Assembly (NCBI GenBank): GCA_902799685.1 | Contig: CADCBO010000027.1 | Coordinates: forward strand, 1-56,295 | Direction: 5' to 3' | Length of the DNA stretch: 56,295 nt | Origin: an uncultured Bacteroidales bacterium | GTDB lineage: Bacteria; Bacteroidota; Bacteroidia; Bacteroidales; Bacteroidaceae | Translations under genes and position numbers: made by a program | Part shown: piece by piece, positions 1-56,295 of the stretch | Position numbering within the stretch: position 1 is the first letter of the stretch | Layout of the letters: each line of letters begins with the position of its first letter | Notes under the pieces: generated by a model | Database searches by the model: none | What the model saw: only the letters and a program-made list of their open reading frames with translations | What the model was told of the DNA's origin: nothing

Positions 1-2
1 AT

Positions 3-485
3 AGAGTTGGCGATGTCCTGCTTAAGCTGCCAGGTGTTAGTATGGATGATAATGGTGACGTTTTTATAGAATACAGATATAAGACCAAGGTGTCAATGGT
101 TTATTTCAATGGTGATAAGGAAATAAGGTTTATTTGCCCGGATTATTCTCTGGTTCTTCTGCCGCCAGTGCAAACAGAAACTCCAGTCGTTATTGGAAAA
201 ATGGATGGTAAAGGCTCTCGTCCGTTAACTCCAGAAGAAATGAGAGAATCTGGATTGATAGGGATACCCATGCCGCTCCCGGAAGGAGAAACCGTCGAGT
301 CCTATCTGCTTAAACAACCCGGTGTTCATAAAGATGAAGAAGGTAATATCATATATCCTAACGGCAGGAAACTGACGCCGAAGGATATAGAACTGAGAGA
401 GCGGGATGCACACATCTCCTGGCAAGATTCCCTATTGAAATATCAGCAGAAATACCAACAGAAATATCAGCAACAGAATAAATAA
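3..485 (+). CDS. C-terminal part of a plug-like/carboxypeptidase-regulatory protein (5' end outside window)
   Basis: The frame is open to the left edge, so this is the end of a longer protein; the ATG at 42 is internal. The first visible residues (GDVLLKLPGVSMDDNGDVFI) resemble the start of TonB-receptor plug domains found in Bacteroidota regulatory and receptor proteins. A second, similar motif follows (YLLKQPGVHKDEEGNIIYPN), so the plug-like signature occurs twice. The protein ends in a Gln/Lys/Tyr-rich repeat (QKYQQKYQQKYQQ). The TonB-type gene follows 97 bases downstream on the same strand. The upstream part could be a membrane sensor peptidase (M56/BlaR1 type) or a receptor, which cannot be decided here. 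Confidence 0.55.
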   Translation, partial: RVGDVLLKLPGVSMDDNGDVFIEYRYKTKVSMVYFNGDKEIRFICPDYSLVLLPPVQTETPVVIGKMDGKGSRPLTPEEMRESGLIGIPMPLPEGETVESYLLKQPGVHKDEEGNIIYPNGRKLTPKDIELRERDAHISWQDSLLKYQQKYQQKYQQQNK

Positions 486-582
486 TGACCGCAAAGGCTG
501 GTCCCGTCTGGCACAGATTCTTTGTAATGAGGACGTATTTGGCCAATCCTGCCGTTATATCAGTAGAAAAAATAAATGGCAT

Positions 583-1521
583 ATGAATAAGAAAACCTTT
601 GCTATAGTCACAGCGGCACTTGCAGCCGTGTTGGCGGTATCAGCCGTAATAGTTTTTACGTCCAGAACTCCCCATGGAAACAACGAGTCTTTCATAGATT
701 GTGAAAGCACGGTTTTTACGTCCGATGATATTCAGCCCGAGTTCCCGGGAGGCAGAAAGGCGTACCTGGAGTATATAAGAAGGAACATGAACTATCCTGC
801 TGATGCCCTTAGAAACGGCGTAGAAGGAGGTGTTCTAGTAAAGTTCATTGTAGAAAATGACGGCTCAATCAGCAATGCGGAGATATTAAGAAGTATGACG
901 GAGAGTTTTGACGCCGAGGCGTTAAGGCTTATCTGCCACATGCCCAACTGGACACCCGGAGTATGGAAAGGAAAAACAAGAAGAATGCAGGTTATCAGAC
1001 TTGTTGACTTCCGAATAGAAGAAAATGACGGTTTGGATATTAAAGCCGATAAAGCGGATGTACAAGAGTCATCCGCAACTACCGCGTTCACTCAGGATAA
1101 GCTTAAACCTGGTACTATCATCAGCGGCATAGTATCAGATGCTTCAACTGGCGAACCAATAGGTAATGCATTAATCATTGAGACTGTTGAGAATGATACT
1201 GCTGCCTACTATTATACCAGTACTGACAGAGACGGACGTTTTTCATATCCGCTTTTCGGAACAGGGCACGTGTTGAAGGTGATTGCAAACCAACGTGTGT
1301 ATAAGATAGTAAAGATTCCTTTGGAAAATATGACAACTTACGAAATTAAGTTGGAAAAAGATCCTGACGGTGATGGAGGTGATGGAGTCATGTATTCCAT
1401 CGGGCCATTCGATATACGCGAAGGCTGGGAAAAAAGTCGTTCAGGCTCTAATATCAGTGTTGTAAAACCAGGCTCACTGAGGGATGACGGCGAAGGCATC
1501 TTTATTGAAGAGATAGATTAA
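583..1521 (+). CDS. TonB C-terminal domain protein fused to a CarboxypepD_reg-like domain
   Basis: 312 residues. Residues 5-26 form one hydrophobic anchor after a short Lys-rich start, so the protein should sit in the inner membrane with the rest in the periplasm. Residues about 49-145 match the TonB C-terminal fold (PEFPGGRKAYLEYI, then NYPADALRNGVEGGVLVKFI and the FDAEALRLICHMPNWTPG block), which contacts outer-membrane receptors. Residues about 174-257 (IISGIVSDASTGEPIGNALI) are a carboxypeptidase-regulatory-like beta-sandwich. The last 24 residues (SNISVVKPGSLRDDGEGIFI, then EEID) recur almost unchanged in the next protein. No promoter box was seen directly upstream, so it is probably cotranscribed with the preceding gene. 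Residues 165-174 look like a leftover signal-peptide junction (see findings). Confidence 0.75.
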   Translation: MNKKTFAIVTAALAAVLAVSAVIVFTSRTPHGNNESFIDCESTVFTSDDIQPEFPGGRKAYLEYIRRNMNYPADALRNGVEGGVLVKFIVENDGSISNAEILRSMTESFDAEALRLICHMPNWTPGVWKGKTRRMQVIRLVDFRIEENDGLDIKADKADVQESSATTAFTQDKLKPGTIISGIVSDASTGEPIGNALIIETVENDTAAYYYTSTDRDGRFSYPLFGTGHVLKVIANQRVYKIVKIPLENMTTYEIKLEKDPDGDGGDGVMYSIGPFDIREGWEKSRSGSNISVVKPGSLRDDGEGIFIEEID

Positions 1522-1607
1522 ATCAGAAATGGCGCTTGTAATCCATCTTCTCAAAAATGCAACGATATTGCAACGCCTATTTGTTGTTTTGACAATATAT
1601 CTATACT

Positions 1608-1615
1608 TACATTTG
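1608..1615 (+). promoter_or_regulatory. Bacteroidetes -7 box upstream of the gene at 1634
   Basis: TACATTTG fits the TAnnTTTG consensus. A TTTG at 1588-1591 lies 16 nt upstream, somewhat closer than the usual 19-21. Start of translation follows 18 nt after the box. The gene at 1634 can therefore be transcribed separately from the TonB gene. Confidence 0.45.
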
Positions 1616-1633
1616 TCGCAAAAATAAAAGTAT

Positions 1634-2068
1634 ATGAAAGCGTCAAAACTCATTTCACTCACGGTATTGCTGTTTGTTCAGGCAGCCGCATCCACCGTGT
1701 TTGCACAGGATAAGCCTAAAGCTGGTGATATAATCTCCGGTATCGTTCGTGATCAAGAGGGTCCCATGATGCAAGTATATGTCACGGAGCGGGATTCCAC
1801 GGGCCATGTTGTTACATACTGCAGCACAACGATGGATGGTAAATTCTCGTTCATTCTGGTCAATCCCAATGATAGCCTCAAAGCATCATACGTGGGATAT
1901 GTTCCTGTCGTTGTCCCTATTGACAGGACCTATATAGAAATCAAGATGAAAGAACACCCAGGGTTGTCACCAATTGATATTACGGGTCATGGTCCGAATA
2001 TAAGTGTAGTCAAACCGGAAGAGCTAATCGATGATGGCGAAGGCATCTTTATTGAAGAGATAGAATGA
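1634..2068 (+). CDS. Small secreted CarboxypepD_reg-like domain protein
   Basis: 144 residues with a clear signal peptide (MKASKLISLTVLLFVQAAAS, cleavage after TVFA at about residue 24). The mature part opens with QDKPKAGDIISGIVRDQEGP, a carboxypeptidase-regulatory-like strand pattern typical of Bacteroidota secreted proteins. From QDK onward it aligns by eye with residues 171-312 of the TonB-domain protein just upstream, including the shared end NISVVKPEELIDDGEGIFIE. No catalytic motif is visible. A role in the same envelope process as its neighbour is inferred from the paralogy and adjacency only. Confidence 0.7.
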   Translation: MKASKLISLTVLLFVQAAASTVFAQDKPKAGDIISGIVRDQEGPMMQVYVTERDSTGHVVTYCSTTMDGKFSFILVNPNDSLKASYVGYVPVVVPIDRTYIEIKMKEHPGLSPIDITGHGPNISVVKPEELIDDGEGIFIEEIE

Positions 2069-2078
2069 CTGTCTTGGA

Positions 2079-2273
2079 ACCGCATATCCCAAATACAAAA
2101 ATGGCGATGTAGATTACCGCCGCACGCTCTATTGGAACCCCAACGTGGAAACTGATTCAACTGGCACAGCCCAAGTGGAGTTTTATAACAATTCCTACAG
2201 CAAACATTTCAAAGTAAGCGGAGCCGGAATCACAATCAATGGCACACCATATATCTTTGATGAAAGTTTCTGA
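2079..2273 (+). pseudogene. Orphan C-terminal fragment of a CarboxypepD_reg/plug-type protein
   Basis: An open stretch with no start codon begins after the TAG at 2061-2063 and ends at a TGA at 2271. It reads YRRTLYWNPNVETDSTGTAQ followed by VEFYNNS and ends in NGTPYIFDESF. The pattern RxTLYWNPxVxTDxxGxAxVxFYN is the typical C-terminal region of large Bacteroidota secreted proteins with macroglobulin, regulatory and plug domains. The rest of that protein is absent, so this is a remnant, perhaps displaced when the gene at 1634 acquired its present tail. Confidence 0.6.
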
Positions 2274-4124
2274 TTATTCTTGGAGTGGGTAGCTCAGGTG
2301 CGGGGGCTGGTTGTAGGCTACGTTTTGGGTTACTATGGCCAGACGATAGAGCGGATCCTGCATAAGGCAGGTCACGCGGTGGGTGGTGGAATAGGGCGTA
2401 GTGAATATCAGCACTTCTGATGGGTCCGATGCGCTGCGTACTATGAACTCCTCGCGCCAATCGCCCGACAGGTCGGCTAGCAGGCAGGGATTTGACTTGG
2501 TACCGTTGTTGAGGGCGGTGCCTGTGAGTGCGGCGAATGTAAACAGGCGGTCTATCGTGCCGGTTTCCGGATTCCATTTCTCTATCTTTCCACCTGTTCC
2601 GGCTCCGGTTGCATCAAACAGTTCGTCCAGCAGGTCTCCGTCCCAGTAGATACGGAAGTTTACAGATGGCTTTACAGCGGAGATAAGCTCTCCTTTACAG
2701 GAACGTATGCCACCGCTGGCGTTGCTCCACATCTCATGGCCCGGATAGCGCGGGTCGATGTCGGCGGCCAGACCGCGGCCGTTGTCGATGCCTTTTTGCT
2801 GTGTACCCCACAGGATTGTTCCGTCGGCAGCACGCAACTCATCGCTGAAGGCGGCATTCTTGTCCTCATGGACATCCCAGAACTCCAGCCCAGGACGGCT
2901 CGGGTCCAGATCGCCCAGATGTCCGGCATCGCCGTGTCCCAGACGGGTGGAGTAGAGTACGCTTCCGTCCTGGTCTATGGCAGCACCTCCATAAATAATC
3001 TCATCATAGCCGTCCATGTCGATATCGCCCACAAAAATGTTGTGGTTACCCTGGCCGTAGAGCGGGTCCTGTCTGGATTCAGCCTTGCATATCCATCGCT
3101 GACTCAGCGTCTTGCCGTCAAAACCGTATGCTACCACGTAGGCGTTGGTGTAGTATCCGCGGCACATCACCAGACAGGGATGCTCTCCGTCAAAGTATCC
3201 TATGGCAGCCAGCATGCGCTCAGACCGGTTTCCGTAATTATCACCCCAGCGGTCTGTTATATCCCGCGGGGGATAATAATCAATGGTGGTTATGGCATGC
3301 CCGTCAGTGCCGTCAAATACTGTCAGATACTCCGGACCGCTCAGAATGCGGCCCTCTGGGGTGCGGAAATCGGCGGTGGAATGGCCGATAACCGATCCGA
3401 TGCCGTCAACCGTTCCGTCGGCGGTCTTCATGGCCACCTCGGCACATCCGTCACCGTCCAGGTCATAGACCATAAACTGAGTGTAGTGGGCTCCGGCGCG
3501 GATATTGCGCCCCAGGTCAATGCGCCACATGAATGTTCCGTCCATCCTGTAGGCGTCAATATAAACCGGCCCGGTATAGCCTGTGTGTGAATTGTCTTTT
3601 GAGTTTGACGGGTCCCATTTTACCACCAGCTCATATCGGCCGTCTCCGTCAAGATCGGCAGTACTCATGTCATTGGCGGTATAAGTGCAGGTAGTTCCGT
3701 CGGGCATCCGTACCGGTGCAGGCGTGCGTAATGTGATGGTTTTGAAAGGGCATAGAATGCCGGTAGTGCTTTCACGCACGCTCTCATTATACACAATGAA
3801 CGGCTCCTCCGTTACACGCTTGCCCAGGAACCCTTTTCTGATACGTATCTGATAATGTGAACCTATGCTCCCTTCCCTGTCAACAAAGCAAGTGGCGGCA
3901 TCCCTGTCAACCCTGGCTATTCTCTGTCCGTCACGGTAAAGCGTAAACCTGCAGTTTTCACCGTCAGATTCCAGACTGCGCCAACTAAGCATCACTCCGC
4001 TGTCAACTACTGCCACTGCCAGCCCGTGGTCAATCCGCTCCACTTGCCTTTCGGCCCGCACACCAGCCAGCGGCATCAGCGCCATCATCGCTCCGATCAA
4101 TGCAATCCTGTAGCACATAACCAA
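2274..4124 (-). CDS. Rhamnogalacturonan lyase, polysaccharide lyase family 11
   Basis: 616 residues, the normal PL11 length. A signal peptide ends near residue 24 (GVRA-ERQ). A fibronectin-like N-terminal region (residues 26-110) is followed by the family beta-propeller: TANDMSTADLDGDGRYELVV, WDPSNSKDNSHTGYTGPVYI, GAHYTQFMVYDLDGDGCAEV and GNHNIFVGDIDMDGYDE. The repeated D-x-D-G-D-G loops are calcium sites. PL11 enzymes cut the rhamnose-galacturonic acid backbone of rhamnogalacturonan I by beta-elimination. No SusC/SusD pair or other pectinase adjoins it, so it is an isolated CAZyme here. Its start is 27 bases from the hairpin repeat at 4150. Confidence 0.9.
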   Translation of the reverse strand: MVMCYRIALIGAMMALMPLAGVRAERQVERIDHGLAVAVVDSGVMLSWRSLESDGENCRFTLYRDGQRIARVDRDAATCFVDREGSIGSHYQIRIRKGFLGKRVTEEPFIVYNESVRESTTGILCPFKTITLRTPAPVRMPDGTTCTYTANDMSTADLDGDGRYELVVKWDPSNSKDNSHTGYTGPVYIDAYRMDGTFMWRIDLGRNIRAGAHYTQFMVYDLDGDGCAEVAMKTADGTVDGIGSVIGHSTADFRTPEGRILSGPEYLTVFDGTDGHAITTIDYYPPRDITDRWGDNYGNRSERMLAAIGYFDGEHPCLVMCRGYYTNAYVVAYGFDGKTLSQRWICKAESRQDPLYGQGNHNIFVGDIDMDGYDEIIYGGAAIDQDGSVLYSTRLGHGDAGHLGDLDPSRPGLEFWDVHEDKNAAFSDELRAADGTILWGTQQKGIDNGRGLAADIDPRYPGHEMWSNASGGIRSCKGELISAVKPSVNFRIYWDGDLLDELFDATGAGTGGKIEKWNPETGTIDRLFTFAALTGTALNNGTKSNPCLLADLSGDWREEFIVRSASDPSEVLIFTTPYSTTHRVTCLMQDPLYRLAIVTQNVAYNQPPHLSYPLQE

Positions 4125-4149
4125 TAGTTTTTGTGCTGCTAAAATATAA

Positions 4150-4188
4150 AAAATGACGCAAAGGGAAACGACCCCTTTGCGTCATTTT
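4150..4188. repeat. REP-like hairpin, left copy flanking the DUF4419 gene
   Basis: Perfect 16-bp arms (AAAATGACGCAAAGGG at 4150-4165 and its complement at 4173-4188) enclose a 7-base loop. Bases 4151-4182 recur with one mismatch, in the same orientation, at 5954-5985 just after the DUF4419 gene. It lies between divergent genes, so it is unlikely to be a simple terminator. Confidence 0.8.
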
Positions 4189-4236
4189 GCAACGTTTTTG
4201 CAACGCTTTTTCCTTGTTGGGGTCTGTATGCAGCAT

Positions 4237-4244
4237 TACATTTG
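4237..4244 (+). promoter_or_regulatory. -7 box of the DUF4419 gene
   Basis: TACATTTG matches TAnnTTTG and lies 17 nt before the ATG at 4262. This supports 4262, not the in-frame ATG at 4187 which lies upstream of the promoter, as the real start. Confidence 0.5.
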
Positions 4245-4261
4245 CAGCAAACAATTTTGAT

Positions 4262-5959
4262 ATGAAACACTCTATTGCAAAAAGGTTATTTGGGGTGTCG
4301 GTATTAAGTTTGCTGACAGGCGGTGCTATGGCGCAAAACTCCGGTTTTACATTCCATGTTGAGGATCTGGAACCGATAGAACGGTCATTCCAGCACAGTT
4401 CTTCTTATCAAATCGCCAATACTATTGTAAAATACAATAGTGCTGATTACCGTAACGGGGTAATCAAAAGCAGTATTGACGGTGATTCGCTGATTTCTTT
4501 CGGTACCCACTCATTCTATAAGGGAATGATCAATGCCTATGCAAGTCATAGGGGTATAGTCTTGTCTCCCGATGTGATCTGGTTGCTTATAAGTCAGGGA
4601 TTTGCAGCCCATGTGAACCTTAACTCCGAGGAACTCCGGGACAAGATAGTTTATCATCATGGCAAGAAGACTCTTGAGGTGGAATCTCCCAAAAACCTCC
4701 TTCTTGAGACTGATAAGGTTAACTGGGACTCTATCTTCGGCGAGTTTGAGAAACAGATAAGGAGCAATACAAAGAATAATATTGCCGATATCATTACCGC
4801 CGATTTCAGCACCACGGGCAGAACTGAAAAGATTGCATCACAGATAACCCTGATGGAATCGGTAAAATCTTATTTTGAATACAAGGTGATGACATTAGGA
4901 TGCGGAATACCGGATGTCACCTTGACCGGAACTCCCGATGACTGGCGCAAGGTAAGGGAGAAGACCCAGTCCCTGAAAGGATATGGAATGGACTGGTGGA
5001 TAGATAGCTTGGATCCTATACTTAAACAGTTTGTGGATGCGTCTCAAGGTACAGTTGACACACAGTTCTGGATGGAGATGGTGGGAACGGCCAATTTCAG
5101 AAAAATAGGTTGTGGAATACCCTCCAAGGATGCGGTCAATACGGAACTGATGTTTGACGGTTGGTTTACTACATTCTATCCGTATAATGCATTCGGCGAC
5201 AGGATTTCCGGTATGTTGACGTACAACGCCAGACTGCTTCCGGAAGTTGTGGAGACACCTTTCGTCTATGAAGTCCGGGATTATGACGGGACTGTTCTGG
5301 CCAAGTACGATATGCAGCTTTATGCAGGCATAATAGGCCTGAGTGAAGATCCGGCAAATGGAGCCTTAAAGCCGGAGATAGGCTGGATGGTGCGTTGCAT
5401 CATGTCAGATGACGAGCGTGATTACTATTACGACAACATAAATACGGATATCCCTGATGTTTTTGCAGTACCACTTCAAAATGAAGAGAATACAGTAAAC
5501 AGACTCATCACCTCTTCGGCAAACTTCAATGAAAAAACATGGGAACGACAGACTCCATTGGTGCTGCTTGATGGCAACATAGCAAATGTTGACGGAAAGA
5601 AACTGAGGGAAATGATTGAAGACGATGAATTCACCCATCAGGAAGCGGCGGAGCTTCTGGGTCTGGAAACCAGTCAGATAACGAATATTTCATTCCTGAA
5701 TCCTCCTGCATCAACTGCATTTTGGGGAATGCGCGGTATAAATGGTTTAATTGAAGTGAAGACCGTGATGGCTGGAGAGAGGGCACTAATGTATAACGAT
5801 CCTAACAAGTATGCCTGGGAGTCAATAAATGATGAAATACTGAAAGAGAAATCCAAGACAGAGTTGAACTCATTGCCGGGAGATGGATTATACATCCCGT
5901 CAGATAACGCCACATACTATTCAATCGAGGATCTCTATAACAACTGGATCCTGAAATGA
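4262..5959 (+). CDS. Secreted DUF4419 domain protein
   Basis: 565 residues from ATG 4262. That start gives a proper signal peptide (MKHSIAKRLFGVSVLSLLTG, cleavage after AMAQ) and lies downstream of the -7 box. The block HSFYKGMINAYASHRGIVLS followed by PDVIWLLISQGFAAHVN is the DUF4419 signature; these proteins occur across bacteria and fungi and have no established activity. The family block covers most of the mature chain, with a C-terminal extension from about residue 450 whose function is not recognisable. It stands alone, bracketed by two nearly identical 32-bp hairpin repeats, and its stop codon TGA lies inside the right-hand copy. Confidence 0.8.
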   Translation: MKHSIAKRLFGVSVLSLLTGGAMAQNSGFTFHVEDLEPIERSFQHSSSYQIANTIVKYNSADYRNGVIKSSIDGDSLISFGTHSFYKGMINAYASHRGIVLSPDVIWLLISQGFAAHVNLNSEELRDKIVYHHGKKTLEVESPKNLLLETDKVNWDSIFGEFEKQIRSNTKNNIADIITADFSTTGRTEKIASQITLMESVKSYFEYKVMTLGCGIPDVTLTGTPDDWRKVREKTQSLKGYGMDWWIDSLDPILKQFVDASQGTVDTQFWMEMVGTANFRKIGCGIPSKDAVNTELMFDGWFTTFYPYNAFGDRISGMLTYNARLLPEVVETPFVYEVRDYDGTVLAKYDMQLYAGIIGLSEDPANGALKPEIGWMVRCIMSDDERDYYYDNINTDIPDVFAVPLQNEENTVNRLITSSANFNEKTWERQTPLVLLDGNIANVDGKKLREMIEDDEFTHQEAAELLGLETSQITNISFLNPPASTAFWGMRGINGLIEVKTVMAGERALMYNDPNKYAWESINDEILKEKSKTELNSLPGDGLYIPSDNATYYSIEDLYNNWILK

Positions 5960-5990
5960 CGCAAAGTGAAACGACCCCTTTGCGTTGTTT
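5954..5990. repeat. REP-like hairpin, right copy flanking the DUF4419 gene
   Basis: AAATGACGCAAAG, one variable base pair, then GAAACGACCCCTTTGCGT; 31 of 32 bases agree with 4151-4182. Arms ACGCAAAG/CTTTGCGT can pair. It contains the stop codon of the DUF4419 gene (5957-5959) and ends about 9 bases from the stop of the convergent MFS gene, so it may also serve as a terminator. Confidence 0.75.
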
Positions 5991-5998
5991 TTGCGTCG

Positions 5999-7180
5999 TT
6001 AACGGAGCTTGTTAGACTCGAAGTGGCGGCGGATAGTGGTGAAGTAGAAGATCAGGCCGAACAGATTGACTGCCCAGGCGGCCCAGAATGCGCTGTGGTA
6101 ACCGAAGTATTCGGAAAACAGGCCGCCTATGAGTACGCCTAGGCCTACGCCGGCATCCCAGGATGTCAGAATGGAGGAGTTTGCTGTTCCGCGCTGCGAG
6201 TGCTCGGCCAGGTTGATGAACATGGTCTGGAATGCGGGGTACATGTGGCCGTTGCCCAAGCCTATTATCAGAGCGGCGCCGTAATAGCCTATAGGATTGT
6301 GCAGGGCGGCAAACAGCAGGTATCCGAATATGCTGACCGATACGCCCATTGCAGCGTTGCGTGAAACCTTGTTCTCACGCAGGGCATGAGCGCCGGTAAG
6401 TCGTGAGAGTATGAGTCCGGCGGCGCAGAGACCAAAGAAAAGTCCCGTTCCACCGGTGATTCCAAGCTCCTCCTTGCCGTAAATGGCCACGTAAGTGGAG
6501 AGCACTCCGTAACTGAAAGCAAAACATGCAATGCCAATAGCCTCGCGCCAGCCGTGAAGCAGGAAGAAACGGTCCAGTGAGAGTACCTTCTTTTCGGGCA
6601 CAAAGTCACGCTTGGGCAGGCGTATGGAGAGTTCCAGAATAAGTCCGATGAACGATGCCGCAAGCGAAACCCAGAACAGCGCCTTGTAACTGCCGCCGAA
6701 AGCACCCAGGAGCACTATGGCAAGGGCGGGCCCCAGAGCCATAGCCAGATTGTTGCTCAAACCGTAATAGCCGATTGCCTCGCCGCGGCGGGAAGAAGGC
6801 ACCACATCTATGGCAACTGTGCTGGCGGCAACGGTGGTGGCCCCGAAAGGAGCGCCGTGCAGGGTGCGGAATATGGCGAATGCAGCCAGTGAACCTGCTA
6901 CTATATAGCCAACGAATATGCTGAAAAAGAGAGCGCCGCAAACCACCAGCACCGTCTTGCGCGGAAAACTGTCCACCATATAGCCGCTGAACGGACGGAT
7001 GATCAGTGCCATGATGGTATAGCCGGTAAGCACCATCCCTATGGTATCCTTGGTGGCCCCGAATGTCTCGCTAAGGTATAGTGGCAGCAGCGGAACAATG
7101 AGCATAAAAGAGAAATGGACCAGAAAGTTGGTGGTCCATATCTTAATGTAGTTAGCGTTCCAGAGCTTATCCTTGGTCAT
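5999..7180 (-). CDS. MFS transporter
   Basis: 393 residues, about 12 hydrophobic helices, the usual major facilitator size. The loop after helix 2 reads GYMVDSFPRKTVLV, close to the MFS loop 2-3 motif G-x-x-x-D-x-x-x-R-K. The start ATGA overlaps the stop of the metH-like gene by 4 bases, so the two are translationally coupled. The arrangement suggests a substrate connected with methionine or one-carbon metabolism, but nothing in the sequence identifies it. Drug or metabolite efflux is equally possible. Confidence 0.85.
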   Translation of the reverse strand: MTKDKLWNANYIKIWTTNFLVHFSFMLIVPLLPLYLSETFGATKDTIGMVLTGYTIMALIIRPFSGYMVDSFPRKTVLVVCGALFFSIFVGYIVAGSLAAFAIFRTLHGAPFGATTVAASTVAIDVVPSSRRGEAIGYYGLSNNLAMALGPALAIVLLGAFGGSYKALFWVSLAASFIGLILELSIRLPKRDFVPEKKVLSLDRFFLLHGWREAIGIACFAFSYGVLSTYVAIYGKEELGITGGTGLFFGLCAAGLILSRLTGAHALRENKVSRNAAMGVSVSIFGYLLFAALHNPIGYYGAALIIGLGNGHMYPAFQTMFINLAEHSQRGTANSSILTSWDAGVGLGVLIGGLFSEYFGYHSAFWAAWAVNLFGLIFYFTTIRRHFESNKLR

Positions 7181-9513
7181 TTTGCACCACAGATTTCCTG
7201 CATGAGATGTGCCGTTTCCAACGCATCTTTTGAGTAGTAGGTGGCACCTATGGCCGATGCTATATCAGGGGTCATCACGGCACCGCCCACTATGATGGGG
7301 CAGGTTATGCCGTTAGCACGCAGATGCTGTATGGTCTCCTTCATTGAATCAACGGTGGTTGTCATAAGTGCACTCAAACCGACGGCATTTGGATGCTCGT
7401 TAAGTGCGGCTTCAAGCACAGTCTCCTTGGGAACGTCCTTGCCCAGATCCGTTACGCTGAATCCGTGGCTCTGTACCACAACCTTGACTATGTTCTTGCC
7501 TATGTCATGGACATCGCCCTTGACGGTTGCTATGACCAGATGACCCTTGGCGGCCTCATCGGAGCCGGTCTGGCTGAACTGCTCGGATATGACGGCAAAC
7601 GCCAGCTTGGCCGCCTCGGCCGAACGTATCAGTTGGGGCATGAATACCTCATTGCGGGCAAAACGGGCGCCTACGTCACCCAGAGCCGGAATCAGTATCT
7701 CATTGATTATACGGTCCTTGCCCAGATCGGGCATCTCACGTTCTATACATTCCTTTACCCGGTCCTTAAGGCCTTGAGAGACAGCGTTGTAGAGGTTGTC
7801 TACCACCTGTTCGTCGGATGCCTGTGTGTTGAAGTATATGAATCCTGCACAACCTGGGTCGTTTCCGGTGAGCGCCATCGATGCACGCACTGTGGCTACT
7901 GTCTCGCGGTCAAGCGGGTTCATGATAGGCATATCCAGTCCGCCCATGAATGCCATAGCCAGGAAGTTGCGGTTCAGAGTACCGCGCTCCGGCAGGCCGA
8001 ATGATACGTTGGAAAGGCCTATTGTGGTGAGTACTCCCAGTTTCTTGAGAGCGGAAAGCGTATCGATTGTAATCTTGCCGTACTGCGGGTTGGATGATAT
8101 GGCCATAACCAGACCGTCAAATACCAGAAGGCGGCGGTCAATTCCCATACTTTCTGCCTCCCGGATGATGCGGTGGGCTATCTCAATGCGGCCCTCGCAG
8201 CTTTCCGGTACGCCGCGTTCATCAAGCGGCAGAGTTACAGACGGAGCCTGATAACGGGCTATGATGGGCAGCAGGCGTGACATTGATTCCTCAGCTCCAT
8301 TCACTGAGTTGATCATGGGTACACCGTTGTAAAGACGTATTGCTGCTGCAATTGCTTCCGGGTTGGATGAGTCAAGTTGGAGCGGCAGGTCGCAGACCTC
8401 CTGTACTTTGCGTACGGCCTGACATAAAAGGGCCTTTTCATCGGAGTTGGGTACACCGCAGTTAAGGTCCAGAAAATCGGCTCCGGCATCCTTCTGGGCC
8501 AATGCTTCGTGCTGCAGGTACTCGAAGTTACCTTCTGCCAGAGCTGCCTTGAGTTTCTTCTTTCCGGTAGGGTTGAGTCGCTCACCGCAAATAAGACCTT
8601 TGTCAAGCTTGAGCAGTATTGTGGATGAGCAGATATATGTGCCGTCAGGTTTTGAAATCTCAGGTGCAGGTTGTCCTTTGTAAATTGATATGGCCTTGAT
8701 TGTGGAAGGTGATGAACCGCAGCAGCCACCCAGTATGGAGGCTCCGGCCTCTATCAGTTTCTTACCTATGTCAACGAAATCCTGGTCCGTCCAGTTATAT
8801 ACGACTTCTCCGTCACGCATCTCGGGCAGACCTTTATTGGGTTGCGCCAGGATAGGGCAGTTGGCAAAAGGTTTCATGCGGCGTACCACATCCACTACGC
8901 CGGCCGGGTTGTTGGAGCAGTTTACGCCAAGTACATCAACTCCAAGCGATGAGAGTGTCAGAGCCACAATCTCAGGTGTTGAGCCTGTTAGTGTACGCGC
9001 CTGCTCATCGAAAGTCATGGTGGCGAATATAGGCTTGTTGCATACATCACGTATAGCCAAGATTGCGGCACGCAGCTCATATAGGTCACTGAATGTCTCC
9101 AGCAGGTAGCCGTCAACGCGGTCTGCCGTGTACTCCGCTACCTGGCGGTAGTTGTCATATGCCTGTTCAAAGGTGAACTGGCCTACGGGCTCCATAAGCT
9201 GGCCCGATGTGGAGACATCGAACATCACCATTGCCCGGTTGCCTACAGCGGTACGGGCGTTATCGATGGCGGCATCGGCAATCTCCTTCCAAGTATATTC
9301 TTTTGACTGCCATTTGACGGGGTTTAGCTCGAAAGAGTTACAGGTAATGTACTGCGCTCCTGCCTCCAGGTAGTCCTTGTGCATTTGCTGCACTCGGGCG
9401 GGGTTGGTCAGATTGAGTACCGCCACGCCCTGATGCTTGTGCTCAGGATCGTGGGCATCGGCAAGTACGGTTCCTTGCGCACCGTCAAATATCTGTATTT
9501 TGTCTATCTTCAT
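7177..9513 (-). CDS. metH: Cobalamin-dependent methionine synthase, short form without reactivation domain
   Basis: 778 residues. Domains in order: homocysteine-binding barrel (1-~290; zinc cysteines in VNCSNNP and GGCCGSS), methyltetrahydrofolate-binding barrel (~310-570; LICGERLNPTGKKK, DFLDLNCGVP), B12 cap (~580-650) and Rossmann cobalamin domain (657-778; DVHDIGKN with the cobalt-ligating His669). Full-length MetH (about 1,200 residues) ends in an AdoMet-binding reactivation domain, which is entirely missing: the protein stops right after the cobalamin domain. It transfers a methyl group from methyl-THF to homocysteine. It is followed at 4 bases overlap by an MFS gene and preceded 13 bases upstream by metF, which supplies methyl-THF. 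Confidence 0.92.
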   Translation of the reverse strand: MKIDKIQIFDGAQGTVLADAHDPEHKHQGVAVLNLTNPARVQQMHKDYLEAGAQYITCNSFELNPVKWQSKEYTWKEIADAAIDNARTAVGNRAMVMFDVSTSGQLMEPVGQFTFEQAYDNYRQVAEYTADRVDGYLLETFSDLYELRAAILAIRDVCNKPIFATMTFDEQARTLTGSTPEIVALTLSSLGVDVLGVNCSNNPAGVVDVVRRMKPFANCPILAQPNKGLPEMRDGEVVYNWTDQDFVDIGKKLIEAGASILGGCCGSSPSTIKAISIYKGQPAPEISKPDGTYICSSTILLKLDKGLICGERLNPTGKKKLKAALAEGNFEYLQHEALAQKDAGADFLDLNCGVPNSDEKALLCQAVRKVQEVCDLPLQLDSSNPEAIAAAIRLYNGVPMINSVNGAEESMSRLLPIIARYQAPSVTLPLDERGVPESCEGRIEIAHRIIREAESMGIDRRLLVFDGLVMAISSNPQYGKITIDTLSALKKLGVLTTIGLSNVSFGLPERGTLNRNFLAMAFMGGLDMPIMNPLDRETVATVRASMALTGNDPGCAGFIYFNTQASDEQVVDNLYNAVSQGLKDRVKECIEREMPDLGKDRIINEILIPALGDVGARFARNEVFMPQLIRSAEAAKLAFAVISEQFSQTGSDEAAKGHLVIATVKGDVHDIGKNIVKVVVQSHGFSVTDLGKDVPKETVLEAALNEHPNAVGLSALMTTTVDSMKETIQHLRANGITCPIIVGGAVMTPDIASAIGATYYSKDALETAHLMQEICGAK

Positions 9514-9526
9514 TCTGTTTTCAAGG

Positions 9527-10411
9527 TTATTTGAAGAATCCGCCGGCCACGTAGCCTATGTTGTCCATCAGCTTGCTTATGAACTCGCTCTTGTTCATGG
9601 AGTAGATATGGATACCGTCCACATCGTTGGCAATGAGGTCCAGGATCTGGTAGCTGGTGAATATGAGGCCTATCTCCTCTATGGCGGCCTTATCATCCTT
9701 GTAGCGGTCAAAATAGTTGCGCAGCTTGAGCGGCACGTTGCAGCCGGTTATCTGGATCATGCGGTCCAGCTGGGCATAGTTGGTCACAGGCATGATACCC
9801 GGTATGATAGGCACCGTGATGCCGGCCTTGCGGGCTTTGAGCAGGAAGTGGTAGAACACCTCGTTGTCAAAGAACAACTGGCTGTCAAAGAACTCCATTC
9901 CGGCATCCTGCTTTATCTTCATGAACTCGATATCTGTTGCTATGTTGGCAGCTTCCGGATGCTTTTCCGGGTAGCAGGCTCCGGCCAGCCCGAACTGACC
10001 GTTGTACTTGCCCTTTATGTACGATGCCAGGTCGCTGGCATGCTTGAAGTCTGAAAATATGGGTGCATCGGTGTTCTTGGGTATGTCACCGCGCAGAGTC
10101 AGAATGTTCTGAACTCCAAAGTCCTTAAGTTCGTTGCATACACTGTCAACCTTATCTGTGGTGGATGCCACACAGGTGAGGTGGGCCAGAGGTTCGGCAC
10201 CGGTGTTCTCCTTGATGGTGCGGGCTATCATAGCGGTGTTGGAGAGCGTGTTGCCCAGGGCACCGTATGTGACACTGATGTAATCAGGCTTATAGACGCT
10301 CAACTGCTTGATGGTCTTGTCAATCAGGGTAAATGTCTCTTCCTCTCTCTTGGGAGGGAAAATCTCAAATGACAAGGTTTTTTTCTTGGCAAGAATCTCT
10401 GAAATCTTCAT
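9527..10411 (-). CDS. metF: 5,10-methylenetetrahydrofolate reductase
   Basis: 294 residues, normal MetF length. It begins ISEILAKKKTLSFEIFPPKR with the family FEIFPPK motif, followed by DYISVTYGALG, THLTCVAST and LRGDIP, which line the FAD and folate site. The enzyme reduces methylene-THF to methyl-THF, the methyl donor for the MetH encoded 13 bases downstream. The order metF-metH on one transcript makes this a methionine-synthesis operon. Confidence 0.95.
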   Translation of the reverse strand: MKISEILAKKKTLSFEIFPPKREEETFTLIDKTIKQLSVYKPDYISVTYGALGNTLSNTAMIARTIKENTGAEPLAHLTCVASTTDKVDSVCNELKDFGVQNILTLRGDIPKNTDAPIFSDFKHASDLASYIKGKYNGQFGLAGACYPEKHPEAANIATDIEFMKIKQDAGMEFFDSQLFFDNEVFYHFLLKARKAGITVPIIPGIMPVTNYAQLDRMIQITGCNVPLKLRNYFDRYKDDKAAIEEIGLIFTSYQILDLIANDVDGIHIYSMNKSEFISKLMDNIGYVAGGFFK

Positions 10412-10428
10412 TATTTATTGGATTGGGA

Positions 10429-11358
10429 TTATTTGTTTAAATAACGTTCTGCTTCAATGGCGGCCTTGCATCCGCTTGCTGCGGCACAGATGGCCTGACG
10501 GTAGGTGGGGTCAGCTACATCTCCTGCAGCGAACACACCGGGCACATTAGTCTTTGGCGTATCGGCGATAGTCTTGATATATCCGTTTTCATCGGTCTCT
10601 ATCCAAGGCTTGAACACATCGGAGTTTGGTTTGTGGCCTATGGCCAGGAAGAATCCGTCTATGGGGCGCTCGTAATGCTCCTCTGTGGGCAGGCCAAGGT
10701 CCTTGACCAGTTTTACGCCCTGCACCTTGCTTTCGCCTGTAAGCCCTTCGGCATTATGGCTGAACAGCACCTCTATCTTGGGGTTGTCAAGCACGCGTTT
10801 CTGCATTATGTCGCTGGCACGCAGGTAGTTCTTGCGGACAATCAGATAGACCTTCTGGGCCAGTGTGGAAAGGTATGCGGCCTCCTCACATGCGGTATCG
10901 CCACCGCCTACTACTGCAACTACCTTTTTGCGGAAAAAGAATCCGTCACAGGTGGCGCAGGCGCTAACTCCGCGTCCGGCGTATTTCTTTTCATCTTCCA
11001 GTCCCAGATATTTGGCTGTGGCACCGGTGGATATGATAACGGTGTCGGCCTGAAGCTGTGTTCCGTCATCGATGGTAACGGTATATGGGGCTGATCCGAA
11101 ATCAACGGCTGTGACTATACCCATGCGTATGGTCGCGCCAAACCGGGCGGCCTGATTGCGCATATCCTCCATCATGTCATATCCGCTTACGCCCTCGGGG
11201 TAACCGGGGAAATTCTCAACTACGGTGGTGGTTATGAGCTGTCCGCCTGACTGCGGGCCTTCATAGAGAACCGGGTTCAGGTTGGCGCGTGATGCGTAGA
11301 TTGCTGCGGTGAATCCGGCAGGTCCGGATCCGATGATGAGGCATTTTATTCTTTCCAT
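10429..11358 (-). CDS. trxB: Thioredoxin-disulfide reductase
   Basis: 309 residues. FAD-binding GSGPAG at 10-15, redox-active CATC at 134-137 in SACATCDGFF, NADPH-binding VVGGGDTACEEA, and the C-terminal GVFAAGDVADPTYRQAICAA second FAD motif. The low-molecular-weight bacterial TrxB reduces thioredoxin with NADPH. It lies 17 bases upstream of metF on the same strand, so the redox and one-carbon genes may share a transcript. Confidence 0.95.
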   Translation of the reverse strand: MERIKCLIIGSGPAGFTAAIYASRANLNPVLYEGPQSGGQLITTTVVENFPGYPEGVSGYDMMEDMRNQAARFGATIRMGIVTAVDFGSAPYTVTIDDGTQLQADTVIISTGATAKYLGLEDEKKYAGRGVSACATCDGFFFRKKVVAVVGGGDTACEEAAYLSTLAQKVYLIVRKNYLRASDIMQKRVLDNPKIEVLFSHNAEGLTGESKVQGVKLVKDLGLPTEEHYERPIDGFFLAIGHKPNSDVFKPWIETDENGYIKTIADTPKTNVPGVFAAGDVADPTYRQAICAAASGCKAAIEAERYLNK

Positions 11359-11372
11359 ATTTTGTTTTGTCT

Positions 11373-12008
11373 TTATCTCAAATCAATTATATCGGCATCC
11401 TTGTAATCCTTTACAGGGCAGGTGAAAGTGTTTTTATCAAACTTCTGTGCCGTTTTGTACTCCGTAACCTTAGCAGATGCAGATATGTTTCCAAGTTCGT
11501 GGGAGAAATCAATCTGTGCAGACCTTAATACGTTTGTCTTGGAATCTACGGTTACGGTGACCTTGTTTATGCCCTCCACACTGCGTTCAGGATTGGAGGC
11601 GGTAAGAACGAATGTGTCAGTGCCGTTCCCGCTCACACTGAACCCCTGATGTTTTTTGAGCAGACCGATAATATCATAACGGGCTTTTTCCTCCGGGGTT
11701 GGTTCTGTGATGTAAATCTCCTCAATGCCGTCACCATAGTCTTTACCGTTCCACATGGTCTTGCCGTCAAACCACATCATGTTATCATCAGAACTGACAT
11801 AGAAACTGCCGTCAGGTGACAATTTGATTTCAAGATCCATGCGGTCTGTAGTACCTTCATTCTTTATTTGGGCATCAAGCTTCATATATATGCTGCCGTC
11901 TTTTTCAAGCTGGTCAACAGTCTTTTGCAAAAGTTTCCCTGCATTACCTTGTGCCCACAAGGGCGTAATGCAGATTAGTGACAATATTGTGAGAAAGTAT
12001 TTGCGCAT
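11373..12008 (-). CDS. LolA-like outer-membrane lipoprotein carrier
   Basis: 211 residues from the ATG at 12008; this start gives a signal peptide (MRKYFLTILSLICITPLWAQ) and sits 4 bases after the ftsK stop, whereas the longer frame would run into ftsK. The mature chain is a run of beta strands of the LolA/LolB half-barrel type (MWFDGKTMWNGKDYGDGIEE, VTVTVDSKTNVLRSAQIDF). LolA shuttles lipoproteins across the periplasm to the outer membrane. Pairing with ftsK is common in Bacteroidota genomes. Confidence 0.85.
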   Translation of the reverse strand: MRKYFLTILSLICITPLWAQGNAGKLLQKTVDQLEKDGSIYMKLDAQIKNEGTTDRMDLEIKLSPDGSFYVSSDDNMMWFDGKTMWNGKDYGDGIEEIYITEPTPEEKARYDIIGLLKKHQGFSVSGNGTDTFVLTASNPERSVEGINKVTVTVDSKTNVLRSAQIDFSHELGNISASAKVTEYKTAQKFDKNTFTCPVKDYKDADIIDLR

Positions 12009-12012
12009 TGTG

Positions 12013-14448
12013 TCAGAGCAGGTTATAGGTTTCAAGTATGCGGTCCAGCTGAACCTCATCGGTTACCAGTACGGGACGCGGCTTGCTGCCGTCGGCCTTG
12101 CCTACGATTCCTGTGGCCTCCAGCTGGTCCATAAGGCGGCCTGCACGGTTGTAGCCGATTGCGAACTTACGCTGAATCAGTGATGTGGAGCCTGACTGGT
12201 TGACCACAACCAGACGTGCTGCCTCGGCGAACATGGGATCGAACTTGCCCATTTCAACACCACCGTCCACAGGTCCACCCTCATTCTCGTCAACATATTC
12301 GGGCAGAGGATAAGCCTCGGTATAACCCTGCTGACGGCTTATGTACTGGCATATGGCGTTGACCTCGGGGGTATCCACAAAAGCACACTGTACACGAACC
12401 GGATCGCTGCCCGACAGGAACAGAAGGTCACCACGGCCTATAAGCTGGTTGGCTCCCGGACGGTCCAGGATGGTGCGTGAGTCTATCATGGAGCTTACGC
12501 GGAATGCCATGCGGGCCGGGAAGTTGGCCTTTATGGTACCGGTAATAATATTTGTGGTAGGACGCTGGGTGGCTATGATCATATGGATTCCTACGGCGCG
12601 TGCCTTCTGGGCAATACGAGCTATAGGCATCTCTATGTCCTTGCCTGCGGTCATGATAAGGTCACCGAACTCATCAATCACAACTACGATGTAGGGCAGG
12701 TAGCGGTGTCCCTTTTCGGGATTGAGCTTGCGGTCCTTGAACATGTTGTTGTACTCTATCACGGAGCGGACATTGGCGTTCTTTAGTAGCTCATAGCGGT
12801 TGTCCATCTCTATACATAGTGACTTGAGTGTATGGATTACTTTTGTGGTGTCAGTTATAATGGCATCGGTTTCATCGGGCATCTTAGCCAGGAAATGCTT
12901 GATGATTGGGGCGTAGATGCTGAATTCAACCATCTTGGGGTCAACCATTACCAGCTTGAGCTCTGCAGGATGTTTCTTGTAGAGCAGCGATGTGATGACT
13001 GCGTTCAGACCTACTGACTTACCCTGACCTGTAGCACCGGCCACAAGCAGGTGAGGCATCTTGGCCAGGTCAAACATGAACACCTCATTGGTGATGGTTC
13101 GGCCCAGGGCAACCGGGAGCTCCATCTTGCTCTCGGCAAACTTCTTGCTGTTCAGGATTGACTCCATGGATACCATGACAGGCTTGGCGTTAGGTACCTC
13201 AATTCCTATCGTGCCCTTGCCTGGGATAGGTGCTATGATACGTATGCCCAACGCAGCCAGACTAAGTGCTATGTCTGCTTCAAGATTACGTATCTTGGAT
13301 ATGCGTACACCGGCGGCAGGAGTAATCTCATACAGTGTGATGGTCGGGCCAACCGTTGCGTTGATGGTATCTATCTCTATGCCAAAATCCTGCAGAACCT
13401 TGATGATGCGATTCTTGTTAGCCTCCTGCTCGGCCTTATCAATTGGTGGGGCATCATTGTCATAATGCTTGAGAAGGTCCAGGGTGGGGAACTTGTAATG
13501 TGACAGGTCCAGACGCGGGTCATATGGTTCCTGTATCTTGCCCTCGGCTTTTTCTACCTCCTCGGCAGTGGTTATGGTCATTTTAACGTCTGGAACCTCA
13601 TCCTGGGTTTCATTGCCAGTCTTGGACTGCCTGGGCTTGAGCTCCTTGCGGGGGCCTTCTACAACTTCCTCATCCTCTTCATCGTCACTTTCATTGTTGT
13701 CCGGAATCTCATCCGCCGTATCATTTGCTACAGTCTCAGGCTGGTAGATGTGCTGCAGGTCTTCATCGGCGTTGCTTGTATCTGAATCTTCATCAGCGAC
13801 ATCGGCGTTGTTCTTGCGACGCACTCCGCGCTTAAGTCCTTCGGCTCCTTCACGGATAACCTGTATGGTACGGCGAGTCAGATATACGCAGTACAGAAGC
13901 ATGGTGAGCAACAGTACCAGCACCAGGCCAGGTACTCCTATGTAGCCTTTGAGAATGGCGGTCAGGTTCATGCCGTGAGAACCGCCGGGTATGATGAACG
14001 AGTTCTGCATCAGGGGTGAGAGCACCAGTTGCAGGAACACCGAGCACCATATCATAAGGAAAGCGCAGCTCACGAACCAGCGGAACAGCTTGAGGTGGGT
14101 GATGCGCATCATGTTAAGACCGCATGCCGTAAGGAATACAGGAATCAGTATTGATGAGAATCCGAACCAGCCGTTAACTATAGCCTCCGATACCCGGGCG
14201 CCAAGCAAGCCGGTACTGTTCTCAATATCCTGCGCGCCGCTGAGGACCGCACTCTGGTCTGTACCGCCGGTGAACAGGAACGAAATGTATGCAATGACAA
14301 AAAATATGGCTACAATAGTCAATACCGCACCGCTTACAAACAGGAATGTCTCGTTGCGGAATGTGTCGGATATACTGCTCAGGTTGAACTTGATTTCAGG
14401 TTTCTGTGTCCCTGTGCTGGGTTTTGTATCTTTCTTTTTCAGTGCCAT
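12013..14448 (-). CDS. ftsK: DNA translocase FtsK/SpoIIIE family
   Basis: 811 residues. Four hydrophobic helices fill residues ~30-195, followed by an acidic, low-complexity linker (~215-300, with runs such as ESDDEEDEEVVEG), the RecA-like motor with Walker A GATGQGKS and Walker B VVVIDEFGDL, and a C-terminal winged-helix gamma domain (~745-811) that reads DNA polarity signals. FtsK is a septal pump that clears and sorts chromosome termini during division. Both the membrane and gamma parts are present, so it looks complete. Confidence 0.93.
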   Translation of the reverse strand: MALKKKDTKPSTGTQKPEIKFNLSSISDTFRNETFLFVSGAVLTIVAIFFVIAYISFLFTGGTDQSAVLSGAQDIENSTGLLGARVSEAIVNGWFGFSSILIPVFLTACGLNMMRITHLKLFRWFVSCAFLMIWCSVFLQLVLSPLMQNSFIIPGGSHGMNLTAILKGYIGVPGLVLVLLLTMLLYCVYLTRRTIQVIREGAEGLKRGVRRKNNADVADEDSDTSNADEDLQHIYQPETVANDTADEIPDNNESDDEEDEEVVEGPRKELKPRQSKTGNETQDEVPDVKMTITTAEEVEKAEGKIQEPYDPRLDLSHYKFPTLDLLKHYDNDAPPIDKAEQEANKNRIIKVLQDFGIEIDTINATVGPTITLYEITPAAGVRISKIRNLEADIALSLAALGIRIIAPIPGKGTIGIEVPNAKPVMVSMESILNSKKFAESKMELPVALGRTITNEVFMFDLAKMPHLLVAGATGQGKSVGLNAVITSLLYKKHPAELKLVMVDPKMVEFSIYAPIIKHFLAKMPDETDAIITDTTKVIHTLKSLCIEMDNRYELLKNANVRSVIEYNNMFKDRKLNPEKGHRYLPYIVVVIDEFGDLIMTAGKDIEMPIARIAQKARAVGIHMIIATQRPTTNIITGTIKANFPARMAFRVSSMIDSRTILDRPGANQLIGRGDLLFLSGSDPVRVQCAFVDTPEVNAICQYISRQQGYTEAYPLPEYVDENEGGPVDGGVEMGKFDPMFAEAARLVVVNQSGSTSLIQRKFAIGYNRAGRLMDQLEATGIVGKADGSKPRPVLVTDEVQLDRILETYNLL

Positions 14449-14472
14449 GTCAATAACTGCGATAATAGGTTA

Positions 14473-14480
14473 CAAAGTTA
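14473..14480 (-). promoter_or_regulatory. -7 box of the ftsK operon
   Basis: On the minus strand TAACTTTG matches TAnnTTTG, 24 nt before the ftsK ATG. No TTTG at the standard -33 spacing was seen. Confidence 0.5.
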
Positions 14481-14550
14481 ATAATAAAAGAGCAAAAAGG
14501 GCGGGTTATAGCGGAAAAAGGAGTAATTTCGCAACTGAAAACGTGAGATT

Positions 14551-15102
14551 ATGGAATCATCAGCGGCATTTGACAAGAATACGGTCGAGTTCGTGACGGT
14601 GGCTGCCGAGTACTGCGCCTATCTGGAACAGGTTTATGACAAAGAACCGGAAAAGGTGCTGGATGTCCTCTGCAAGCTTTTGCCTCTGGTATATCTCAAG
14701 GCCACAATGCTTCCGGCTTTGGAACCGGAGGGGTTGTATCTGGAAGAATTCGTGAAAGAGGCTGATTATGATGAAATACGTTCTCTGTTGGCACAAAAGC
14801 TCGGTGAATACGATGATTATTTAGAGGTTTTCGTGGAGGATATGAAATACAGTGACACCCCGGTACGCAAATGCATTTCGGAAGACCTGGCCGACATATA
14901 CCAGGCGCTGCGTAACTTTGTACAGTCTTACCGCAGCGGTCTGGATGAGGTTATGACCGAGTCTGTGGCTGTATGTGCCGAGTCTTTCCGTTCCTATTGG
15001 GGACAAGTGCTCACCAATACTCTGCGTGCAGTCCACAATGTCCGCTACCAGGATACCTTTGGTACGGACGGTTCTTACGATGATACTGCTTTCTATGATT
15101 GA
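14551..15102 (+). CDS. DUF5063 domain protein
   Basis: 183 residues, cytoplasmic and acidic, mostly alpha-helical by eye. The pattern EFVTVAAEYCAYLEQV and the C-terminal FRSYWGQVLTNTLRAVH are typical of the DUF5063 family, conserved next to this exonuclease gene in Bacteroidales. No catalytic motif is visible and the function is unknown. Its last 8 bases overlap the start of the exonuclease gene, indicating translational coupling. Confidence 0.8.
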   Translation: MESSAAFDKNTVEFVTVAAEYCAYLEQVYDKEPEKVLDVLCKLLPLVYLKATMLPALEPEGLYLEEFVKEADYDEIRSLLAQKLGEYDDYLEVFVEDMKYSDTPVRKCISEDLADIYQALRNFVQSYRSGLDEVMTESVAVCAESFRSYWGQVLTNTLRAVHNVRYQDTFGTDGSYDDTAFYD

Positions 15103-15736
15103 ACTGCCCAACAAGATAGACAAGTCAGACCTGGTCGATAAGCCCAGGGTGATGTTTGACGGCATAATTGAGGAGATTGATACCGAGGAGAAGGCGCAGA
15201 AGGTCATTGAGTTGCTGGCCAAGGAGTCAATGGTGGGTTTTGATACGGAGACCAGACCCTCTTTCACAAAGGGTGTCAAACATAAGATAGCGTTGCTTCA
15301 GTTATCTACCGACAGCATGGGCTATCTGTTCCGTCTCAATAAGATAGGCATACCTGACTGTGTGGCGGAGTTCCTGTCCAATCCCGATATCATAAAGGTG
15401 GGAATATCAGTAAAGGATGATTTCCATTCGCTCTCAAGCCGTCGCGAATTCAAACCGGCAGGTTTTATAGAACTGCAGGATATATGCGCCGGAATGGGCA
15501 TAGAGGAGAAAGGACTGCAAAAGTTGTATTGCCTGCTGTTTAACGAGCGCATCTCAAAGAATCAGCAGCTGAGCAACTGGGAGATTGACAGCCTGACTGA
15601 AAGCCAGCGCCAGTATGCAGCCATTGACGCATGGGCTTGTCTTAAGATATATCGTTATCTTTCGGAACTGAAAAGTACCGGCCAGTACAGAATTATAAGG
15701 AAATATGCAGAAGAGAGCAATTCTGAAGAGAGGTAA
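15095..15736 (+). CDS. RNase D-like 3'-5' exonuclease (DEDDy)
   Basis: 213 residues from ATG 15095, which overlaps the DUF5063 stop; 15080 is an alternative in-frame ATG. Exonuclease motifs are complete: VGFDTET (Exo I, Asp and Glu), GISVKDDFHSL (Exo II) and YAAIDAWACLKIY (Exo III, Tyr-x3-Asp), so it belongs to the DEDDy group. It lacks the HRDC domains of RNase D and consists of the nuclease fold alone. The substrate is unknown. The gene overlaps the next methyltransferase by 32 bases. Confidence 0.88.
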   Translation: MIELPNKIDKSDLVDKPRVMFDGIIEEIDTEEKAQKVIELLAKESMVGFDTETRPSFTKGVKHKIALLQLSTDSMGYLFRLNKIGIPDCVAEFLSNPDIIKVGISVKDDFHSLSSRREFKPAGFIELQDICAGMGIEEKGLQKLYCLLFNERISKNQQLSNWEIDSLTESQRQYAAIDAWACLKIYRYLSELKSTGQYRIIRKYAEESNSEER

Positions 15737-16886
15737 GGAGGAATCGCTGCTGCGTTTCCATCCTTGGATATTCTCGGGTGCAATAGCCGCCATAGAGGGT
15801 GCTCCCGATGAGGGCGATGTTGTGGATGTCTATACCCACGACGGCAAATGGATAGCCGTGGGACATATCCAGGTGGGCAGCATAGCAGTGCGCGTACTCT
15901 CTTTCAGGCATGAACCCATAGACGATGATTTCTGGTTCAGGCGTTTGAATGTGGCTTTTGAGCTGCGCCGCTCGCTGGGTCTTGTTGACCGTAAGGATCA
16001 TAACATATACCGTCTTGTGCATGGCGAGGGTGATAACCTGCCCGGTCTGGTAATAGACGTTTATGGCCATACTGCAGTCCTGCAGGCACATTCAGTAGGA
16101 ATGCACTGTAACCGCATGGACATAGCCCAGGCGTTGATGCGTGTTATGGGTGACCGTTTGAGTGGAATCTATTACAAGTCCGAGACTACACTTCCGTTCA
16201 AAGCCGATATAGACCGCGGAAACGGATATATAATAGGTGGTCCGGCAAATGACACTCCGTTGGAATATGGCATGAAGATGCCTGTAGATTGGATAAGCGG
16301 TCAGAAAACCGGACTCTTTATAGATCAGCGTGAGAACCGTGCCCTGTTGGAAAGATACTCTGAGGGACGTTCGGTGCTTAACATGTTCTGCTACACCGGC
16401 GGTTTTTCATTGGCAGCATTGAGGGGCGGAGCAAAACTCGTGCATTCGGTTGACAGCTCTGCGCGTGCCATAGAGCTTACTGCCGGTGGAGTGGAGGATA
16501 ATTTCCCGGGCGATACCCGTCACGCTGCTTTTGCCGAGGACGCATTCAAGTACCTGGAGCGTATGGATCCTGTCTATGACCTTATAATATTGGATCCGCC
16601 TGCATTCGCCAAGCACAAGGATGCTCTCAAGCATGCTCTTATAGGCTATCGCCGCCTTAACCAGAAAGCTATGGAGAAGATTCTGCCGGGAGGGATACTG
16701 TTCACGTTCTCATGTTCACAGGTGGTAACCAAGGACCAGTTCCGTATGGCGGTCTTTACCGCTGCAGCCCAGGCAGGCCGCAGTGTGAAGATTCTTTATC
16801 AGCTTCATCAGCCTGCTGATCATCCGATAAACATATTCCATCCCGAAGGAGAATACCTCAAGGGACTTGTGCTTCAGGTGGAATAA
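15705..16886 (+). CDS. rlmI: RlmI-like class I rRNA (cytosine-C5) methyltransferase
   Basis: 393 residues. An N-terminal PUA domain (AILKRGKEESLLRFHPWIFS) is followed by a linker and a Rossmann methyltransferase domain: LNMFCYTGGFSLAAL binds AdoMet, LIILDPPAFAKHKD is motif IV, and FSCSQVV carries the conserved cysteine. RlmI of E. coli methylates C1962 of 23S rRNA; this is the Bacteroidota counterpart. It sits in an RNA-processing cluster with the upstream exonuclease. Confidence 0.88.
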   Translation: MQKRAILKRGKEESLLRFHPWIFSGAIAAIEGAPDEGDVVDVYTHDGKWIAVGHIQVGSIAVRVLSFRHEPIDDDFWFRRLNVAFELRRSLGLVDRKDHNIYRLVHGEGDNLPGLVIDVYGHTAVLQAHSVGMHCNRMDIAQALMRVMGDRLSGIYYKSETTLPFKADIDRGNGYIIGGPANDTPLEYGMKMPVDWISGQKTGLFIDQRENRALLERYSEGRSVLNMFCYTGGFSLAALRGGAKLVHSVDSSARAIELTAGGVEDNFPGDTRHAAFAEDAFKYLERMDPVYDLIILDPPAFAKHKDALKHALIGYRRLNQKAMEKILPGGILFTFSCSQVVTKDQFRMAVFTAAAQAGRSVKILYQLHQPADHPINIFHPEGEYLKGLVLQVE

Positions 16887-16990
16887 TGTGAAAAAGTGTT
16901 AAATGTAGAGATTTTTACACTGAATAATAGTTGTATATTATTTTAAAGCATATCTTTGTGATGTGTTTTTCATGGTATTAGATTTAATTT

Positions 16991-17023
16991 GAAAACGAGT
17001 TGTCGGGATGACAACTCGTTTTC
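16991..17023. repeat. Perfect palindrome upstream of the bifunctional nuclease operon
   Basis: GAAAACGAGTTGTC and its complement GACAACTCGTTTTC face each other across 5 bases. A third half-copy, GAAACGAGTTATT, begins at 17037, after a smaller palindrome (CTGCG TTTA CGCAG). This places it 37 bases before the -7 box of the next gene. There is no T-run directly after the hairpin; it may terminate rlmI weakly or act as an operator. Confidence 0.6.
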
Positions 17024-17059
17024 TGCGTTTACGCAGGAAACGAGTTATTACCTTTTTTA

Positions 17060-17067
17060 TACCTTTG
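17060..17067 (+). promoter_or_regulatory. -7 box of the bifunctional nuclease-rsmE-truA operon
   Basis: TACCTTTG matches TAnnTTTG. Only 7 bases separate it from the ATG at 17075, so the predicted mRNA has almost no leader. Confidence 0.55.
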
Positions 17068-17074
17068 CATCTGT

Positions 17075-17668
17075 ATGGGAGAGAACAGAAAGATAGAGTT
17101 GATTGTAGGGGAGATACTGAACCGCAAACCATCGGATCTGGCGCTTATTGCACTGCTTAAGGAAAAGGAGGCCTCGAGCGACGGATTGCGCTGCCTGCCG
17201 GTGCTGGTAGGCCCTCTTGAGGCTCAGGCCATCATTGTGAGCCTGTTCCGTCACCGTATTCCGCGCCCGGGCATTTATGACCTTTACCTTAATACCATGA
17301 AGCAGTTTGACGCTCATCTTACGGAAGTCGATATCTACCGTATAAGCAGCGGGATATTCTACTCACACCTGTTTATGGAGCGTGACGGCAACACGTCATA
17401 CATAGACTGCCGTACATCGGATGCCCTGGCAGTTGCGGTGCGCAGCAACATACCTATTTATATTGAGGAGGACCTGTTGGAGCGCAACTGCGTACGCCTG
17501 CAGCCTGACGGGGCCTATTCCCTGCCCATATCGACAGCCAGCACCAAGGTACTCAAGGAGGCAATGGAGCAGGCTATAGCCACCGAGAACTATGAGTTTG
17601 CTGCCCGCCTGCGTGACGAGATAAACAGCCGCGGCCAGAGCGATGAAAGTGATGCGGACCTAATATAA
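17075..17668 (+). CDS. Bifunctional nuclease domain (DUF151) protein with UVR motif
   Basis: 197 residues. Residues 1-~130 match the bifunctional nuclease fold (KIELIVGEI, VLVGPLEAQAIIVSLF, FYSHLFMERDGNTSYIDCRT, SDALAVAVRSNIPIY). Residues ~160-190 (LKEAMEQAIATENYEFAARL) form a UvrB/UvrC-type UVR helical hairpin. The family has reported in vitro nuclease activity in plants; its bacterial role is open. The fold begins immediately after the first Met, which supports this start despite the very short leader. It heads a tight operon with rsmE, truA and a DUF3256 gene. Confidence 0.88.
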   Translation: MGENRKIELIVGEILNRKPSDLALIALLKEKEASSDGLRCLPVLVGPLEAQAIIVSLFRHRIPRPGIYDLYLNTMKQFDAHLTEVDIYRISSGIFYSHLFMERDGNTSYIDCRTSDALAVAVRSNIPIYIEEDLLERNCVRLQPDGAYSLPISTASTKVLKEAMEQAIATENYEFAARLRDEINSRGQSDESDADLI

Positions 17669-17673
17669 GCCAT

Positions 17674-18381
17674 ATGTGGTTATTCTATACTCCCGATATA
17701 TCAGTTGATATGGAGCTACCTCAGGAGGAGGCTGGTCACTGCATCCGCGTACTCCGCATGAAGGAGGGTGACCGCATACGTTTGACCGATGGAAAGGGCT
17801 CTTTTTACGATGCGGTGATAAGTGCTGTATCCGGCAAGCGTTGCATGGTGCATATAGAGAACAAGGAAGAGCAGACGCCGTTATGGAGCGGCCATCTGCA
17901 TATAGCGGTGGCCCCCACCAAACTGATGGACCGCAACGAGTGGTTTGTGGAAAAGGCTGTAGAGATAGGCGTGGATGAGATAACGTTCCTAAAAACAGAC
18001 CATTCGGAGCGTGACGTCATAAAGATGGAGCGCATTGAGAAGATTGCGGTATCTGCTATGAAGCAGTCGCAGAAAGCCACTCTGCCTATACTGAACGGAA
18101 TGACATCGCTGCGCAGTTTCATTGAGCGCGGTTTTAACGGCGACAAGTTCATAGCGCACTGTGAGCCTGGCAGCAAAGTCCTCTTGCAGGATGCCGTGGT
18201 GCCGGGACACAACTCACTTGTACTTATCGGCCCGGAGGGTGATTTCAGTCCCGTGGAGATAGAAATGGCTCTTAAGGCAGGATTCAAGCCTATTTCACTG
18301 GGGCCGTCGCGCCTTCGTACGGAGACTGCGGCACTTGTGGCCGTACATATTATGAACCTGGCAGGACAGAGTAGGGAATGA
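17674..18381 (+). CDS. rsmE: 16S rRNA (uracil-1498-N3)-methyltransferase
   Basis: 235 residues, normal RsmE length. PUA-like N-terminal part (EEAGHCIRVLRMKEGDRIRL), then a SPOUT knot: LHIAVAPTKLMDRNEWFVEK, LVLIGPEGDFSPVEIEMA and ISLGPSRLRTETAALVAVHI, the last forming the AdoMet-binding knot. It methylates U1498 of 16S rRNA. Starts 5 bases after the nuclease gene and overlaps truA by 4 bases (ATGA). Confidence 0.95.
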   Translation: MWLFYTPDISVDMELPQEEAGHCIRVLRMKEGDRIRLTDGKGSFYDAVISAVSGKRCMVHIENKEEQTPLWSGHLHIAVAPTKLMDRNEWFVEKAVEIGVDEITFLKTDHSERDVIKMERIEKIAVSAMKQSQKATLPILNGMTSLRSFIERGFNGDKFIAHCEPGSKVLLQDAVVPGHNSLVLIGPEGDFSPVEIEMALKAGFKPISLGPSRLRTETAALVAVHIMNLAGQSRE

Positions 18382-19127
18382 GATACTTCATATATCTGGA
18401 ATTTGACGGCAGCGCATACAGCGGATGGCAGATACAGCCGCACTCGCCGTCCGTTCAGCAGACTCTTGAGCAGTCTCTTGCACTGTTCCTGCGTCAGGAT
18501 GTGAGCGTGACCGGTGCCGGACGCACTGATGCGGGTGTGCATGCATCGGAAATGGTGGCGCATTTTGACCTTGATGAACCGCAGGATTGTGCCTGGATGC
18601 AGAATAAGCTGAACGGTATTCTGCCGGCAGACATAGCCGTACACCGCATTGTGCCGGTTAAGGCCGATGCGCACGCACGGTTCGATGCCATATCCAGGAC
18701 CTACAAGTATTACGTTACCCTGAACAAGAGCGCGTTCAATCGTGACTATTCCTGGTTCCTGCCCAATGAGCCCGACTTTGAGATGATGAACAGTGCGGCG
18801 GAAATACTGATGAAAACGGTGGTTTTTACAAGTTTCAGTAAACTTCATACCGATACCAAGACCAATGACTGCCGGGTGACCGAGGCCAAGTGGGAGGAAC
18901 TCCCTGACGGCTGGTGGGTATTTACCATAACTGCAGACCGTTTCCTTAGGAATATGGTACGCGCCATAGTAGGAACGTTGATGGAGGTGGGCCGCGGCAA
19001 ACTCACCGTTGACGGTTTCCAGCGCATCATTGAGAGCAAGGACCGCTGCTCGGCAGGTGATTCTGCACCGGCGCAAGGACTGTTCCTGCACAAGATTGTT
19101 TATCCTGATAACCTGTTCCTGATATGA
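18378..19127 (+). CDS. truA: tRNA pseudouridine(38-40) synthase
   Basis: 249 residues. The catalytic loop AGRTDAGVHA holds the essential Asp; YLEFDGSAYSGWQIQP at the N-terminus and FLRNMVRAIVGTLMEVGRGK near the C-terminus are standard TruA blocks. It isomerises uridines 38-40 in the anticodon stem-loop. ATGA overlaps on both sides couple it to rsmE and to the DUF3256 gene. A 428-codon open frame on the opposite strand here is a shadow of these two genes. Confidence 0.95.
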   Translation: MRYFIYLEFDGSAYSGWQIQPHSPSVQQTLEQSLALFLRQDVSVTGAGRTDAGVHASEMVAHFDLDEPQDCAWMQNKLNGILPADIAVHRIVPVKADAHARFDAISRTYKYYVTLNKSAFNRDYSWFLPNEPDFEMMNSAAEILMKTVVFTSFSKLHTDTKTNDCRVTEAKWEELPDGWWVFTITADRFLRNMVRAIVGTLMEVGRGKLTVDGFQRIIESKDRCSAGDSAPAQGLFLHKIVYPDNLFLI

Positions 19128-19756
19128 ATAGAAGAATATTTGCCATTTTACTGCTTAGCGTTGTTATGGCGGGCGTGGTCCGCGCAGAGGATCTCCGTTC
19201 ATTGTTCATAAACATGCCGGACTCCATTATGCCTGCACTGACCAAGAGCGAACGCATGGACTTTCTTGACTATATGGACAGCAATATGAAAGCCCGTGTA
19301 CAGAACAAGCTGGGAGGTGAGAGTGAGATGATTGAACTTAAGGAAGATATGTTGTCTGTCAGGACATCGCAGTCCGGCCGTATGGATATGGTACTGTTTC
19401 CTTATAAGAAAGGAACGAACCTGATTTGTATTATAAAGACAGTAACGGCGCAATATGATGACTCACGCCTTACGTTTTATAACGAGGACTGGACACCTGT
19501 AGGGAGCAAGAGTCTTATAGAACTGCCTCAGTTTGATGACTATCTGACTAGGGAGGCTCTGAAAAGCGATTCACTGGATGTGTTCAAGAAACAATCTATG
19601 CTCAGGCTGCAGTCCGTAACCCCGGTTGACGGTGCGCTTGAGTTCCGTTACACCTCACTGGACTACATTGGTGAGGATGCCGGGAAATACCGCTCCTGGC
19701 TTAAACCGGAACCTTTGCGCTATATCTGGAATGGCAAGCGTTTCAGGCGCAAATGA
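19124..19756 (+). CDS. Secreted DUF3256 protein
   Basis: 210 residues with a signal peptide (MNRRIFAILLLSVVMAGVVR, cleavage after A21). The mature start EDLRSLFINMPDSIMPAL is the DUF3256 signature, a family confined to Bacteroidales. No catalytic residues are recognisable; it is probably periplasmic. The start overlaps truA by 4 bases. Its stop codon TGA (19754-19756) lies within the arm of the inverted repeat that follows. Confidence 0.85.
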   Translation: MNRRIFAILLLSVVMAGVVRAEDLRSLFINMPDSIMPALTKSERMDFLDYMDSNMKARVQNKLGGESEMIELKEDMLSVRTSQSGRMDMVLFPYKKGTNLICIIKTVTAQYDDSRLTFYNEDWTPVGSKSLIELPQFDDYLTREALKSDSLDVFKKQSMLRLQSVTPVDGALEFRYTSLDYIGEDAGKYRSWLKPEPLRYIWNGKRFRRK

Positions 19757-19885
19757 TACAATTGGGGTCAGGCCCCTTTTGTATCATTTTTGATGATGTA
19801 TATAAAAATAAAGGTTCGGAGTCTGCATCCGAACCTTTTATCTTGAAAACAGTACAAAAGGGGTCTGACCCCAATTGTATCATTT
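19751..19885. repeat. REPIN-like inverted repeat between convergent genes, with internal terminator hairpin
   Basis: Arms 19751-19783 and 19853-19885 are 33 bp with one mismatch. Each arm starts AAATGATACAATTGGGGTCA and itself holds a small palindrome around GGGGTC-GACCCC. The TGA of each outer AAATGA is the stop codon of the flanking gene (DUF3256 on plus, rpmE2 on minus). Between the arms, AAAGGTTCGGA/TCCGAACCTTT (19810-19838) makes a hairpin flanked by A- and T-rich bases, a likely bidirectional terminator. Confidence 0.85.
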
Positions 19886-20137
19886 GCCTCCGCGGCTCTT
19901 TGCGTAGCGGCTCATGAACTTGTCCACGCGTCCGGCGGTATCGACCAGCTTTGACTTACCGGTGAAGAACGGGTGTGAAGTGTTAGAGATTTCAATCTTG
20001 ATCAGCGGATAGGTCTGACCTTCAAATTCGATTGTCTCCTTTGTGGCGCAGGTAGAGCGTGACAGGAAGCAATCACCGTTTGACATGTCCTTGAATACAA
20101 CAGGACGATAGTTCTCGGGATGAATACCTTTTTTCAT
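19880..20137 (-). CDS. rpmE2: 50S ribosomal protein L31, type B
   Basis: 85 residues. [20 protein letters not shown] is the type B L31 start, and the chain has the type B middle insertion ([20 protein letters not shown]). It lacks the CxxC zinc pair of type A L31, as expected for the zinc-independent form. It is the sole gene of its unit, with its own promoter at 20216-20246, and its stop codon lies in the REPIN arm. Confidence 0.96.
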
Positions 20138-20215
20138 AATCTATTTTGTTTGTTAATACTCCATTATGTGCCCGCCGGAATATAGGCGGAACTAAGTCAT
20201 GGGGGTTTCAGCGCG

Positions 20216-20246
20216 CAAAGGTATGATTATTTGTTGTAATGGCAAA
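20216..20246 (-). promoter_or_regulatory. Promoter of rpmE2 (-7 and -33 boxes)
   Basis: On the minus strand TACCTTTG (20216-20223) matches the -7 box, and TTTG (20243-20246) lies exactly 19 bases upstream, the standard -33 spacing. The predicted leader is about 70 nt and contains a GC-rich hairpin (CCGCC/GGCGG around 20170-20190), possibly used for ribosomal-protein feedback, though that is a guess. Confidence 0.65.
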
Positions 20247-20321
20247 ATGTTTGTGGAAGTTTTTGCATAGCAGGAACAATAGGGCAATATAAATGCTAAC
20301 TTAGCGGATATTGAATGTTTT

Positions 20322-22487
20322 ATGTCGGGAATAAGGGAGAGTATTTATTCTAATCTTCTGTTTGAGGACCGTTGGATGATGATGGCTGACGGCCTGGTCA
20401 ATACCCTTAAGGTCTCGTTGTGGTCTATCCTGCTTGCAACCTTAATGGGCGGAATTCTTTGTGCTGTAAGAATGAATTCCCGGAACTGGTCCAGGACTGC
20501 GGTGAAATGGTATGTGGAACTGATGCGCGCTATCCCGCTGCTGGTGTTGCTCCTGCTTTTGTTCTATGTTGTTCTGGCAGATGTCTCCTTATCGTCCCTG
20601 TGGGTCTCCATTATATGCTTTACTCTCTATTTCAGCGCTTATTTCTGTGAGATATTCCGTTCCGGAATAGAGGGTGTGAACCGTGGACAGTGGGAGGCAG
20701 GTTTTGCTTTGGGACTCACTCCTTGGCGTACATTCATGAAGGTGATCCTGCCGCAGGCCCTAAAAAAGATAATCCCGGTCTATAAAGGCCAGATGATCAC
20801 TTTGGTCAAGAGTACGTCGATAATAGGCTATGTGGCTGTTGTGGATTTGACCAAGGCCGGCGATATCATACGATCACGCACGTTTGACGCTTTCTTTCCT
20901 TTGCTGCTTGTGGCTGCGGTCTATCTGTTGCTTACATTGATACTGGGAGCATTGCTGGACCTGTTTGAGAAGAGAGTCACCCCTAAAAGCCGTAATATTA
21001 AAGGGTTACTTGTTCTGGTTGCGGCTATACAGTTGTTCAGTTCCTGTACGGGAAAGACGCAGGATCTGTCGGGGGTAAACAGCATAGAGGATTTTAAAGG
21101 GCACAGTGTAGCTGTTGCAATGGGAAGCTCGTATGACCTTATGCTTTCAGAGATTGAAGGAGTTGATATCATAAGGCTGGGAGTGGGTGAACTGTTGGTG
21201 GCGGTAGAGAAGGGAAGAGCTGATTTCTGTATCATTGACCAGTATCAGGCCCGAATGCTGGATATGGAATCACGCGGCCTGGAAATAAAGTTTGACAACA
21301 TTCTAAAGGGTAATGCCGCTGCCGGATTCCGTAAGGAGGATTCGCTGCTTTGTTCCCGATTCAACGGTTATTTGAGTGGCATCAGAGCCTCCGGAGAGTA
21401 TGACAGATGGCTCGACGAGTGGAAATCGGCTTCAGATTCCATGGCCGATGCCTCCTTCCTGGTTCCCAAAGTTGAGAGTAAACCAGGTGGCAGGTCGCTC
21501 CACGTAGGAATAACCATTACTTATCCGTATCTTTTCCTCAAGGAAAACAGTCTGACCGGTATAGAGGTGGATATGTTCAACAGGTTCTGTGAACGGGCTG
21601 GATATCAGGTTGATTATGAAATATATGATTTCAGCGCTCTTATTCCGGCATTGAACTCCGGTAAAATAGATGTTATCCTGTCACACATGCGCAAGACTGA
21701 AGAACGTGCCAGACAGGTGCTTTTTTCCGATGCGTACATAGAAGGCGGAGGTGCTGCCGTATGCCGTAATGAAAATGGCAGGATTTCCGGCGAACGTGCC
21801 GGAATCCTGAGCCGCATTAAAGACAGTTTCAATAACAATCTTGTTGTGGAACAGCGTTGGAAACTGATGGCGGACGGACTGTGGGTAACCATTCAGATTT
21901 CAGTCCTGTCTATAGTGGCTGCTGTCATTGCAGGAATATTGATGTGCAGGTTGCGTATGAGCCGCAGGCGTACGGTGAGTTCGCCTACGGGATTTGTGAT
22001 TGACCTGTTGCGCGGAATACCGCTGCTGGTTATTCTGATGCTGATGTTCTATGTGATATTCGCTTCATCCAGGATAACAGGAACCTGGGTTACCGTGATG
22101 AGTTTCGGGTTGTACTATGGAGCATATTTCAGTGAGGTGTTCCGCACGGGAATGGAGAGCGTAGAGAGAGGACAATGGGAAGCCGGATTTGCCCTTGGAT
22201 TAGGAAAATTCCAGACATTCCGTAAGATTGCGCTTCCTCAGGCGCTGAGCCGGATAATACCTGTGCTGAAAGGTGAAGTGATTGCGCTTATAAAAATGAC
22301 ATCGGTAGTGGGTTATGTTGCGGTGGTTGATCTGACCAAGGCTAGTGATATAATCAGGGCGCGTACGCTGGATGCGTTTTTCCCGCTTATACTTGTGTCG
22401 GTTGTATATATAATTTTGGCTTGGCTGACAGGTTGGGGACTTAAAATCCTGGAAAGTCAACTTACTCCTAAAAGCAGAGAATCATGA
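20322..22487 (+). CDS. Amino-acid ABC importer: permease - permuted substrate-binding domain - permease fusion
   Basis: 721 residues in one chain. Residues 1-222 and 497-717 are two HisM/GlnP-type permease domains that are clearly duplicates: ADGLVNTLKVS vs ADGLWVTIQIS, and EAA loops EAGFALGLTPWRTFMKVILP (125-144) and EAGFALGLGKFQTFRKIALP (620-639). Between them, a lipoprotein-like segment (KGLLVLVAAIQLFSSC, Cys242) leads to the C-lobe of a SBP_bac_3 protein (250-370: SIEDFKGHSVAVAMGSS, GRADFCIID), then its N-lobe (390-485: LHVGITITYPYLFL, LTGIEVDMF, TEERARQVLFSDAY). The lobes are thus in reverse order. Arg462 and Asp306 match the residues that hold the ligand's carboxylate and amino group. 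The gene overlaps the ATPase gene by 4 bases. Substrate: a polar amino acid, inferred. Confidence 0.85.
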   Translation: MSGIRESIYSNLLFEDRWMMMADGLVNTLKVSLWSILLATLMGGILCAVRMNSRNWSRTAVKWYVELMRAIPLLVLLLLLFYVVLADVSLSSLWVSIICFTLYFSAYFCEIFRSGIEGVNRGQWEAGFALGLTPWRTFMKVILPQALKKIIPVYKGQMITLVKSTSIIGYVAVVDLTKAGDIIRSRTFDAFFPLLLVAAVYLLLTLILGALLDLFEKRVTPKSRNIKGLLVLVAAIQLFSSCTGKTQDLSGVNSIEDFKGHSVAVAMGSSYDLMLSEIEGVDIIRLGVGELLVAVEKGRADFCIIDQYQARMLDMESRGLEIKFDNILKGNAAAGFRKEDSLLCSRFNGYLSGIRASGEYDRWLDEWKSASDSMADASFLVPKVESKPGGRSLHVGITITYPYLFLKENSLTGIEVDMFNRFCERAGYQVDYEIYDFSALIPALNSGKIDVILSHMRKTEERARQVLFSDAYIEGGGAAVCRNENGRISGERAGILSRIKDSFNNNLVVEQRWKLMADGLWVTIQISVLSIVAAVIAGILMCRLRMSRRRTVSSPTGFVIDLLRGIPLLVILMLMFYVIFASSRITGTWVTVMSFGLYYGAYFSEVFRTGMESVERGQWEAGFALGLGKFQTFRKIALPQALSRIIPVLKGEVIALIKMTSVVGYVAVVDLTKASDIIRARTLDAFFPLILVSVVYIILAWLTGWGLKILESQLTPKSRES

Positions 22488-23563
22488 TTAAGGTAAGGCA
22501 TCTTAAGAAAGTTTTCAGAACGCCCGGCGGTGAGGAACTGACGGTTTTGAGGGACATAAACTGTGATATCCGGAAGGGAGAGGTGGTCTCCATAATAGGG
22601 CCGTCAGGTACCGGCAAGAGTACGCTTTTGAGATGTCTGAACCGCCTGGAAGAGCCTACGTCCGGGGTGATAGAGGTTGACGGGACGGATATTCTGGACC
22701 GCAGGACCGACATAAACCTAATCCGGCGCAGGATGGGTATGGTGTTCCAGAACTTCAATCTGTTTGAGCATCTCACCATTCTGGATAATCTGACTATGTG
22801 CCCTGTGACCCTGCTGGGAAAAAGCCGTGAGGAGGCTGAAAAAAAGGGAATGGAACTGCTTGGGACTGTGGGACTTCATGATAAGGCGGGCTGTCTGCCC
22901 CGTGAACTGTCCGGCGGTCAGAAACAGCGCGCTGCAATAGCCCGATGCCTGGCTATGGAACCGGAGATTATCCTCTTTGATGAACCTACATCGGCCTTGG
23001 ATCCTACTATGGTAAGTGAAGTCCTTGCTGTCATCAGGCATCTGGCAAACCAGGGCATGACCATGTGCATAGTGAGTCATGAGATGCAGTTTGTGCGTGA
23101 CGTGAGTACGCGGATCCTGTTCCTTAATGACGGCATCGTCTATGAAGAGGGTACCCCGGAACAGATATTTGAAAAACCGCAGAAACCTGTCACGAGAGCT
23201 TTCATAAACAGGATACGCACCCTTGAGTCAGTTCTTGAAAACCGTCATTTTGACTTGTATGGGTTATTTGGAAAAATCCATACATTCTGCGGTAAATACG
23301 GACTTGGAACAAAGGTCACTGATAAGGTTGAGCATATAACAGAGGAGATGCTTTGCGGGATAATGCCGTTCTGCGGTCCGGTAAGGCTGACCATAGAATA
23401 CAGCGAGAAGACATCCGGGCTCAGCATGACTTTTCGCCAGGAAAATGCAACCGGCAGCATACTTGACGTTACCGATGAAAATTCACTCTCCCTAATGATG
23501 GTCAGGGGAATGAGTACCTCTGTCCAAGAGCCGGAAATCGGTACAGTCTGCATTGAAATCTAA
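22484..23563 (+). CDS. Amino-acid ABC importer ATPase with extra C-terminal domain
   Basis: 359 residues; about 240 is normal for GlnQ/HisP. Walker A GPSGTGKS (39-46), Q-loop VFQNFNLF, signature LSGGQKQR (142-149), Walker B IILFDEP and switch His199 are all intact, so it should hydrolyse ATP. Residues ~245-359 form an additional domain with the order helix, helix, strands (VTDKVEHITEEMLCGIMPFC, VRLTIEYSEK, LSMTFRQEN, then SLSLMMVRGMSTSV). This loosely recalls an RsbW-type GHKL fold that lacks its nucleotide-binding residues. It could be a regulatory domain of the transporter. ATGA overlap couples it to the permease gene. Confidence 0.88.
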   Translation: MIKVRHLKKVFRTPGGEELTVLRDINCDIRKGEVVSIIGPSGTGKSTLLRCLNRLEEPTSGVIEVDGTDILDRRTDINLIRRRMGMVFQNFNLFEHLTILDNLTMCPVTLLGKSREEAEKKGMELLGTVGLHDKAGCLPRELSGGQKQRAAIARCLAMEPEIILFDEPTSALDPTMVSEVLAVIRHLANQGMTMCIVSHEMQFVRDVSTRILFLNDGIVYEEGTPEQIFEKPQKPVTRAFINRIRTLESVLENRHFDLYGLFGKIHTFCGKYGLGTKVTDKVEHITEEMLCGIMPFCGPVRLTIEYSEKTSGLSMTFRQENATGSILDVTDENSLSLMMVRGMSTSVQEPEIGTVCIEI

Positions 23564-23591
23564 CCTTTTGTGATAATCTTTCTAGGTGCAC

Positions 23592-23729
23592 AGAACTTTT
23601 TGGGGTATCAGTATCGGAAACCGTCGCCACCCTCGGCGCGTAAGAGGGAGGGGCCCGCTCCGAAGGAGTGGGAGGGTGAGCGTAACGAAGTGAAGCGAAG
23701 TTTCAGATACTGATACCCCAAAAAGTTCT
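23592..23729. repeat. Large palindromic (MITE/REPIN-like) element before fba
   Basis: Perfect 24-bp arms begin AGAACTTTTTGGGGTATCAG (23592-23615) and end with its complement (23706-23729). The interior has its own GC-rich inverted parts (CCACCCTC / GAGGGAGGGG / GGGAGGGTG) and an AACGAAGTGAAGCGAAG tail. A further GTGCACAGAA occurs just outside both arms, at 23587 and near 23739. No reading frame is present. It fills most of the 373-base gap between the ATPase gene and fba; the remaining ~200 bases hold the fba promoter region (TAATTTCG at about 23877). Confidence 0.75.
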
Positions 23730-23936
23730 ATCGGAAAAGTGCACAGAAGGCAATCGGCCAAAAGGGCGCTTTCATAAAGCGTTGCGAATGAAAGAAAAGA
23801 GACGTCCCTATATTAAACTTTGTGAAAGTGTGGATAACTTTCTCTCACATTTTATAAAAATAGAAGATTAAGATTGTAATTTCGCGGCTGAAATCAAAAT
23901 CGAGCAAAATATTAACTAAATAAAACATCAACTATT

Positions 23937-24938
23937 ATGGTAAACTACAAAGATCTGGGTCTTGTAAATACCCGCGCAATGTTTGCCGCTGCCGTTAAGG
24001 GCGGATATGCTATCCCGGCATTCAATTTCAACACTATGGAGCAGATGCAGGCTATCGTACAGGCTGCAGTCGAGACCAAGTCACCGGTTATCATGCAGGT
24101 ATCCAAGGGTGCCCGTAACTATGCCAACGCTACTATCCTGCGTTACATGGCCGAGGGCGCTGTCGCTTATGCAAAGGAACTGGGTTGCGCTCATCCCGAG
24201 ATCGTGCTTCACCTTGATCACGGTGACAGCTTCGAGCTCTGCAAGGATTGCATCGACATGGGCTTCTCATCAGTTATGATCGACGGCTCTTCACTTCCTT
24301 ATGAGGAGAATATCGCTCTTGCCAAGAAGGTTGTTGACTATGCTCACAAGTATGATGTGACAGTTGAGGCTGAACTGGGCGTTCTGGCTGGTGTTGAGGA
24401 TGAGGTTTCGGCCGCAGAGTCACACTATACCAAGCCTGAGGAGGTAATCGATTTCGCTACCCGTACAGGTTGCGATTCACTTGCTATCTCAATAGGTACC
24501 TCTCACGGTGCACACAAGTTCACTCCTGCTCAGTGCACACTGGTCAACGGCGTTCTTGTTCCACCTCCATTGGCATTCGACGTTCTGGCCGAGATTGAGA
24601 AGAAACTCCCCGGATTCCCCATTGTCCTGCACGGATCATCATCAGTTCCTATGGATGAGGTCAACACAATCAACAAGTACGGTGGCAAGCTTGAGGCCGC
24701 TATCGGTATCCCCGAGGAACAGCTCCGCAAGGCCGCCAAGAGCGCTGTCTGCAAGATCAATATCGACTCTGACTCACGTCTGGCCATGACTGCTGCTATC
24801 CGTAAGCACCTGGCTGAGCATCCCGGAGACTTTGATCCACGTCAGTATCTCAAGCCCGCCCGCGAGAACATGAAGAAGATGTACATCCACAAGATTGTAG
24901 AGGTACTCGGTTCAGACGGCAAGCTTCTGCAGAAGTAA
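23937..24938 (+). CDS. fba: Class II fructose-bisphosphate aldolase
   Basis: 333 residues. Metal- and substrate-binding motifs: HLDHGDSFELCKDCID, TVEAELGVLAG, SIGTSHGAHKF and VLHGSSSVP, giving the zinc histidines and the phosphate loop. This class II enzyme splits fructose-1,6-bisphosphate in glycolysis and works backward in gluconeogenesis. Codon use favours a narrow set (AAG, GAG, CGT, ATC), as in highly expressed genes. It is a single-gene unit with a hairpin terminator after it. Confidence 0.95.
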   Translation: MVNYKDLGLVNTRAMFAAAVKGGYAIPAFNFNTMEQMQAIVQAAVETKSPVIMQVSKGARNYANATILRYMAEGAVAYAKELGCAHPEIVLHLDHGDSFELCKDCIDMGFSSVMIDGSSLPYEENIALAKKVVDYAHKYDVTVEAELGVLAGVEDEVSAAESHYTKPEEVIDFATRTGCDSLAISIGTSHGAHKFTPAQCTLVNGVLVPPPLAFDVLAEIEKKLPGFPIVLHGSSSVPMDEVNTINKYGGKLEAAIGIPEEQLRKAAKSAVCKINIDSDSRLAMTAAIRKHLAEHPGDFDPRQYLKPARENMKKMYIHKIVEVLGSDGKLLQK

Positions 24939-24964
24939 GACACACCATAAACACACATACATTG

Positions 24965-25001
24965 ATAATGGAGAGGACAGGTTCTTCTCCATTATTTTTT
25001 A
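24965..25001 (+). terminator. Rho-independent terminator of fba
   Basis: ATAATGGAGA and TCTCCATTAT pair over an 11-base loop and are followed by a T-run, 27 bases after the fba stop codon. Confidence 0.75.
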
Positions 25002-25075
25002 TCTCATACTAAATAAAATAAGGTTTGGAGCGTTCTAATCCTGAAAATTCATTAAGTTTGTAGGATTATTGCTTG

Positions 25076-27928
25076 ATGTGTATGAATATCCGGTCATTGT
25101 TTGTTGTTCCTTTCCTGGCACTACTTGCATTTGCATCATGTGCAGAGAAAGAATTTAAGACTATTGATGACGGCGTTGTGGTCAACGTGAAGGAGCCTTT
25201 GAAGGATGGCCCCCAGAAGGTGCGTCTGACTGTGATGTCAGACAGAATAATTCGTGTTACCTCTACACCCGACAAATCTTTCCATGACCGTAACAGCTTG
25301 ATTGTGTTGCCCGATGCAGCCAAGGGAGCCGGGTTTGTAATACGTGACAGCAAGGAGGAGGTGGAACTTCAGACCGCGGGCTTAAGCGCGTTCGTGAACA
25401 AGAATGACGGTAGGGTGAGGTTCACTGATGCGGGAGGCAATACGATTACAAACGAGACGGAACCTGCACGGTTCACGCCAATAACCGTGGACGACACTCA
25501 TGGCTATACTACAATAAACCGTTTTGATACCCATGAGGATGAAGGCCTTTACGGATTGGGCCAGCATCAGTCTGACCAATGGAACTATAAGGGGCAGAAC
25601 GAGGAACTCTATCAGTACAACACCAAGATAAGCATTCCGTTTGTAATCTCATCGAACGGATATGGCATCCTGTGGGATTCTTATTCACAGGGACGGTTCG
25701 GTAATACCGAGCCGTACAAACAGCTTAACCGTCTGTTCAAACTGTATGACAAGGATGGAAAGCAGGGCAGCCTTACAGGAACATATTATGCCGGAATGTT
25801 CGGGCGCACGCAGACAAGGCAGGAGGATTCAATTTACTTTGTGGATTCCGAGACTGTGAAAAACCTGCCTCGTTTAGGACAGAGGGTGATTTATGAAGGT
25901 GCTCTTGAGGCTCCTGAATCAGGTACATACACTTTCATTCTTTACTATGCCGGTTATATCCGGGTGTTCCTGGGTGATGAGGAGGTGGTCAAGGAGCGCT
26001 GGCGCACTGCTTGGAACCCTAACTCATACAAGTTCAGCTTTGACATGAAACAGGGCCAGCGATATGACCTGCGTATTGAATGGAGGCCGGACGGCGGCAC
26101 ATCGTACTGCGGACTGCGTGCATACGCTCCGGTGAGCAAGGAACAGGCCGACAAGCTGACCATGTGGAATGAGATGGTCCAGGAGTCAGATTATTATCTG
26201 ATATCGGGCGATGATATGGACGGTGTGATAAGCGGTCTGCATACACTGGTAGGCGGCCCCAACATGCTGCCCAAGTGGGCAATGGGATTTTGGCAGAGCC
26301 GTGAGCACTATCAGAATCAGGATGAGGTGGTGCAGACTGTACGTGAGTTCCGTCGTCGCGGCATAGGCTTGGACAACATTGTCCAGGACTGGAACTACTG
26401 GAAGCAGGATGCATGGGGATCGCATGAATTTGACGAGACCCGTTATCCTGATCCAAAGAGTATGGTGGACCGCGTGCACGGCATGAACGCCCATCTTATG
26501 ATTTCGGTCTGGCCCAAGTTCTATGCATCGACCGAACATTACAAGGAGTTTGATGCCAACGGCTGGATGTACACGCGGGCCGTTGAGGACAGCATACGGG
26601 ACTGGGTGGGTCCGGGTTACATAGGCTCGTTCTATGATGCCTATTCGGCCGGTGCACGCGAGTTGTTCTGGAACCAGCTCAAGGACCATCTGTACGGCTA
26701 TGGCATCGATGCCTGGTGGATGGATGCCAGCGAGCCCAATATCCGTGATTGCGTGCCTATGGACTATTGGAAGGCATTGTGCGGACCTACGGCGTTGGGC
26801 TCATCGACAGAGTATCTTATGGCATATTCACTCATGAATGCCCAGGCCATCTACGAGGGACTCATGAAGGAGGATTCTACCAAGCGTGTGTTCCAGTTGA
26901 CTCGCTCAGGATTTGCAGGACTTCAGCGTTACTCAACTGCATCCTGGAGTGGTGACATAGGTACCAGATGGGAGGATATGCGTTCTCAGATTACAGCCGG
27001 CATGAACTATTCGCTTTGCGGTAACCCGTACTGGACAATGGACATAGGCGGTTTCTGTGTTGAGAACCGCTATGCCAATGCACAGCGTTTCTATGACCGC
27101 TCACCGGTGGAGACCGCTGACCTTAAGGAGTGGCGTGAGTTACAGACCCGGTGGTATCAGTTCGGCACTTTCTGTCCGCTTTACCGCGCCCATGGTCAGT
27201 TCCCTCTGCGTGAGGTGTGGAACATTGCTCCGTCCAATCATCCCGCATACAGGTCTATTGTATATTATAACCGTATGCGTTACCGTCTTATGCCGTATAT
27301 TTACTCTCTTGCAGGACATGCATGGCTTGAAGGCAATATCATCATGCGTGGTCTGGTTATGGATTACACGGACGATCCGGTGGCCCGCGATGTATCCGAC
27401 CAGTATATGTTCGGGCCATCCCTTATGGTTTGCCCGGTGTATGAATACAGGGCGACAACCAGGGATGTCTATCTTCCGGAGGGCCATGTGTGGTATGACT
27501 ATTACAACGATTCGGTATTTGCCGGCGGCCAGACCATAGTTGCCGATGCTCCTTACGAGCGTATCCCGCTGTTCGTGCCTTCGGGCGCAATTCTGGTATC
27601 GGGCAAGGATGTGAATTATGTTGATGAGCGTCCTGCCGACGAACTTACAGTTGATTTATACTCAGGCAGTAACGGCCAGTTCCTGCTGTATGAGGATGAC
27701 GGAACCACAAACGCATATCAGGATGGGGCATACTCTGTAATACCCATTTCATTTACTGAAGATGAACACAGCTGCGTCATCACATTGGGTCAGATAGCGG
27801 GTAATTACAAGGCTTTCAGCGGCAAGCGAAAGTTCAAGATCCGTTATCACATGCCTGGACGGGTAGTGGATGCCCAAATGGATTATACAGGTGACGCGTT
27901 TGTGCGTTACCACATGATATTGAGATAA
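25076..27928 (+). CDS. GH31 alpha-xylosidase with PA14 insert, lipoprotein
   Basis: About 950 residues; starts at 25076 or 25082 are both reasonable, the latter giving MNIRSLFVVPFLALLAFASC with lipobox Cys20. An acidic-mixed CAEKEF follows, compatible with surface display. The GH31 N-terminal sandwich (to ~230) is followed by a PA14 domain (~240-370: RVIYEGALEAPESGTYTFIL) and the (beta/alpha)8 barrel, with nucleophile Asp in WWMDASEP (codon at 26723) and acid/base Asp in SGDIGTRWED (codon at 26954). The same size and PA14 insertion are known from xyloglucan alpha-xylosidases of gut Bacteroides. Followed by xylB and xylA, so released xylose feeds straight into catabolism. Confidence 0.9.
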   Translation: MCMNIRSLFVVPFLALLAFASCAEKEFKTIDDGVVVNVKEPLKDGPQKVRLTVMSDRIIRVTSTPDKSFHDRNSLIVLPDAAKGAGFVIRDSKEEVELQTAGLSAFVNKNDGRVRFTDAGGNTITNETEPARFTPITVDDTHGYTTINRFDTHEDEGLYGLGQHQSDQWNYKGQNEELYQYNTKISIPFVISSNGYGILWDSYSQGRFGNTEPYKQLNRLFKLYDKDGKQGSLTGTYYAGMFGRTQTRQEDSIYFVDSETVKNLPRLGQRVIYEGALEAPESGTYTFILYYAGYIRVFLGDEEVVKERWRTAWNPNSYKFSFDMKQGQRYDLRIEWRPDGGTSYCGLRAYAPVSKEQADKLTMWNEMVQESDYYLISGDDMDGVISGLHTLVGGPNMLPKWAMGFWQSREHYQNQDEVVQTVREFRRRGIGLDNIVQDWNYWKQDAWGSHEFDETRYPDPKSMVDRVHGMNAHLMISVWPKFYASTEHYKEFDANGWMYTRAVEDSIRDWVGPGYIGSFYDAYSAGARELFWNQLKDHLYGYGIDAWWMDASEPNIRDCVPMDYWKALCGPTALGSSTEYLMAYSLMNAQAIYEGLMKEDSTKRVFQLTRSGFAGLQRYSTASWSGDIGTRWEDMRSQITAGMNYSLCGNPYWTMDIGGFCVENRYANAQRFYDRSPVETADLKEWRELQTRWYQFGTFCPLYRAHGQFPLREVWNIAPSNHPAYRSIVYYNRMRYRLMPYIYSLAGHAWLEGNIIMRGLVMDYTDDPVARDVSDQYMFGPSLMVCPVYEYRATTRDVYLPEGHVWYDYYNDSVFAGGQTIVADAPYERIPLFVPSGAILVSGKDVNYVDERPADELTVDLYSGSNGQFLLYEDDGTTNAYQDGAYSVIPISFTEDEHSCVITLGQIAGNYKAFSGKRKFKIRYHMPGRVVDAQMDYTGDAFVRYHMILR

Positions 27929-27953
27929 TTACTAAAACCAAACAAATAAACTT

Positions 27954-29453
27954 ATGAAGAAATATCTGTTAGGCTATGACATAGGCAGCTCCTCGGTGAA
28001 GGCCAGCCTGGTGTCAATTGAGACTGGAAAGAGTGTTGCATCGGCTTTTTATCCCGACAGCGAGGCACCCATAAAGGCCCTCAATCCGGGTTGGGCCGAG
28101 CAGGAACCCGATGACTGGTGGACATACCTCAAGAACGTGACTGCCAAGGTCATGCAGATGTCAGGCGCAAAGGGCAATGACATTGAGGCTATCGGTATCT
28201 CATATCAGATGCACGGTCTGGTGTGCGTTGACAAGAACGGCAAGGCTCTGCGTCCTGCAATTATCTGGTGTGACTCTCGTGCAGTACCATACGGCGACAA
28301 GGCATTCCGCGAGATAGGTAAGGGCCAGTGCCTTACAAACCTGCTTAATTCACCGGGTAATTTCACCGCCGCCAAGTTGGCATGGGTAAAGGAGAACGAG
28401 CCCAAGCTATATGAGAAAATTGACAAGATAATGCTTCCGGGTGACTACATTGCGCTTCGTCTTACAGGTACCACCTGCACCACGGTGTCGGGTCTGTCGG
28501 AGGGCATGATGTGGAACTTCAAGGAGAATGATGTGGCTGATTTCCTGCTTGATTACTATGGATTCAGCAAGTCTCTCATACCAGAGATAAGGTCTACATT
28601 CTCAGAGCAGGGCAGAGTGTCGCTTGCAGCCTCCAAGGAGCTTGGAATAGAGGCCGGCATCCCGGTGACATACCGTGCAGGTGACCAGCCCAACAATGCT
28701 CTGTCACTGAACGTGTTTGAGCCGGGTGAGATTGCCGCTACGGCAGGAACATCGGGAGTGGTGTATGGCGTGAACGGTGCCGTGAACTTTGATCCGCAGT
28801 CAAGGGTGAACACCTTTGCACATGTGAACCATACAAACAAGCAGACCCGTCTGGGCGTTCTGCTGTGCATAAACGGTACAGGTATATTGAACGCATGGAC
28901 GCGCCGTAACATAATGCTTGAAGGTCTTTCATACGGTGATATGAACAAGATTGCCCAGAGCATTCCCGTGGGTTCGGACGGCGTAAGCGTGCTGCCGTTC
29001 GGAAACGGTGCAGAGCGTGTACTGGGCAACCGCAACGTGGGTTGCAGCATACATGGTTTCAGCTTCAACATTCACAACCGCAACCATCTGGCACGTGCCG
29101 TGCAGGAGGGTATAGTATTCTCATTCAAGTACGGTATGGACGTTATGGTCGAGATGGGTATGGAGATTTCAAAGATACATGCAGGCAATGCCAACATGTT
29201 CCTGAATCCTGTGTTCCGCGAGACTCTGGCCGGCATAACTGGTGCTACCATTGAACTGTATGATACTGACGGCTCTGTAGGTGCAGCCAAGGGTGCAGGT
29301 ATGGGTGCAGGTGTCTATAAGAATCATGACGAGGCATTCTCAACGCTTGAGAAACTCAACGTCATTGAGCCTGACAAGAAACTGGTTCCGCAGTATGAGG
29401 AGGCATACGCCCGTTGGAAGCGCATCCTCAATATGTATCTCAACGAATTCTGA
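27954..29453 (+). CDS. xylB: Xylulokinase
   Basis: 499 residues, FGGY kinase. The N-terminal phosphate loop is LLGYDIGSSSVKASLV; the substrate-site block GISYQMHGLVCVDKNG and the C-terminal adenine block GAAKGAGMGAGVY are present. The sequence IIWCDSRAVPYG matches the FGGY family signature. It phosphorylates D-xylulose to xylulose-5-phosphate for the pentose phosphate pathway. It starts 25 bases after the alpha-xylosidase gene, so these two are probably one transcript. Confidence 0.93.
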   Translation: MKKYLLGYDIGSSSVKASLVSIETGKSVASAFYPDSEAPIKALNPGWAEQEPDDWWTYLKNVTAKVMQMSGAKGNDIEAIGISYQMHGLVCVDKNGKALRPAIIWCDSRAVPYGDKAFREIGKGQCLTNLLNSPGNFTAAKLAWVKENEPKLYEKIDKIMLPGDYIALRLTGTTCTTVSGLSEGMMWNFKENDVADFLLDYYGFSKSLIPEIRSTFSEQGRVSLAASKELGIEAGIPVTYRAGDQPNNALSLNVFEPGEIAATAGTSGVVYGVNGAVNFDPQSRVNTFAHVNHTNKQTRLGVLLCINGTGILNAWTRRNIMLEGLSYGDMNKIAQSIPVGSDGVSVLPFGNGAERVLGNRNVGCSIHGFSFNIHNRNHLARAVQEGIVFSFKYGMDVMVEMGMEISKIHAGNANMFLNPVFRETLAGITGATIELYDTDGSVGAAKGAGMGAGVYKNHDEAFSTLEKLNVIEPDKKLVPQYEEAYARWKRILNMYLNEF

Positions 29454-29501
29454 TATTATAAAAAATAACGCTCTAAGAGTTGATTATTTGAATTATAAAT
29501 G

Positions 29502-29509
29502 TAACTTTG
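29502..29509 (+). promoter_or_regulatory. -7 box upstream of xylA
   Basis: TAACTTTG matches TAnnTTTG in the 121-base gap between xylB and xylA. A small hairpin GCCTTTC/GAAAGGC (29509-29529) would lie at the start of the transcript. xylA therefore probably has its own promoter in addition to readthrough from xylB. Confidence 0.5.
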
Positions 29510-29574
29510 CCTTTCGCGCAAGGAAAGGCGTAAACTAGAGTATTTATTCACATTTTATTAATAAAAAATCAATT

Positions 29575-29601
29575 ATGGCAAAAGAGTATTTTCCCGGTTA
29601 T
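29575..29601 (+). pseudogene. xylA: Detached original start of xylA (MAKEYFP), out of frame with the rest
   Basis: ATG at 29575 begins MAKEYFPG, the usual N-terminus of Bacteroidota xylose isomerases, preceded by the A-rich upstream region expected for a start. After CCCGG the reading shifts and the frame stops about 33 codons on (TGC TGA near 29670). The family's next ~25 residues are absent, and the xylose isomerase sequence resumes in a different frame at [11 protein letters not shown]. Confidence 0.85.
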
Positions 29602-29602
29602 C

Positions 29603-30811
29603 ATGGGCAAGAAGATGAAGGATTGGCTTCGCTTTGCAATGGCATGGTGGCACACACTGTGCGCAGAGGGTGCTGACCAGTTCGGCGGTGGAACCAAGAC
29701 TTTTCCCTGGATAGACGCTGATCCTCTTCAGACTGCTAAGAACAAGGTTGATGCCGGTTTCGAGTTCATGCAGAAGCTGGGTATCCCTTATTTCTGCTTC
29801 CACGATGTTGACCTGATTTCTGAGGGCAAGAACGTAGCAGAGTATGAGAAGAACATGAAGGCTATTGTAGCCTACATCAAGGAGAAGCAGAAAGAGACCG
29901 GTGCCAAGCTGCTTTGGTCAACCGCTAACGTATTCGGTAACAAGCGTTACATGAACGGTGCTTCCACCAATCCTGATTTCGACGTTGTAGCACGTGCAAT
30001 CGTTCAGATCAAGAACGCTATCGATGCAGGTATTGAGCTGGGTGCCGAGAACTATGTATTCTGGGGTGGCCGTGAGGGTTATATGAGCCTTCTCAACACA
30101 GACCAGAAGCGTGAGAAAGAGCACATGGCTACCATGCTGACCATGGCTCGTGACTATGCACGCGCTAAGGGTTTCAAGGGTACATTCCTGATTGAGCCCA
30201 AACCATGCGAGCCTTCAAAGCACCAGTATGATGTTGACACTGAGACCGTTATCGGTTTCCTCAAGGCTCACAAGCTGGATAAGGACTTCAAGGTAAATAT
30301 CGAGGTTAACCACGCTACTCTGGCTGGTCACACATTCGAGCACGAGCTGGCTTGCGCAGTTGACGCCGGCATGCTTGGCTCAATAGACGCTAACCGCGGT
30401 GACTATCAGAACGGTTGGGATACCGACCAGTTCCCAATTGACCAGTACGAGCTTGTACAGGCTTGGATGGAGATCATCCGTAACGGTGGTCTGGGCACAG
30501 GTGGTACCAACTTCGACGCCAAGACACGTCGTAACTCAACAGACCTGGAGGACATCGCTATCGCTCACATCAGCGGTATGGATGCTATGGCTCACGCTCT
30601 TGAGTCAGCTGCTAAGCTGCTTGAGGAGTCACCCTACAAGAAGATGAAGGCTGAGCGTTACGCTTCATTCGACAGCGGCCTGGGGAAGAAGTTCGAGGAG
30701 GGCAAGATGACCTTCGAGGAGGCTTACGAGTATGGCAAGAAGGTTGACGAGCCTAAGCAGACCAGCGGCAAGCAGGAGCTGTATGAGGCTATCGTTGCCA
30801 TGTACGCTTAA
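29603..30811 (+). CDS. xylA: Xylose isomerase, N-terminally truncated by an out-of-frame deletion
   Basis: 402 residues remain of about 438. Catalytic His (YFCFHDVD), the metal ligands ([32 protein letters not shown]) and the C-terminal [14 protein letters not shown] are intact. The chain opens at [20 protein letters not shown]; the usual first ~38 residues are lost because the original ATG at 29575 is out of frame. No convincing ribosome-binding context precedes ATG 29603. The gene may be dead, poorly expressed, or the junction could be an assembly or sequencing error. Codon use elsewhere is that of a highly expressed gene, so any decay is recent. An intact enzyme would convert xylose to xylulose for xylB. 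Confidence 0.85.
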
Positions 30812-30815
30812 TTCC

Positions 30816-30919
30816 AATTGAGAATTCAGAATTGAGAATTGAGAATAAAAGGCCTTGCGGATACGCAAGGCCTTTTTTATGCAAATACGTTTGTCTCAAT
30901 TCTCAATTCTCAATTATGT
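30816..30919. repeat. AATTGAGAATT inverted repeat array with bidirectional terminator
   Basis: The left side has AATTGAGAATT repeated three times with one variant (30816-30845), and the right side has the complementary TCTCAATTCTCAATTCTCAA (30895-30914). Between them AAAAGGCCTTGCG/CGCAAGGCCTTTT (30847-30877) with a T-run forms a strong terminator for xylA, usable in both directions. The right side encodes the last residues and stop codon of the SDR gene. Confidence 0.8.
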
Positions 30920-31769
30920 CACTTCGTTCCATGATTCTTGTCGCGACTCGGGATAGAAAGTAAACTTTCTCTCCTCTCGCTGCTCCAAGAATAGCAAGGA
31001 TACGGTCAAACCATCTGGCTGGTAGAATTGTCTTGAGCAGTACTGATGCTTTCTGGACAGTTGTGGCAATGATATAGCGGTTGCGGGGATGTCTAATTGA
31101 TATTATGCGGCTAATGCGGCGGGCAAGACGGTCGGGCTTGAGGCCTGAGTTCTCATCATGCTCTATACTTTCCATGGATTTTGCATAACCGGGGTAGGCG
31201 TTGGCAACACTATCTGGTAACACTTTTTTGCGCTGCGCTGTGAATGAGGTGTGGAAATCGCCTGGATTGATTACGGTGACGTGAATGTCGAACTGATGTA
31301 GTTCAAGACGTAATGCCTCGCAGTAACCCTCTATGGCAAATTTGCTAGCCGAGTACATACCTTGATAAGGGAGTCCCATAAGCCCGCCTATTGAACTGAA
31401 ACAAATGATGTGCCCGTGACGTTGTGCCCTCATTATGGTAACAATGCTGTTCAGGAAACGCACCATACCCATAAAGTTCACATCCATCTGTTGCTGTGCA
31501 TCTTCAAGAGGTGTGAATTCCAACGGTCCACCTATTCCCATACCAGCATTGTTGATAAAGACATCAATATGACCTTCGGCATCGATAACTGTTTTTACGG
31601 TTTCATCGATGGATTGCTGGTTGCGCACATCGGCTTTTAGGTAGGTTACATCAGGTATGCGGTTACTCTCACGCCGATAGGTGCCATATACTTTATGGCC
31701 GTCGTGAGACAGTTGCAAGGCCATTGCATGACCGAATCCTGACGTGATGCCGGTTATAAGTATAACCAT
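30903..31769 (-). CDS. Short-chain dehydrogenase/reductase (SDR)
   Basis: 288 residues, classical SDR. NAD(P)-binding TGITSGFGHAMA at the start, NNAG, catalytic Ser in ICFSSIGG and YSASK (YxxxK). The alcohol or ketone substrate cannot be told. The last residues (DIIEN) and the stop codon lie in the AATTGAGAATT repeat, so the original C-terminus may have been altered by repeat insertion. Its start is 2 bases after the stop of the MscS gene, so both are one unit. Confidence 0.9.
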   Translation of the reverse strand: MVILITGITSGFGHAMALQLSHDGHKVYGTYRRESNRIPDVTYLKADVRNQQSIDETVKTVIDAEGHIDVFINNAGMGIGGPLEFTPLEDAQQQMDVNFMGMVRFLNSIVTIMRAQRHGHIICFSSIGGLMGLPYQGMYSASKFAIEGYCEALRLELHQFDIHVTVINPGDFHTSFTAQRKKVLPDSVANAYPGYAKSMESIEHDENSGLKPDRLARRISRIISIRHPRNRYIIATTVQKASVLLKTILPARWFDRILAILGAARGEKVYFLSRVATRIMERSDIIEN

Positions 31770-31770
31770 A

Positions 31771-32691
31771 TCAGTTCTTTATGGTTACATTCAATTGCGG
31801 GTAGGCAAACTGTATGCCCTTTTGCGGCAATAGCTCGTATATCTTCTTGTTCAGGTCAAACTTGACGGGCCAATAATCCGGGGCATTGACCCATGAGCGG
31901 GTTATGAATGATATGTTACTTTCATTCATTGACATGAGAGCTATGAACGGATCCTGTGCACCGGGTGTTGTGGAGTCAATGATGCGTTCGTCGGATTTGA
32001 TGATGGTTCTGAGCAGTTCCATGCAAAGGTCTGCATCGGTTCCGTATTCAACGTTCACCTCAATGTCAACCCGTCGCAGCGGCATTGCTGAATAATTGTC
32101 GATGTTGCCGTTTGAAAGGGCTCCGTTAGGCAGAATGATAAGACGGTTGTCTGTGGTCAGTATCTTGGTATTTACAATTGAAACAGACTGCACGGTGCCG
32201 CTGTACCCCTGAGCGTTTATGAAATCGCCAACCTTGAACGGCTTGAAGGCCAGAATCATGATTCCACCGGCAAAATTGGATATTGTTCCACTCAGCGCCA
32301 TACCTATGGCCATGCCGCCGGCAGCCAACAGTGCGGCAAAAGATGTGGTGTTTATGCCCAGTGTGCTGATTGTGATTACAATAAGCAGTACGGTTAGCGA
32401 TATAGATACAAGGGATGTAGTGAAAGATGCAATGGTCTTTTCCGTACCGCGTTTAAGGAAATGGCGTGACAAAGCTTTCTTGACCCGGCGTATTATCCAT
32501 GCTCCAATGGCATAAATCAGCAATGCTGCCAGAAGCTTGAAACTGAACTCTATGAAACTGTGTCCCAATTCCTGCAGGAACGTGGCAGGGTCTGACTTGG
32601 CTTTGGCAAGCATATTGTCTGCAACGTTCTTGATGGAATCGTTCATTTCATTTATTACCTTAGGATCTATTGTAGTCTGCAGGAATTTCAT
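31771..32691 (-). CDS. Small-conductance mechanosensitive channel (MscS family)
   Basis: 306 residues. After a helical N-terminus and two membrane helices (~50-110), the pore helix reads LAAGGMAIGMALSGTISNFA with the Gly/Ala pattern of MscS TM3. The beta domain follows (FKPFKVGDFINAQGYSGTVQ, IILPNGALSNGNIDNYS). It opens under membrane tension to release solutes after osmotic downshock. It is transcribed divergently from the TPR lipoprotein gene. Confidence 0.93.
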   Translation of the reverse strand: MKFLQTTIDPKVINEMNDSIKNVADNMLAKAKSDPATFLQELGHSFIEFSFKLLAALLIYAIGAWIIRRVKKALSRHFLKRGTEKTIASFTTSLVSISLTVLLIVITISTLGINTTSFAALLAAGGMAIGMALSGTISNFAGGIMILAFKPFKVGDFINAQGYSGTVQSVSIVNTKILTTDNRLIILPNGALSNGNIDNYSAMPLRRVDIEVNVEYGTDADLCMELLRTIIKSDERIIDSTTPGAQDPFIALMSMNESNISFITRSWVNAPDYWPVKFDLNKKIYELLPQKGIQFAYPQLNVTIKN

Positions 32692-32742
32692 GTTTCACTT
32701 TTTTGTTTGGCGTAAAATTAAGAATTATTCCCCAAAATGCAT

Positions 32743-32750
32743 TACTTTTG
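32743..32750 (+). promoter_or_regulatory. -7 box of the TPR sensor gene
   Basis: TACTTTTG matches TAnnTTTG and ends 7 bases before the ATG at 32758. The in-frame ATG at 32737 lies upstream of this box and is unlikely to be used. Confidence 0.5.
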
Positions 32751-32757
32751 GCGATAT

Positions 32758-34314
32758 ATGAGAAAGTATGGCATCATAATATCCGTCATGTTTGTTCTTG
32801 CCGGGTGTGGCAGAACAGAAATGAACAGGCTTAGGTCGATAGAGAAAAATCTTGATGATAATCCTGCCGAGGCTGGAGTACGTTTGGACAGTATTGATTA
32901 TGCAAGCCTTAAAGGCAAGAGCCTGGCTTTATATTCCATACTCCGTACGCAGTCCGACTATTATTGCGGCAGACCGGTCTTGTCGGATTCTTTGGCCAGA
33001 GTGTCAACCGATTACTGGGGCTCACGCAAAAAAGGTCACTATCCGGCCATGAGCTGGCTTTCGTTAGGATATGCGTATTCCAACATGAAGAAGGATCCGG
33101 AGGCTATTTATGCATTGCTTAAGGCCAAAGAACTCTTTACCGATACGCTTTCATTCAAGTATTTAGGTGCACTGGATCTGCTGGGCAGACACTACAATAA
33201 CCGTGGGCTTTATGATGATGCAATATCCACATACAGGGATTGCCGCCGATTGTATGAGAAGAGGGCCGACCGTAGAATGGTTTCGTTGACAGATTACAAC
33301 ACAGGTGTGTCATATTTCGGCAAAAAGGACTATGCCAGGGCAAAAAGCATTTTTGAAAGGTTGCTGACAGACAGATATCTGGATGCTGCCAGCCGTAACT
33401 CATGCTATCTTTATCTGTCACATATAGAGAACGGCTTGCATGGAAAGGAAGGTGGAGAAAAAGAGCTGGAACTGGCCAATATGTATCTATCCGGTTGCAA
33501 TGACGAGCAGGGCAGGGTGCCGGGTTATGCAATCAAGGGAATAGCTCTATATTATCTGCATGAGAATGACTCTGCGTTTGTATATCTGGAGAAAGCGCAC
33601 CGTCTGTCCGATGACCTGAATACCAAGATATTGGCAGTGAAAGGTCTTGAATGGGTTGCTACTCAGATGAAACAGTACCAGTCAGCGTGGAATGCTGAAA
33701 TACTGAACAAGCAGTATCAGGAGCAACTGAATAAGATGTCAAACCAGTCTGAGATTACCCAGATTCAGCTTCAGCATAATGACGAGATGCAGAGCCAGCG
33801 TTACCGCTCTAAGGTTTCCAGGATTGTGCTGATCAGTATATCGCTGATAATCATATTGATAGCTGCCGCAATAATAGTGACTATCCAGCGTGACCGTAAT
33901 AGAGAGGCATATTATATCAAAAAGTATGATGACCTTGTCCAGAAAAAGATGGAGGAGAAAGCACAATCCAAGGACAATCATCTTACAGAGGCTTGCAATG
34001 CTTTCCGTACAGGTATCGCTTTCAATCTGATAAATGATGTGGCGTTACAGAAGCGTTCGTTCCGTCAGGAGGAGAGAGATGTCGTGGTTCATGATATCAA
34101 CCTTTACTTTGCCAACCCCATAGCGTCCTTACGGGAAGAAGCAGGCAGGATAGGGCAGCAGGATATAAACCTCATATTCTGTACGTTGTTAGGCTTGGAT
34201 CAGGATGTTACCGCTGATATAATGTGTACATCGCGCTCCAATATGCGCAGCATCAAGTCCCGCCTCAAATCCAAGATTTCGGCAGAGAGTTTCTCCCTTT
34301 ATTTCAAGGAGTAA
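32758..34314 (+). CDS. TPR lipoprotein with transmembrane helix and cytoplasmic helix-turn-helix end
   Basis: 518 residues from ATG 32758, which gives a signal peptide with lipobox (MRKYGIIISVMFVLAGC). Residues ~20-330 hold TPR-like helical repeats (MSWLSLGYAYSNMKKDPEAI, LGRHYNNRGLYDDAISTYRD). A single membrane helix (VLISISLIIILIAAAIIVTI) is followed by a coiled linker and a C-terminal block, GLDQDVTADIMCTSRSNMRS with IKSRLKSKI, resembling a LuxR-like DNA-binding helix-turn-helix. This one-component TPR-TM-HTH layout is known in Bacteroidota. Its signal and target genes are unknown. An alternative is that the start serves as a plain membrane anchor, not a lipoprotein. Confidence 0.75.
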   Translation: MRKYGIIISVMFVLAGCGRTEMNRLRSIEKNLDDNPAEAGVRLDSIDYASLKGKSLALYSILRTQSDYYCGRPVLSDSLARVSTDYWGSRKKGHYPAMSWLSLGYAYSNMKKDPEAIYALLKAKELFTDTLSFKYLGALDLLGRHYNNRGLYDDAISTYRDCRRLYEKRADRRMVSLTDYNTGVSYFGKKDYARAKSIFERLLTDRYLDAASRNSCYLYLSHIENGLHGKEGGEKELELANMYLSGCNDEQGRVPGYAIKGIALYYLHENDSAFVYLEKAHRLSDDLNTKILAVKGLEWVATQMKQYQSAWNAEILNKQYQEQLNKMSNQSEITQIQLQHNDEMQSQRYRSKVSRIVLISISLIIILIAAAIIVTIQRDRNREAYYIKKYDDLVQKKMEEKAQSKDNHLTEACNAFRTGIAFNLINDVALQKRSFRQEERDVVVHDINLYFANPIASLREEAGRIGQQDINLIFCTLLGLDQDVTADIMCTSRSNMRSIKSRLKSKISAESFSLYFKE

Positions 34315-34316
34315 CG

Positions 34317-34790
34317 TTATTTGAACATGGAGATGGCACCGAATACGCCAAGGCTTGCCGCGAGCATTATGGCGGCGGCCAGCAACAGGCCTAGCAGGAT
34401 ATAGAGTACGCTTTTCTTAAAGTCCAGGTCAAGCAGGCTGGCGGCCAGTGTGCCGGTCCAGGCACCGGTGCCGGGTAGTGGTATTCCCACAAAAAGCAGC
34501 AATGCCATATAGAGACCCACACCGGCTTTTTCTTCAAGTTTGCGTCCGCCTTTCTCTCCTTTCTCCAGACACCAGCGGCAGAAACCGCCTATTACTTTCT
34601 TGTCCTTGCCCCAGTCAAGGATCTTGCGGGCAAAAAGGAAAATGAAAGGTACCGGTAGCATGTTGCCCAGCATAGCCACTATGATGGAAGGGATGATAGG
34701 CAAATCAACACCTACGGCATACGGAATGGCTCCGCGCAGTTCAATGAGCGGGACCATGGAGATAAGAAAAACAATCAGGTATTTTTTCAT
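34317..34790 (-). CDS. Small multi-drug export family protein (COG2426)
   Basis: 157 residues, four to five hydrophobic helices. The block VPLIELRGAIPYAVGVDLPI and LFVGIPLPGTGAWTGTLAAS match the Sm_multidrug_ex family. Despite the family name, transport activity is poorly established. It is the last gene of the glnS-TPR unit, 2 bases after the TPR gene, and ends 2 bases from the convergent TPR sensor gene. Confidence 0.87.
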   Translation of the reverse strand: MKKYLIVFLISMVPLIELRGAIPYAVGVDLPIIPSIIVAMLGNMLPVPFIFLFARKILDWGKDKKVIGGFCRWCLEKGEKGGRKLEEKAGVGLYMALLLFVGIPLPGTGAWTGTLAASLLDLDFKKSVLYILLGLLLAAAIMLAASLGVFGAISMFK

Positions 34791-34792
34791 AT

Positions 34793-35908
34793 TTATTTGT
34801 TGCTGTTGTCAGTCAGTAGTTCATATTCATCGGCAGGCAATATCCGCTTTGCCAGTTTAAGCAGGTCTTCGTCTTCAGGGTCAAGCGCAAGCCCTTCATG
34901 GAGGCTTCTTGTAGCCTGCTCGCGGCGTCCTGTGCAGTATGCGGTATCAGCTATATAGTAGTATATCTCAACATACATCTCATCGGGAACGTCATTGTCT
35001 AGCATCAGCATGGCCAGGGTGTCCATGAATTTGTCATACGCTTCCTCAAGCTTGTCCATTTCATACAGACAGCGTCCGCAATAGTAGAGCAGGGTATATG
35101 ATGCAGGGTCTTCATTGAGCAGAACCTTGTAGATGTCATATGCTTCCTTCCATTCTTCCATGCTGAAAATGCAGCTGGCCTTCATCATGCGGGCCGACTT
35201 GTTGTCTGGCTCAATCGCTTCTATGAACTCAAAGCATTCACGGGATTTGGGGAAATCATTCTTCTCATAGTATATCCGGCCCAGCTGTTCCCAGTAGTAG
35301 GTGTCGTAGGCGAACTCATCAAGCAGGTGATTGTACCACTCTATGGCGGTATCTGACTGGCCGGTATCAAAGAAAAGGTCAGCCTGGAGCTCAATGAAGT
35401 TACGGGAATCGGGCGACAACAGCAATGCCGTGTCAAGCCATTTCTGGCACAGGTCAAAGTTGCGGTTGTCCATATACTTGACAATTATGTCGTTGAGCAT
35501 GCCGGGGTCATCGTCACTTAACTGCACTGCCTGCGTGAACCAGGCATCCGCATCTTCCGGGCGGTCAAAAGCCAACTCTATTTCACCTTTCAGGTAGAGC
35601 AGTTCCTGATTGTTGGGGTCATGTATTGACTCGGTCAGTACCCTGGCCTCATCTTTCAGACCGCGGCGGAGCAGGTTGTTGGCCTTGGAAATGAGGATGT
35701 CGGCATCGGAAGGATGCAGGCGCAGTCCGTACTCTATGGCTTCGTCCGATTTGTCCAGTTCACCGTTTATGGAGTAATATTCGGCTATGTTGGCTATGTC
35801 CATGCTGTCAAAATAGATGGAACTACCGTCTGAGAGCATGTTCTCATACATGTCCAGGAGTTGTGTGAACTCCTGACTGTCATAGTATGATGCCGAATCG
35901 TCCTTCAT
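34793..35908 (-). CDS. Tetratricopeptide repeat protein
   Basis: 371 residues, acidic, without a signal peptide. About nine TPR units are visible as repeats with the W-L-G-Y-A-F spacing (SINGELDKSDEAIEYGLRLH, ERFEDADAW-like EDADAWFTQAVQLSDD, LGRIYYEKNDFPKSRECFEF). It likely serves as a cytoplasmic protein-binding scaffold. Stop and start overlap in TAATG with glnS, so the two are translationally coupled; the pairing is conserved in Bacteroidales, but the partner is unknown. Confidence 0.85.
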   Translation of the reverse strand: MKDDSASYYDSQEFTQLLDMYENMLSDGSSIYFDSMDIANIAEYYSINGELDKSDEAIEYGLRLHPSDADILISKANNLLRRGLKDEARVLTESIHDPNNQELLYLKGEIELAFDRPEDADAWFTQAVQLSDDDPGMLNDIIVKYMDNRNFDLCQKWLDTALLLSPDSRNFIELQADLFFDTGQSDTAIEWYNHLLDEFAYDTYYWEQLGRIYYEKNDFPKSRECFEFIEAIEPDNKSARMMKASCIFSMEEWKEAYDIYKVLLNEDPASYTLLYYCGRCLYEMDKLEEAYDKFMDTLAMLMLDNDVPDEMYVEIYYYIADTAYCTGRREQATRSLHEGLALDPEDEDLLKLAKRILPADEYELLTDNSNK

Positions 35909-37650
35909 TAAGCCTTATCCTTGACCTTGCTCCAGGTGTCCTTGAGTGATACGGTACGGTTGAAAATGAGATGACTGGGAGTGGAATCCTTATCGGTGCA
36001 GAAGTAGCCTATACGCTGGAACTGGAAGTGGTCCATGGGCTTTGTGTCTGCCAGATACTGCTCCACGTAACAGTTCTCGCGAACCTCAAGGGAATCGGGG
36101 TTCTTCATCTCCTTGAGTGCGTCTATCACGTCCATTCCCTCCTCACGCAGGCGGGCCAGTTCGTCACGCGGGTTCTCAACCTTCCAAAGGCGGTCATACA
36201 GACGGACTTCGGCCTTGACAGCGTGGGCTGCGCTGACCCAGTGGATGGTACCCTTGCACTTGCGGTTGCAGTCTGACTCACCTGTCTTGGTATTGGGAAT
36301 GTATTCGCAATATACCTCCTCTATTGTGCCGTCGGCAGACTTCTTGCAGCCTGTGCAGAGCACTATATATGAACTTTTTAGACGAACTTCACGTCCTTGG
36401 CTCAGACGGAAATACTTGGCGGGAGCATCCTCCATGAAGTCCTCGCGCTCAATCCAGAGCTCACGGCTGAATGTTATCTTGTGGCTTCCTGCCTCAGGAT
36501 CCTCGGGGTTGTTTATGGCCTCCATCTCTTCGGTCTTGCCCTCGGGATAGTTGGTTACTATCAGCTTGACGGGGTTGATTACGGCCGATACGCGGGTGGC
36601 TCGGCGGTTCAGGTCCTCACGGACGGCTGACTCCATCAGGGCCATATCGTTCAGGGCATCGAACTTGGTGTAGCCTATACGGTCCACGAACATGCGGATG
36701 GACTCCGGTGTGTAGCCGCGGCGGCGGTAACCGCAGATAGTGGGCATGCGGGGATCATCCCATCCGGATACCATTCCGTTCTGAACCAGAGCCAGCAGGT
36801 TGCGCTTGCTCAAAAGTGTATAGTTCAGGTTCAGCTTGTTGAACTCTGTCTGACGCGGACGGTTGTCATCCAGGTCCTGTCCTTTTTTGAGCCAGTCTAT
36901 GAACAGGTCATAGAGCGGACGGTGAGGTACGAACTCCAGCGTGCAGAGAGAGTGGGTCACACCCTCAAAGAAATCACTCTGTCCGTGTGCGAAGTCATAC
37001 ATGGGGTAAGCCTTCCACTTGGTTCCGGTACGGTGGTGGGGAGTTTTGACTATGCGGTAAATGATAGGATCGCGGAACAGCATGTTATTGTGCGCCATGT
37101 CAATCTTGGCACGCAACACCATTGAGCCCTCCTCAAGCTCGCCGCTGTTCATCTTGTAGAACAGGTCCAGGTTCTCCTGAATGGGACGGTCACGGTAGGG
37201 GCTGTTGATGCCGGGCTGGGTGGGAGTTCCCTTCTGTGAAAGGATGGTCTCCTGGTCCTGTTCGTCAATATATGCCTTACCCTCCTTGATAAGCTCTACT
37301 GCAAAGTCCCACAGCTGCTGGAAATAGTCAGATGCGTAGAACTCGTTGGCCCAGTGGAATCCCAGCCACTCTATATCCTCCTTGATTGCATCAACGTATT
37401 CGGTATCCTCCTTGGTGGGGTTGGTATCGTCAAAGCGCAGGTTACAGATGCCTCCGTGTTTCTCTGCCATACCAAAGTCAAGGCAGATGGCCTTGGCGTG
37501 ACCTATGTGAAGATAACCGTTGGGTTCCGGCGGGAAACGTGTTTGTACGCGGCCTCCGTTCTTGCCTTGGGCAAGGTCTTTTTCAACCATCTCCTCAATG
37601 AAATTCAGACTTTTTTTCTCGCTGTTTTCAGTTGCAGTATTCTCTACCAT
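35908..37650 (-). CDS. glnS: Glutamine-tRNA ligase
   Basis: 580 residues from ATG 37650 (MVENTATENS). The in-frame ATG at 37677 overlaps the -7 promoter box and is rejected. Class I motifs: PNGYLHIGHAKAI (HIGH) and LLSKRNLL (KMSKS equivalent). The C-terminal beta-barrel anticodon domain begins near residue 350 and includes LCTGCKKSADG and CNRKCKG, four cysteines inserted in it that resemble a zinc knuckle. It charges tRNA-Gln directly, so no amidotransferase route is needed for Gln. Confidence 0.96.
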   Translation of the reverse strand: MVENTATENSEKKSLNFIEEMVEKDLAQGKNGGRVQTRFPPEPNGYLHIGHAKAICLDFGMAEKHGGICNLRFDDTNPTKEDTEYVDAIKEDIEWLGFHWANEFYASDYFQQLWDFAVELIKEGKAYIDEQDQETILSQKGTPTQPGINSPYRDRPIQENLDLFYKMNSGELEEGSMVLRAKIDMAHNNMLFRDPIIYRIVKTPHHRTGTKWKAYPMYDFAHGQSDFFEGVTHSLCTLEFVPHRPLYDLFIDWLKKGQDLDDNRPRQTEFNKLNLNYTLLSKRNLLALVQNGMVSGWDDPRMPTICGYRRRGYTPESIRMFVDRIGYTKFDALNDMALMESAVREDLNRRATRVSAVINPVKLIVTNYPEGKTEEMEAINNPEDPEAGSHKITFSRELWIEREDFMEDAPAKYFRLSQGREVRLKSSYIVLCTGCKKSADGTIEEVYCEYIPNTKTGESDCNRKCKGTIHWVSAAHAVKAEVRLYDRLWKVENPRDELARLREEGMDVIDALKEMKNPDSLEVRENCYVEQYLADTKPMDHFQFQRIGYFCTDKDSTPSHLIFNRTVSLKDTWSKVKDKA

Positions 37651-37674
37651 GTTTGCTTTTTTATTTTGAGTGTG

Positions 37675-37682
37675 CAAAGTTA
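37675..37682 (-). promoter_or_regulatory. -7 box of the glnS operon
   Basis: TAACTTTG on the minus strand, 24 bases before ATG 37650. It decides the glnS start. A second box, TAATTTTG at 37705-37712 on the plus strand, serves the divergent TIGR02757 gene. Confidence 0.6.
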
Positions 37683-37721
37683 CCTCTTTTTGCGGTTATA
37701 TTATTAATTTTGACCTACTAT

Positions 37722-38450
37722 ATGAAACAAGAGATTATTCTGGAATTGATAAATTCCGCAAACCGATGTGAATGTGCGGATTTTATTGAAGGTGATCCGG
37801 TGCAGTTCCCGCACCGCTACAGTGACCGCAAGGATATTGAGGTATCGGCTTTTATATCGGCATGGATGGCATACGGAAGCCGAAAGGTCTTTCTGGGTGT
37901 GCTTGACAGGTTGCATCGGATGATGGACCTGGCTGGAGGTCCATATCGCTTCATTGTTTCCGGAGCGTGGAAAGAGACAGGGCAGGGGGCAGATGTTTGT
38001 CTGTACCGTTTCTATAAATGGGCTGATTTCGGCCTGCTATGTGAACGTCTGGTAAACGTCTATTCCAGGCTGGATAGCCTTGAAGACCTGTTTGTCCCGG
38101 GTGAACCGCTGGAGAAAGGCGTGCTGACCCTGTGCCGTGAGTTTGATGGCGTAAACGGCATTCCCGTGCCAGGCAGTACATCGGCCAACAAGAGACTCTA
38201 TATGTTCCTGCGTTGGATGGTACGTAAGGGGAGCCCGGTGGATTTCGGGATTTGGACGCGTGTCACACCGGCCCAGCTGCTGGTGCCTGTTGACACTCAT
38301 GTATATGCCACTGCAAAGTCTTTGGGATTGACTTCAAGATGCAGTGCCGACCTTAAGACAAGCATTGAAATTACCGGTAAAATGGCACAAATCTGGCCGG
38401 ATGATCCGGCTCGCGGAGACTTTGCGTTATACGGCAGTCAGGTTATGTAG
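37722..38450 (+). CDS. TIGR02757 family protein
   Basis: 242 residues from ATG 37722, 9 bases after a TAATTTTG -7 box; the longer frame runs back into the glnS promoter and is rejected. The blocks DPVQFPHRYSDRKDIEVSAF and ISAWMAYGSRKVFL, and PVDTHVYATAKSLGLTSR, are the TIGR02757 signature, a Bacteroidota family with helix-hairpin-helix features recalling DNA glycosylases. A DNA repair role is suspected, not shown. The last 8 bases overlap the end of the convergent cation-efflux gene. Confidence 0.88.
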   Translation: MKQEIILELINSANRCECADFIEGDPVQFPHRYSDRKDIEVSAFISAWMAYGSRKVFLGVLDRLHRMMDLAGGPYRFIVSGAWKETGQGADVCLYRFYKWADFGLLCERLVNVYSRLDSLEDLFVPGEPLEKGVLTLCREFDGVNGIPVPGSTSANKRLYMFLRWMVRKGSPVDFGIWTRVTPAQLLVPVDTHVYATAKSLGLTSRCSADLKTSIEITGKMAQIWPDDPARGDFALYGSQVM

Positions 38451-39363
38451 GTCTTTCCGTTTCCGACGGTTCCATGTGTATTGCCACATGGGTGTTTTGT
38501 CCGAATTTTTCTTTGATTTGGTTTTCTATTGAGTCGGCGTGGTCATGCGCTTTGGCCAAAGTGATGTTTCCGCTCATGAGTATGTGAAGCTCTATGGCGT
38601 AGCGGTTGCCGATACGGCGGGTGCGCAGGTCATGCGGGGCTATTACGTCCGGTTCAGACTGGGCTATCTGCATTATCTCATCCTCAATCTCATCGGGCAG
38701 TGAGTGCTCCAACAGATCCCTCATTCCCCGAAGAATAAGTTCAATGGCCACCTTAACGATAAACGCGCCGACTACGATTGACGCTATGGGATCAAGCACC
38801 GCCCAACGCTTGCCCAACAAAACGGCGCCACCTATTCCTACTGCTGTGCCGATAGACGAGAGAGCATCGCTGCGGTGATGCCAGGCGTTGGCTTCAAGGG
38901 CAGGAGAATTCAACTGTCGGGCTTTGTGTATGGTGTAGCGGTAGGTGAGTTCCTTGAGAAGTATTGATATGAGAGCGGCCCAGAGCGCGAGCATGCCCGG
39001 AGTTTCCAGCTCCTCTCCGTTGAGCCATGCAATTATCCGCTTAGCGCCGTTGGTGAATATTCCAACCGCTACAATCAGCAATGCAATTCCTATTATGGTA
39101 AGTGCCAGGGTCTCATATTTGCCGTGTCCGTAGTCGTGCGACTTGTCCTGTGGCTTGCCGCTTAAATGAACGAAAATGAGTACAATCACATCGGTTATGA
39201 AATCCGACAGCGAGTGTACGGCATCGGCTATCATGGCGGCACTGTGTCCCAGGATTCCAGCTACGAACTTGAAAGCCAGAAGTATTACATTGACAGCTCC
39301 GCCAATCAATGTCGTTTTGTAAACTTTTTTCTGTCTATCCTTTTCGCTTTGCCCAATATTCAT
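38443..39363 (-). CDS. Cation diffusion facilitator family transporter
   Basis: 306 residues from ATG 39363 (MNIGQSEKDR); 39387 is an alternative. Six membrane helices, metal-site motifs HSLSDFITD (HxxxD) and HHRSDALSS in helices 2 and 5, and a C-terminal cytoplasmic domain (DVIAPHDLRTRRIGNRYAIE). CDF proteins export Zn2+, Fe2+ or Mn2+ against protons. The HxxxD pair is compatible with zinc or iron. The stop overlaps the TIGR02757 gene. Confidence 0.92.
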   Translation of the reverse strand: MNIGQSEKDRQKKVYKTTLIGGAVNVILLAFKFVAGILGHSAAMIADAVHSLSDFITDVIVLIFVHLSGKPQDKSHDYGHGKYETLALTIIGIALLIVAVGIFTNGAKRIIAWLNGEELETPGMLALWAALISILLKELTYRYTIHKARQLNSPALEANAWHHRSDALSSIGTAVGIGGAVLLGKRWAVLDPIASIVVGAFIVKVAIELILRGMRDLLEHSLPDEIEDEIMQIAQSEPDVIAPHDLRTRRIGNRYAIELHILMSGNITLAKAHDHADSIENQIKEKFGQNTHVAIHMEPSETERPT

Positions 39364-39396
39364 TGCGCTATTTGTTTTACACGTCACAAAAATAAT

Positions 39397-39404
39397 TACT
39401 TTTG
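39397..39404 (+). promoter_or_regulatory. -7 box of the GT2-rarA unit
   Basis: TACTTTTG with a TTTG at 39371-39374, 22 bases upstream, close to standard spacing. ATG follows at 39425. Confidence 0.55.
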
Positions 39405-39424
39405 CAAAACGACGTGCACTTTTA

Positions 39425-40309
39425 ATGGAAGCTTTATCGATACTTATACCGGTTTACAACTGGGATTGCACCCGGTTGATCAGAGACCTGCACTTTCAGG
39501 GCCTCACATTGGGCATTCCATATGAGATAATCGTGGCCGATGACTGCTCAACAGACAAGGATCTTCAGGATAAGAGTCGTCTGGTTGCCGAGACTCATGA
39601 AAACTGCCGTTACATTGGACTCCCACATAACATCGGACGTGCCGCCATACGTAACCTTCTGGCAGACGAATCAATGTATGAAAAACTGCTGTTTCTGGAC
39701 TGCGATGCCGAGGTAAAGGACAAACAGTTCCTTAAGAAATATATGGAGGCATCAGTGCGCGCGTCTGTTGTATGCGGTGGCCTGACACATCCCGATGAAA
39801 TTCCCGGAAAAGGTGCGGAACTCCGTTATCTGTATGAGAAAAATGCGGCATACGAGCGTTCTGCAGGTTTCAGGAGCCAGAACCCTTATCTGAGGTTCAC
39901 ATCGTTCTCTTTCCTGATTGATAAGGAGGTGTTCATGAAGATAAGATTCGATGAATCATATGTACGTTACGGATATGAGGATGTGCAGTTCGGACATGAA
40001 CTTGAGGAAAATGGTGTTAGCATACTGCATATTGACAATCCATTAGCCCATATGGGATTGGATGACAGTGCGTCGTATCTGAACAAGACCCGTCAGGCCG
40101 TTCAGAATGCCTTTGACCATCAGGATGAGATAGGTGACAGCTCAAAGCTGCTTACCAATTACAACAAGGTCAGGAGACTGAAGATGAGGTGGTTGTTCCG
40201 TTTTATCTGGGCATTCTTCCAGAAAAGTATGGAAAAGAACCTGTTGGGACCCAAACCCAAGTTGAGGATATTCTCATTGTACAAACTCTGTTACATCTGT
40301 GTCTTGTAA
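39425..40309 (+). CDS. Family 2 glycosyltransferase
   Basis: 294 residues. GT-A fold: LSILIPVYNWDCTRLIRDLH, VADDCSTDKDLQ and FLDCDAEVK (nucleotide-sugar metal site), then FDESYVRYGYEDVQFGHELE (acceptor side, GYED). No strong membrane helix except a short hydrophobic C-terminal patch, so it is a peripheral membrane or cytosolic enzyme. The sugar and acceptor are unknown; no polysaccharide locus surrounds it. It precedes rarA by 3 bases on one transcript. Confidence 0.9.
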   Translation: MEALSILIPVYNWDCTRLIRDLHFQGLTLGIPYEIIVADDCSTDKDLQDKSRLVAETHENCRYIGLPHNIGRAAIRNLLADESMYEKLLFLDCDAEVKDKQFLKKYMEASVRASVVCGGLTHPDEIPGKGAELRYLYEKNAAYERSAGFRSQNPYLRFTSFSFLIDKEVFMKIRFDESYVRYGYEDVQFGHELEENGVSILHIDNPLAHMGLDDSASYLNKTRQAVQNAFDHQDEIGDSSKLLTNYNKVRRLKMRWLFRFIWAFFQKSMEKNLLGPKPKLRIFSLYKLCYICVL

Positions 40310-40312
40310 GCA

Positions 40313-41578
40313 ATGCAGCCGTTAGCCGAAAGAATGAGACCTAAGTCTCTGGATGATTACGTAGGACAGACACATCTGGTTGGTCCGGGTGCTGTGCTGC
40401 GCCGTATGATTGATTCCGGCAGGCTGTCATCATTCATACTCTGGGGGCCTCCAGGCACCGGTAAGACCACTCTTGCCCAGATTGTGGCTACCAGACTGGA
40501 GCTGCCGTTCAGTACGCTGAGTGCCGTTACGGCCGGTGTGAAAGAGGTGCGTGAGGTTATAGACCGTGCCCGCAGCAACCCTCTTTTCCGAACCAAAGGC
40601 AGCCCCATACTTTTCATTGACGAGATTCACCGTTTCAACAAGGCGCAGCAGGATTCGCTGCTTGGGGCAGTGGAACGCGGTGATATAACGCTTATAGGTG
40701 CTACCACAGAGAATCCGTCGTTTGAGGTCATACGCCCGCTGCTGTCACGCATGCAGGTATATGTTCTCAATTCACTTGAAAAAGATGACCTGCTCAAGCT
40801 GCTTGACCGCGCCATAAAGACCGATACAATACTCAAACAGCGCAATATAGAACTGCGTGAGACTACCGCGATTCTAAGGTTCTCAGGCGGTGATGCCCGT
40901 AAATTGCTCAATATTCTGGAACTTGTAGTAGAGGCCGACAGTTCAGATAAGGTTGTAATCACCGATGAAATCGTGAATGAGCGTCTCCAACAGAATCCGT
41001 TGGCATACGACAAAGACGGTGAGATGCACTATGACATCATATCGGCATTCATAAAGTCTATCCGCGGCAGCGATCCTGATGCTGCGCTTTACTGGCTGGC
41101 CCGTATGGTACAGGCAGGTGAGGACCCCGCTTTCATTGCCCGACGTCTGGTGATTTCGGCAGCCGAAGATGTGGGCCTGGCCAATCCGAACGCCCTTTTG
41201 CTGGCCAATGCCGCATTTGATGCCGTTATGAAGATAGGGTGGCCCGAAGGACGTATCCCGTTGGCGGAGGCTACCGTTTATCTGGCTACCAGCCCCAAAA
41301 GCAATTCGGCCTATATGGGCATAGCTAATGCTTTGGCTAAAGTGGGAGAAACCGGCAATCTGCCTGTGCCACTGCATCTCAGGAACGCTCCAACATCATT
41401 GATGAAAGACCTGGGTTACGGTGAGAACTATCAGTACGCCCATGACTATGCCGGCAATTTTGTAAATCAGCAGTATCTGCCCGATGAAATCAGGGATTCC
41501 CGTTTCTGGGAACCACAGAACAATGCCCAGGAGGAGAAAATCAGGGAGCGCATGGACGCATTATGGAAAAAATCATAA
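40313..41578 (+). CDS. rarA: Replication-associated recombination protein A
   Basis: 421 residues. MQPLAERMRPKSLDDYVGQT is the typical start; Walker A GPPGTGKTT, Walker B ILFIDEIHRFNKAQQD and sensor 1 LIGATTENPSFEV follow. The C-terminal MgsA-type tetramerisation domain (GSDPDAALYWLARMVQAGED) is present. It is an AAA+ ATPase acting at stalled forks. Complete by length. Confidence 0.95.
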   Translation: MQPLAERMRPKSLDDYVGQTHLVGPGAVLRRMIDSGRLSSFILWGPPGTGKTTLAQIVATRLELPFSTLSAVTAGVKEVREVIDRARSNPLFRTKGSPILFIDEIHRFNKAQQDSLLGAVERGDITLIGATTENPSFEVIRPLLSRMQVYVLNSLEKDDLLKLLDRAIKTDTILKQRNIELRETTAILRFSGGDARKLLNILELVVEADSSDKVVITDEIVNERLQQNPLAYDKDGEMHYDIISAFIKSIRGSDPDAALYWLARMVQAGEDPAFIARRLVISAAEDVGLANPNALLLANAAFDAVMKIGWPEGRIPLAEATVYLATSPKSNSAYMGIANALAKVGETGNLPVPLHLRNAPTSLMKDLGYGENYQYAHDYAGNFVNQQYLPDEIRDSRFWEPQNNAQEEKIRERMDALWKKS

Positions 41579-41606
41579 TGTTCAGGTATGTTTTGATATT
41601 TTTACT

Positions 41607-41614
41607 TATTTTTG
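41607..41614 (+). promoter_or_regulatory. -7 box of the lipoprotein gene at 41640
   Basis: TATTTTTG matches TAnnTTTG, 25 bases before ATG 41640. It supports that start over the in-frame ATG at 41484 inside rarA. Confidence 0.5.
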
Positions 41615-41639
41615 CAAACAAACCAAATCAACAAGTGTT

Positions 41640-42494
41640 ATGAAGAGAATTATTTATTTGGCTTTTACGGCGTTGGTGACTCTAGGTTTTGTTTCATGTA
41701 ACAAGACTGATGATGAAAAAAGTATCTCAGGAGGAGATTCCTCACTCACAGGTATATGGGCGGGTGATGCTGAATTGTCACCTCACTATGCGATTGTGAC
41801 ATTCAATGAAGACGGTACTTATGTTTGGCAGTGGGAAGGTATTCATCGTATGAAGGATACGGGAAAATACACCTATTCCGGCAAAGAAATCAAGATGAAC
41901 ATATCAGAGTACTATGAACAGGACTATAGTATGGAATCAGAAGAACTTAAACATACTGATGCTCCTCAAGGTTATGACGGAATACGAACCTGCAAGGTCT
42001 TTGAGATTAATCCGGGAATTCTTTCGATAGAGATTTACGGTGACTATTTTATGGGCGGAGGAGACTATGGTTTTCCAACCATATTGTTCCGTGAAGGATT
42101 GGATCAGAATCTGACTACATCCAGCATCCAAGGGAAATGGGAAGGATACGATGAAGAAGGAAATGTTCGCACGCGTGTGATGTTTGACGGAAACAATTAC
42201 ACTTCATACAATGTATGGACGGAAAGCGGCAGACTTGTGGGAATGAAGCAGACAGGCACCTGGTCGGTCAGCAAGAATGTCCTTTCACAGACTCCTAGTG
42301 ATCTTTGGTATTCTTTTGAGACAGGTGTTGACGGCAATAATAAGACTGTCTATACATATTCAACAGTAAATCCTGATACTTTTGAAGCAGAGAAATGGAC
42401 TAAGACTACATATTCTCCGACACCTACCTCGAATAAAGTTTATCTTGGTGACGGCAAACTGTATATTGGAGAGGCAGTCATATATAAGAAATAA
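41640..42494 (+). CDS. Lipoprotein with two lipocalin-like repeats, unknown function
   Basis: 284 residues. MKRIIYLAFTALVTLGFVSC ends in a lipobox Cys followed by NKTDDEKS, the acidic pattern of surface-exported Bacteroidota lipoproteins. Two similar beta-rich units follow: LTGIWAGDAELSPHYAIVTF (about 37-140) and IQGKWEGYDEEGNVRTRVMF (about 160-235), each opening with G-x-W and containing a W-x-x-x-G-T-W/K-x-S strand, typical of lipocalin-like domains. The ligand is unknown. Only this family's general shape supports the assignment. Confidence 0.7.
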   Translation: MKRIIYLAFTALVTLGFVSCNKTDDEKSISGGDSSLTGIWAGDAELSPHYAIVTFNEDGTYVWQWEGIHRMKDTGKYTYSGKEIKMNISEYYEQDYSMESEELKHTDAPQGYDGIRTCKVFEINPGILSIEIYGDYFMGGGDYGFPTILFREGLDQNLTTSSIQGKWEGYDEEGNVRTRVMFDGNNYTSYNVWTESGRLVGMKQTGTWSVSKNVLSQTPSDLWYSFETGVDGNNKTVYTYSTVNPDTFEAEKWTKTTYSPTPTSNKVYLGDGKLYIGEAVIYKK

Positions 42495-42519
42495 GATGTA
42501 TATTCTGTCTGCAAAACAG

Positions 42520-42570
42520 ACAAAAACAAGAACGGTTCCTGAAGTCAATAGGAACCGTTCTTGTTTTTGT
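42520..42570. terminator. Bidirectional terminator, 21-bp perfect arms
   Basis: ACAAAAACAAGAACGGTTCC and one more base pair exactly with 42550-42570 over a 9-base loop, between the convergent lipoprotein and esterase genes. A-rich and T-rich ends make it work both ways. The core GAACGGTTCC resembles the REP-like elements elsewhere in the window. Confidence 0.8.
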
Positions 42571-42576
42571 GGTTTT

Positions 42577-43698
42577 TTACTTGAACAGCAGTTGTGCAAA
42601 GGTGTTCAGGTACAGTCGCCAGTTGGCCCATACGTGACCTCCTTCTGACTTGTAGAATGTGTGCTCCAGACCGCAGTCAGTCATGGTCTTGTCAAGGGTT
42701 ACTGATGTATCCCACAGGAAATCACTTGTTCCGCAGGCCAGGAAATAGAGTTTTACGCCTGCCTTCTTGAGTGCGGTAATCTGCTCCGGGGTTGAACTGC
42801 CTGCAGCTGAAAGCGGGCAGATCCAGTCAAACATGGCGGGATAGAGGTTGGTGGCGGTAATGGTATGGCCTCCACCCATAGAAAGACCTGCTATGGCGCG
42901 CGATTCAGGCTTTGCGATTACTCGGAAGTTCTTTTCTATGAAAGGCACAATCTCTGTGCAGAGACTCTTTACGTAGGCATCGGCCATAGCTGGATCACGG
43001 CGGTCAATCTGTTTCTCTGGCAGACCCAAAGTCTGTGCAGCCTGCTGACCGGGATTTCCGTTGGGCATTACTACAATCATAGGCTGAGCCAGTCCCTTCT
43101 CGATAAGGTTGTCCAGTATCTGTGCGGTGCGTCCCATTGATGTCCAGGCCTCCTCATCGCCACCGGCTCCGTGAAGGAGGTAGAGCACAGGGTATTTCTT
43201 GCCGCTGGTCTCATATCCGTAAGGAGTATAGACGGTGACGCGGCGGTTTATGCCCAGTATCTTGCTGTCATACCAGCGGTATGTAACGGTTCCGCGCTGA
43301 TTAGCCTCAAAATAGTTCTCGGTACGCTCACCCGGAACCATGAGCATGTTGAGATAGCGTGTACCGTCACGCTGTACCATATAGTTCTGGGGATCGTTTA
43401 CCGAAACGCCGTCCACAACAAAGTTGTAGGTGTAAATCTCGGGCGATGGGGTGTCAACTGTTATCTCCCAAACGCCGTTCTGTCCTTTACGCATGGGTAT
43501 GCTACCGTTCTCCATCCAGTTGCCCTGGAGATTAACTTGGGTAGCGTAGTTGGCATTAAGACGGAAAGTGACCTTGTCACCGTTGATTTCGGGTGAAACC
43601 ACCTGCTGACGACCTCTTGAGAAATTGTTCAGTTCCTGAGCCAGAGCAGGAATACACAATACAATCAGCAAAGAGGCTGCTGTAAGAATTCTTTTCAT
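42577..43698 (-). CDS. CE1-type esterase (feruloyl/acetylxylan esterase) with N-terminal CBM48-like domain
   Basis: 373 residues, signal peptide ending after PALAQ. Residues ~30-130 are an E-set/CBM48-like sandwich (VTFRLNANYATQVNLQGNWM, YTYNFVVDGVSVNDPQNYMV). The alpha/beta hydrolase part has YPVLYLLHGAGGDEEAW, nucleophile Ser in AGLSMGGG, and the acid and base in the CGTSDFLWD and EGGHVWANWR regions. Similar enzymes in gut Prevotella and Bacteroides remove ferulate or acetate from xylan. It could complement the alpha-xylosidase 16 kb away, though not in the same locus. Confidence 0.85.
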   Translation of the reverse strand: MKRILTAASLLIVLCIPALAQELNNFSRGRQQVVSPEINGDKVTFRLNANYATQVNLQGNWMENGSIPMRKGQNGVWEITVDTPSPEIYTYNFVVDGVSVNDPQNYMVQRDGTRYLNMLMVPGERTENYFEANQRGTVTYRWYDSKILGINRRVTVYTPYGYETSGKKYPVLYLLHGAGGDEEAWTSMGRTAQILDNLIEKGLAQPMIVVMPNGNPGQQAAQTLGLPEKQIDRRDPAMADAYVKSLCTEIVPFIEKNFRVIAKPESRAIAGLSMGGGHTITATNLYPAMFDWICPLSAAGSSTPEQITALKKAGVKLYFLACGTSDFLWDTSVTLDKTMTDCGLEHTFYKSEGGHVWANWRLYLNTFAQLLFK

Positions 43699-43762
43699 AC
43701 AATGAATTTTTAAGGTTAGTATTTGAATGATTCTTTTCTTTTGTAGGATGTCGATAACTATG

Positions 43763-43792
43763 CAAATTTACAATTTTTACAATAAATGCAAA
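43763..43792 (-). promoter_or_regulatory. Promoter of the esterase gene (-7 and -33 boxes)
   Basis: Minus-strand TAAATTTG (43763-43770) and TTTG (43789-43792) with 18 bases between them. The predicted leader is about 60 nt. Confidence 0.6.
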
Positions 43793-43900
43793 GAGAAACC
43801 ATATATACAATTAATAAAACCGCTATATTTGAGAATTCGGTCAGGTTGTCATTTAACATTACAGCCTGCAGCCGCATAGTTATAGTGTGATTACTTTGTT

Positions 43901-45139
43901 ATGAGGAATATAGGCCAATTAGGAATCCGGATTCTTGCGGTACTGGCAGTTGTTCCGCTACGGGCAGGTGCCCAGTGGTTTGGCAGCGCGTCGGACCGTA
44001 TCAACACCCTAAGGGTAATATCATGCGGTGAATGGGAACGCGCGCCTTTGATTGCACTTGGAACTGATGAGACCATAGAGTTCTCCTTTGATGAGATGTC
44101 ACATGAATATCATCGTTTTACATATCATGTTACACATTGTGACTCCCAATGGAAATCATCTGACCTGATTGAGTCAGAATATATGGACGGTTTCAATGAC
44201 CAGCCTATAGATGAGTGGGAGAACTCCATGAATACCACATTTGACTACACTCATTACACTCTGACTTTGCCGAATGATGATGTTAACCTCAAGCTTTCAG
44301 GCAACTACCGCCTTTCAATACGTGAAGACGGCAGGGAGGTGGCATGGTTCAGGTTCCTGGTTTCGGAAGGCATGCACAACCTGTCTGCGACAGTAAGCGG
44401 CAACACGGATATAGATACGCACAATGCACACCAACAGCTGGATATGACAGTCATTCAGAATGGCTTGACCGTAAGGGATCCGGACAAGGAGATATATACA
44501 GTAATCTTGCAGAACCGTCGTTTTGACAATGCTGTCATCAACCCGCATCCCACATATGATTCTGGCGGGAAACTTACTTACGAACATTGCCGGGAGCTTA
44601 TTTTCCCGGCCGGCAACGAGTTCCGCAGGTTTGAGGTGGTCAACATGTATGACTATTTCCGTAATGTGGACAGGGTGAGTTTCCACGACCCGTATTACCA
44701 TGTGTCCCTGATGGAGGAAACGCGACGCCACGCCTACAAATTTGACTATGACCACAACGGCCGCTATCTGATACGTTATAATCAGGCTGCTGACAGCGAT
44801 ACGGAGGCTGATTATATGTTCGTGCATTTCAGTCTTACTAGTGAACCTTTGGGCGATGGTCATTTGTATGTTTCAGGCCATTTCACCGGTGGAACCCCGG
44901 TAAGGAAATACCTGATGGATTATAACAGTCTTACCGGTAAATATGAGGCCATAGTCCTGCTTAAGCAGGGTGCGTATGACTATCAGTACCTTTGGGTTCC
45001 GGACGGAGAAGCTACAGGTCAGACAAAGCCCACAGAGGGTGACTGGTATGAAACCAAGAATGAATATCTTATTCTTCTTTACTATCGTCAGCGCGGTTCA
45101 CGCTATGACCGTCTTGTCAGCACACTCACTCTTGAGTAA
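43901..45139 (+). CDS. DUF5103 / type IX secretion plug-like protein
   Basis: 412 residues, signal peptide to about residue 25 (LAVVPLRAGAQ). Two beta-rich domains: an N-terminal block (NTLRVISCGEWERAPLIALG, HRFTYHVTHCDSQWKSSDLI, EYMDGFNDQPIDEWENS) and a C-terminal block (GRYLIRYNQAADSDTEADYM, YLWVPDGEATGQTKPTEGDW). These match DUF5103, now named the T9SS plug family after its partner role at the SprA translocon. No other type IX gene lies in the window, so the role here is uncertain. The upstream sequence TTACTTTG is an imperfect -7 box only 2 bases from the ATG. Confidence 0.82.
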   Translation: MRNIGQLGIRILAVLAVVPLRAGAQWFGSASDRINTLRVISCGEWERAPLIALGTDETIEFSFDEMSHEYHRFTYHVTHCDSQWKSSDLIESEYMDGFNDQPIDEWENSMNTTFDYTHYTLTLPNDDVNLKLSGNYRLSIREDGREVAWFRFLVSEGMHNLSATVSGNTDIDTHNAHQQLDMTVIQNGLTVRDPDKEIYTVILQNRRFDNAVINPHPTYDSGGKLTYEHCRELIFPAGNEFRRFEVVNMYDYFRNVDRVSFHDPYYHVSLMEETRRHAYKFDYDHNGRYLIRYNQAADSDTEADYMFVHFSLTSEPLGDGHLYVSGHFTGGTPVRKYLMDYNSLTGKYEAIVLLKQGAYDYQYLWVPDGEATGQTKPTEGDWYETKNEYLILLYYRQRGSRYDRLVSTLTLE

Positions 45140-45166
45140 GTATGGATAATAAATCGGATATTACTG

Positions 45167-45760
45167 ATGACTAAAAAGGAAGAGCTGGAACAGAACCCTG
45201 CGTTGCAGGATGAACTGCGCCGTATGATGAGTGGAGGGCATTATGATGCCCATACACCCGAGATGCGCGCATGGCGCGATGAAGTCAAGAAGCTGTTGCG
45301 CAGATTGAACATAACAGAGTATCATGAGGATACCATGGCTGCTATTACACATGAACTGTTGCCCAACTGCGCCCCGGATATTTTTGTGGAGCCTCCGTTC
45401 CATTGTGACTATGGCAATCTGATTCATGCGGGTGAGGGTGTATTTATCAACTTTGGGTGTACCATACTTGACGGCGGCGGTGTCTATATAGGTCGTGGAA
45501 CCCTGATCGCTCCCGGAGTGCACATCTATACCGCCGAGCATCCAATCAACGCCGATGAACGTGACGTATGGGAGAACTGCCGCCCGGTACACATAGGGGA
45601 ACGATGCTGGATAGGGGGCCACTCAACCATCTGCCCGGGCGTTACCATAGGTGACCGCACCGTGATAGGCGCCGGCAGCATAGTAATACGTGATATCCCA
45701 TCGGATTGCGTGGCGGCAGGAAATCCCTGCCGGGTGGTCAAGCGGATTAAACAGGAATGA
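45167..45760 (+). CDS. Maltose/galactoside-type sugar O-acetyltransferase
   Basis: 197 residues. The Mac N-terminal helix (MMSGGHYDAHTPEMRAWRDE) and the left-handed beta-helix repeats (GEGVFINFGCTILDGGGVYI, IGERCWIGGHSTICPGVTIG, DRTVIGAGSIVIRD) identify the hexapeptide acetyltransferase family. The catalytic His sits in VHIYTAEHPINADER. It transfers acetyl from acetyl-CoA to a sugar hydroxyl. It lies 27 bases after the plug-like gene on the same strand. Confidence 0.9.
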   Translation: MTKKEELEQNPALQDELRRMMSGGHYDAHTPEMRAWRDEVKKLLRRLNITEYHEDTMAAITHELLPNCAPDIFVEPPFHCDYGNLIHAGEGVFINFGCTILDGGGVYIGRGTLIAPGVHIYTAEHPINADERDVWENCRPVHIGERCWIGGHSTICPGVTIGDRTVIGAGSIVIRDIPSDCVAAGNPCRVVKRIKQE

Positions 45761-45806
45761 AAAAGGACAGTATTCCATCTTGTACCATTTTTTCATGTTT
45801 TTTATG

Positions 45807-45814
45807 TAGGTTTG
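45807..45814 (+). promoter_or_regulatory. -7 box of the C10 peptidase gene
   Basis: TAGGTTTG matches TAnnTTTG, 37 bases before ATG 45852. Confidence 0.45.
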
Positions 45815-45851
45815 CACCCGAAACGTGTAATTACTGATTCATGTTGGCGTG

Positions 45852-47879
45852 ATGTCTTTTAAAAGCGACTGTAACATTATAAGACGCATTATTGTTTTGC
45901 CCTTTTTATTGATGGCTGTATTCCTGTCTTCAGCACAGGATGATATGCCCAGGTTTACCGTCTATGCTGTGGAGGATACCGTCTATCAAGGTGACACCGT
46001 CCATGTGGTTTTTACAATTGATTACAAAATCACATATGGTTTCTCATATTCGTCCGATAATGTCAGAATGGAAGGGGCCACGCTGGTAAGACCACCGATC
46101 CAGAATGAAGAAAAACTGGAAGGAAACTGGAACAGAAGGATTTATACTGCCACTTTTCTGGTAAAGGGGTGCGGTGAACTGGCTACCTTTATGAATGTGG
46201 AGTTAAATAATGAGCCTGTGTATTCGGATACATTGCTGATAAATGTTCAGCTTGACGCGGAATATGGAAATGAGTGGACACTAGCCCGGGATTTTCTGTC
46301 ACAGCAGGGACTAAAGTCAAAGAACCTGACATATAAGTATGGTACGGAGACTATCAAGGCTTTCTCTGATAATGAGGAAAAATCATTTGTCATAGTTGCG
46401 TCAAGCCCATATGACCAGTATCTGTCCAACCCTATACTGGCTTACGGAATAGGCAACTCCATGTGGAACGGCGTGGATAAACAAAAGGACAATTCCGTCT
46501 ATCACATAATGGAGCGCTATGATTATCAGCTCAAGGAACTCCGTAAAAGAAACATAGTCTATAAAGGCATAGACATGCTTGGATTTGAGCTTGTTCCTGG
46601 CGGGGTAGCACCTTTGCTGGGAGACCTTAATTATGATCAGGCTTCGCCATACAACAACAAGTTTCCCCAGGAGGAGTGGGGAGGACGTATGGTAAACTGT
46701 ATAGCGGGATGCGGTCCGGTGGCACTGGCTGAGGTGTTGACCTACCATCATTCGTCCAGAGTATCGGAAGGTTATGCCACGTTCACTACCAACTCCGGAA
46801 ATGAATATGCCATAGATCTGGACGATTATCATTTCAGTTGGGGTGGAAGCGATGAGGACAAGGCTGCGCTCATGATGTCATGCGCTGCAACTCTTGGAGC
46901 CAGAATGAGTCCTTGGGCTACAAAAACTTCCCTGTGTGATTTCAAGTCCGCTCTTCTGCTGTTCTGGGGATACGACCCGCAATGCATAAGGACTGAAAAG
47001 GGTGATTATGTTGACATGCTCACCATGTTGTATAAAGAGATAGATGCATCACGCCCGGTTATTGTGGCCGATGATGAACATATCTTTGTCTGTGACGGGT
47101 ATGACGGCGATTTCCTGCATTTCAATCTTGGCTGGAAAGGCTACTGTAACGGATATTACAGAATCATTGTGCTTCCCTCATTACCTGAATGGCAGCTTCC
47201 GTTCAGTGAAATACTGACTTACATAAAACCGTTGGACAGGGATGAAATGACCGGTGAGGTTATGGTTAAGGTAAAAAAGGCCGGACATCTGCGTGAACAA
47301 CTGGAGGAGAACGGCTATGACATAATGAAGATTACATCATTGAGTGTATCGGGCTCCATTGACGGTGATGACATCCAGTTAATCCGAACAATGGCCGGAG
47401 CCTCTGTTAAAAGAATATCCAATGGCAGGATAGGTTCACTCATGCATCTGGACCTTTCTGGGGCCACCATTAAAGGGGGTAAGCCTTATGCCACAGTCAG
47501 GGGGGATGAAATAACCGTTTCCAGACAAGTCAAAGATGTGGAGGTGGATTCACTGTATGATTATGTGCTGTCCGATGTGAACGATGAAGACTGGGTGGCC
47601 ATTAGGAGTGAAGGCAACGACAAACTGGTTGGGATGAATCTTGAACGGGACATGGAAGGCAATGTCTATGCATTGTGTTATGTACCTGATGACAATGTAA
47701 TAGGTATTTACATGTTTAACGATTGCGAGAACCTTATCTCATTGAGCTTGCCCAAAAAGGCGGCCAGAGTGAACCGGTTCGCGTTCAAGAACTGCCGTTC
47801 ATTAAAAGATCTGGAGAACCTGCCGCAGATAGTGCTTAGGGAAGCATTCTATAACAACCGTTTTCTGGAATATGAATGA
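45852..47879 (+). CDS. Secreted C10 (streptopain-type) cysteine peptidase with BatD-like and BspA-like domains
   Basis: 675 residues from ATG 45852 (a GTG lies one codon upstream). Signal peptide to about residue 30. Residues ~33-135 resemble a BatD-type beta-sandwich (FTVYAVEDTVYQGDTVHVVF). Residues ~140-235 match the streptopain prodomain (EEKSFVIVASSPYDQYLSNP, ILAYG). The catalytic domain has the nucleophile in NCIAGCGPVALAEVLTYHH and the base in DEHIFVCDGYDG, followed by FNLGWKGYCNGYY; the family's usual NWGW has a Leu at the first Trp. The C-terminal ~200 residues resemble BspA-type leucine-rich repeats (FNDCENLISLSLPKKAARVN). It is likely a secreted or surface protease. Confidence 0.85.
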   Translation: MSFKSDCNIIRRIIVLPFLLMAVFLSSAQDDMPRFTVYAVEDTVYQGDTVHVVFTIDYKITYGFSYSSDNVRMEGATLVRPPIQNEEKLEGNWNRRIYTATFLVKGCGELATFMNVELNNEPVYSDTLLINVQLDAEYGNEWTLARDFLSQQGLKSKNLTYKYGTETIKAFSDNEEKSFVIVASSPYDQYLSNPILAYGIGNSMWNGVDKQKDNSVYHIMERYDYQLKELRKRNIVYKGIDMLGFELVPGGVAPLLGDLNYDQASPYNNKFPQEEWGGRMVNCIAGCGPVALAEVLTYHHSSRVSEGYATFTTNSGNEYAIDLDDYHFSWGGSDEDKAALMMSCAATLGARMSPWATKTSLCDFKSALLLFWGYDPQCIRTEKGDYVDMLTMLYKEIDASRPVIVADDEHIFVCDGYDGDFLHFNLGWKGYCNGYYRIIVLPSLPEWQLPFSEILTYIKPLDRDEMTGEVMVKVKKAGHLREQLEENGYDIMKITSLSVSGSIDGDDIQLIRTMAGASVKRISNGRIGSLMHLDLSGATIKGGKPYATVRGDEITVSRQVKDVEVDSLYDYVLSDVNDEDWVAIRSEGNDKLVGMNLERDMEGNVYALCYVPDDNVIGIYMFNDCENLISLSLPKKAARVNRFAFKNCRSLKDLENLPQIVLREAFYNNRFLEYE

Positions 47880-47885
47880 TGCCCG

Positions 47886-47978
47886 CACAAAAGGGACGGT
47901 TCTCTCTGTGTTATCGGATAAGAATTCAACTAATTGGATTTTTTTGCTGATAACACAGAGAGAACCGTCCCTTTTGTG
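47886..47978. repeat. REPIN-like inverted repeat upstream of proS
   Basis: Perfect 30-bp arms (starting CACAAAAGGGACGGTTCTCT, 47886-47915, and its complement at 47949-47978) around a 33-base A/T-rich spacer. It follows the peptidase stop codon by 6 bases and ends exactly where the proS -7 box begins. Too long and too precise for a simple terminator; the CAAAAGGGACGGTTC core recalls the other REP-like elements. Confidence 0.85.
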
Positions 47979-47986
47979 TACCTTTG
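47979..47986 (+). promoter_or_regulatory. -7 box of proS, abutting the REPIN
   Basis: TACCTTTG follows the repeat's right arm directly and precedes ATG 48008 by 21 bases. The -33 region must therefore lie inside the repeat arm. Confidence 0.55.
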
Positions 47987-48007
47987 CATTCCGAAAAATC
48001 TTAGGAT

Positions 48008-49489
48008 ATGGCAAAAGAACTGAAAGACCTTACAAAAAGGAGCGAGAACTACTCGCAGTGGTATAATGAACTGGTAGTTAAGGCTGACCTTGCCGAGCAG
48101 GCACCCGTACGCGGCTGCATGGTCATAAAGCCTTACGGTTATGCAATATGGGAGAAGATACAGCGTACCCTTGACGATAAGTTCAAGGAGACCGGTCACG
48201 TGAATGCATACTTCCCGTTGCTTATACCAAAGTCATATCTGAGCCGCGAGGCCGAGCACGTGGAGGGTTTTGCCAAGGAGTGCGCCGTAGTGACTCACTA
48301 CCGTCTCAAGAACGCAGAGGACGGAAGTGGTGTAATTGTGGATCCCGCAGCCAAGCTTGAGGAAGAGCTGATAGTACGTCCTACATCCGAGACAATCATC
48401 TGGGCAACATACAAGAACTGGATCAAGTCATACCGTGACCTGCCTATCCTGTGCAACCAGTGGGCTAACGTAATGCGTTGGGAGATGCGTCCGCGTCTGT
48501 TCCTGCGTACAGCCGAGTTCCTATGGCAGGAAGGCCATACCGCACACGCCACCCGTGAGGAGGCAGAGCAGGAGGCACGCCGCATGCAGCAGGTTTATGC
48601 AGACTTTGTAGAGGGCTATATGGCTGTTCCGGTAGTCCGTGGCGTCAAGTCCGAGACCGAGCGTTTTGCAGGTGCCCTTGATACCTATACCATTGAGTCC
48701 ATGACTCAGGACGGCAAGGCTCTGCAGTGCGGTACATCACACTTCCTTGGTCAGAACTTTGCCAAGGCTTTTGACGTACAGTTCATCAACAAGGAGAACA
48801 AGCTGGAGTATGTATGGGCTACATCTTGGGGCGTATCGACACGCCTGATGGGTGCGCTCATAATGGCTCACTCCGATGACAACGGTCTGGTGCTGCCTCC
48901 CAAGCTTGCCCCCATACAGGTAGTGATAGTTCCTATCTATAAGAATGCCGATGACCTGGCACAGATAAGCGCTAAGGTTAATACTCTGGTGGAGGCTTTG
49001 CGTAAGAAAGGAATCAGCGTCAAGTATGACGATGCCGATAACAAGCGTCCCGGATTCAAGTTTGCCGACTACGAGGTTAAGGGTGTTCCTGTTCGCGTTG
49101 CCTTGGGTATGCGTGATCTTGAGGCCGGCACATGTGAGATCATGCGCCGTGACACCCTTGAGAAGGAGACCGTTCCGTTTGAGGGTCTGGAGGAGCTAAT
49201 CCCGAATATGCTTGACGATATGCAGACTGCAATCTTTGAGAAGGCCAAGGCATGGCGTGATGCACGCATGGTTGAGGTTAACTCATATGACGAGTTCAAG
49301 GAGAAGATAGAGGCCGGTTACTTTGTCCTGGCTCACTGGGACGGCACAGCTGAGACCGAAGCTAAAATTAAGGAGGAGACCAAGGCTACCATCCGTTGCC
49401 TGCCTTTCGGTATGAAGGAGGAGCCGGGTACCGATGTCTATAGCGGCAAACCCGCAGCACGCCGCGTGCTGTTTGCCCGCTCATATTGA
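48008..49489 (+). CDS. proS: Proline-tRNA ligase (archaeal/eukaryotic type)
   Basis: 493 residues, the short form without the editing insertion. Class II motifs: [20 protein letters not shown] (motif 1 region), [20 protein letters not shown] and [13 protein letters not shown] (motif 2), and [20 protein letters not shown] (motif 3). The anticodon domain and zinc-like C-terminal domain follow, ending in RVLFARSY, the characteristic C-terminal Tyr. Archaeal-type ProRS is usual in Bacteroidota. Confidence 0.96.
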
Positions 49490-49497
49490 TTCTGAAT

Positions 49498-49537
49498 AAG
49501 ACGGTACAGTTCCCGGAAAAGAGGATTGTACCGTCTT
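49498..49537 (+). terminator. Hairpin after proS
   Basis: AAGACGGTACA and TGTACCGTCTT (11-bp perfect arms) close an 18-base loop, 8 bases after the proS stop. There is no strong T-run. Confidence 0.6.
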
Positions 49538-49603
49538 CGGATTTAACTAATGTCACGAATAGGACTAATTACTATATACTAACTATTGTAAACTCTCCAA
49601 AAA

Positions 49604-50014
49604 ATGAGAAAACTTATCATTTCCCTTTTTGCCTTTGTGCTGATTCCGGCTCTGACTGTAGCTCAGGATGAAACCCAGAAAATCAACAAGAAGAATCTGG
49701 TGGTCAAGGAGTGGAACACGGATGTGCGTACCAACAAGAAGATACTGGATCATGTCACTACCTATAATCCCGACGGCAAGAAGATAGAAGAGATAGAATA
49801 TGGCGTAAGCGGCCAGAAATGGCGCAAGCGCTATGAATATGACCAGAATGGTAAGGTCATTACCGAGATGGTCTATGACGAGCACAATAATCTGGACAAT
49901 TACAAGAAGTTTGAGTATAATGAATTTGGCAAGAAGAAGACACAATACACTTATGATGCCAAAGGAAAACTCAAATCAATGAAAGTTTTTGAATATATAA
50001 CCCAGGATGCCTGA
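49604..50014 (+). CDS. Small secreted protein with tyrosine-rich YD/MORN-like repeats
   Basis: 136 residues, signal peptide ending after LTVAQ. The mature chain is a run of short strands of the type HVTTYNPDGKKIEEIEYG, YEYDQNGKVITEMVYDE, FEYNEFGKKKTQYTYDAKGK, i.e. Y-x-x-x-G-K repeats of about 20 residues, like RHS/YD or MORN-type antiparallel sheets. No function is assigned. The last 8 bases overlap the VTC-domain gene, suggesting cotranslation with it. Confidence 0.7.
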   Translation: MRKLIISLFAFVLIPALTVAQDETQKINKKNLVVKEWNTDVRTNKKILDHVTTYNPDGKKIEEIEYGVSGQKWRKRYEYDQNGKVITEMVYDEHNNLDNYKKFEYNEFGKKKTQYTYDAKGKLKSMKVFEYITQDA

Positions 50015-50804
50015 CAACGCTAGCGTATCTTTTGCAGAGGCTCTGGCATCATTCAGGCCGGTCACGCTTGAGGAGATGGACTCCGTCAAGCTGATGAACC
50101 GCGTCGATTCCAAGTATGTTACTGACCAGGCTACGTTGCTGGAAATCCTGCATGATGCCCAAGCTTCCGGGTACAGGGTGCTAGTGACGGACGGCAACAG
50201 GATCAATCCGTATGATTCAATGTATTTTGATACCGATGACCTGAAAATGTTCCAGGATCACCGCAACGGAAAGCTGGTACGTCAGAAGGTCAGGACAAGG
50301 ACATATCTGTCATCGGGACTGGCATTCCTTGAGATAAAACGAAAGAACAACAAGGGACGTACCAACAAGAAACGTACTAGGATTTCTGTCGATGAATTCA
50401 GTGATTTCAGGACAGATTCCGATGCCAATGAATACCTGGCACGCCATTCGGCTTTCACCAAGGACCAGTTGTCACCTGTGCTGGAGACGCAGTTCAACAG
50501 GATCACTCTGGTCAATCCTTCCATGACCGAGAGGCTTACAATTGATACAAGCCTGGTTTTCAAGAACGCAAGGACCGGGATTTCGGCAACGCTCAAGAAT
50601 GCCGTCATAATCGAGCTTAAGCAGGATGGTAGGGCTTCAAGCCGTATGAAAGAGATTTTCATGGCTCACCGCGTAAAACCTTTGAGAGTGAGCAAATACT
50701 GCATAGCCGTTACTCTTACCGAGCCTGACATCAGGCCCGGCAGGTTCAGGCTCAAGGTACGCAAGATAGAGAAGATTATAAACCAAAACATAACCGCAAA
50801 ATGA
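50007..50804 (+). CDS. VTC-domain polyphosphate polymerase-like protein
   Basis: 265 residues. The tunnel-type VTC fold is recognisable by MNRVDSKYVTDQATL, the basic stretches VRQKVRTRTY and EIKRKNNKGRTNKKRTRI, and AVIIELKQDGRASSRMKEIF. In yeast Vtc4 this domain makes polyphosphate from ATP; bacterial homologues are usually paired with DUF4956 proteins. It is cytoplasmic, with an extended basic tail. It overlaps the DUF4956 gene by 4 bases. Confidence 0.87.
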   Translation: MPDNASVSFAEALASFRPVTLEEMDSVKLMNRVDSKYVTDQATLLEILHDAQASGYRVLVTDGNRINPYDSMYFDTDDLKMFQDHRNGKLVRQKVRTRTYLSSGLAFLEIKRKNNKGRTNKKRTRISVDEFSDFRTDSDANEYLARHSAFTKDQLSPVLETQFNRITLVNPSMTERLTIDTSLVFKNARTGISATLKNAVIIELKQDGRASSRMKEIFMAHRVKPLRVSKYCIAVTLTEPDIRPGRFRLKVRKIEKIINQNITAK

Positions 50805-51568
50805 TTTCAATGCAGGAACTGGGCGACTACAACATCGCCGATGAGGACATATTCGATGTCCAGAGTATAACCGATGCAATGATGACTACCACGCAGAGTA
50901 TGACGGAACTGGCCATAAGGTTCCTGTTGAATCTGGTGGTCTGTTGGATATTGGTGCAGTTCTTCTATTACAGGAAGAGCCGTCGCAGGGATTACTACTT
51001 CACGTTCATGGTTTTCTCTACAGCCATGCTTATGCTCCTGTACATTATGGGTAATGTGGAGATAGGAGTGGGCCTGACACTTGGACTGTTCGCCATATTC
51101 GGCGTGATAAGATATCGTACGGAGACAGTGCCTATCCGTGAGATGACCTATCTGTTCGTGATAATAGCATTGGCTGCAATGAACGGTCTGGCCACAATTT
51201 ACAAGGTTGTGGGCAACGTCACCGATAATCCGCATTATGAACTGGCAGTGGGTAGCCTGGTGGTGACTGTGGTCTCAAATATTCTTGTTATACTGCTTAT
51301 CTGGGTGCTGGAGAGCGGCCGTATGCTCAAGCATACGTCAACCAAGCTGGTTCTCTATGACCGTATTGAACTGATAGTTCCCGAGCGCAGGGCAGAGCTG
51401 ATTGCTGACCTGGAGAAGCGTATCGGCATCAAGGTAGATAATGTTGAGGTGGGTCATGTGGATTTTCTCAAGGATGCTGCATTCATCAAGATATATTACA
51501 CGTTGGGTAAGGATGAGACGGCAACAATAGATACCCTTACCAAGGCCAAGCAGTTTGTGGAACAGTAG
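50801..51568 (+). CDS. DUF4956 membrane protein
   Basis: 255 residues. After an acidic start, four membrane helices fill residues ~40-170 (LAIRFLLNLVVCWILVQFFY, FMVFSTAMLMLLYIMGNVEI, FVIIALAAMNGLATIYKVVG, LVVTVVSNILVILLIWVLES), with the family block GLTLGLFAIFGVIRYRTETV between them. A cytoplasmic domain of about 80 residues follows. Always or often next to VTC-domain genes, so it likely transports, anchors or controls the polymer. The start ATGA overlaps the VTC gene. Confidence 0.88.
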   Translation: MISMQELGDYNIADEDIFDVQSITDAMMTTTQSMTELAIRFLLNLVVCWILVQFFYYRKSRRRDYYFTFMVFSTAMLMLLYIMGNVEIGVGLTLGLFAIFGVIRYRTETVPIREMTYLFVIIALAAMNGLATIYKVVGNVTDNPHYELAVGSLVVTVVSNILVILLIWVLESGRMLKHTSTKLVLYDRIELIVPERRAELIADLEKRIGIKVDNVEVGHVDFLKDAAFIKIYYTLGKDETATIDTLTKAKQFVEQ

Positions 51569-51606
51569 TTCCGGATTTACCTGTGCAGAGGAGATTGTTT
51601 ATTGGA

Positions 51607-54600
51607 TCAGAAATCCCTCTCAAAGACCAGTCCTACGCCTTGGGTGGTAAGAGTGGCTTTTGAGAAGTACTTGTCATTTGTCTTGTTGTAGCCTTTAATG
51701 CTTATTCCCTGACGGGGCAGGAGAAGATATTTTACCTCAAAGTCACCAATGAAGTTTGAGGTGTTGTTAATGGTATTTTCCCTATAGCCGAAGTTTCCGT
51801 TCACCAGCAGGCGGTTATTGAGAAGCCTGGCCTCCAGTATTCCTTCAAGCTCCTTGTTGCTCAGGTTTGTAGCATCGTTCGAAAGATAACTGCTGGCACT
51901 CAGATTACTGGAAATAGATACATTGTCGTTGTCAAAGACTTGTGCAAGCAGATTGTTTATCTGGCCGCTGACCGTAGAATTGACCAATGACTCCATGGTG
52001 CTGGGAGTGAGACCGTTGGCAAGTCCGGAATTCACATCATATGTGTAGAAACGGCCGATGGCAAGCAGGTACATGAACTGTGTGTTGCGCTGTTGCTCTG
52101 TAGCTATCGCGTTATTCAGGATTGCTTTCTCTTCGGGAGTTCCTGCAGGCATGTCTATATTGAACGACAGTTGCGGATTTGATGCGTAACCTGTTATGTC
52201 CATAAGGCAACGTACGCGTACGTTGTTGTTTGATGATGCGCTGGGGTCAAGGTCATATATCGAGACGGAATTGACATTGTGGTATGTCTGGATGTTCAGT
52301 TCCGTATCCAGAGGAGCTCCGTTGAACCTTACGTAACTTCCCTCCATCAAGGTGAAGTTCTTGCGTATAAGGTCCTCGACGGACAGGGTACATTGTCCGT
52401 GACTGAGATTGTAGATGCCGTTCAGTGAAGGTCCGTCCGTAGGATTCAATTTGACAGAAATATTGCCGTTACCTCGCAGGTAGCCGGAAAGGGAACTCAT
52501 AGACATGTCAATTATGGCATCTTCCGTACATTCTATGTTAAGGTCAAGAGTGTAGTTCCCTTTTTTGTTTTTTTCAGGTATGATGGTATTCAGGGACTCT
52601 TCATTCAACTTTACTGTTCCACGGTCAACAATGGTCAGGAAAGTGTAGTCGGCTACAGTGCCGGAATTTGACCTGAATCCAAGACGCGTGCCAGGCGATG
52701 TCCTGGCGTTTACGCTTACTCCAAGCCCCCTTTGCTTGTTGTAAAGGAGTTGCAGGGCACCGTTGGCATATACTCTTGCGTTGAAACTGCTTTTGTCGGT
52801 TGCCGGCTGGTAGAAGACCATCATGTCCGACACATTGGCTGTCATGTTCACTCTCCAGTCTGAGAAATGGTTGTGGTTGATGACGCAGTTCATCACTCCG
52901 TCATGTCCGTACTCGTCATAGAACTGGACGTTTCTGAAGAGCATTCTTCCAGGTTCAAACCAGAGTGTATCTCTTTTTATGATGAATGTGGAGTTTACGG
53001 CAGACTGCACGAACCTGCCGTTTTCTATTATGGTCTGGCCTTCCATGTCCAGATTGGGTAGGGTTCCGAAAATACGTAGGTTGCCGATTGCGCGTCCGCT
53101 CAGTTCCTTGAAGACGCCGCCGGTCCATTTGTTCAGGAAATGCAGGTCTGTGCGGCCGGCATCAATGCTGACGTCTATCGTTTTGTCCTTGGGTATATAG
53201 TATCCGGTCAGCGTGGTGTTGGAAATGCCTCTTTCTGACATGTGCCCTGTCAACATTATCCGCTTCATTACTTCATCCCAATAGCATGTGGCCTCCAGGT
53301 GTCCGTGATATGAGTCAAGGAACATGAAGTTATCCACCGAGAATGATCCATAGAACGACGGACTGCCAGTAATACCTGCAACTGACAGGTTGCCTGATGC
53401 GATTCCGCCCAGTTGGATGGAATTGATATGGAGGAGTGAAAGGGTGCGGTACAGGTCAATGTTGCGCAGGGACATTTTGAGTACATCGGTGGAGTCAGCT
53501 GAAATAATGCCGTCCAGTGACAGATACTGGTTGTCATTACGGGCCTTAAGTCCGGTTACGGTGACTTTGCCATTGTCGGTACGGATGTCGGTTATGGCAA
53601 TGCGCCATGGAACACCATTGACAATGATGTTCGTAGAGTCGATAAGTGTCATTGACTTGAGTCCCTGCTTCTTGTCATACCTGAAGAACTGGGACAGAGT
53701 CTTGGCCTTACCCGATATGTCGCCGGCATCGTTCTGCCAGTTATAATTACCTCTTACTATATCCTCAAACGCCAGGAGTGAGGCGTTGATGTCGGTGAAT
53801 CCCTTTTCCCGGGTGCCGTAGCGTCCGGAGATTTCGGACCTGCCGGTGCCTTCGGCGGAGTTGAACACCATAAGGAACTCTGTCAGTTCCTCCTGTGCTA
53901 TGTTAATGTCAGGTACTACAATACGGGCATTGTATATGCTGTCAACGTCATTGAATGAGAGGTTGATCCTAGCCGATTCATCGATGCTTACGGGCAGATG
54001 GAATACATGCTCCAGCAGGTCGGTGTTGTCAATGTTGGCATCCAGGACGAATTTGTTGGGACGTGTGGACGAAGTGGCGTTCAACTTGTCGGATACCAGC
54101 TTGCCGATAGTGGGAAGTATATCTCCGGTGGCTCTGGACAGTGAGTAGGGGATTGAAGTGATGTTATAGTCACCTACTATGGATACTGTGAGGAAATCAC
54201 CATATATTGATATAACCCTGTTGTTCTCATTCATTTTCCCCAGACTGGCAGTGATGTTGTCCAGTTTCCAGTCACCCTCTCTGTCTGTGTAAACTAGGTT
54301 GTCCAATGTGAACTTGCCGGTCAGATTATCCAGGTCTTTTCCTTCCAGTTTGGCTTTGATGCCGCCCGAAACAGCCATGCTGTCTTTTCCGGATATATGG
54401 TAGGCCGCCAGATTGACGTTGTCTGCATTCAGGTTGAGTTCATATGCAGGTGTACCTTTGGTCCTTATGTCCGCATCCACTTTTATTTTTCCGTTCCTGT
54501 CTGCAAAACTCAGGTCCGATACAATCTTGTCAGGTGATAAGGTCCCGTTCAATGCTATGTCATGGTAGTCATATCCCTTGTACTGTAAGGAATTTATGTT

Positions 54601-55944
54601 GCTTTTGAGAGTGCCAGAGTAATCGTGGCCCTCTTTTGTGATATCGGCATTGGCGGTAAGAGTGCATGATCCCAGGTCATCGTTGCCGATTATCGTACCA
54701 AGCATAATGTCCTTGCCTTCAAGAGATGCCTGATAGGCTCCGCCGGCACCTTTGATATGGCCTTTGGCCTCGCCGGCCTGACAGGTCAGTGACAAATCGG
54801 ATTCCAGCTTGCCGGACAAACTGTTCATGGAAAGCTTGAGAGAACCGTCGCCAAGATTCCGGCACTGTTCGGGGACGGTAATCCCGAATCCGCTCAGCTG
54901 GTCTTCAATCCATTCAGGCAGGTTCTTACCGAACGACACGTTTGCCGTAAGCCCCTGGCATCCTTTTATAAGAGGACTTGTTCCAGTAAATACGGTTCCG
55001 GAACCGTTCAGGTTGATTGCCGAACTGCGGTCATGTGCGCTCAACTTATTAAGTCTGAGTGACTTGTCCTGGCTGGAGCAATTCAGGTCAATATCTATGC
55101 AGTCAGTCATGCCAGCTGTCTGTGGCAGGAGAGCCTTGAAGTCACTTCCGGTCACTGATGCCTTGAGATTTGCGGTGAAATCAGGGATTCCGTCAATTTT
55201 TCCATTGAGTCCGGCCATTGCCATCAGGTTATCAATCTCAAAGTTGCTGCCCGGAGTGGAGAGCTGCAGACCGTTTACATGTGTAAAGTCCTTGCCCACC
55301 GTTACGGCACCCTTGGCCTTTGAAAGCTTGAATCCCGATTGCTCGGCAAAGGTGAACTTCCTTATTATGAATGCTATGGAATCCTGACTGATGGACTTGA
55401 GTGACAGGTTGGCGGTAAGTCCGCTCACTCCAATGTGGTTAGGATTGAAGATACTGTCAGTCTGCTCGGCCGATTTGATGTCATAGCTTAACGAGCCGTT
55501 CCTTACAAGCACGGAATTGGCCCTGAATGTCATGGGCGTGGAACCTCCTCCTTCAAACAGTGAAGTGATGAACGCATAGTTGGGCTCAGCTCCGATACTG
55601 TCTTTGTTCAGGTGGATGCTGGGGGTGTTGAGCCTTATGCTGGTTATACTCAGTTTTTTTCTGAGCAACTGGAGAGGTTTGAGTCTCATTGAGACCGAGA
55701 CGGCATGTGCCAGTGTGTCATCATTAAGGTCATAGACTGTCATGTCGTCAATGGCGATGCCAAACGGGTAGATGAATTTAACGCTGCCGGCACTGACATC
55801 GGTTCCCAATGCGGACTGGGCAATCTTGACGACATGAGACGCCGCCTTTTGCTGGATCTTTTTGTTGTTCAGCAGGAAATGGCCTGTCATGAATAGCGCA
55901 ATCAGGGCCACCAGGATAATATGTAAGACTTTTCCCGTCTTCAT
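51607..55944 (-). CDS. tamB: Translocation/assembly module TamB-like protein
   Basis: 1445 residues from ATG 55944, which starts MKTGKVLHIILVALIALFMT, an N-terminal membrane anchor. The in-frame ATG at 56007 would put the -7 box inside the gene and is rejected. The middle is a long repetitive beta-helix of AsmA/TamB type, and the last ~350 residues hold the DUF490/TamB domain (GFRSNSGTVADYTFLTIVDR; NIQTYHNVNSVSIYDLDPSA; FNIDMPAGTPEEKAILNNAI; final LPRQGISIKGYNKTNDKYFS). Such bridges carry phospholipids or help insert outer-membrane proteins. The partner BamA-family protein (TamA) is not in the window. Confidence 0.9.
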   Translation of the reverse strand: MKTGKVLHIILVALIALFMTGHFLLNNKKIQQKAASHVVKIAQSALGTDVSAGSVKFIYPFGIAIDDMTVYDLNDDTLAHAVSVSMRLKPLQLLRKKLSITSIRLNTPSIHLNKDSIGAEPNYAFITSLFEGGGSTPMTFRANSVLVRNGSLSYDIKSAEQTDSIFNPNHIGVSGLTANLSLKSISQDSIAFIIRKFTFAEQSGFKLSKAKGAVTVGKDFTHVNGLQLSTPGSNFEIDNLMAMAGLNGKIDGIPDFTANLKASVTGSDFKALLPQTAGMTDCIDIDLNCSSQDKSLRLNKLSAHDRSSAINLNGSGTVFTGTSPLIKGCQGLTANVSFGKNLPEWIEDQLSGFGITVPEQCRNLGDGSLKLSMNSLSGKLESDLSLTCQAGEAKGHIKGAGGAYQASLEGKDIMLGTIIGNDDLGSCTLTANADITKEGHDYSGTLKSNINSLQYKGYDYHDIALNGTLSPDKIVSDLSFADRNGKIKVDADIRTKGTPAYELNLNADNVNLAAYHISGKDSMAVSGGIKAKLEGKDLDNLTGKFTLDNLVYTDREGDWKLDNITASLGKMNENNRVISIYGDFLTVSIVGDYNITSIPYSLSRATGDILPTIGKLVSDKLNATSSTRPNKFVLDANIDNTDLLEHVFHLPVSIDESARINLSFNDVDSIYNARIVVPDINIAQEELTEFLMVFNSAEGTGRSEISGRYGTREKGFTDINASLLAFEDIVRGNYNWQNDAGDISGKAKTLSQFFRYDKKQGLKSMTLIDSTNIIVNGVPWRIAITDIRTDNGKVTVTGLKARNDNQYLSLDGIISADSTDVLKMSLRNIDLYRTLSLLHINSIQLGGIASGNLSVAGITGSPSFYGSFSVDNFMFLDSYHGHLEATCYWDEVMKRIMLTGHMSERGISNTTLTGYYIPKDKTIDVSIDAGRTDLHFLNKWTGGVFKELSGRAIGNLRIFGTLPNLDMEGQTIIENGRFVQSAVNSTFIIKRDTLWFEPGRMLFRNVQFYDEYGHDGVMNCVINHNHFSDWRVNMTANVSDMMVFYQPATDKSSFNARVYANGALQLLYNKQRGLGVSVNARTSPGTRLGFRSNSGTVADYTFLTIVDRGTVKLNEESLNTIIPEKNKKGNYTLDLNIECTEDAIIDMSMSSLSGYLRGNGNISVKLNPTDGPSLNGIYNLSHGQCTLSVEDLIRKNFTLMEGSYVRFNGAPLDTELNIQTYHNVNSVSIYDLDPSASSNNNVRVRCLMDITGYASNPQLSFNIDMPAGTPEEKAILNNAIATEQQRNTQFMYLLAIGRFYTYDVNSGLANGLTPSTMESLVNSTVSGQINNLLAQVFDNDNVSISSNLSASSYLSNDATNLSNKELEGILEARLLNNRLLVNGNFGYRENTINNTSNFIGDFEVKYLLLPRQGISIKGYNKTNDKYFSKATLTTQGVGLVFERDF

Positions 55945-55950
55945 CTGTCG

Positions 55951-55958
55951 CAAAAATA
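55951..55958 (-). promoter_or_regulatory. -7 box of tamB
   Basis: Minus-strand TATTTTTG, ending 6 bases before ATG 55944, with TTTG at 55975-55978 (spacing 16). The transcript would be leaderless or nearly so. Confidence 0.55.
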
Positions 55959-56149
55959 TAGTATAAAATCTTATCAAAATCGGTATCGTCACGAAAGTTT
56001 TCCACAATTTTCAAATTAATTTATAAGCTTTTTTAACAAATTTTTCAAACTTTCCGCGTATTTGCCGATGAAATGGCAGATAATCGGTGTTGTTGATAAC
56101 TGCCTTTGCTTTTTTGATTTATTATATCTTAAGTTACTTGTTTTATTAG

Positions 56150-56157
56150 TAATTTTG
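56150..56157 (+). promoter_or_regulatory. -7 box of nqrA
   Basis: TAATTTTG matches TAnnTTTG, 49 bases before ATG 56207. The 200-base divergent region between tamB and nqrA holds nothing else recognisable. Confidence 0.55.
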
Positions 56158-56206
56158 CGCCCGAAAATTTGAATAATATTAAACTATATATTCAACTAAC
56201 AACAAA

Positions 56207-56295
56207 ATGGCAGAAATCATTCGTTTACGAAAAGGTCTGGACATCAAGTTGCTGGGCGCTCCCGTCAAGGAGTTGACAGAGGTTGGTCTTTCGGA
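56207..56295 (+). CDS. nqrA: Na+-translocating NADH-quinone reductase subunit A (5' end only)
   Basis: Only 29 codons lie in the window: MAEIIRLRKGLDIKLLGAPV. The start MA-x-x-I-x-LRKGLD-I-x-L-x-G is typical of NqrA. The full operon (nqrABCDEF) presumably continues beyond the edge; it forms the sodium-pumping NADH dehydrogenase that drives respiration in Bacteroidales. Confidence 0.85.
   Translation, partial: MAEIIRLRKGLDIKLLGAPVKELTEVGLS

Follow-up and report, generated by a model that had tools for sequence, protein, structure and literature searches.

The window, that is the whole stretch of 56,295 nucleotides analysed here, comes from a metagenome assembly (85.8% complete) and carries at 20322-22487, on the + strand like the parts of this gene and of the next one, an intact ORF encoding a chain of 721 residues. 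Pfam recognized two BPD_transp_1 and two SBP_bac_3 stretches in this chain, in the order permease, C-terminal half (C) of a substrate-binding protein (SBP), N-terminal half (N) and permease. The top NCBIfam matches were polar amino-acid permeases, such as ectoine_ehuD at residues 516-713 (E 7.9e-84) in permease 2 (residues 500-721; 21819..22484), which was also placed by a permease tree (see below). Permease 1 (residues 1-226; 20322..20999), a polar amino-acid ABC permease domain according to Pfam (BPD_transp_1) and to the same tree, is a separate gene in eight loci of the same genus. It is followed by a former lipoprotein signal peptide, presumably now an internal membrane-crossing segment, which ends in the lipobox-like LFSSC242 (residues 227-242; 21000..21047). 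Then come the C half (residues 250-372; 21069..21437), recognized by phmmer against the PDB, a family HMM and AlphaFold2 (AF2), the linker between the former C- and N-termini (residues 373-387; 21438..21482), and the N half (residues 388-487; 21483..21782), recognized by Pfam (SBP_bac_3), phmmer against the PDB and AF2.

The next gene starts within the permease stop (ATGA overlap) and encodes an ABC ATPase of 359 residues, with a GlnQ-like core (residues 1-240; 22484..23203; Pfam ABC_tran) and a C-terminal domain (residues 241-359; 23204..23560). Upstream of the 721-residue ORF lie 565 bases without a called gene (19757-20321), and an Rfam search of the window, including this gap, returned 0 matches at gathering scores. 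Downstream, the translations at 23937-29453 indicate a likely class II fructose-bisphosphate aldolase, a glycoside hydrolase and a xylulokinase, genes with no evident link to the importer.

The swapped order of the receptor halves was clearly visible in comparisons with solved amino-acid SBPs. Using phmmer, residues 250-375 matched the C-terminal part of these proteins (6svf_A 112-228, E 1.2e-10). For residues 386-493, the match in these chains was N-terminal (6svf_A 12-105, E 4.7e-13), and AncQR was matched too (4zv1_A, E 2e-19). A profile built from 29 C-N units matched 281 PDB sequences; among the best 60 of these 281, 58 single or otherwise canonical chains each aligned in two stretches that do not join, and a single stretch bridging C to N occurred in two tandem proteins alone, 6h30 (GlnPQ SBD1-SBD2, profile positions 3-234 aligned to chain 98-326) and 4q0c (BvgS, profile positions 12-239 aligned to chain 199-435). 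Separate matches in swapped order, together with this bridging of tandem chains, indicate that the C-N order is real and not a chance likeness, and confirm the arrangement permease, C-lobe, N-lobe, permease initially proposed. Both halves are thus homologous to SBP_bac_3 (PF00497), but they do not follow its canonical N-then-C order.

From a structural point of view, AF2 modelling of residues 250-505 with a 29-row alignment gave a pLDDT of 86.9 and a pTM of 0.80, with values below 50 only in the last 17 residues, and in this model the region is one confident domain. The single SBP fold of circularly permuted halves that had been claimed was borne out by this prediction, in line with the swapped PDB matches. 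By prediction and statistics, the receptor has the swapped halves and joined old ends of a naturally circularly permuted SBP. A Foldseek search of the model, which follows chain order, yielded no close match, the top being HisG chains (TM 0.35-0.43) and the GlnPQ tandem 6h30 ranking 13 (TMq 0.35, rmsd 19.4); such poor matches are expected from a permuted chain, yet are no positive proof of permutation. One structural claim had to be corrected, namely that the chain had been opened at the hinge, as the new ends sit in lobe 2 instead. In 6svf, the N-half match ends at residue 107 and the C-half match begins at 112, a break that presumably lies roughly 10-20 residues beyond the first hinge crossing, inside lobe 2.

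The sites singled out previously, i.e., Arg462 in TEER (codon 21705-21707), Asp306 in GRADFCIID (codon 21237-21239) and FSSC at 239-242, were all found at those positions. Arg462 and Asp306 are aligned with solved SBPs, and by this alignment they would face one cleft. Arg occupies the 462 position in 226 of 229 C-N units and Asp the 306 position in 145 of the same 229 (63%), while the residues preceding TEER (HMRK) are unlike those of typical SBPs. Homology points to a polar amino acid or similar solute as the probable ligand class.

The permutation is not special to the window chain; it is how the receptors of a whole multi-phylum SBP-permease family are normally built. Searches covered 41 related genomes for the window protein, 395 genomes of the phylum for the C-N profile, and named genomes for a permease profile. 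The last of these gave 597 pattern matches and 592 relatives, the best 80 of which were kept; canonical fusions may be under-sampled, because both permease search patterns derive from this permease subfamily. HMMs for C, N and permease (P), trained on this family, were run on the ORFs of the collected loci, deduplicated only if identical, and 180 distinct ORFs displayed any C, N or P match, 29 of them P only. Leaving out 18 edge-touching ORFs and 25 complete P-only ORFs, 137 complete C/N-bearing ORFs were considered. The profile search for the same domain order suggested alongside the initial annotation recovered the C-N order in 135 of these 137 ORFs, as (C-N)n with n = 1-4, with or without a permease: CNP (57), CNCNP (29), CN alone (26), CNCNCNP (14), CNCNCNCNP (5), PCN (3) and PCNP (1, the window). 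The two NC exceptions are other canonical proteins (L123 and L141), outside the permease genes of these operons. Edge-touching ORFs that deviated from (C-N)n were NCNCNP (L121), NCNP (L143) and CNCP (L064).

C/N domains were carried by 78 of the 80 named loci (best 80 of 592), the two others (L154 and L159) being truncated within the permease or shortly ahead of it. Among these best 80 of 592, the permuted receptor is, going by the taxon names on record, present in Bacteroidota, Pseudomonadota, Bacillota and others, with C-N-permease loci in Methylobacter tundripaludum, Nitrosomonas communis, Candidatus Nitrotoga fabula, Novosphingobium arvoryzae and Candidatus Formimonas warabiya (L129, L140, L112, L123 and L118, respectively); many further loci are metagenome bins, whose taxon names may err. 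Across the phylum, the C-N profile matched over its full length at E 1e-60 or better in 43 of the 395 genomes, and weaker matches, among those listed, span one half only. A strict lipobox pattern was matched in 113 of 146 ORFs, the misses being cut or looser lipoboxes and others without Cys. Five loci (L128, L129, L139, L142 and L162) display four tandem permuted SBPs ahead of one permease, in ORFs of about 1250 residues. The permuted receptor is thus real and family-wide.

The joining of permease 1 to the receptor was found in the window's genome only: 15 of 37 genomes of the genus gave strong matches, and no fusion was found in the other 36 same-genus genomes searched. In all eight orthologous same-genus loci, permease 1 is a gene of its own with a C-terminal TPKSR(K/Q)I, and its stop codon overlaps, as ATGA, with that at which the next gene starts; this second gene opens with a lipoprotein signal. 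Since permease 1 is separate in these eight loci, the single chain appears as a late and so far private fusion. In the window, the ATGA overlap is lost and the frame runs through, with a net 5-base gap and the start codon gone. An assembly or sequencing artefact, the organism in fact having two genes like its relatives, would fit both the absence of the fusion from the other 36 genomes and the metagenome-type origin of the window. Frame repair alone would nevertheless give no start, as neither ATG nor GTG was found in any frame at 20940-21060, and the junction departs from its relatives by substitutions in addition to the net gap. The missing start codon makes a junction error unlikely, and we give the artefact only a small chance; the single chain is probably real and private to this genome.

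The lipobox-like segment, at the gene start in the eight orthologues, is internal in the window. Its interpretation as a membrane crossing with a consistent topology was retained, on the basis of the sequence and of known permease topology: as permease 1 ends in the cytoplasm and the SBP lies outside, the old signal should have to cross the membrane. It is not a designed linker, since in the eight orthologous loci it corresponds to the lipoprotein signal at the N-terminus of the second gene's product. Other joined chains were observed in the same genus. At L033:3560-6253, L034:1111-3864 and L038:5765-8512, a permease, a permuted SBP, a hydrophobic segment, an ABC ATPase and an RsbW-like tail form one chain of about 900 residues; these permease-C-N fusions arose independently of that of the window, and the internal lipobox Cys was retained in L033 and L038 and gone in L034, judging by sequence. 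Among all the loci analysed, a permuted SBP, a permease and an ABC ATPase share a single chain at L032:1241-4027, L035:4290-6965, L038:14865-17588 and L137:4975-7848.

In a tree of 60 permease rows from 43 hand-chosen loci, permease 1 grouped with the first (support 97/92), and permease 2 with the second (support 98/95), of two C-N-permease genes in other Bacteroidales (L088/L089), and the two permeases formed two sister groups. These groupings indicate that a heterodimer is old. They suggest an old pair of C-N-permease genes, the first receptor of which would have been lost in the window's lineage before the late fusion. The heteromeric core with one built-in receptor that had been claimed is supported as regards two different permeases and one receptor.

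The ATPase displays intact GPSGTGKST, LSGGQKQR and DEPTSALDP motifs by eye, and its tail of 119 extra residues was assigned a degenerate RsbW/SpoIIAB-like GHKL fold on the basis of AF2, Foldseek, hhalign and Pfam searches on family rows. A tail HMM detected this domain in 76 of the 82 ATPase-like ORFs present in the named loci (best 80 of 592), the six others being two other ABC proteins and four cut, masked or broken ORFs. The AF2 model of the tail (pLDDT 95.4, pTM 0.88) had SpoIIAB and RsbW as its best Foldseek matches (1tid_A, TMq 0.75, E 4.1e-5), in line with hhalign of the tail versus 10 RsbW-type proteins (probability 97.2, E 3.4e-11). With E values of 0.1 or lower (best 1.4e-7), Pfam HATPase_c_2 was recognized in 24 of the 61 tail rows, but not in that of the window, and the family search of the window's genome did not report it for this tail either. 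NCBIfam gave just scattered single or double weak matches on the 61 rows, and a PDB sequence search with the tail profile, with E values allowed up to 10, brought up 5 chains, none of them convincing. The tail thus shares the fold of the SpoIIAB/RsbW anti-sigma kinases, but differs from the RsbW proteins of the operons in being joined to an ABC ATPase and in lacking their ATP-binding features. The N-box Asn, Asp-x-Gly and ATP lid are invariant in 10 RsbW rows from the operons and from the window's genome; in the tail, Asn is not among the five commonest residues of the aligned column and the ATP-lid segment is deleted in the alignment. Lacking the N-box Asn and the ATP lid, the tail is probably a non-catalytic RsbW relative.

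Partner-switch genes were indeed found close to some of these importers. With HMMs whose seeds were taken from the same loci, PP2C was detected in 19, STAS in 18 and RsbW in 15 of the 80 named loci (best 80 of 592), with all three in 10; two of the RsbW matches are weak (L158, the ATPase's own tail, and L121, partial), and the PP2C match in L161 is weaker than the rest. Pfam confirmed ten representatives, among them SpoIIE with dCache and HAMP, STAS, HATPase_c_2 and one NMT1-type SBP. Gene rows include PP2C, RsbW, STAS, C-N-permease and ATPase in L109, and PP2C, (C-N)3-permease, ATPase and STAS in L140. One SpoIIE gene, which also encodes an RsbW domain, lies on another contig of the window's genome, with a 101-residue STAS gene two genes further. 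In this region (L169:3103-8250, contig 11), an SBP, the dCache-HAMP-PP2C-RsbW protein, a cation antiporter-like gene and the STAS gene stand in a row, and the SBP resembles by eye the NMT1-type protein of L112. In another genome of the genus, a PP2C (SpoIIE) match lies just past a C-N-permease/ATPase pair (L047:2463-3035, contig 18 of G012).

These neighbourhoods, observed in part of the best 80 of 592 loci, would also fit a sensor rather than an importer, in which the ABC complex reports its solute to a partner-switching module via the RsbW-like tail. Against this stand the intact ATPase motifs, the absence of PP2C, RsbW and STAS genes from the examined parts of the window, and the occurrence of PP2C in the genus with or without the transporter, so that we consider a sensor improbable. 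At the genus level, the SpoIIE family occurred in 34 of 37 genomes, and 18 of the 37 matched the C-N profile; no link between the two was found, PP2C being present in 18/18 genomes with the transporter and in 16/19 without. As PP2C is common without the transporter, control of the importer by partner switching, which may operate, is not supported by presence and absence within the window's genus, and is better argued outside it. A multi-phylum class of importers with permuted amino-acid receptors, in which a pseudo-RsbW tail on the ATPase would dock an anti-anti-sigma (STAS) protein and a PP2C/RsbW switch would gate import without a sigma factor, is conceivable but on balance doubtful.

Which halves pair with each other was addressed within the family. 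Measured between model ends, the C-to-N linker keeps to 6-12 residues (n 229, sd 1.4), and the N-to-C gap separating one unit from the next ranges from -11 to 16 (n 83, sd 4.8), a clear difference in spread (Levene p 6e-23). In tandem arrays, co-divergence of the N half with the preceding C half reached r 0.847, versus 0.307 with the following one (canonical pairing); the bootstrap difference was 0.541 (0.440-0.644), and 1000/1000 replicates favoured C-N (78 C-N-C triplets from 52 ORFs). The stable linker and the co-divergence argue for C-N as the unit, and the 26 complete stand-alone C-N proteins contain no further half that could serve as a partner. Values of dN/dS (against 6 orthologues; one N value not computable) were 0.05-0.16 in permease 1, C, N and permease 2, and by this measure the four parts are under purifying selection; the 21-codon signal segment is too short and divergent for this measure.

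Co-divergence cannot separate pairing within one chain from pairing across the two chains of a domain-swapped homodimer, and 6svf, among the closest solved relatives, is T. maritima ArgBP, known for such swapping. AF2 nevertheless folds the monomer, and no second receptor copy is expected beside two different permeases, which makes a swap very unlikely. Hardly credible, finally, is that the halves are two different incomplete SBPs, decay remnants of a canonical SBP-permease-SBP-permease gene, a reading rejected despite the fact that a canonical tandem trimmed at both ends would give the same order and that the L064 array, cut by the locus edge, has a partial extra C half, given the 26 complete stand-alone C-N and 57 complete C-N-permease ORFs without another half, the confident single-domain AF2 model, the co-divergence within C-N, and a dN/dS of about 0.05-0.16 in both halves.

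We therefore regard it as highly probable that the 721-residue gene encodes both membrane halves and a naturally permuted SBP_bac_3 receptor of an ABC importer, the C-N unit being family-wide and the fusion private. The chain would form the membrane halves and receptor of an importer whose solute is a polar amino acid or a similar compound, with the ATPase supplied by the next gene. In the receptor, the old ends would be joined by the short linker and the new ends would be adjacent in lobe 2, such that the upstream membrane anchor and downstream permease 2 hold the same lobe. The receptor may then bind its ligand and hand it over to the permease-1/permease-2 heterodimer for transport. The permutation probably originated from tandem duplication of a canonical N-C domain, with loss of the outer halves. 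Later, in this genome, a small deletion probably took the stop of permease 1 and the start codon of the next gene, fusing the two genes in frame and leaving the old lipoprotein signal as the putative membrane crossing between permease 1 and the receptor.

Known systems share part of these features. L. lactis GlnPQ also has tandem SBP_bac_3 receptors fused ahead of a permease, and a separate GlnQ-like ATPase, but its domains are canonical (N-C) where those of the window family are C-N; compared with GlnPQ, the window has a second permease unlike the first, and an RsbW-like tail on the ATPase (PMC8025302). Of the features of GlnP-type SBD-permease proteins, the window chain has the 5-TM polar amino-acid permease but not the canonical SBD. 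Glycine-betaine binding proteins belong to another SBP family and ligand class; one of them, 2B4L, is B. subtilis OpuAC. Like the window receptor, this type II SBP family is naturally permuted: the CPSARST paper (PMC2395249) describes circular permutation among 2B4L, 1R9L and 1SW1, and relatives fused to a permease are represented by L. lactis OpuABC (PMC2861598). The OpuA ATPase bears CBS domains, whereas that of the window bears the RsbW-like tail. Treponema TpMglB-2 is a naturally permuted, tethered SBP, for which the authors put forward a class "Type Ic/Cluster Bc" and suggested that tethering and permutation are connected; it differs from the window receptor by its sugar-binding type I fold, by the moving of only three strands and by the lack of a permease fusion (PMC4990184). 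An engineered permuted ribose-binding protein is mentioned in PMC10601554. In open-licence literature, we found no description of permuted polar amino-acid SBPs of this family, nor of this family as importers tied to partner switching.

Permuted amino-acid receptors have thus been coupled to permeases repeatedly in nature, with between one and four receptor copies. As C-N units are split or misread by domain libraries, domain counts and homology models are likely to be wrong for these proteins. The RsbW-like tail and the neighbouring partner-switch genes suggest an undescribed way to control an importer. Lastly, the idea raised for TpMglB-2, that permutation serves tethering, can be put to a direct test by comparing members of one family in which the receptor is lone, single, tandem or fused.
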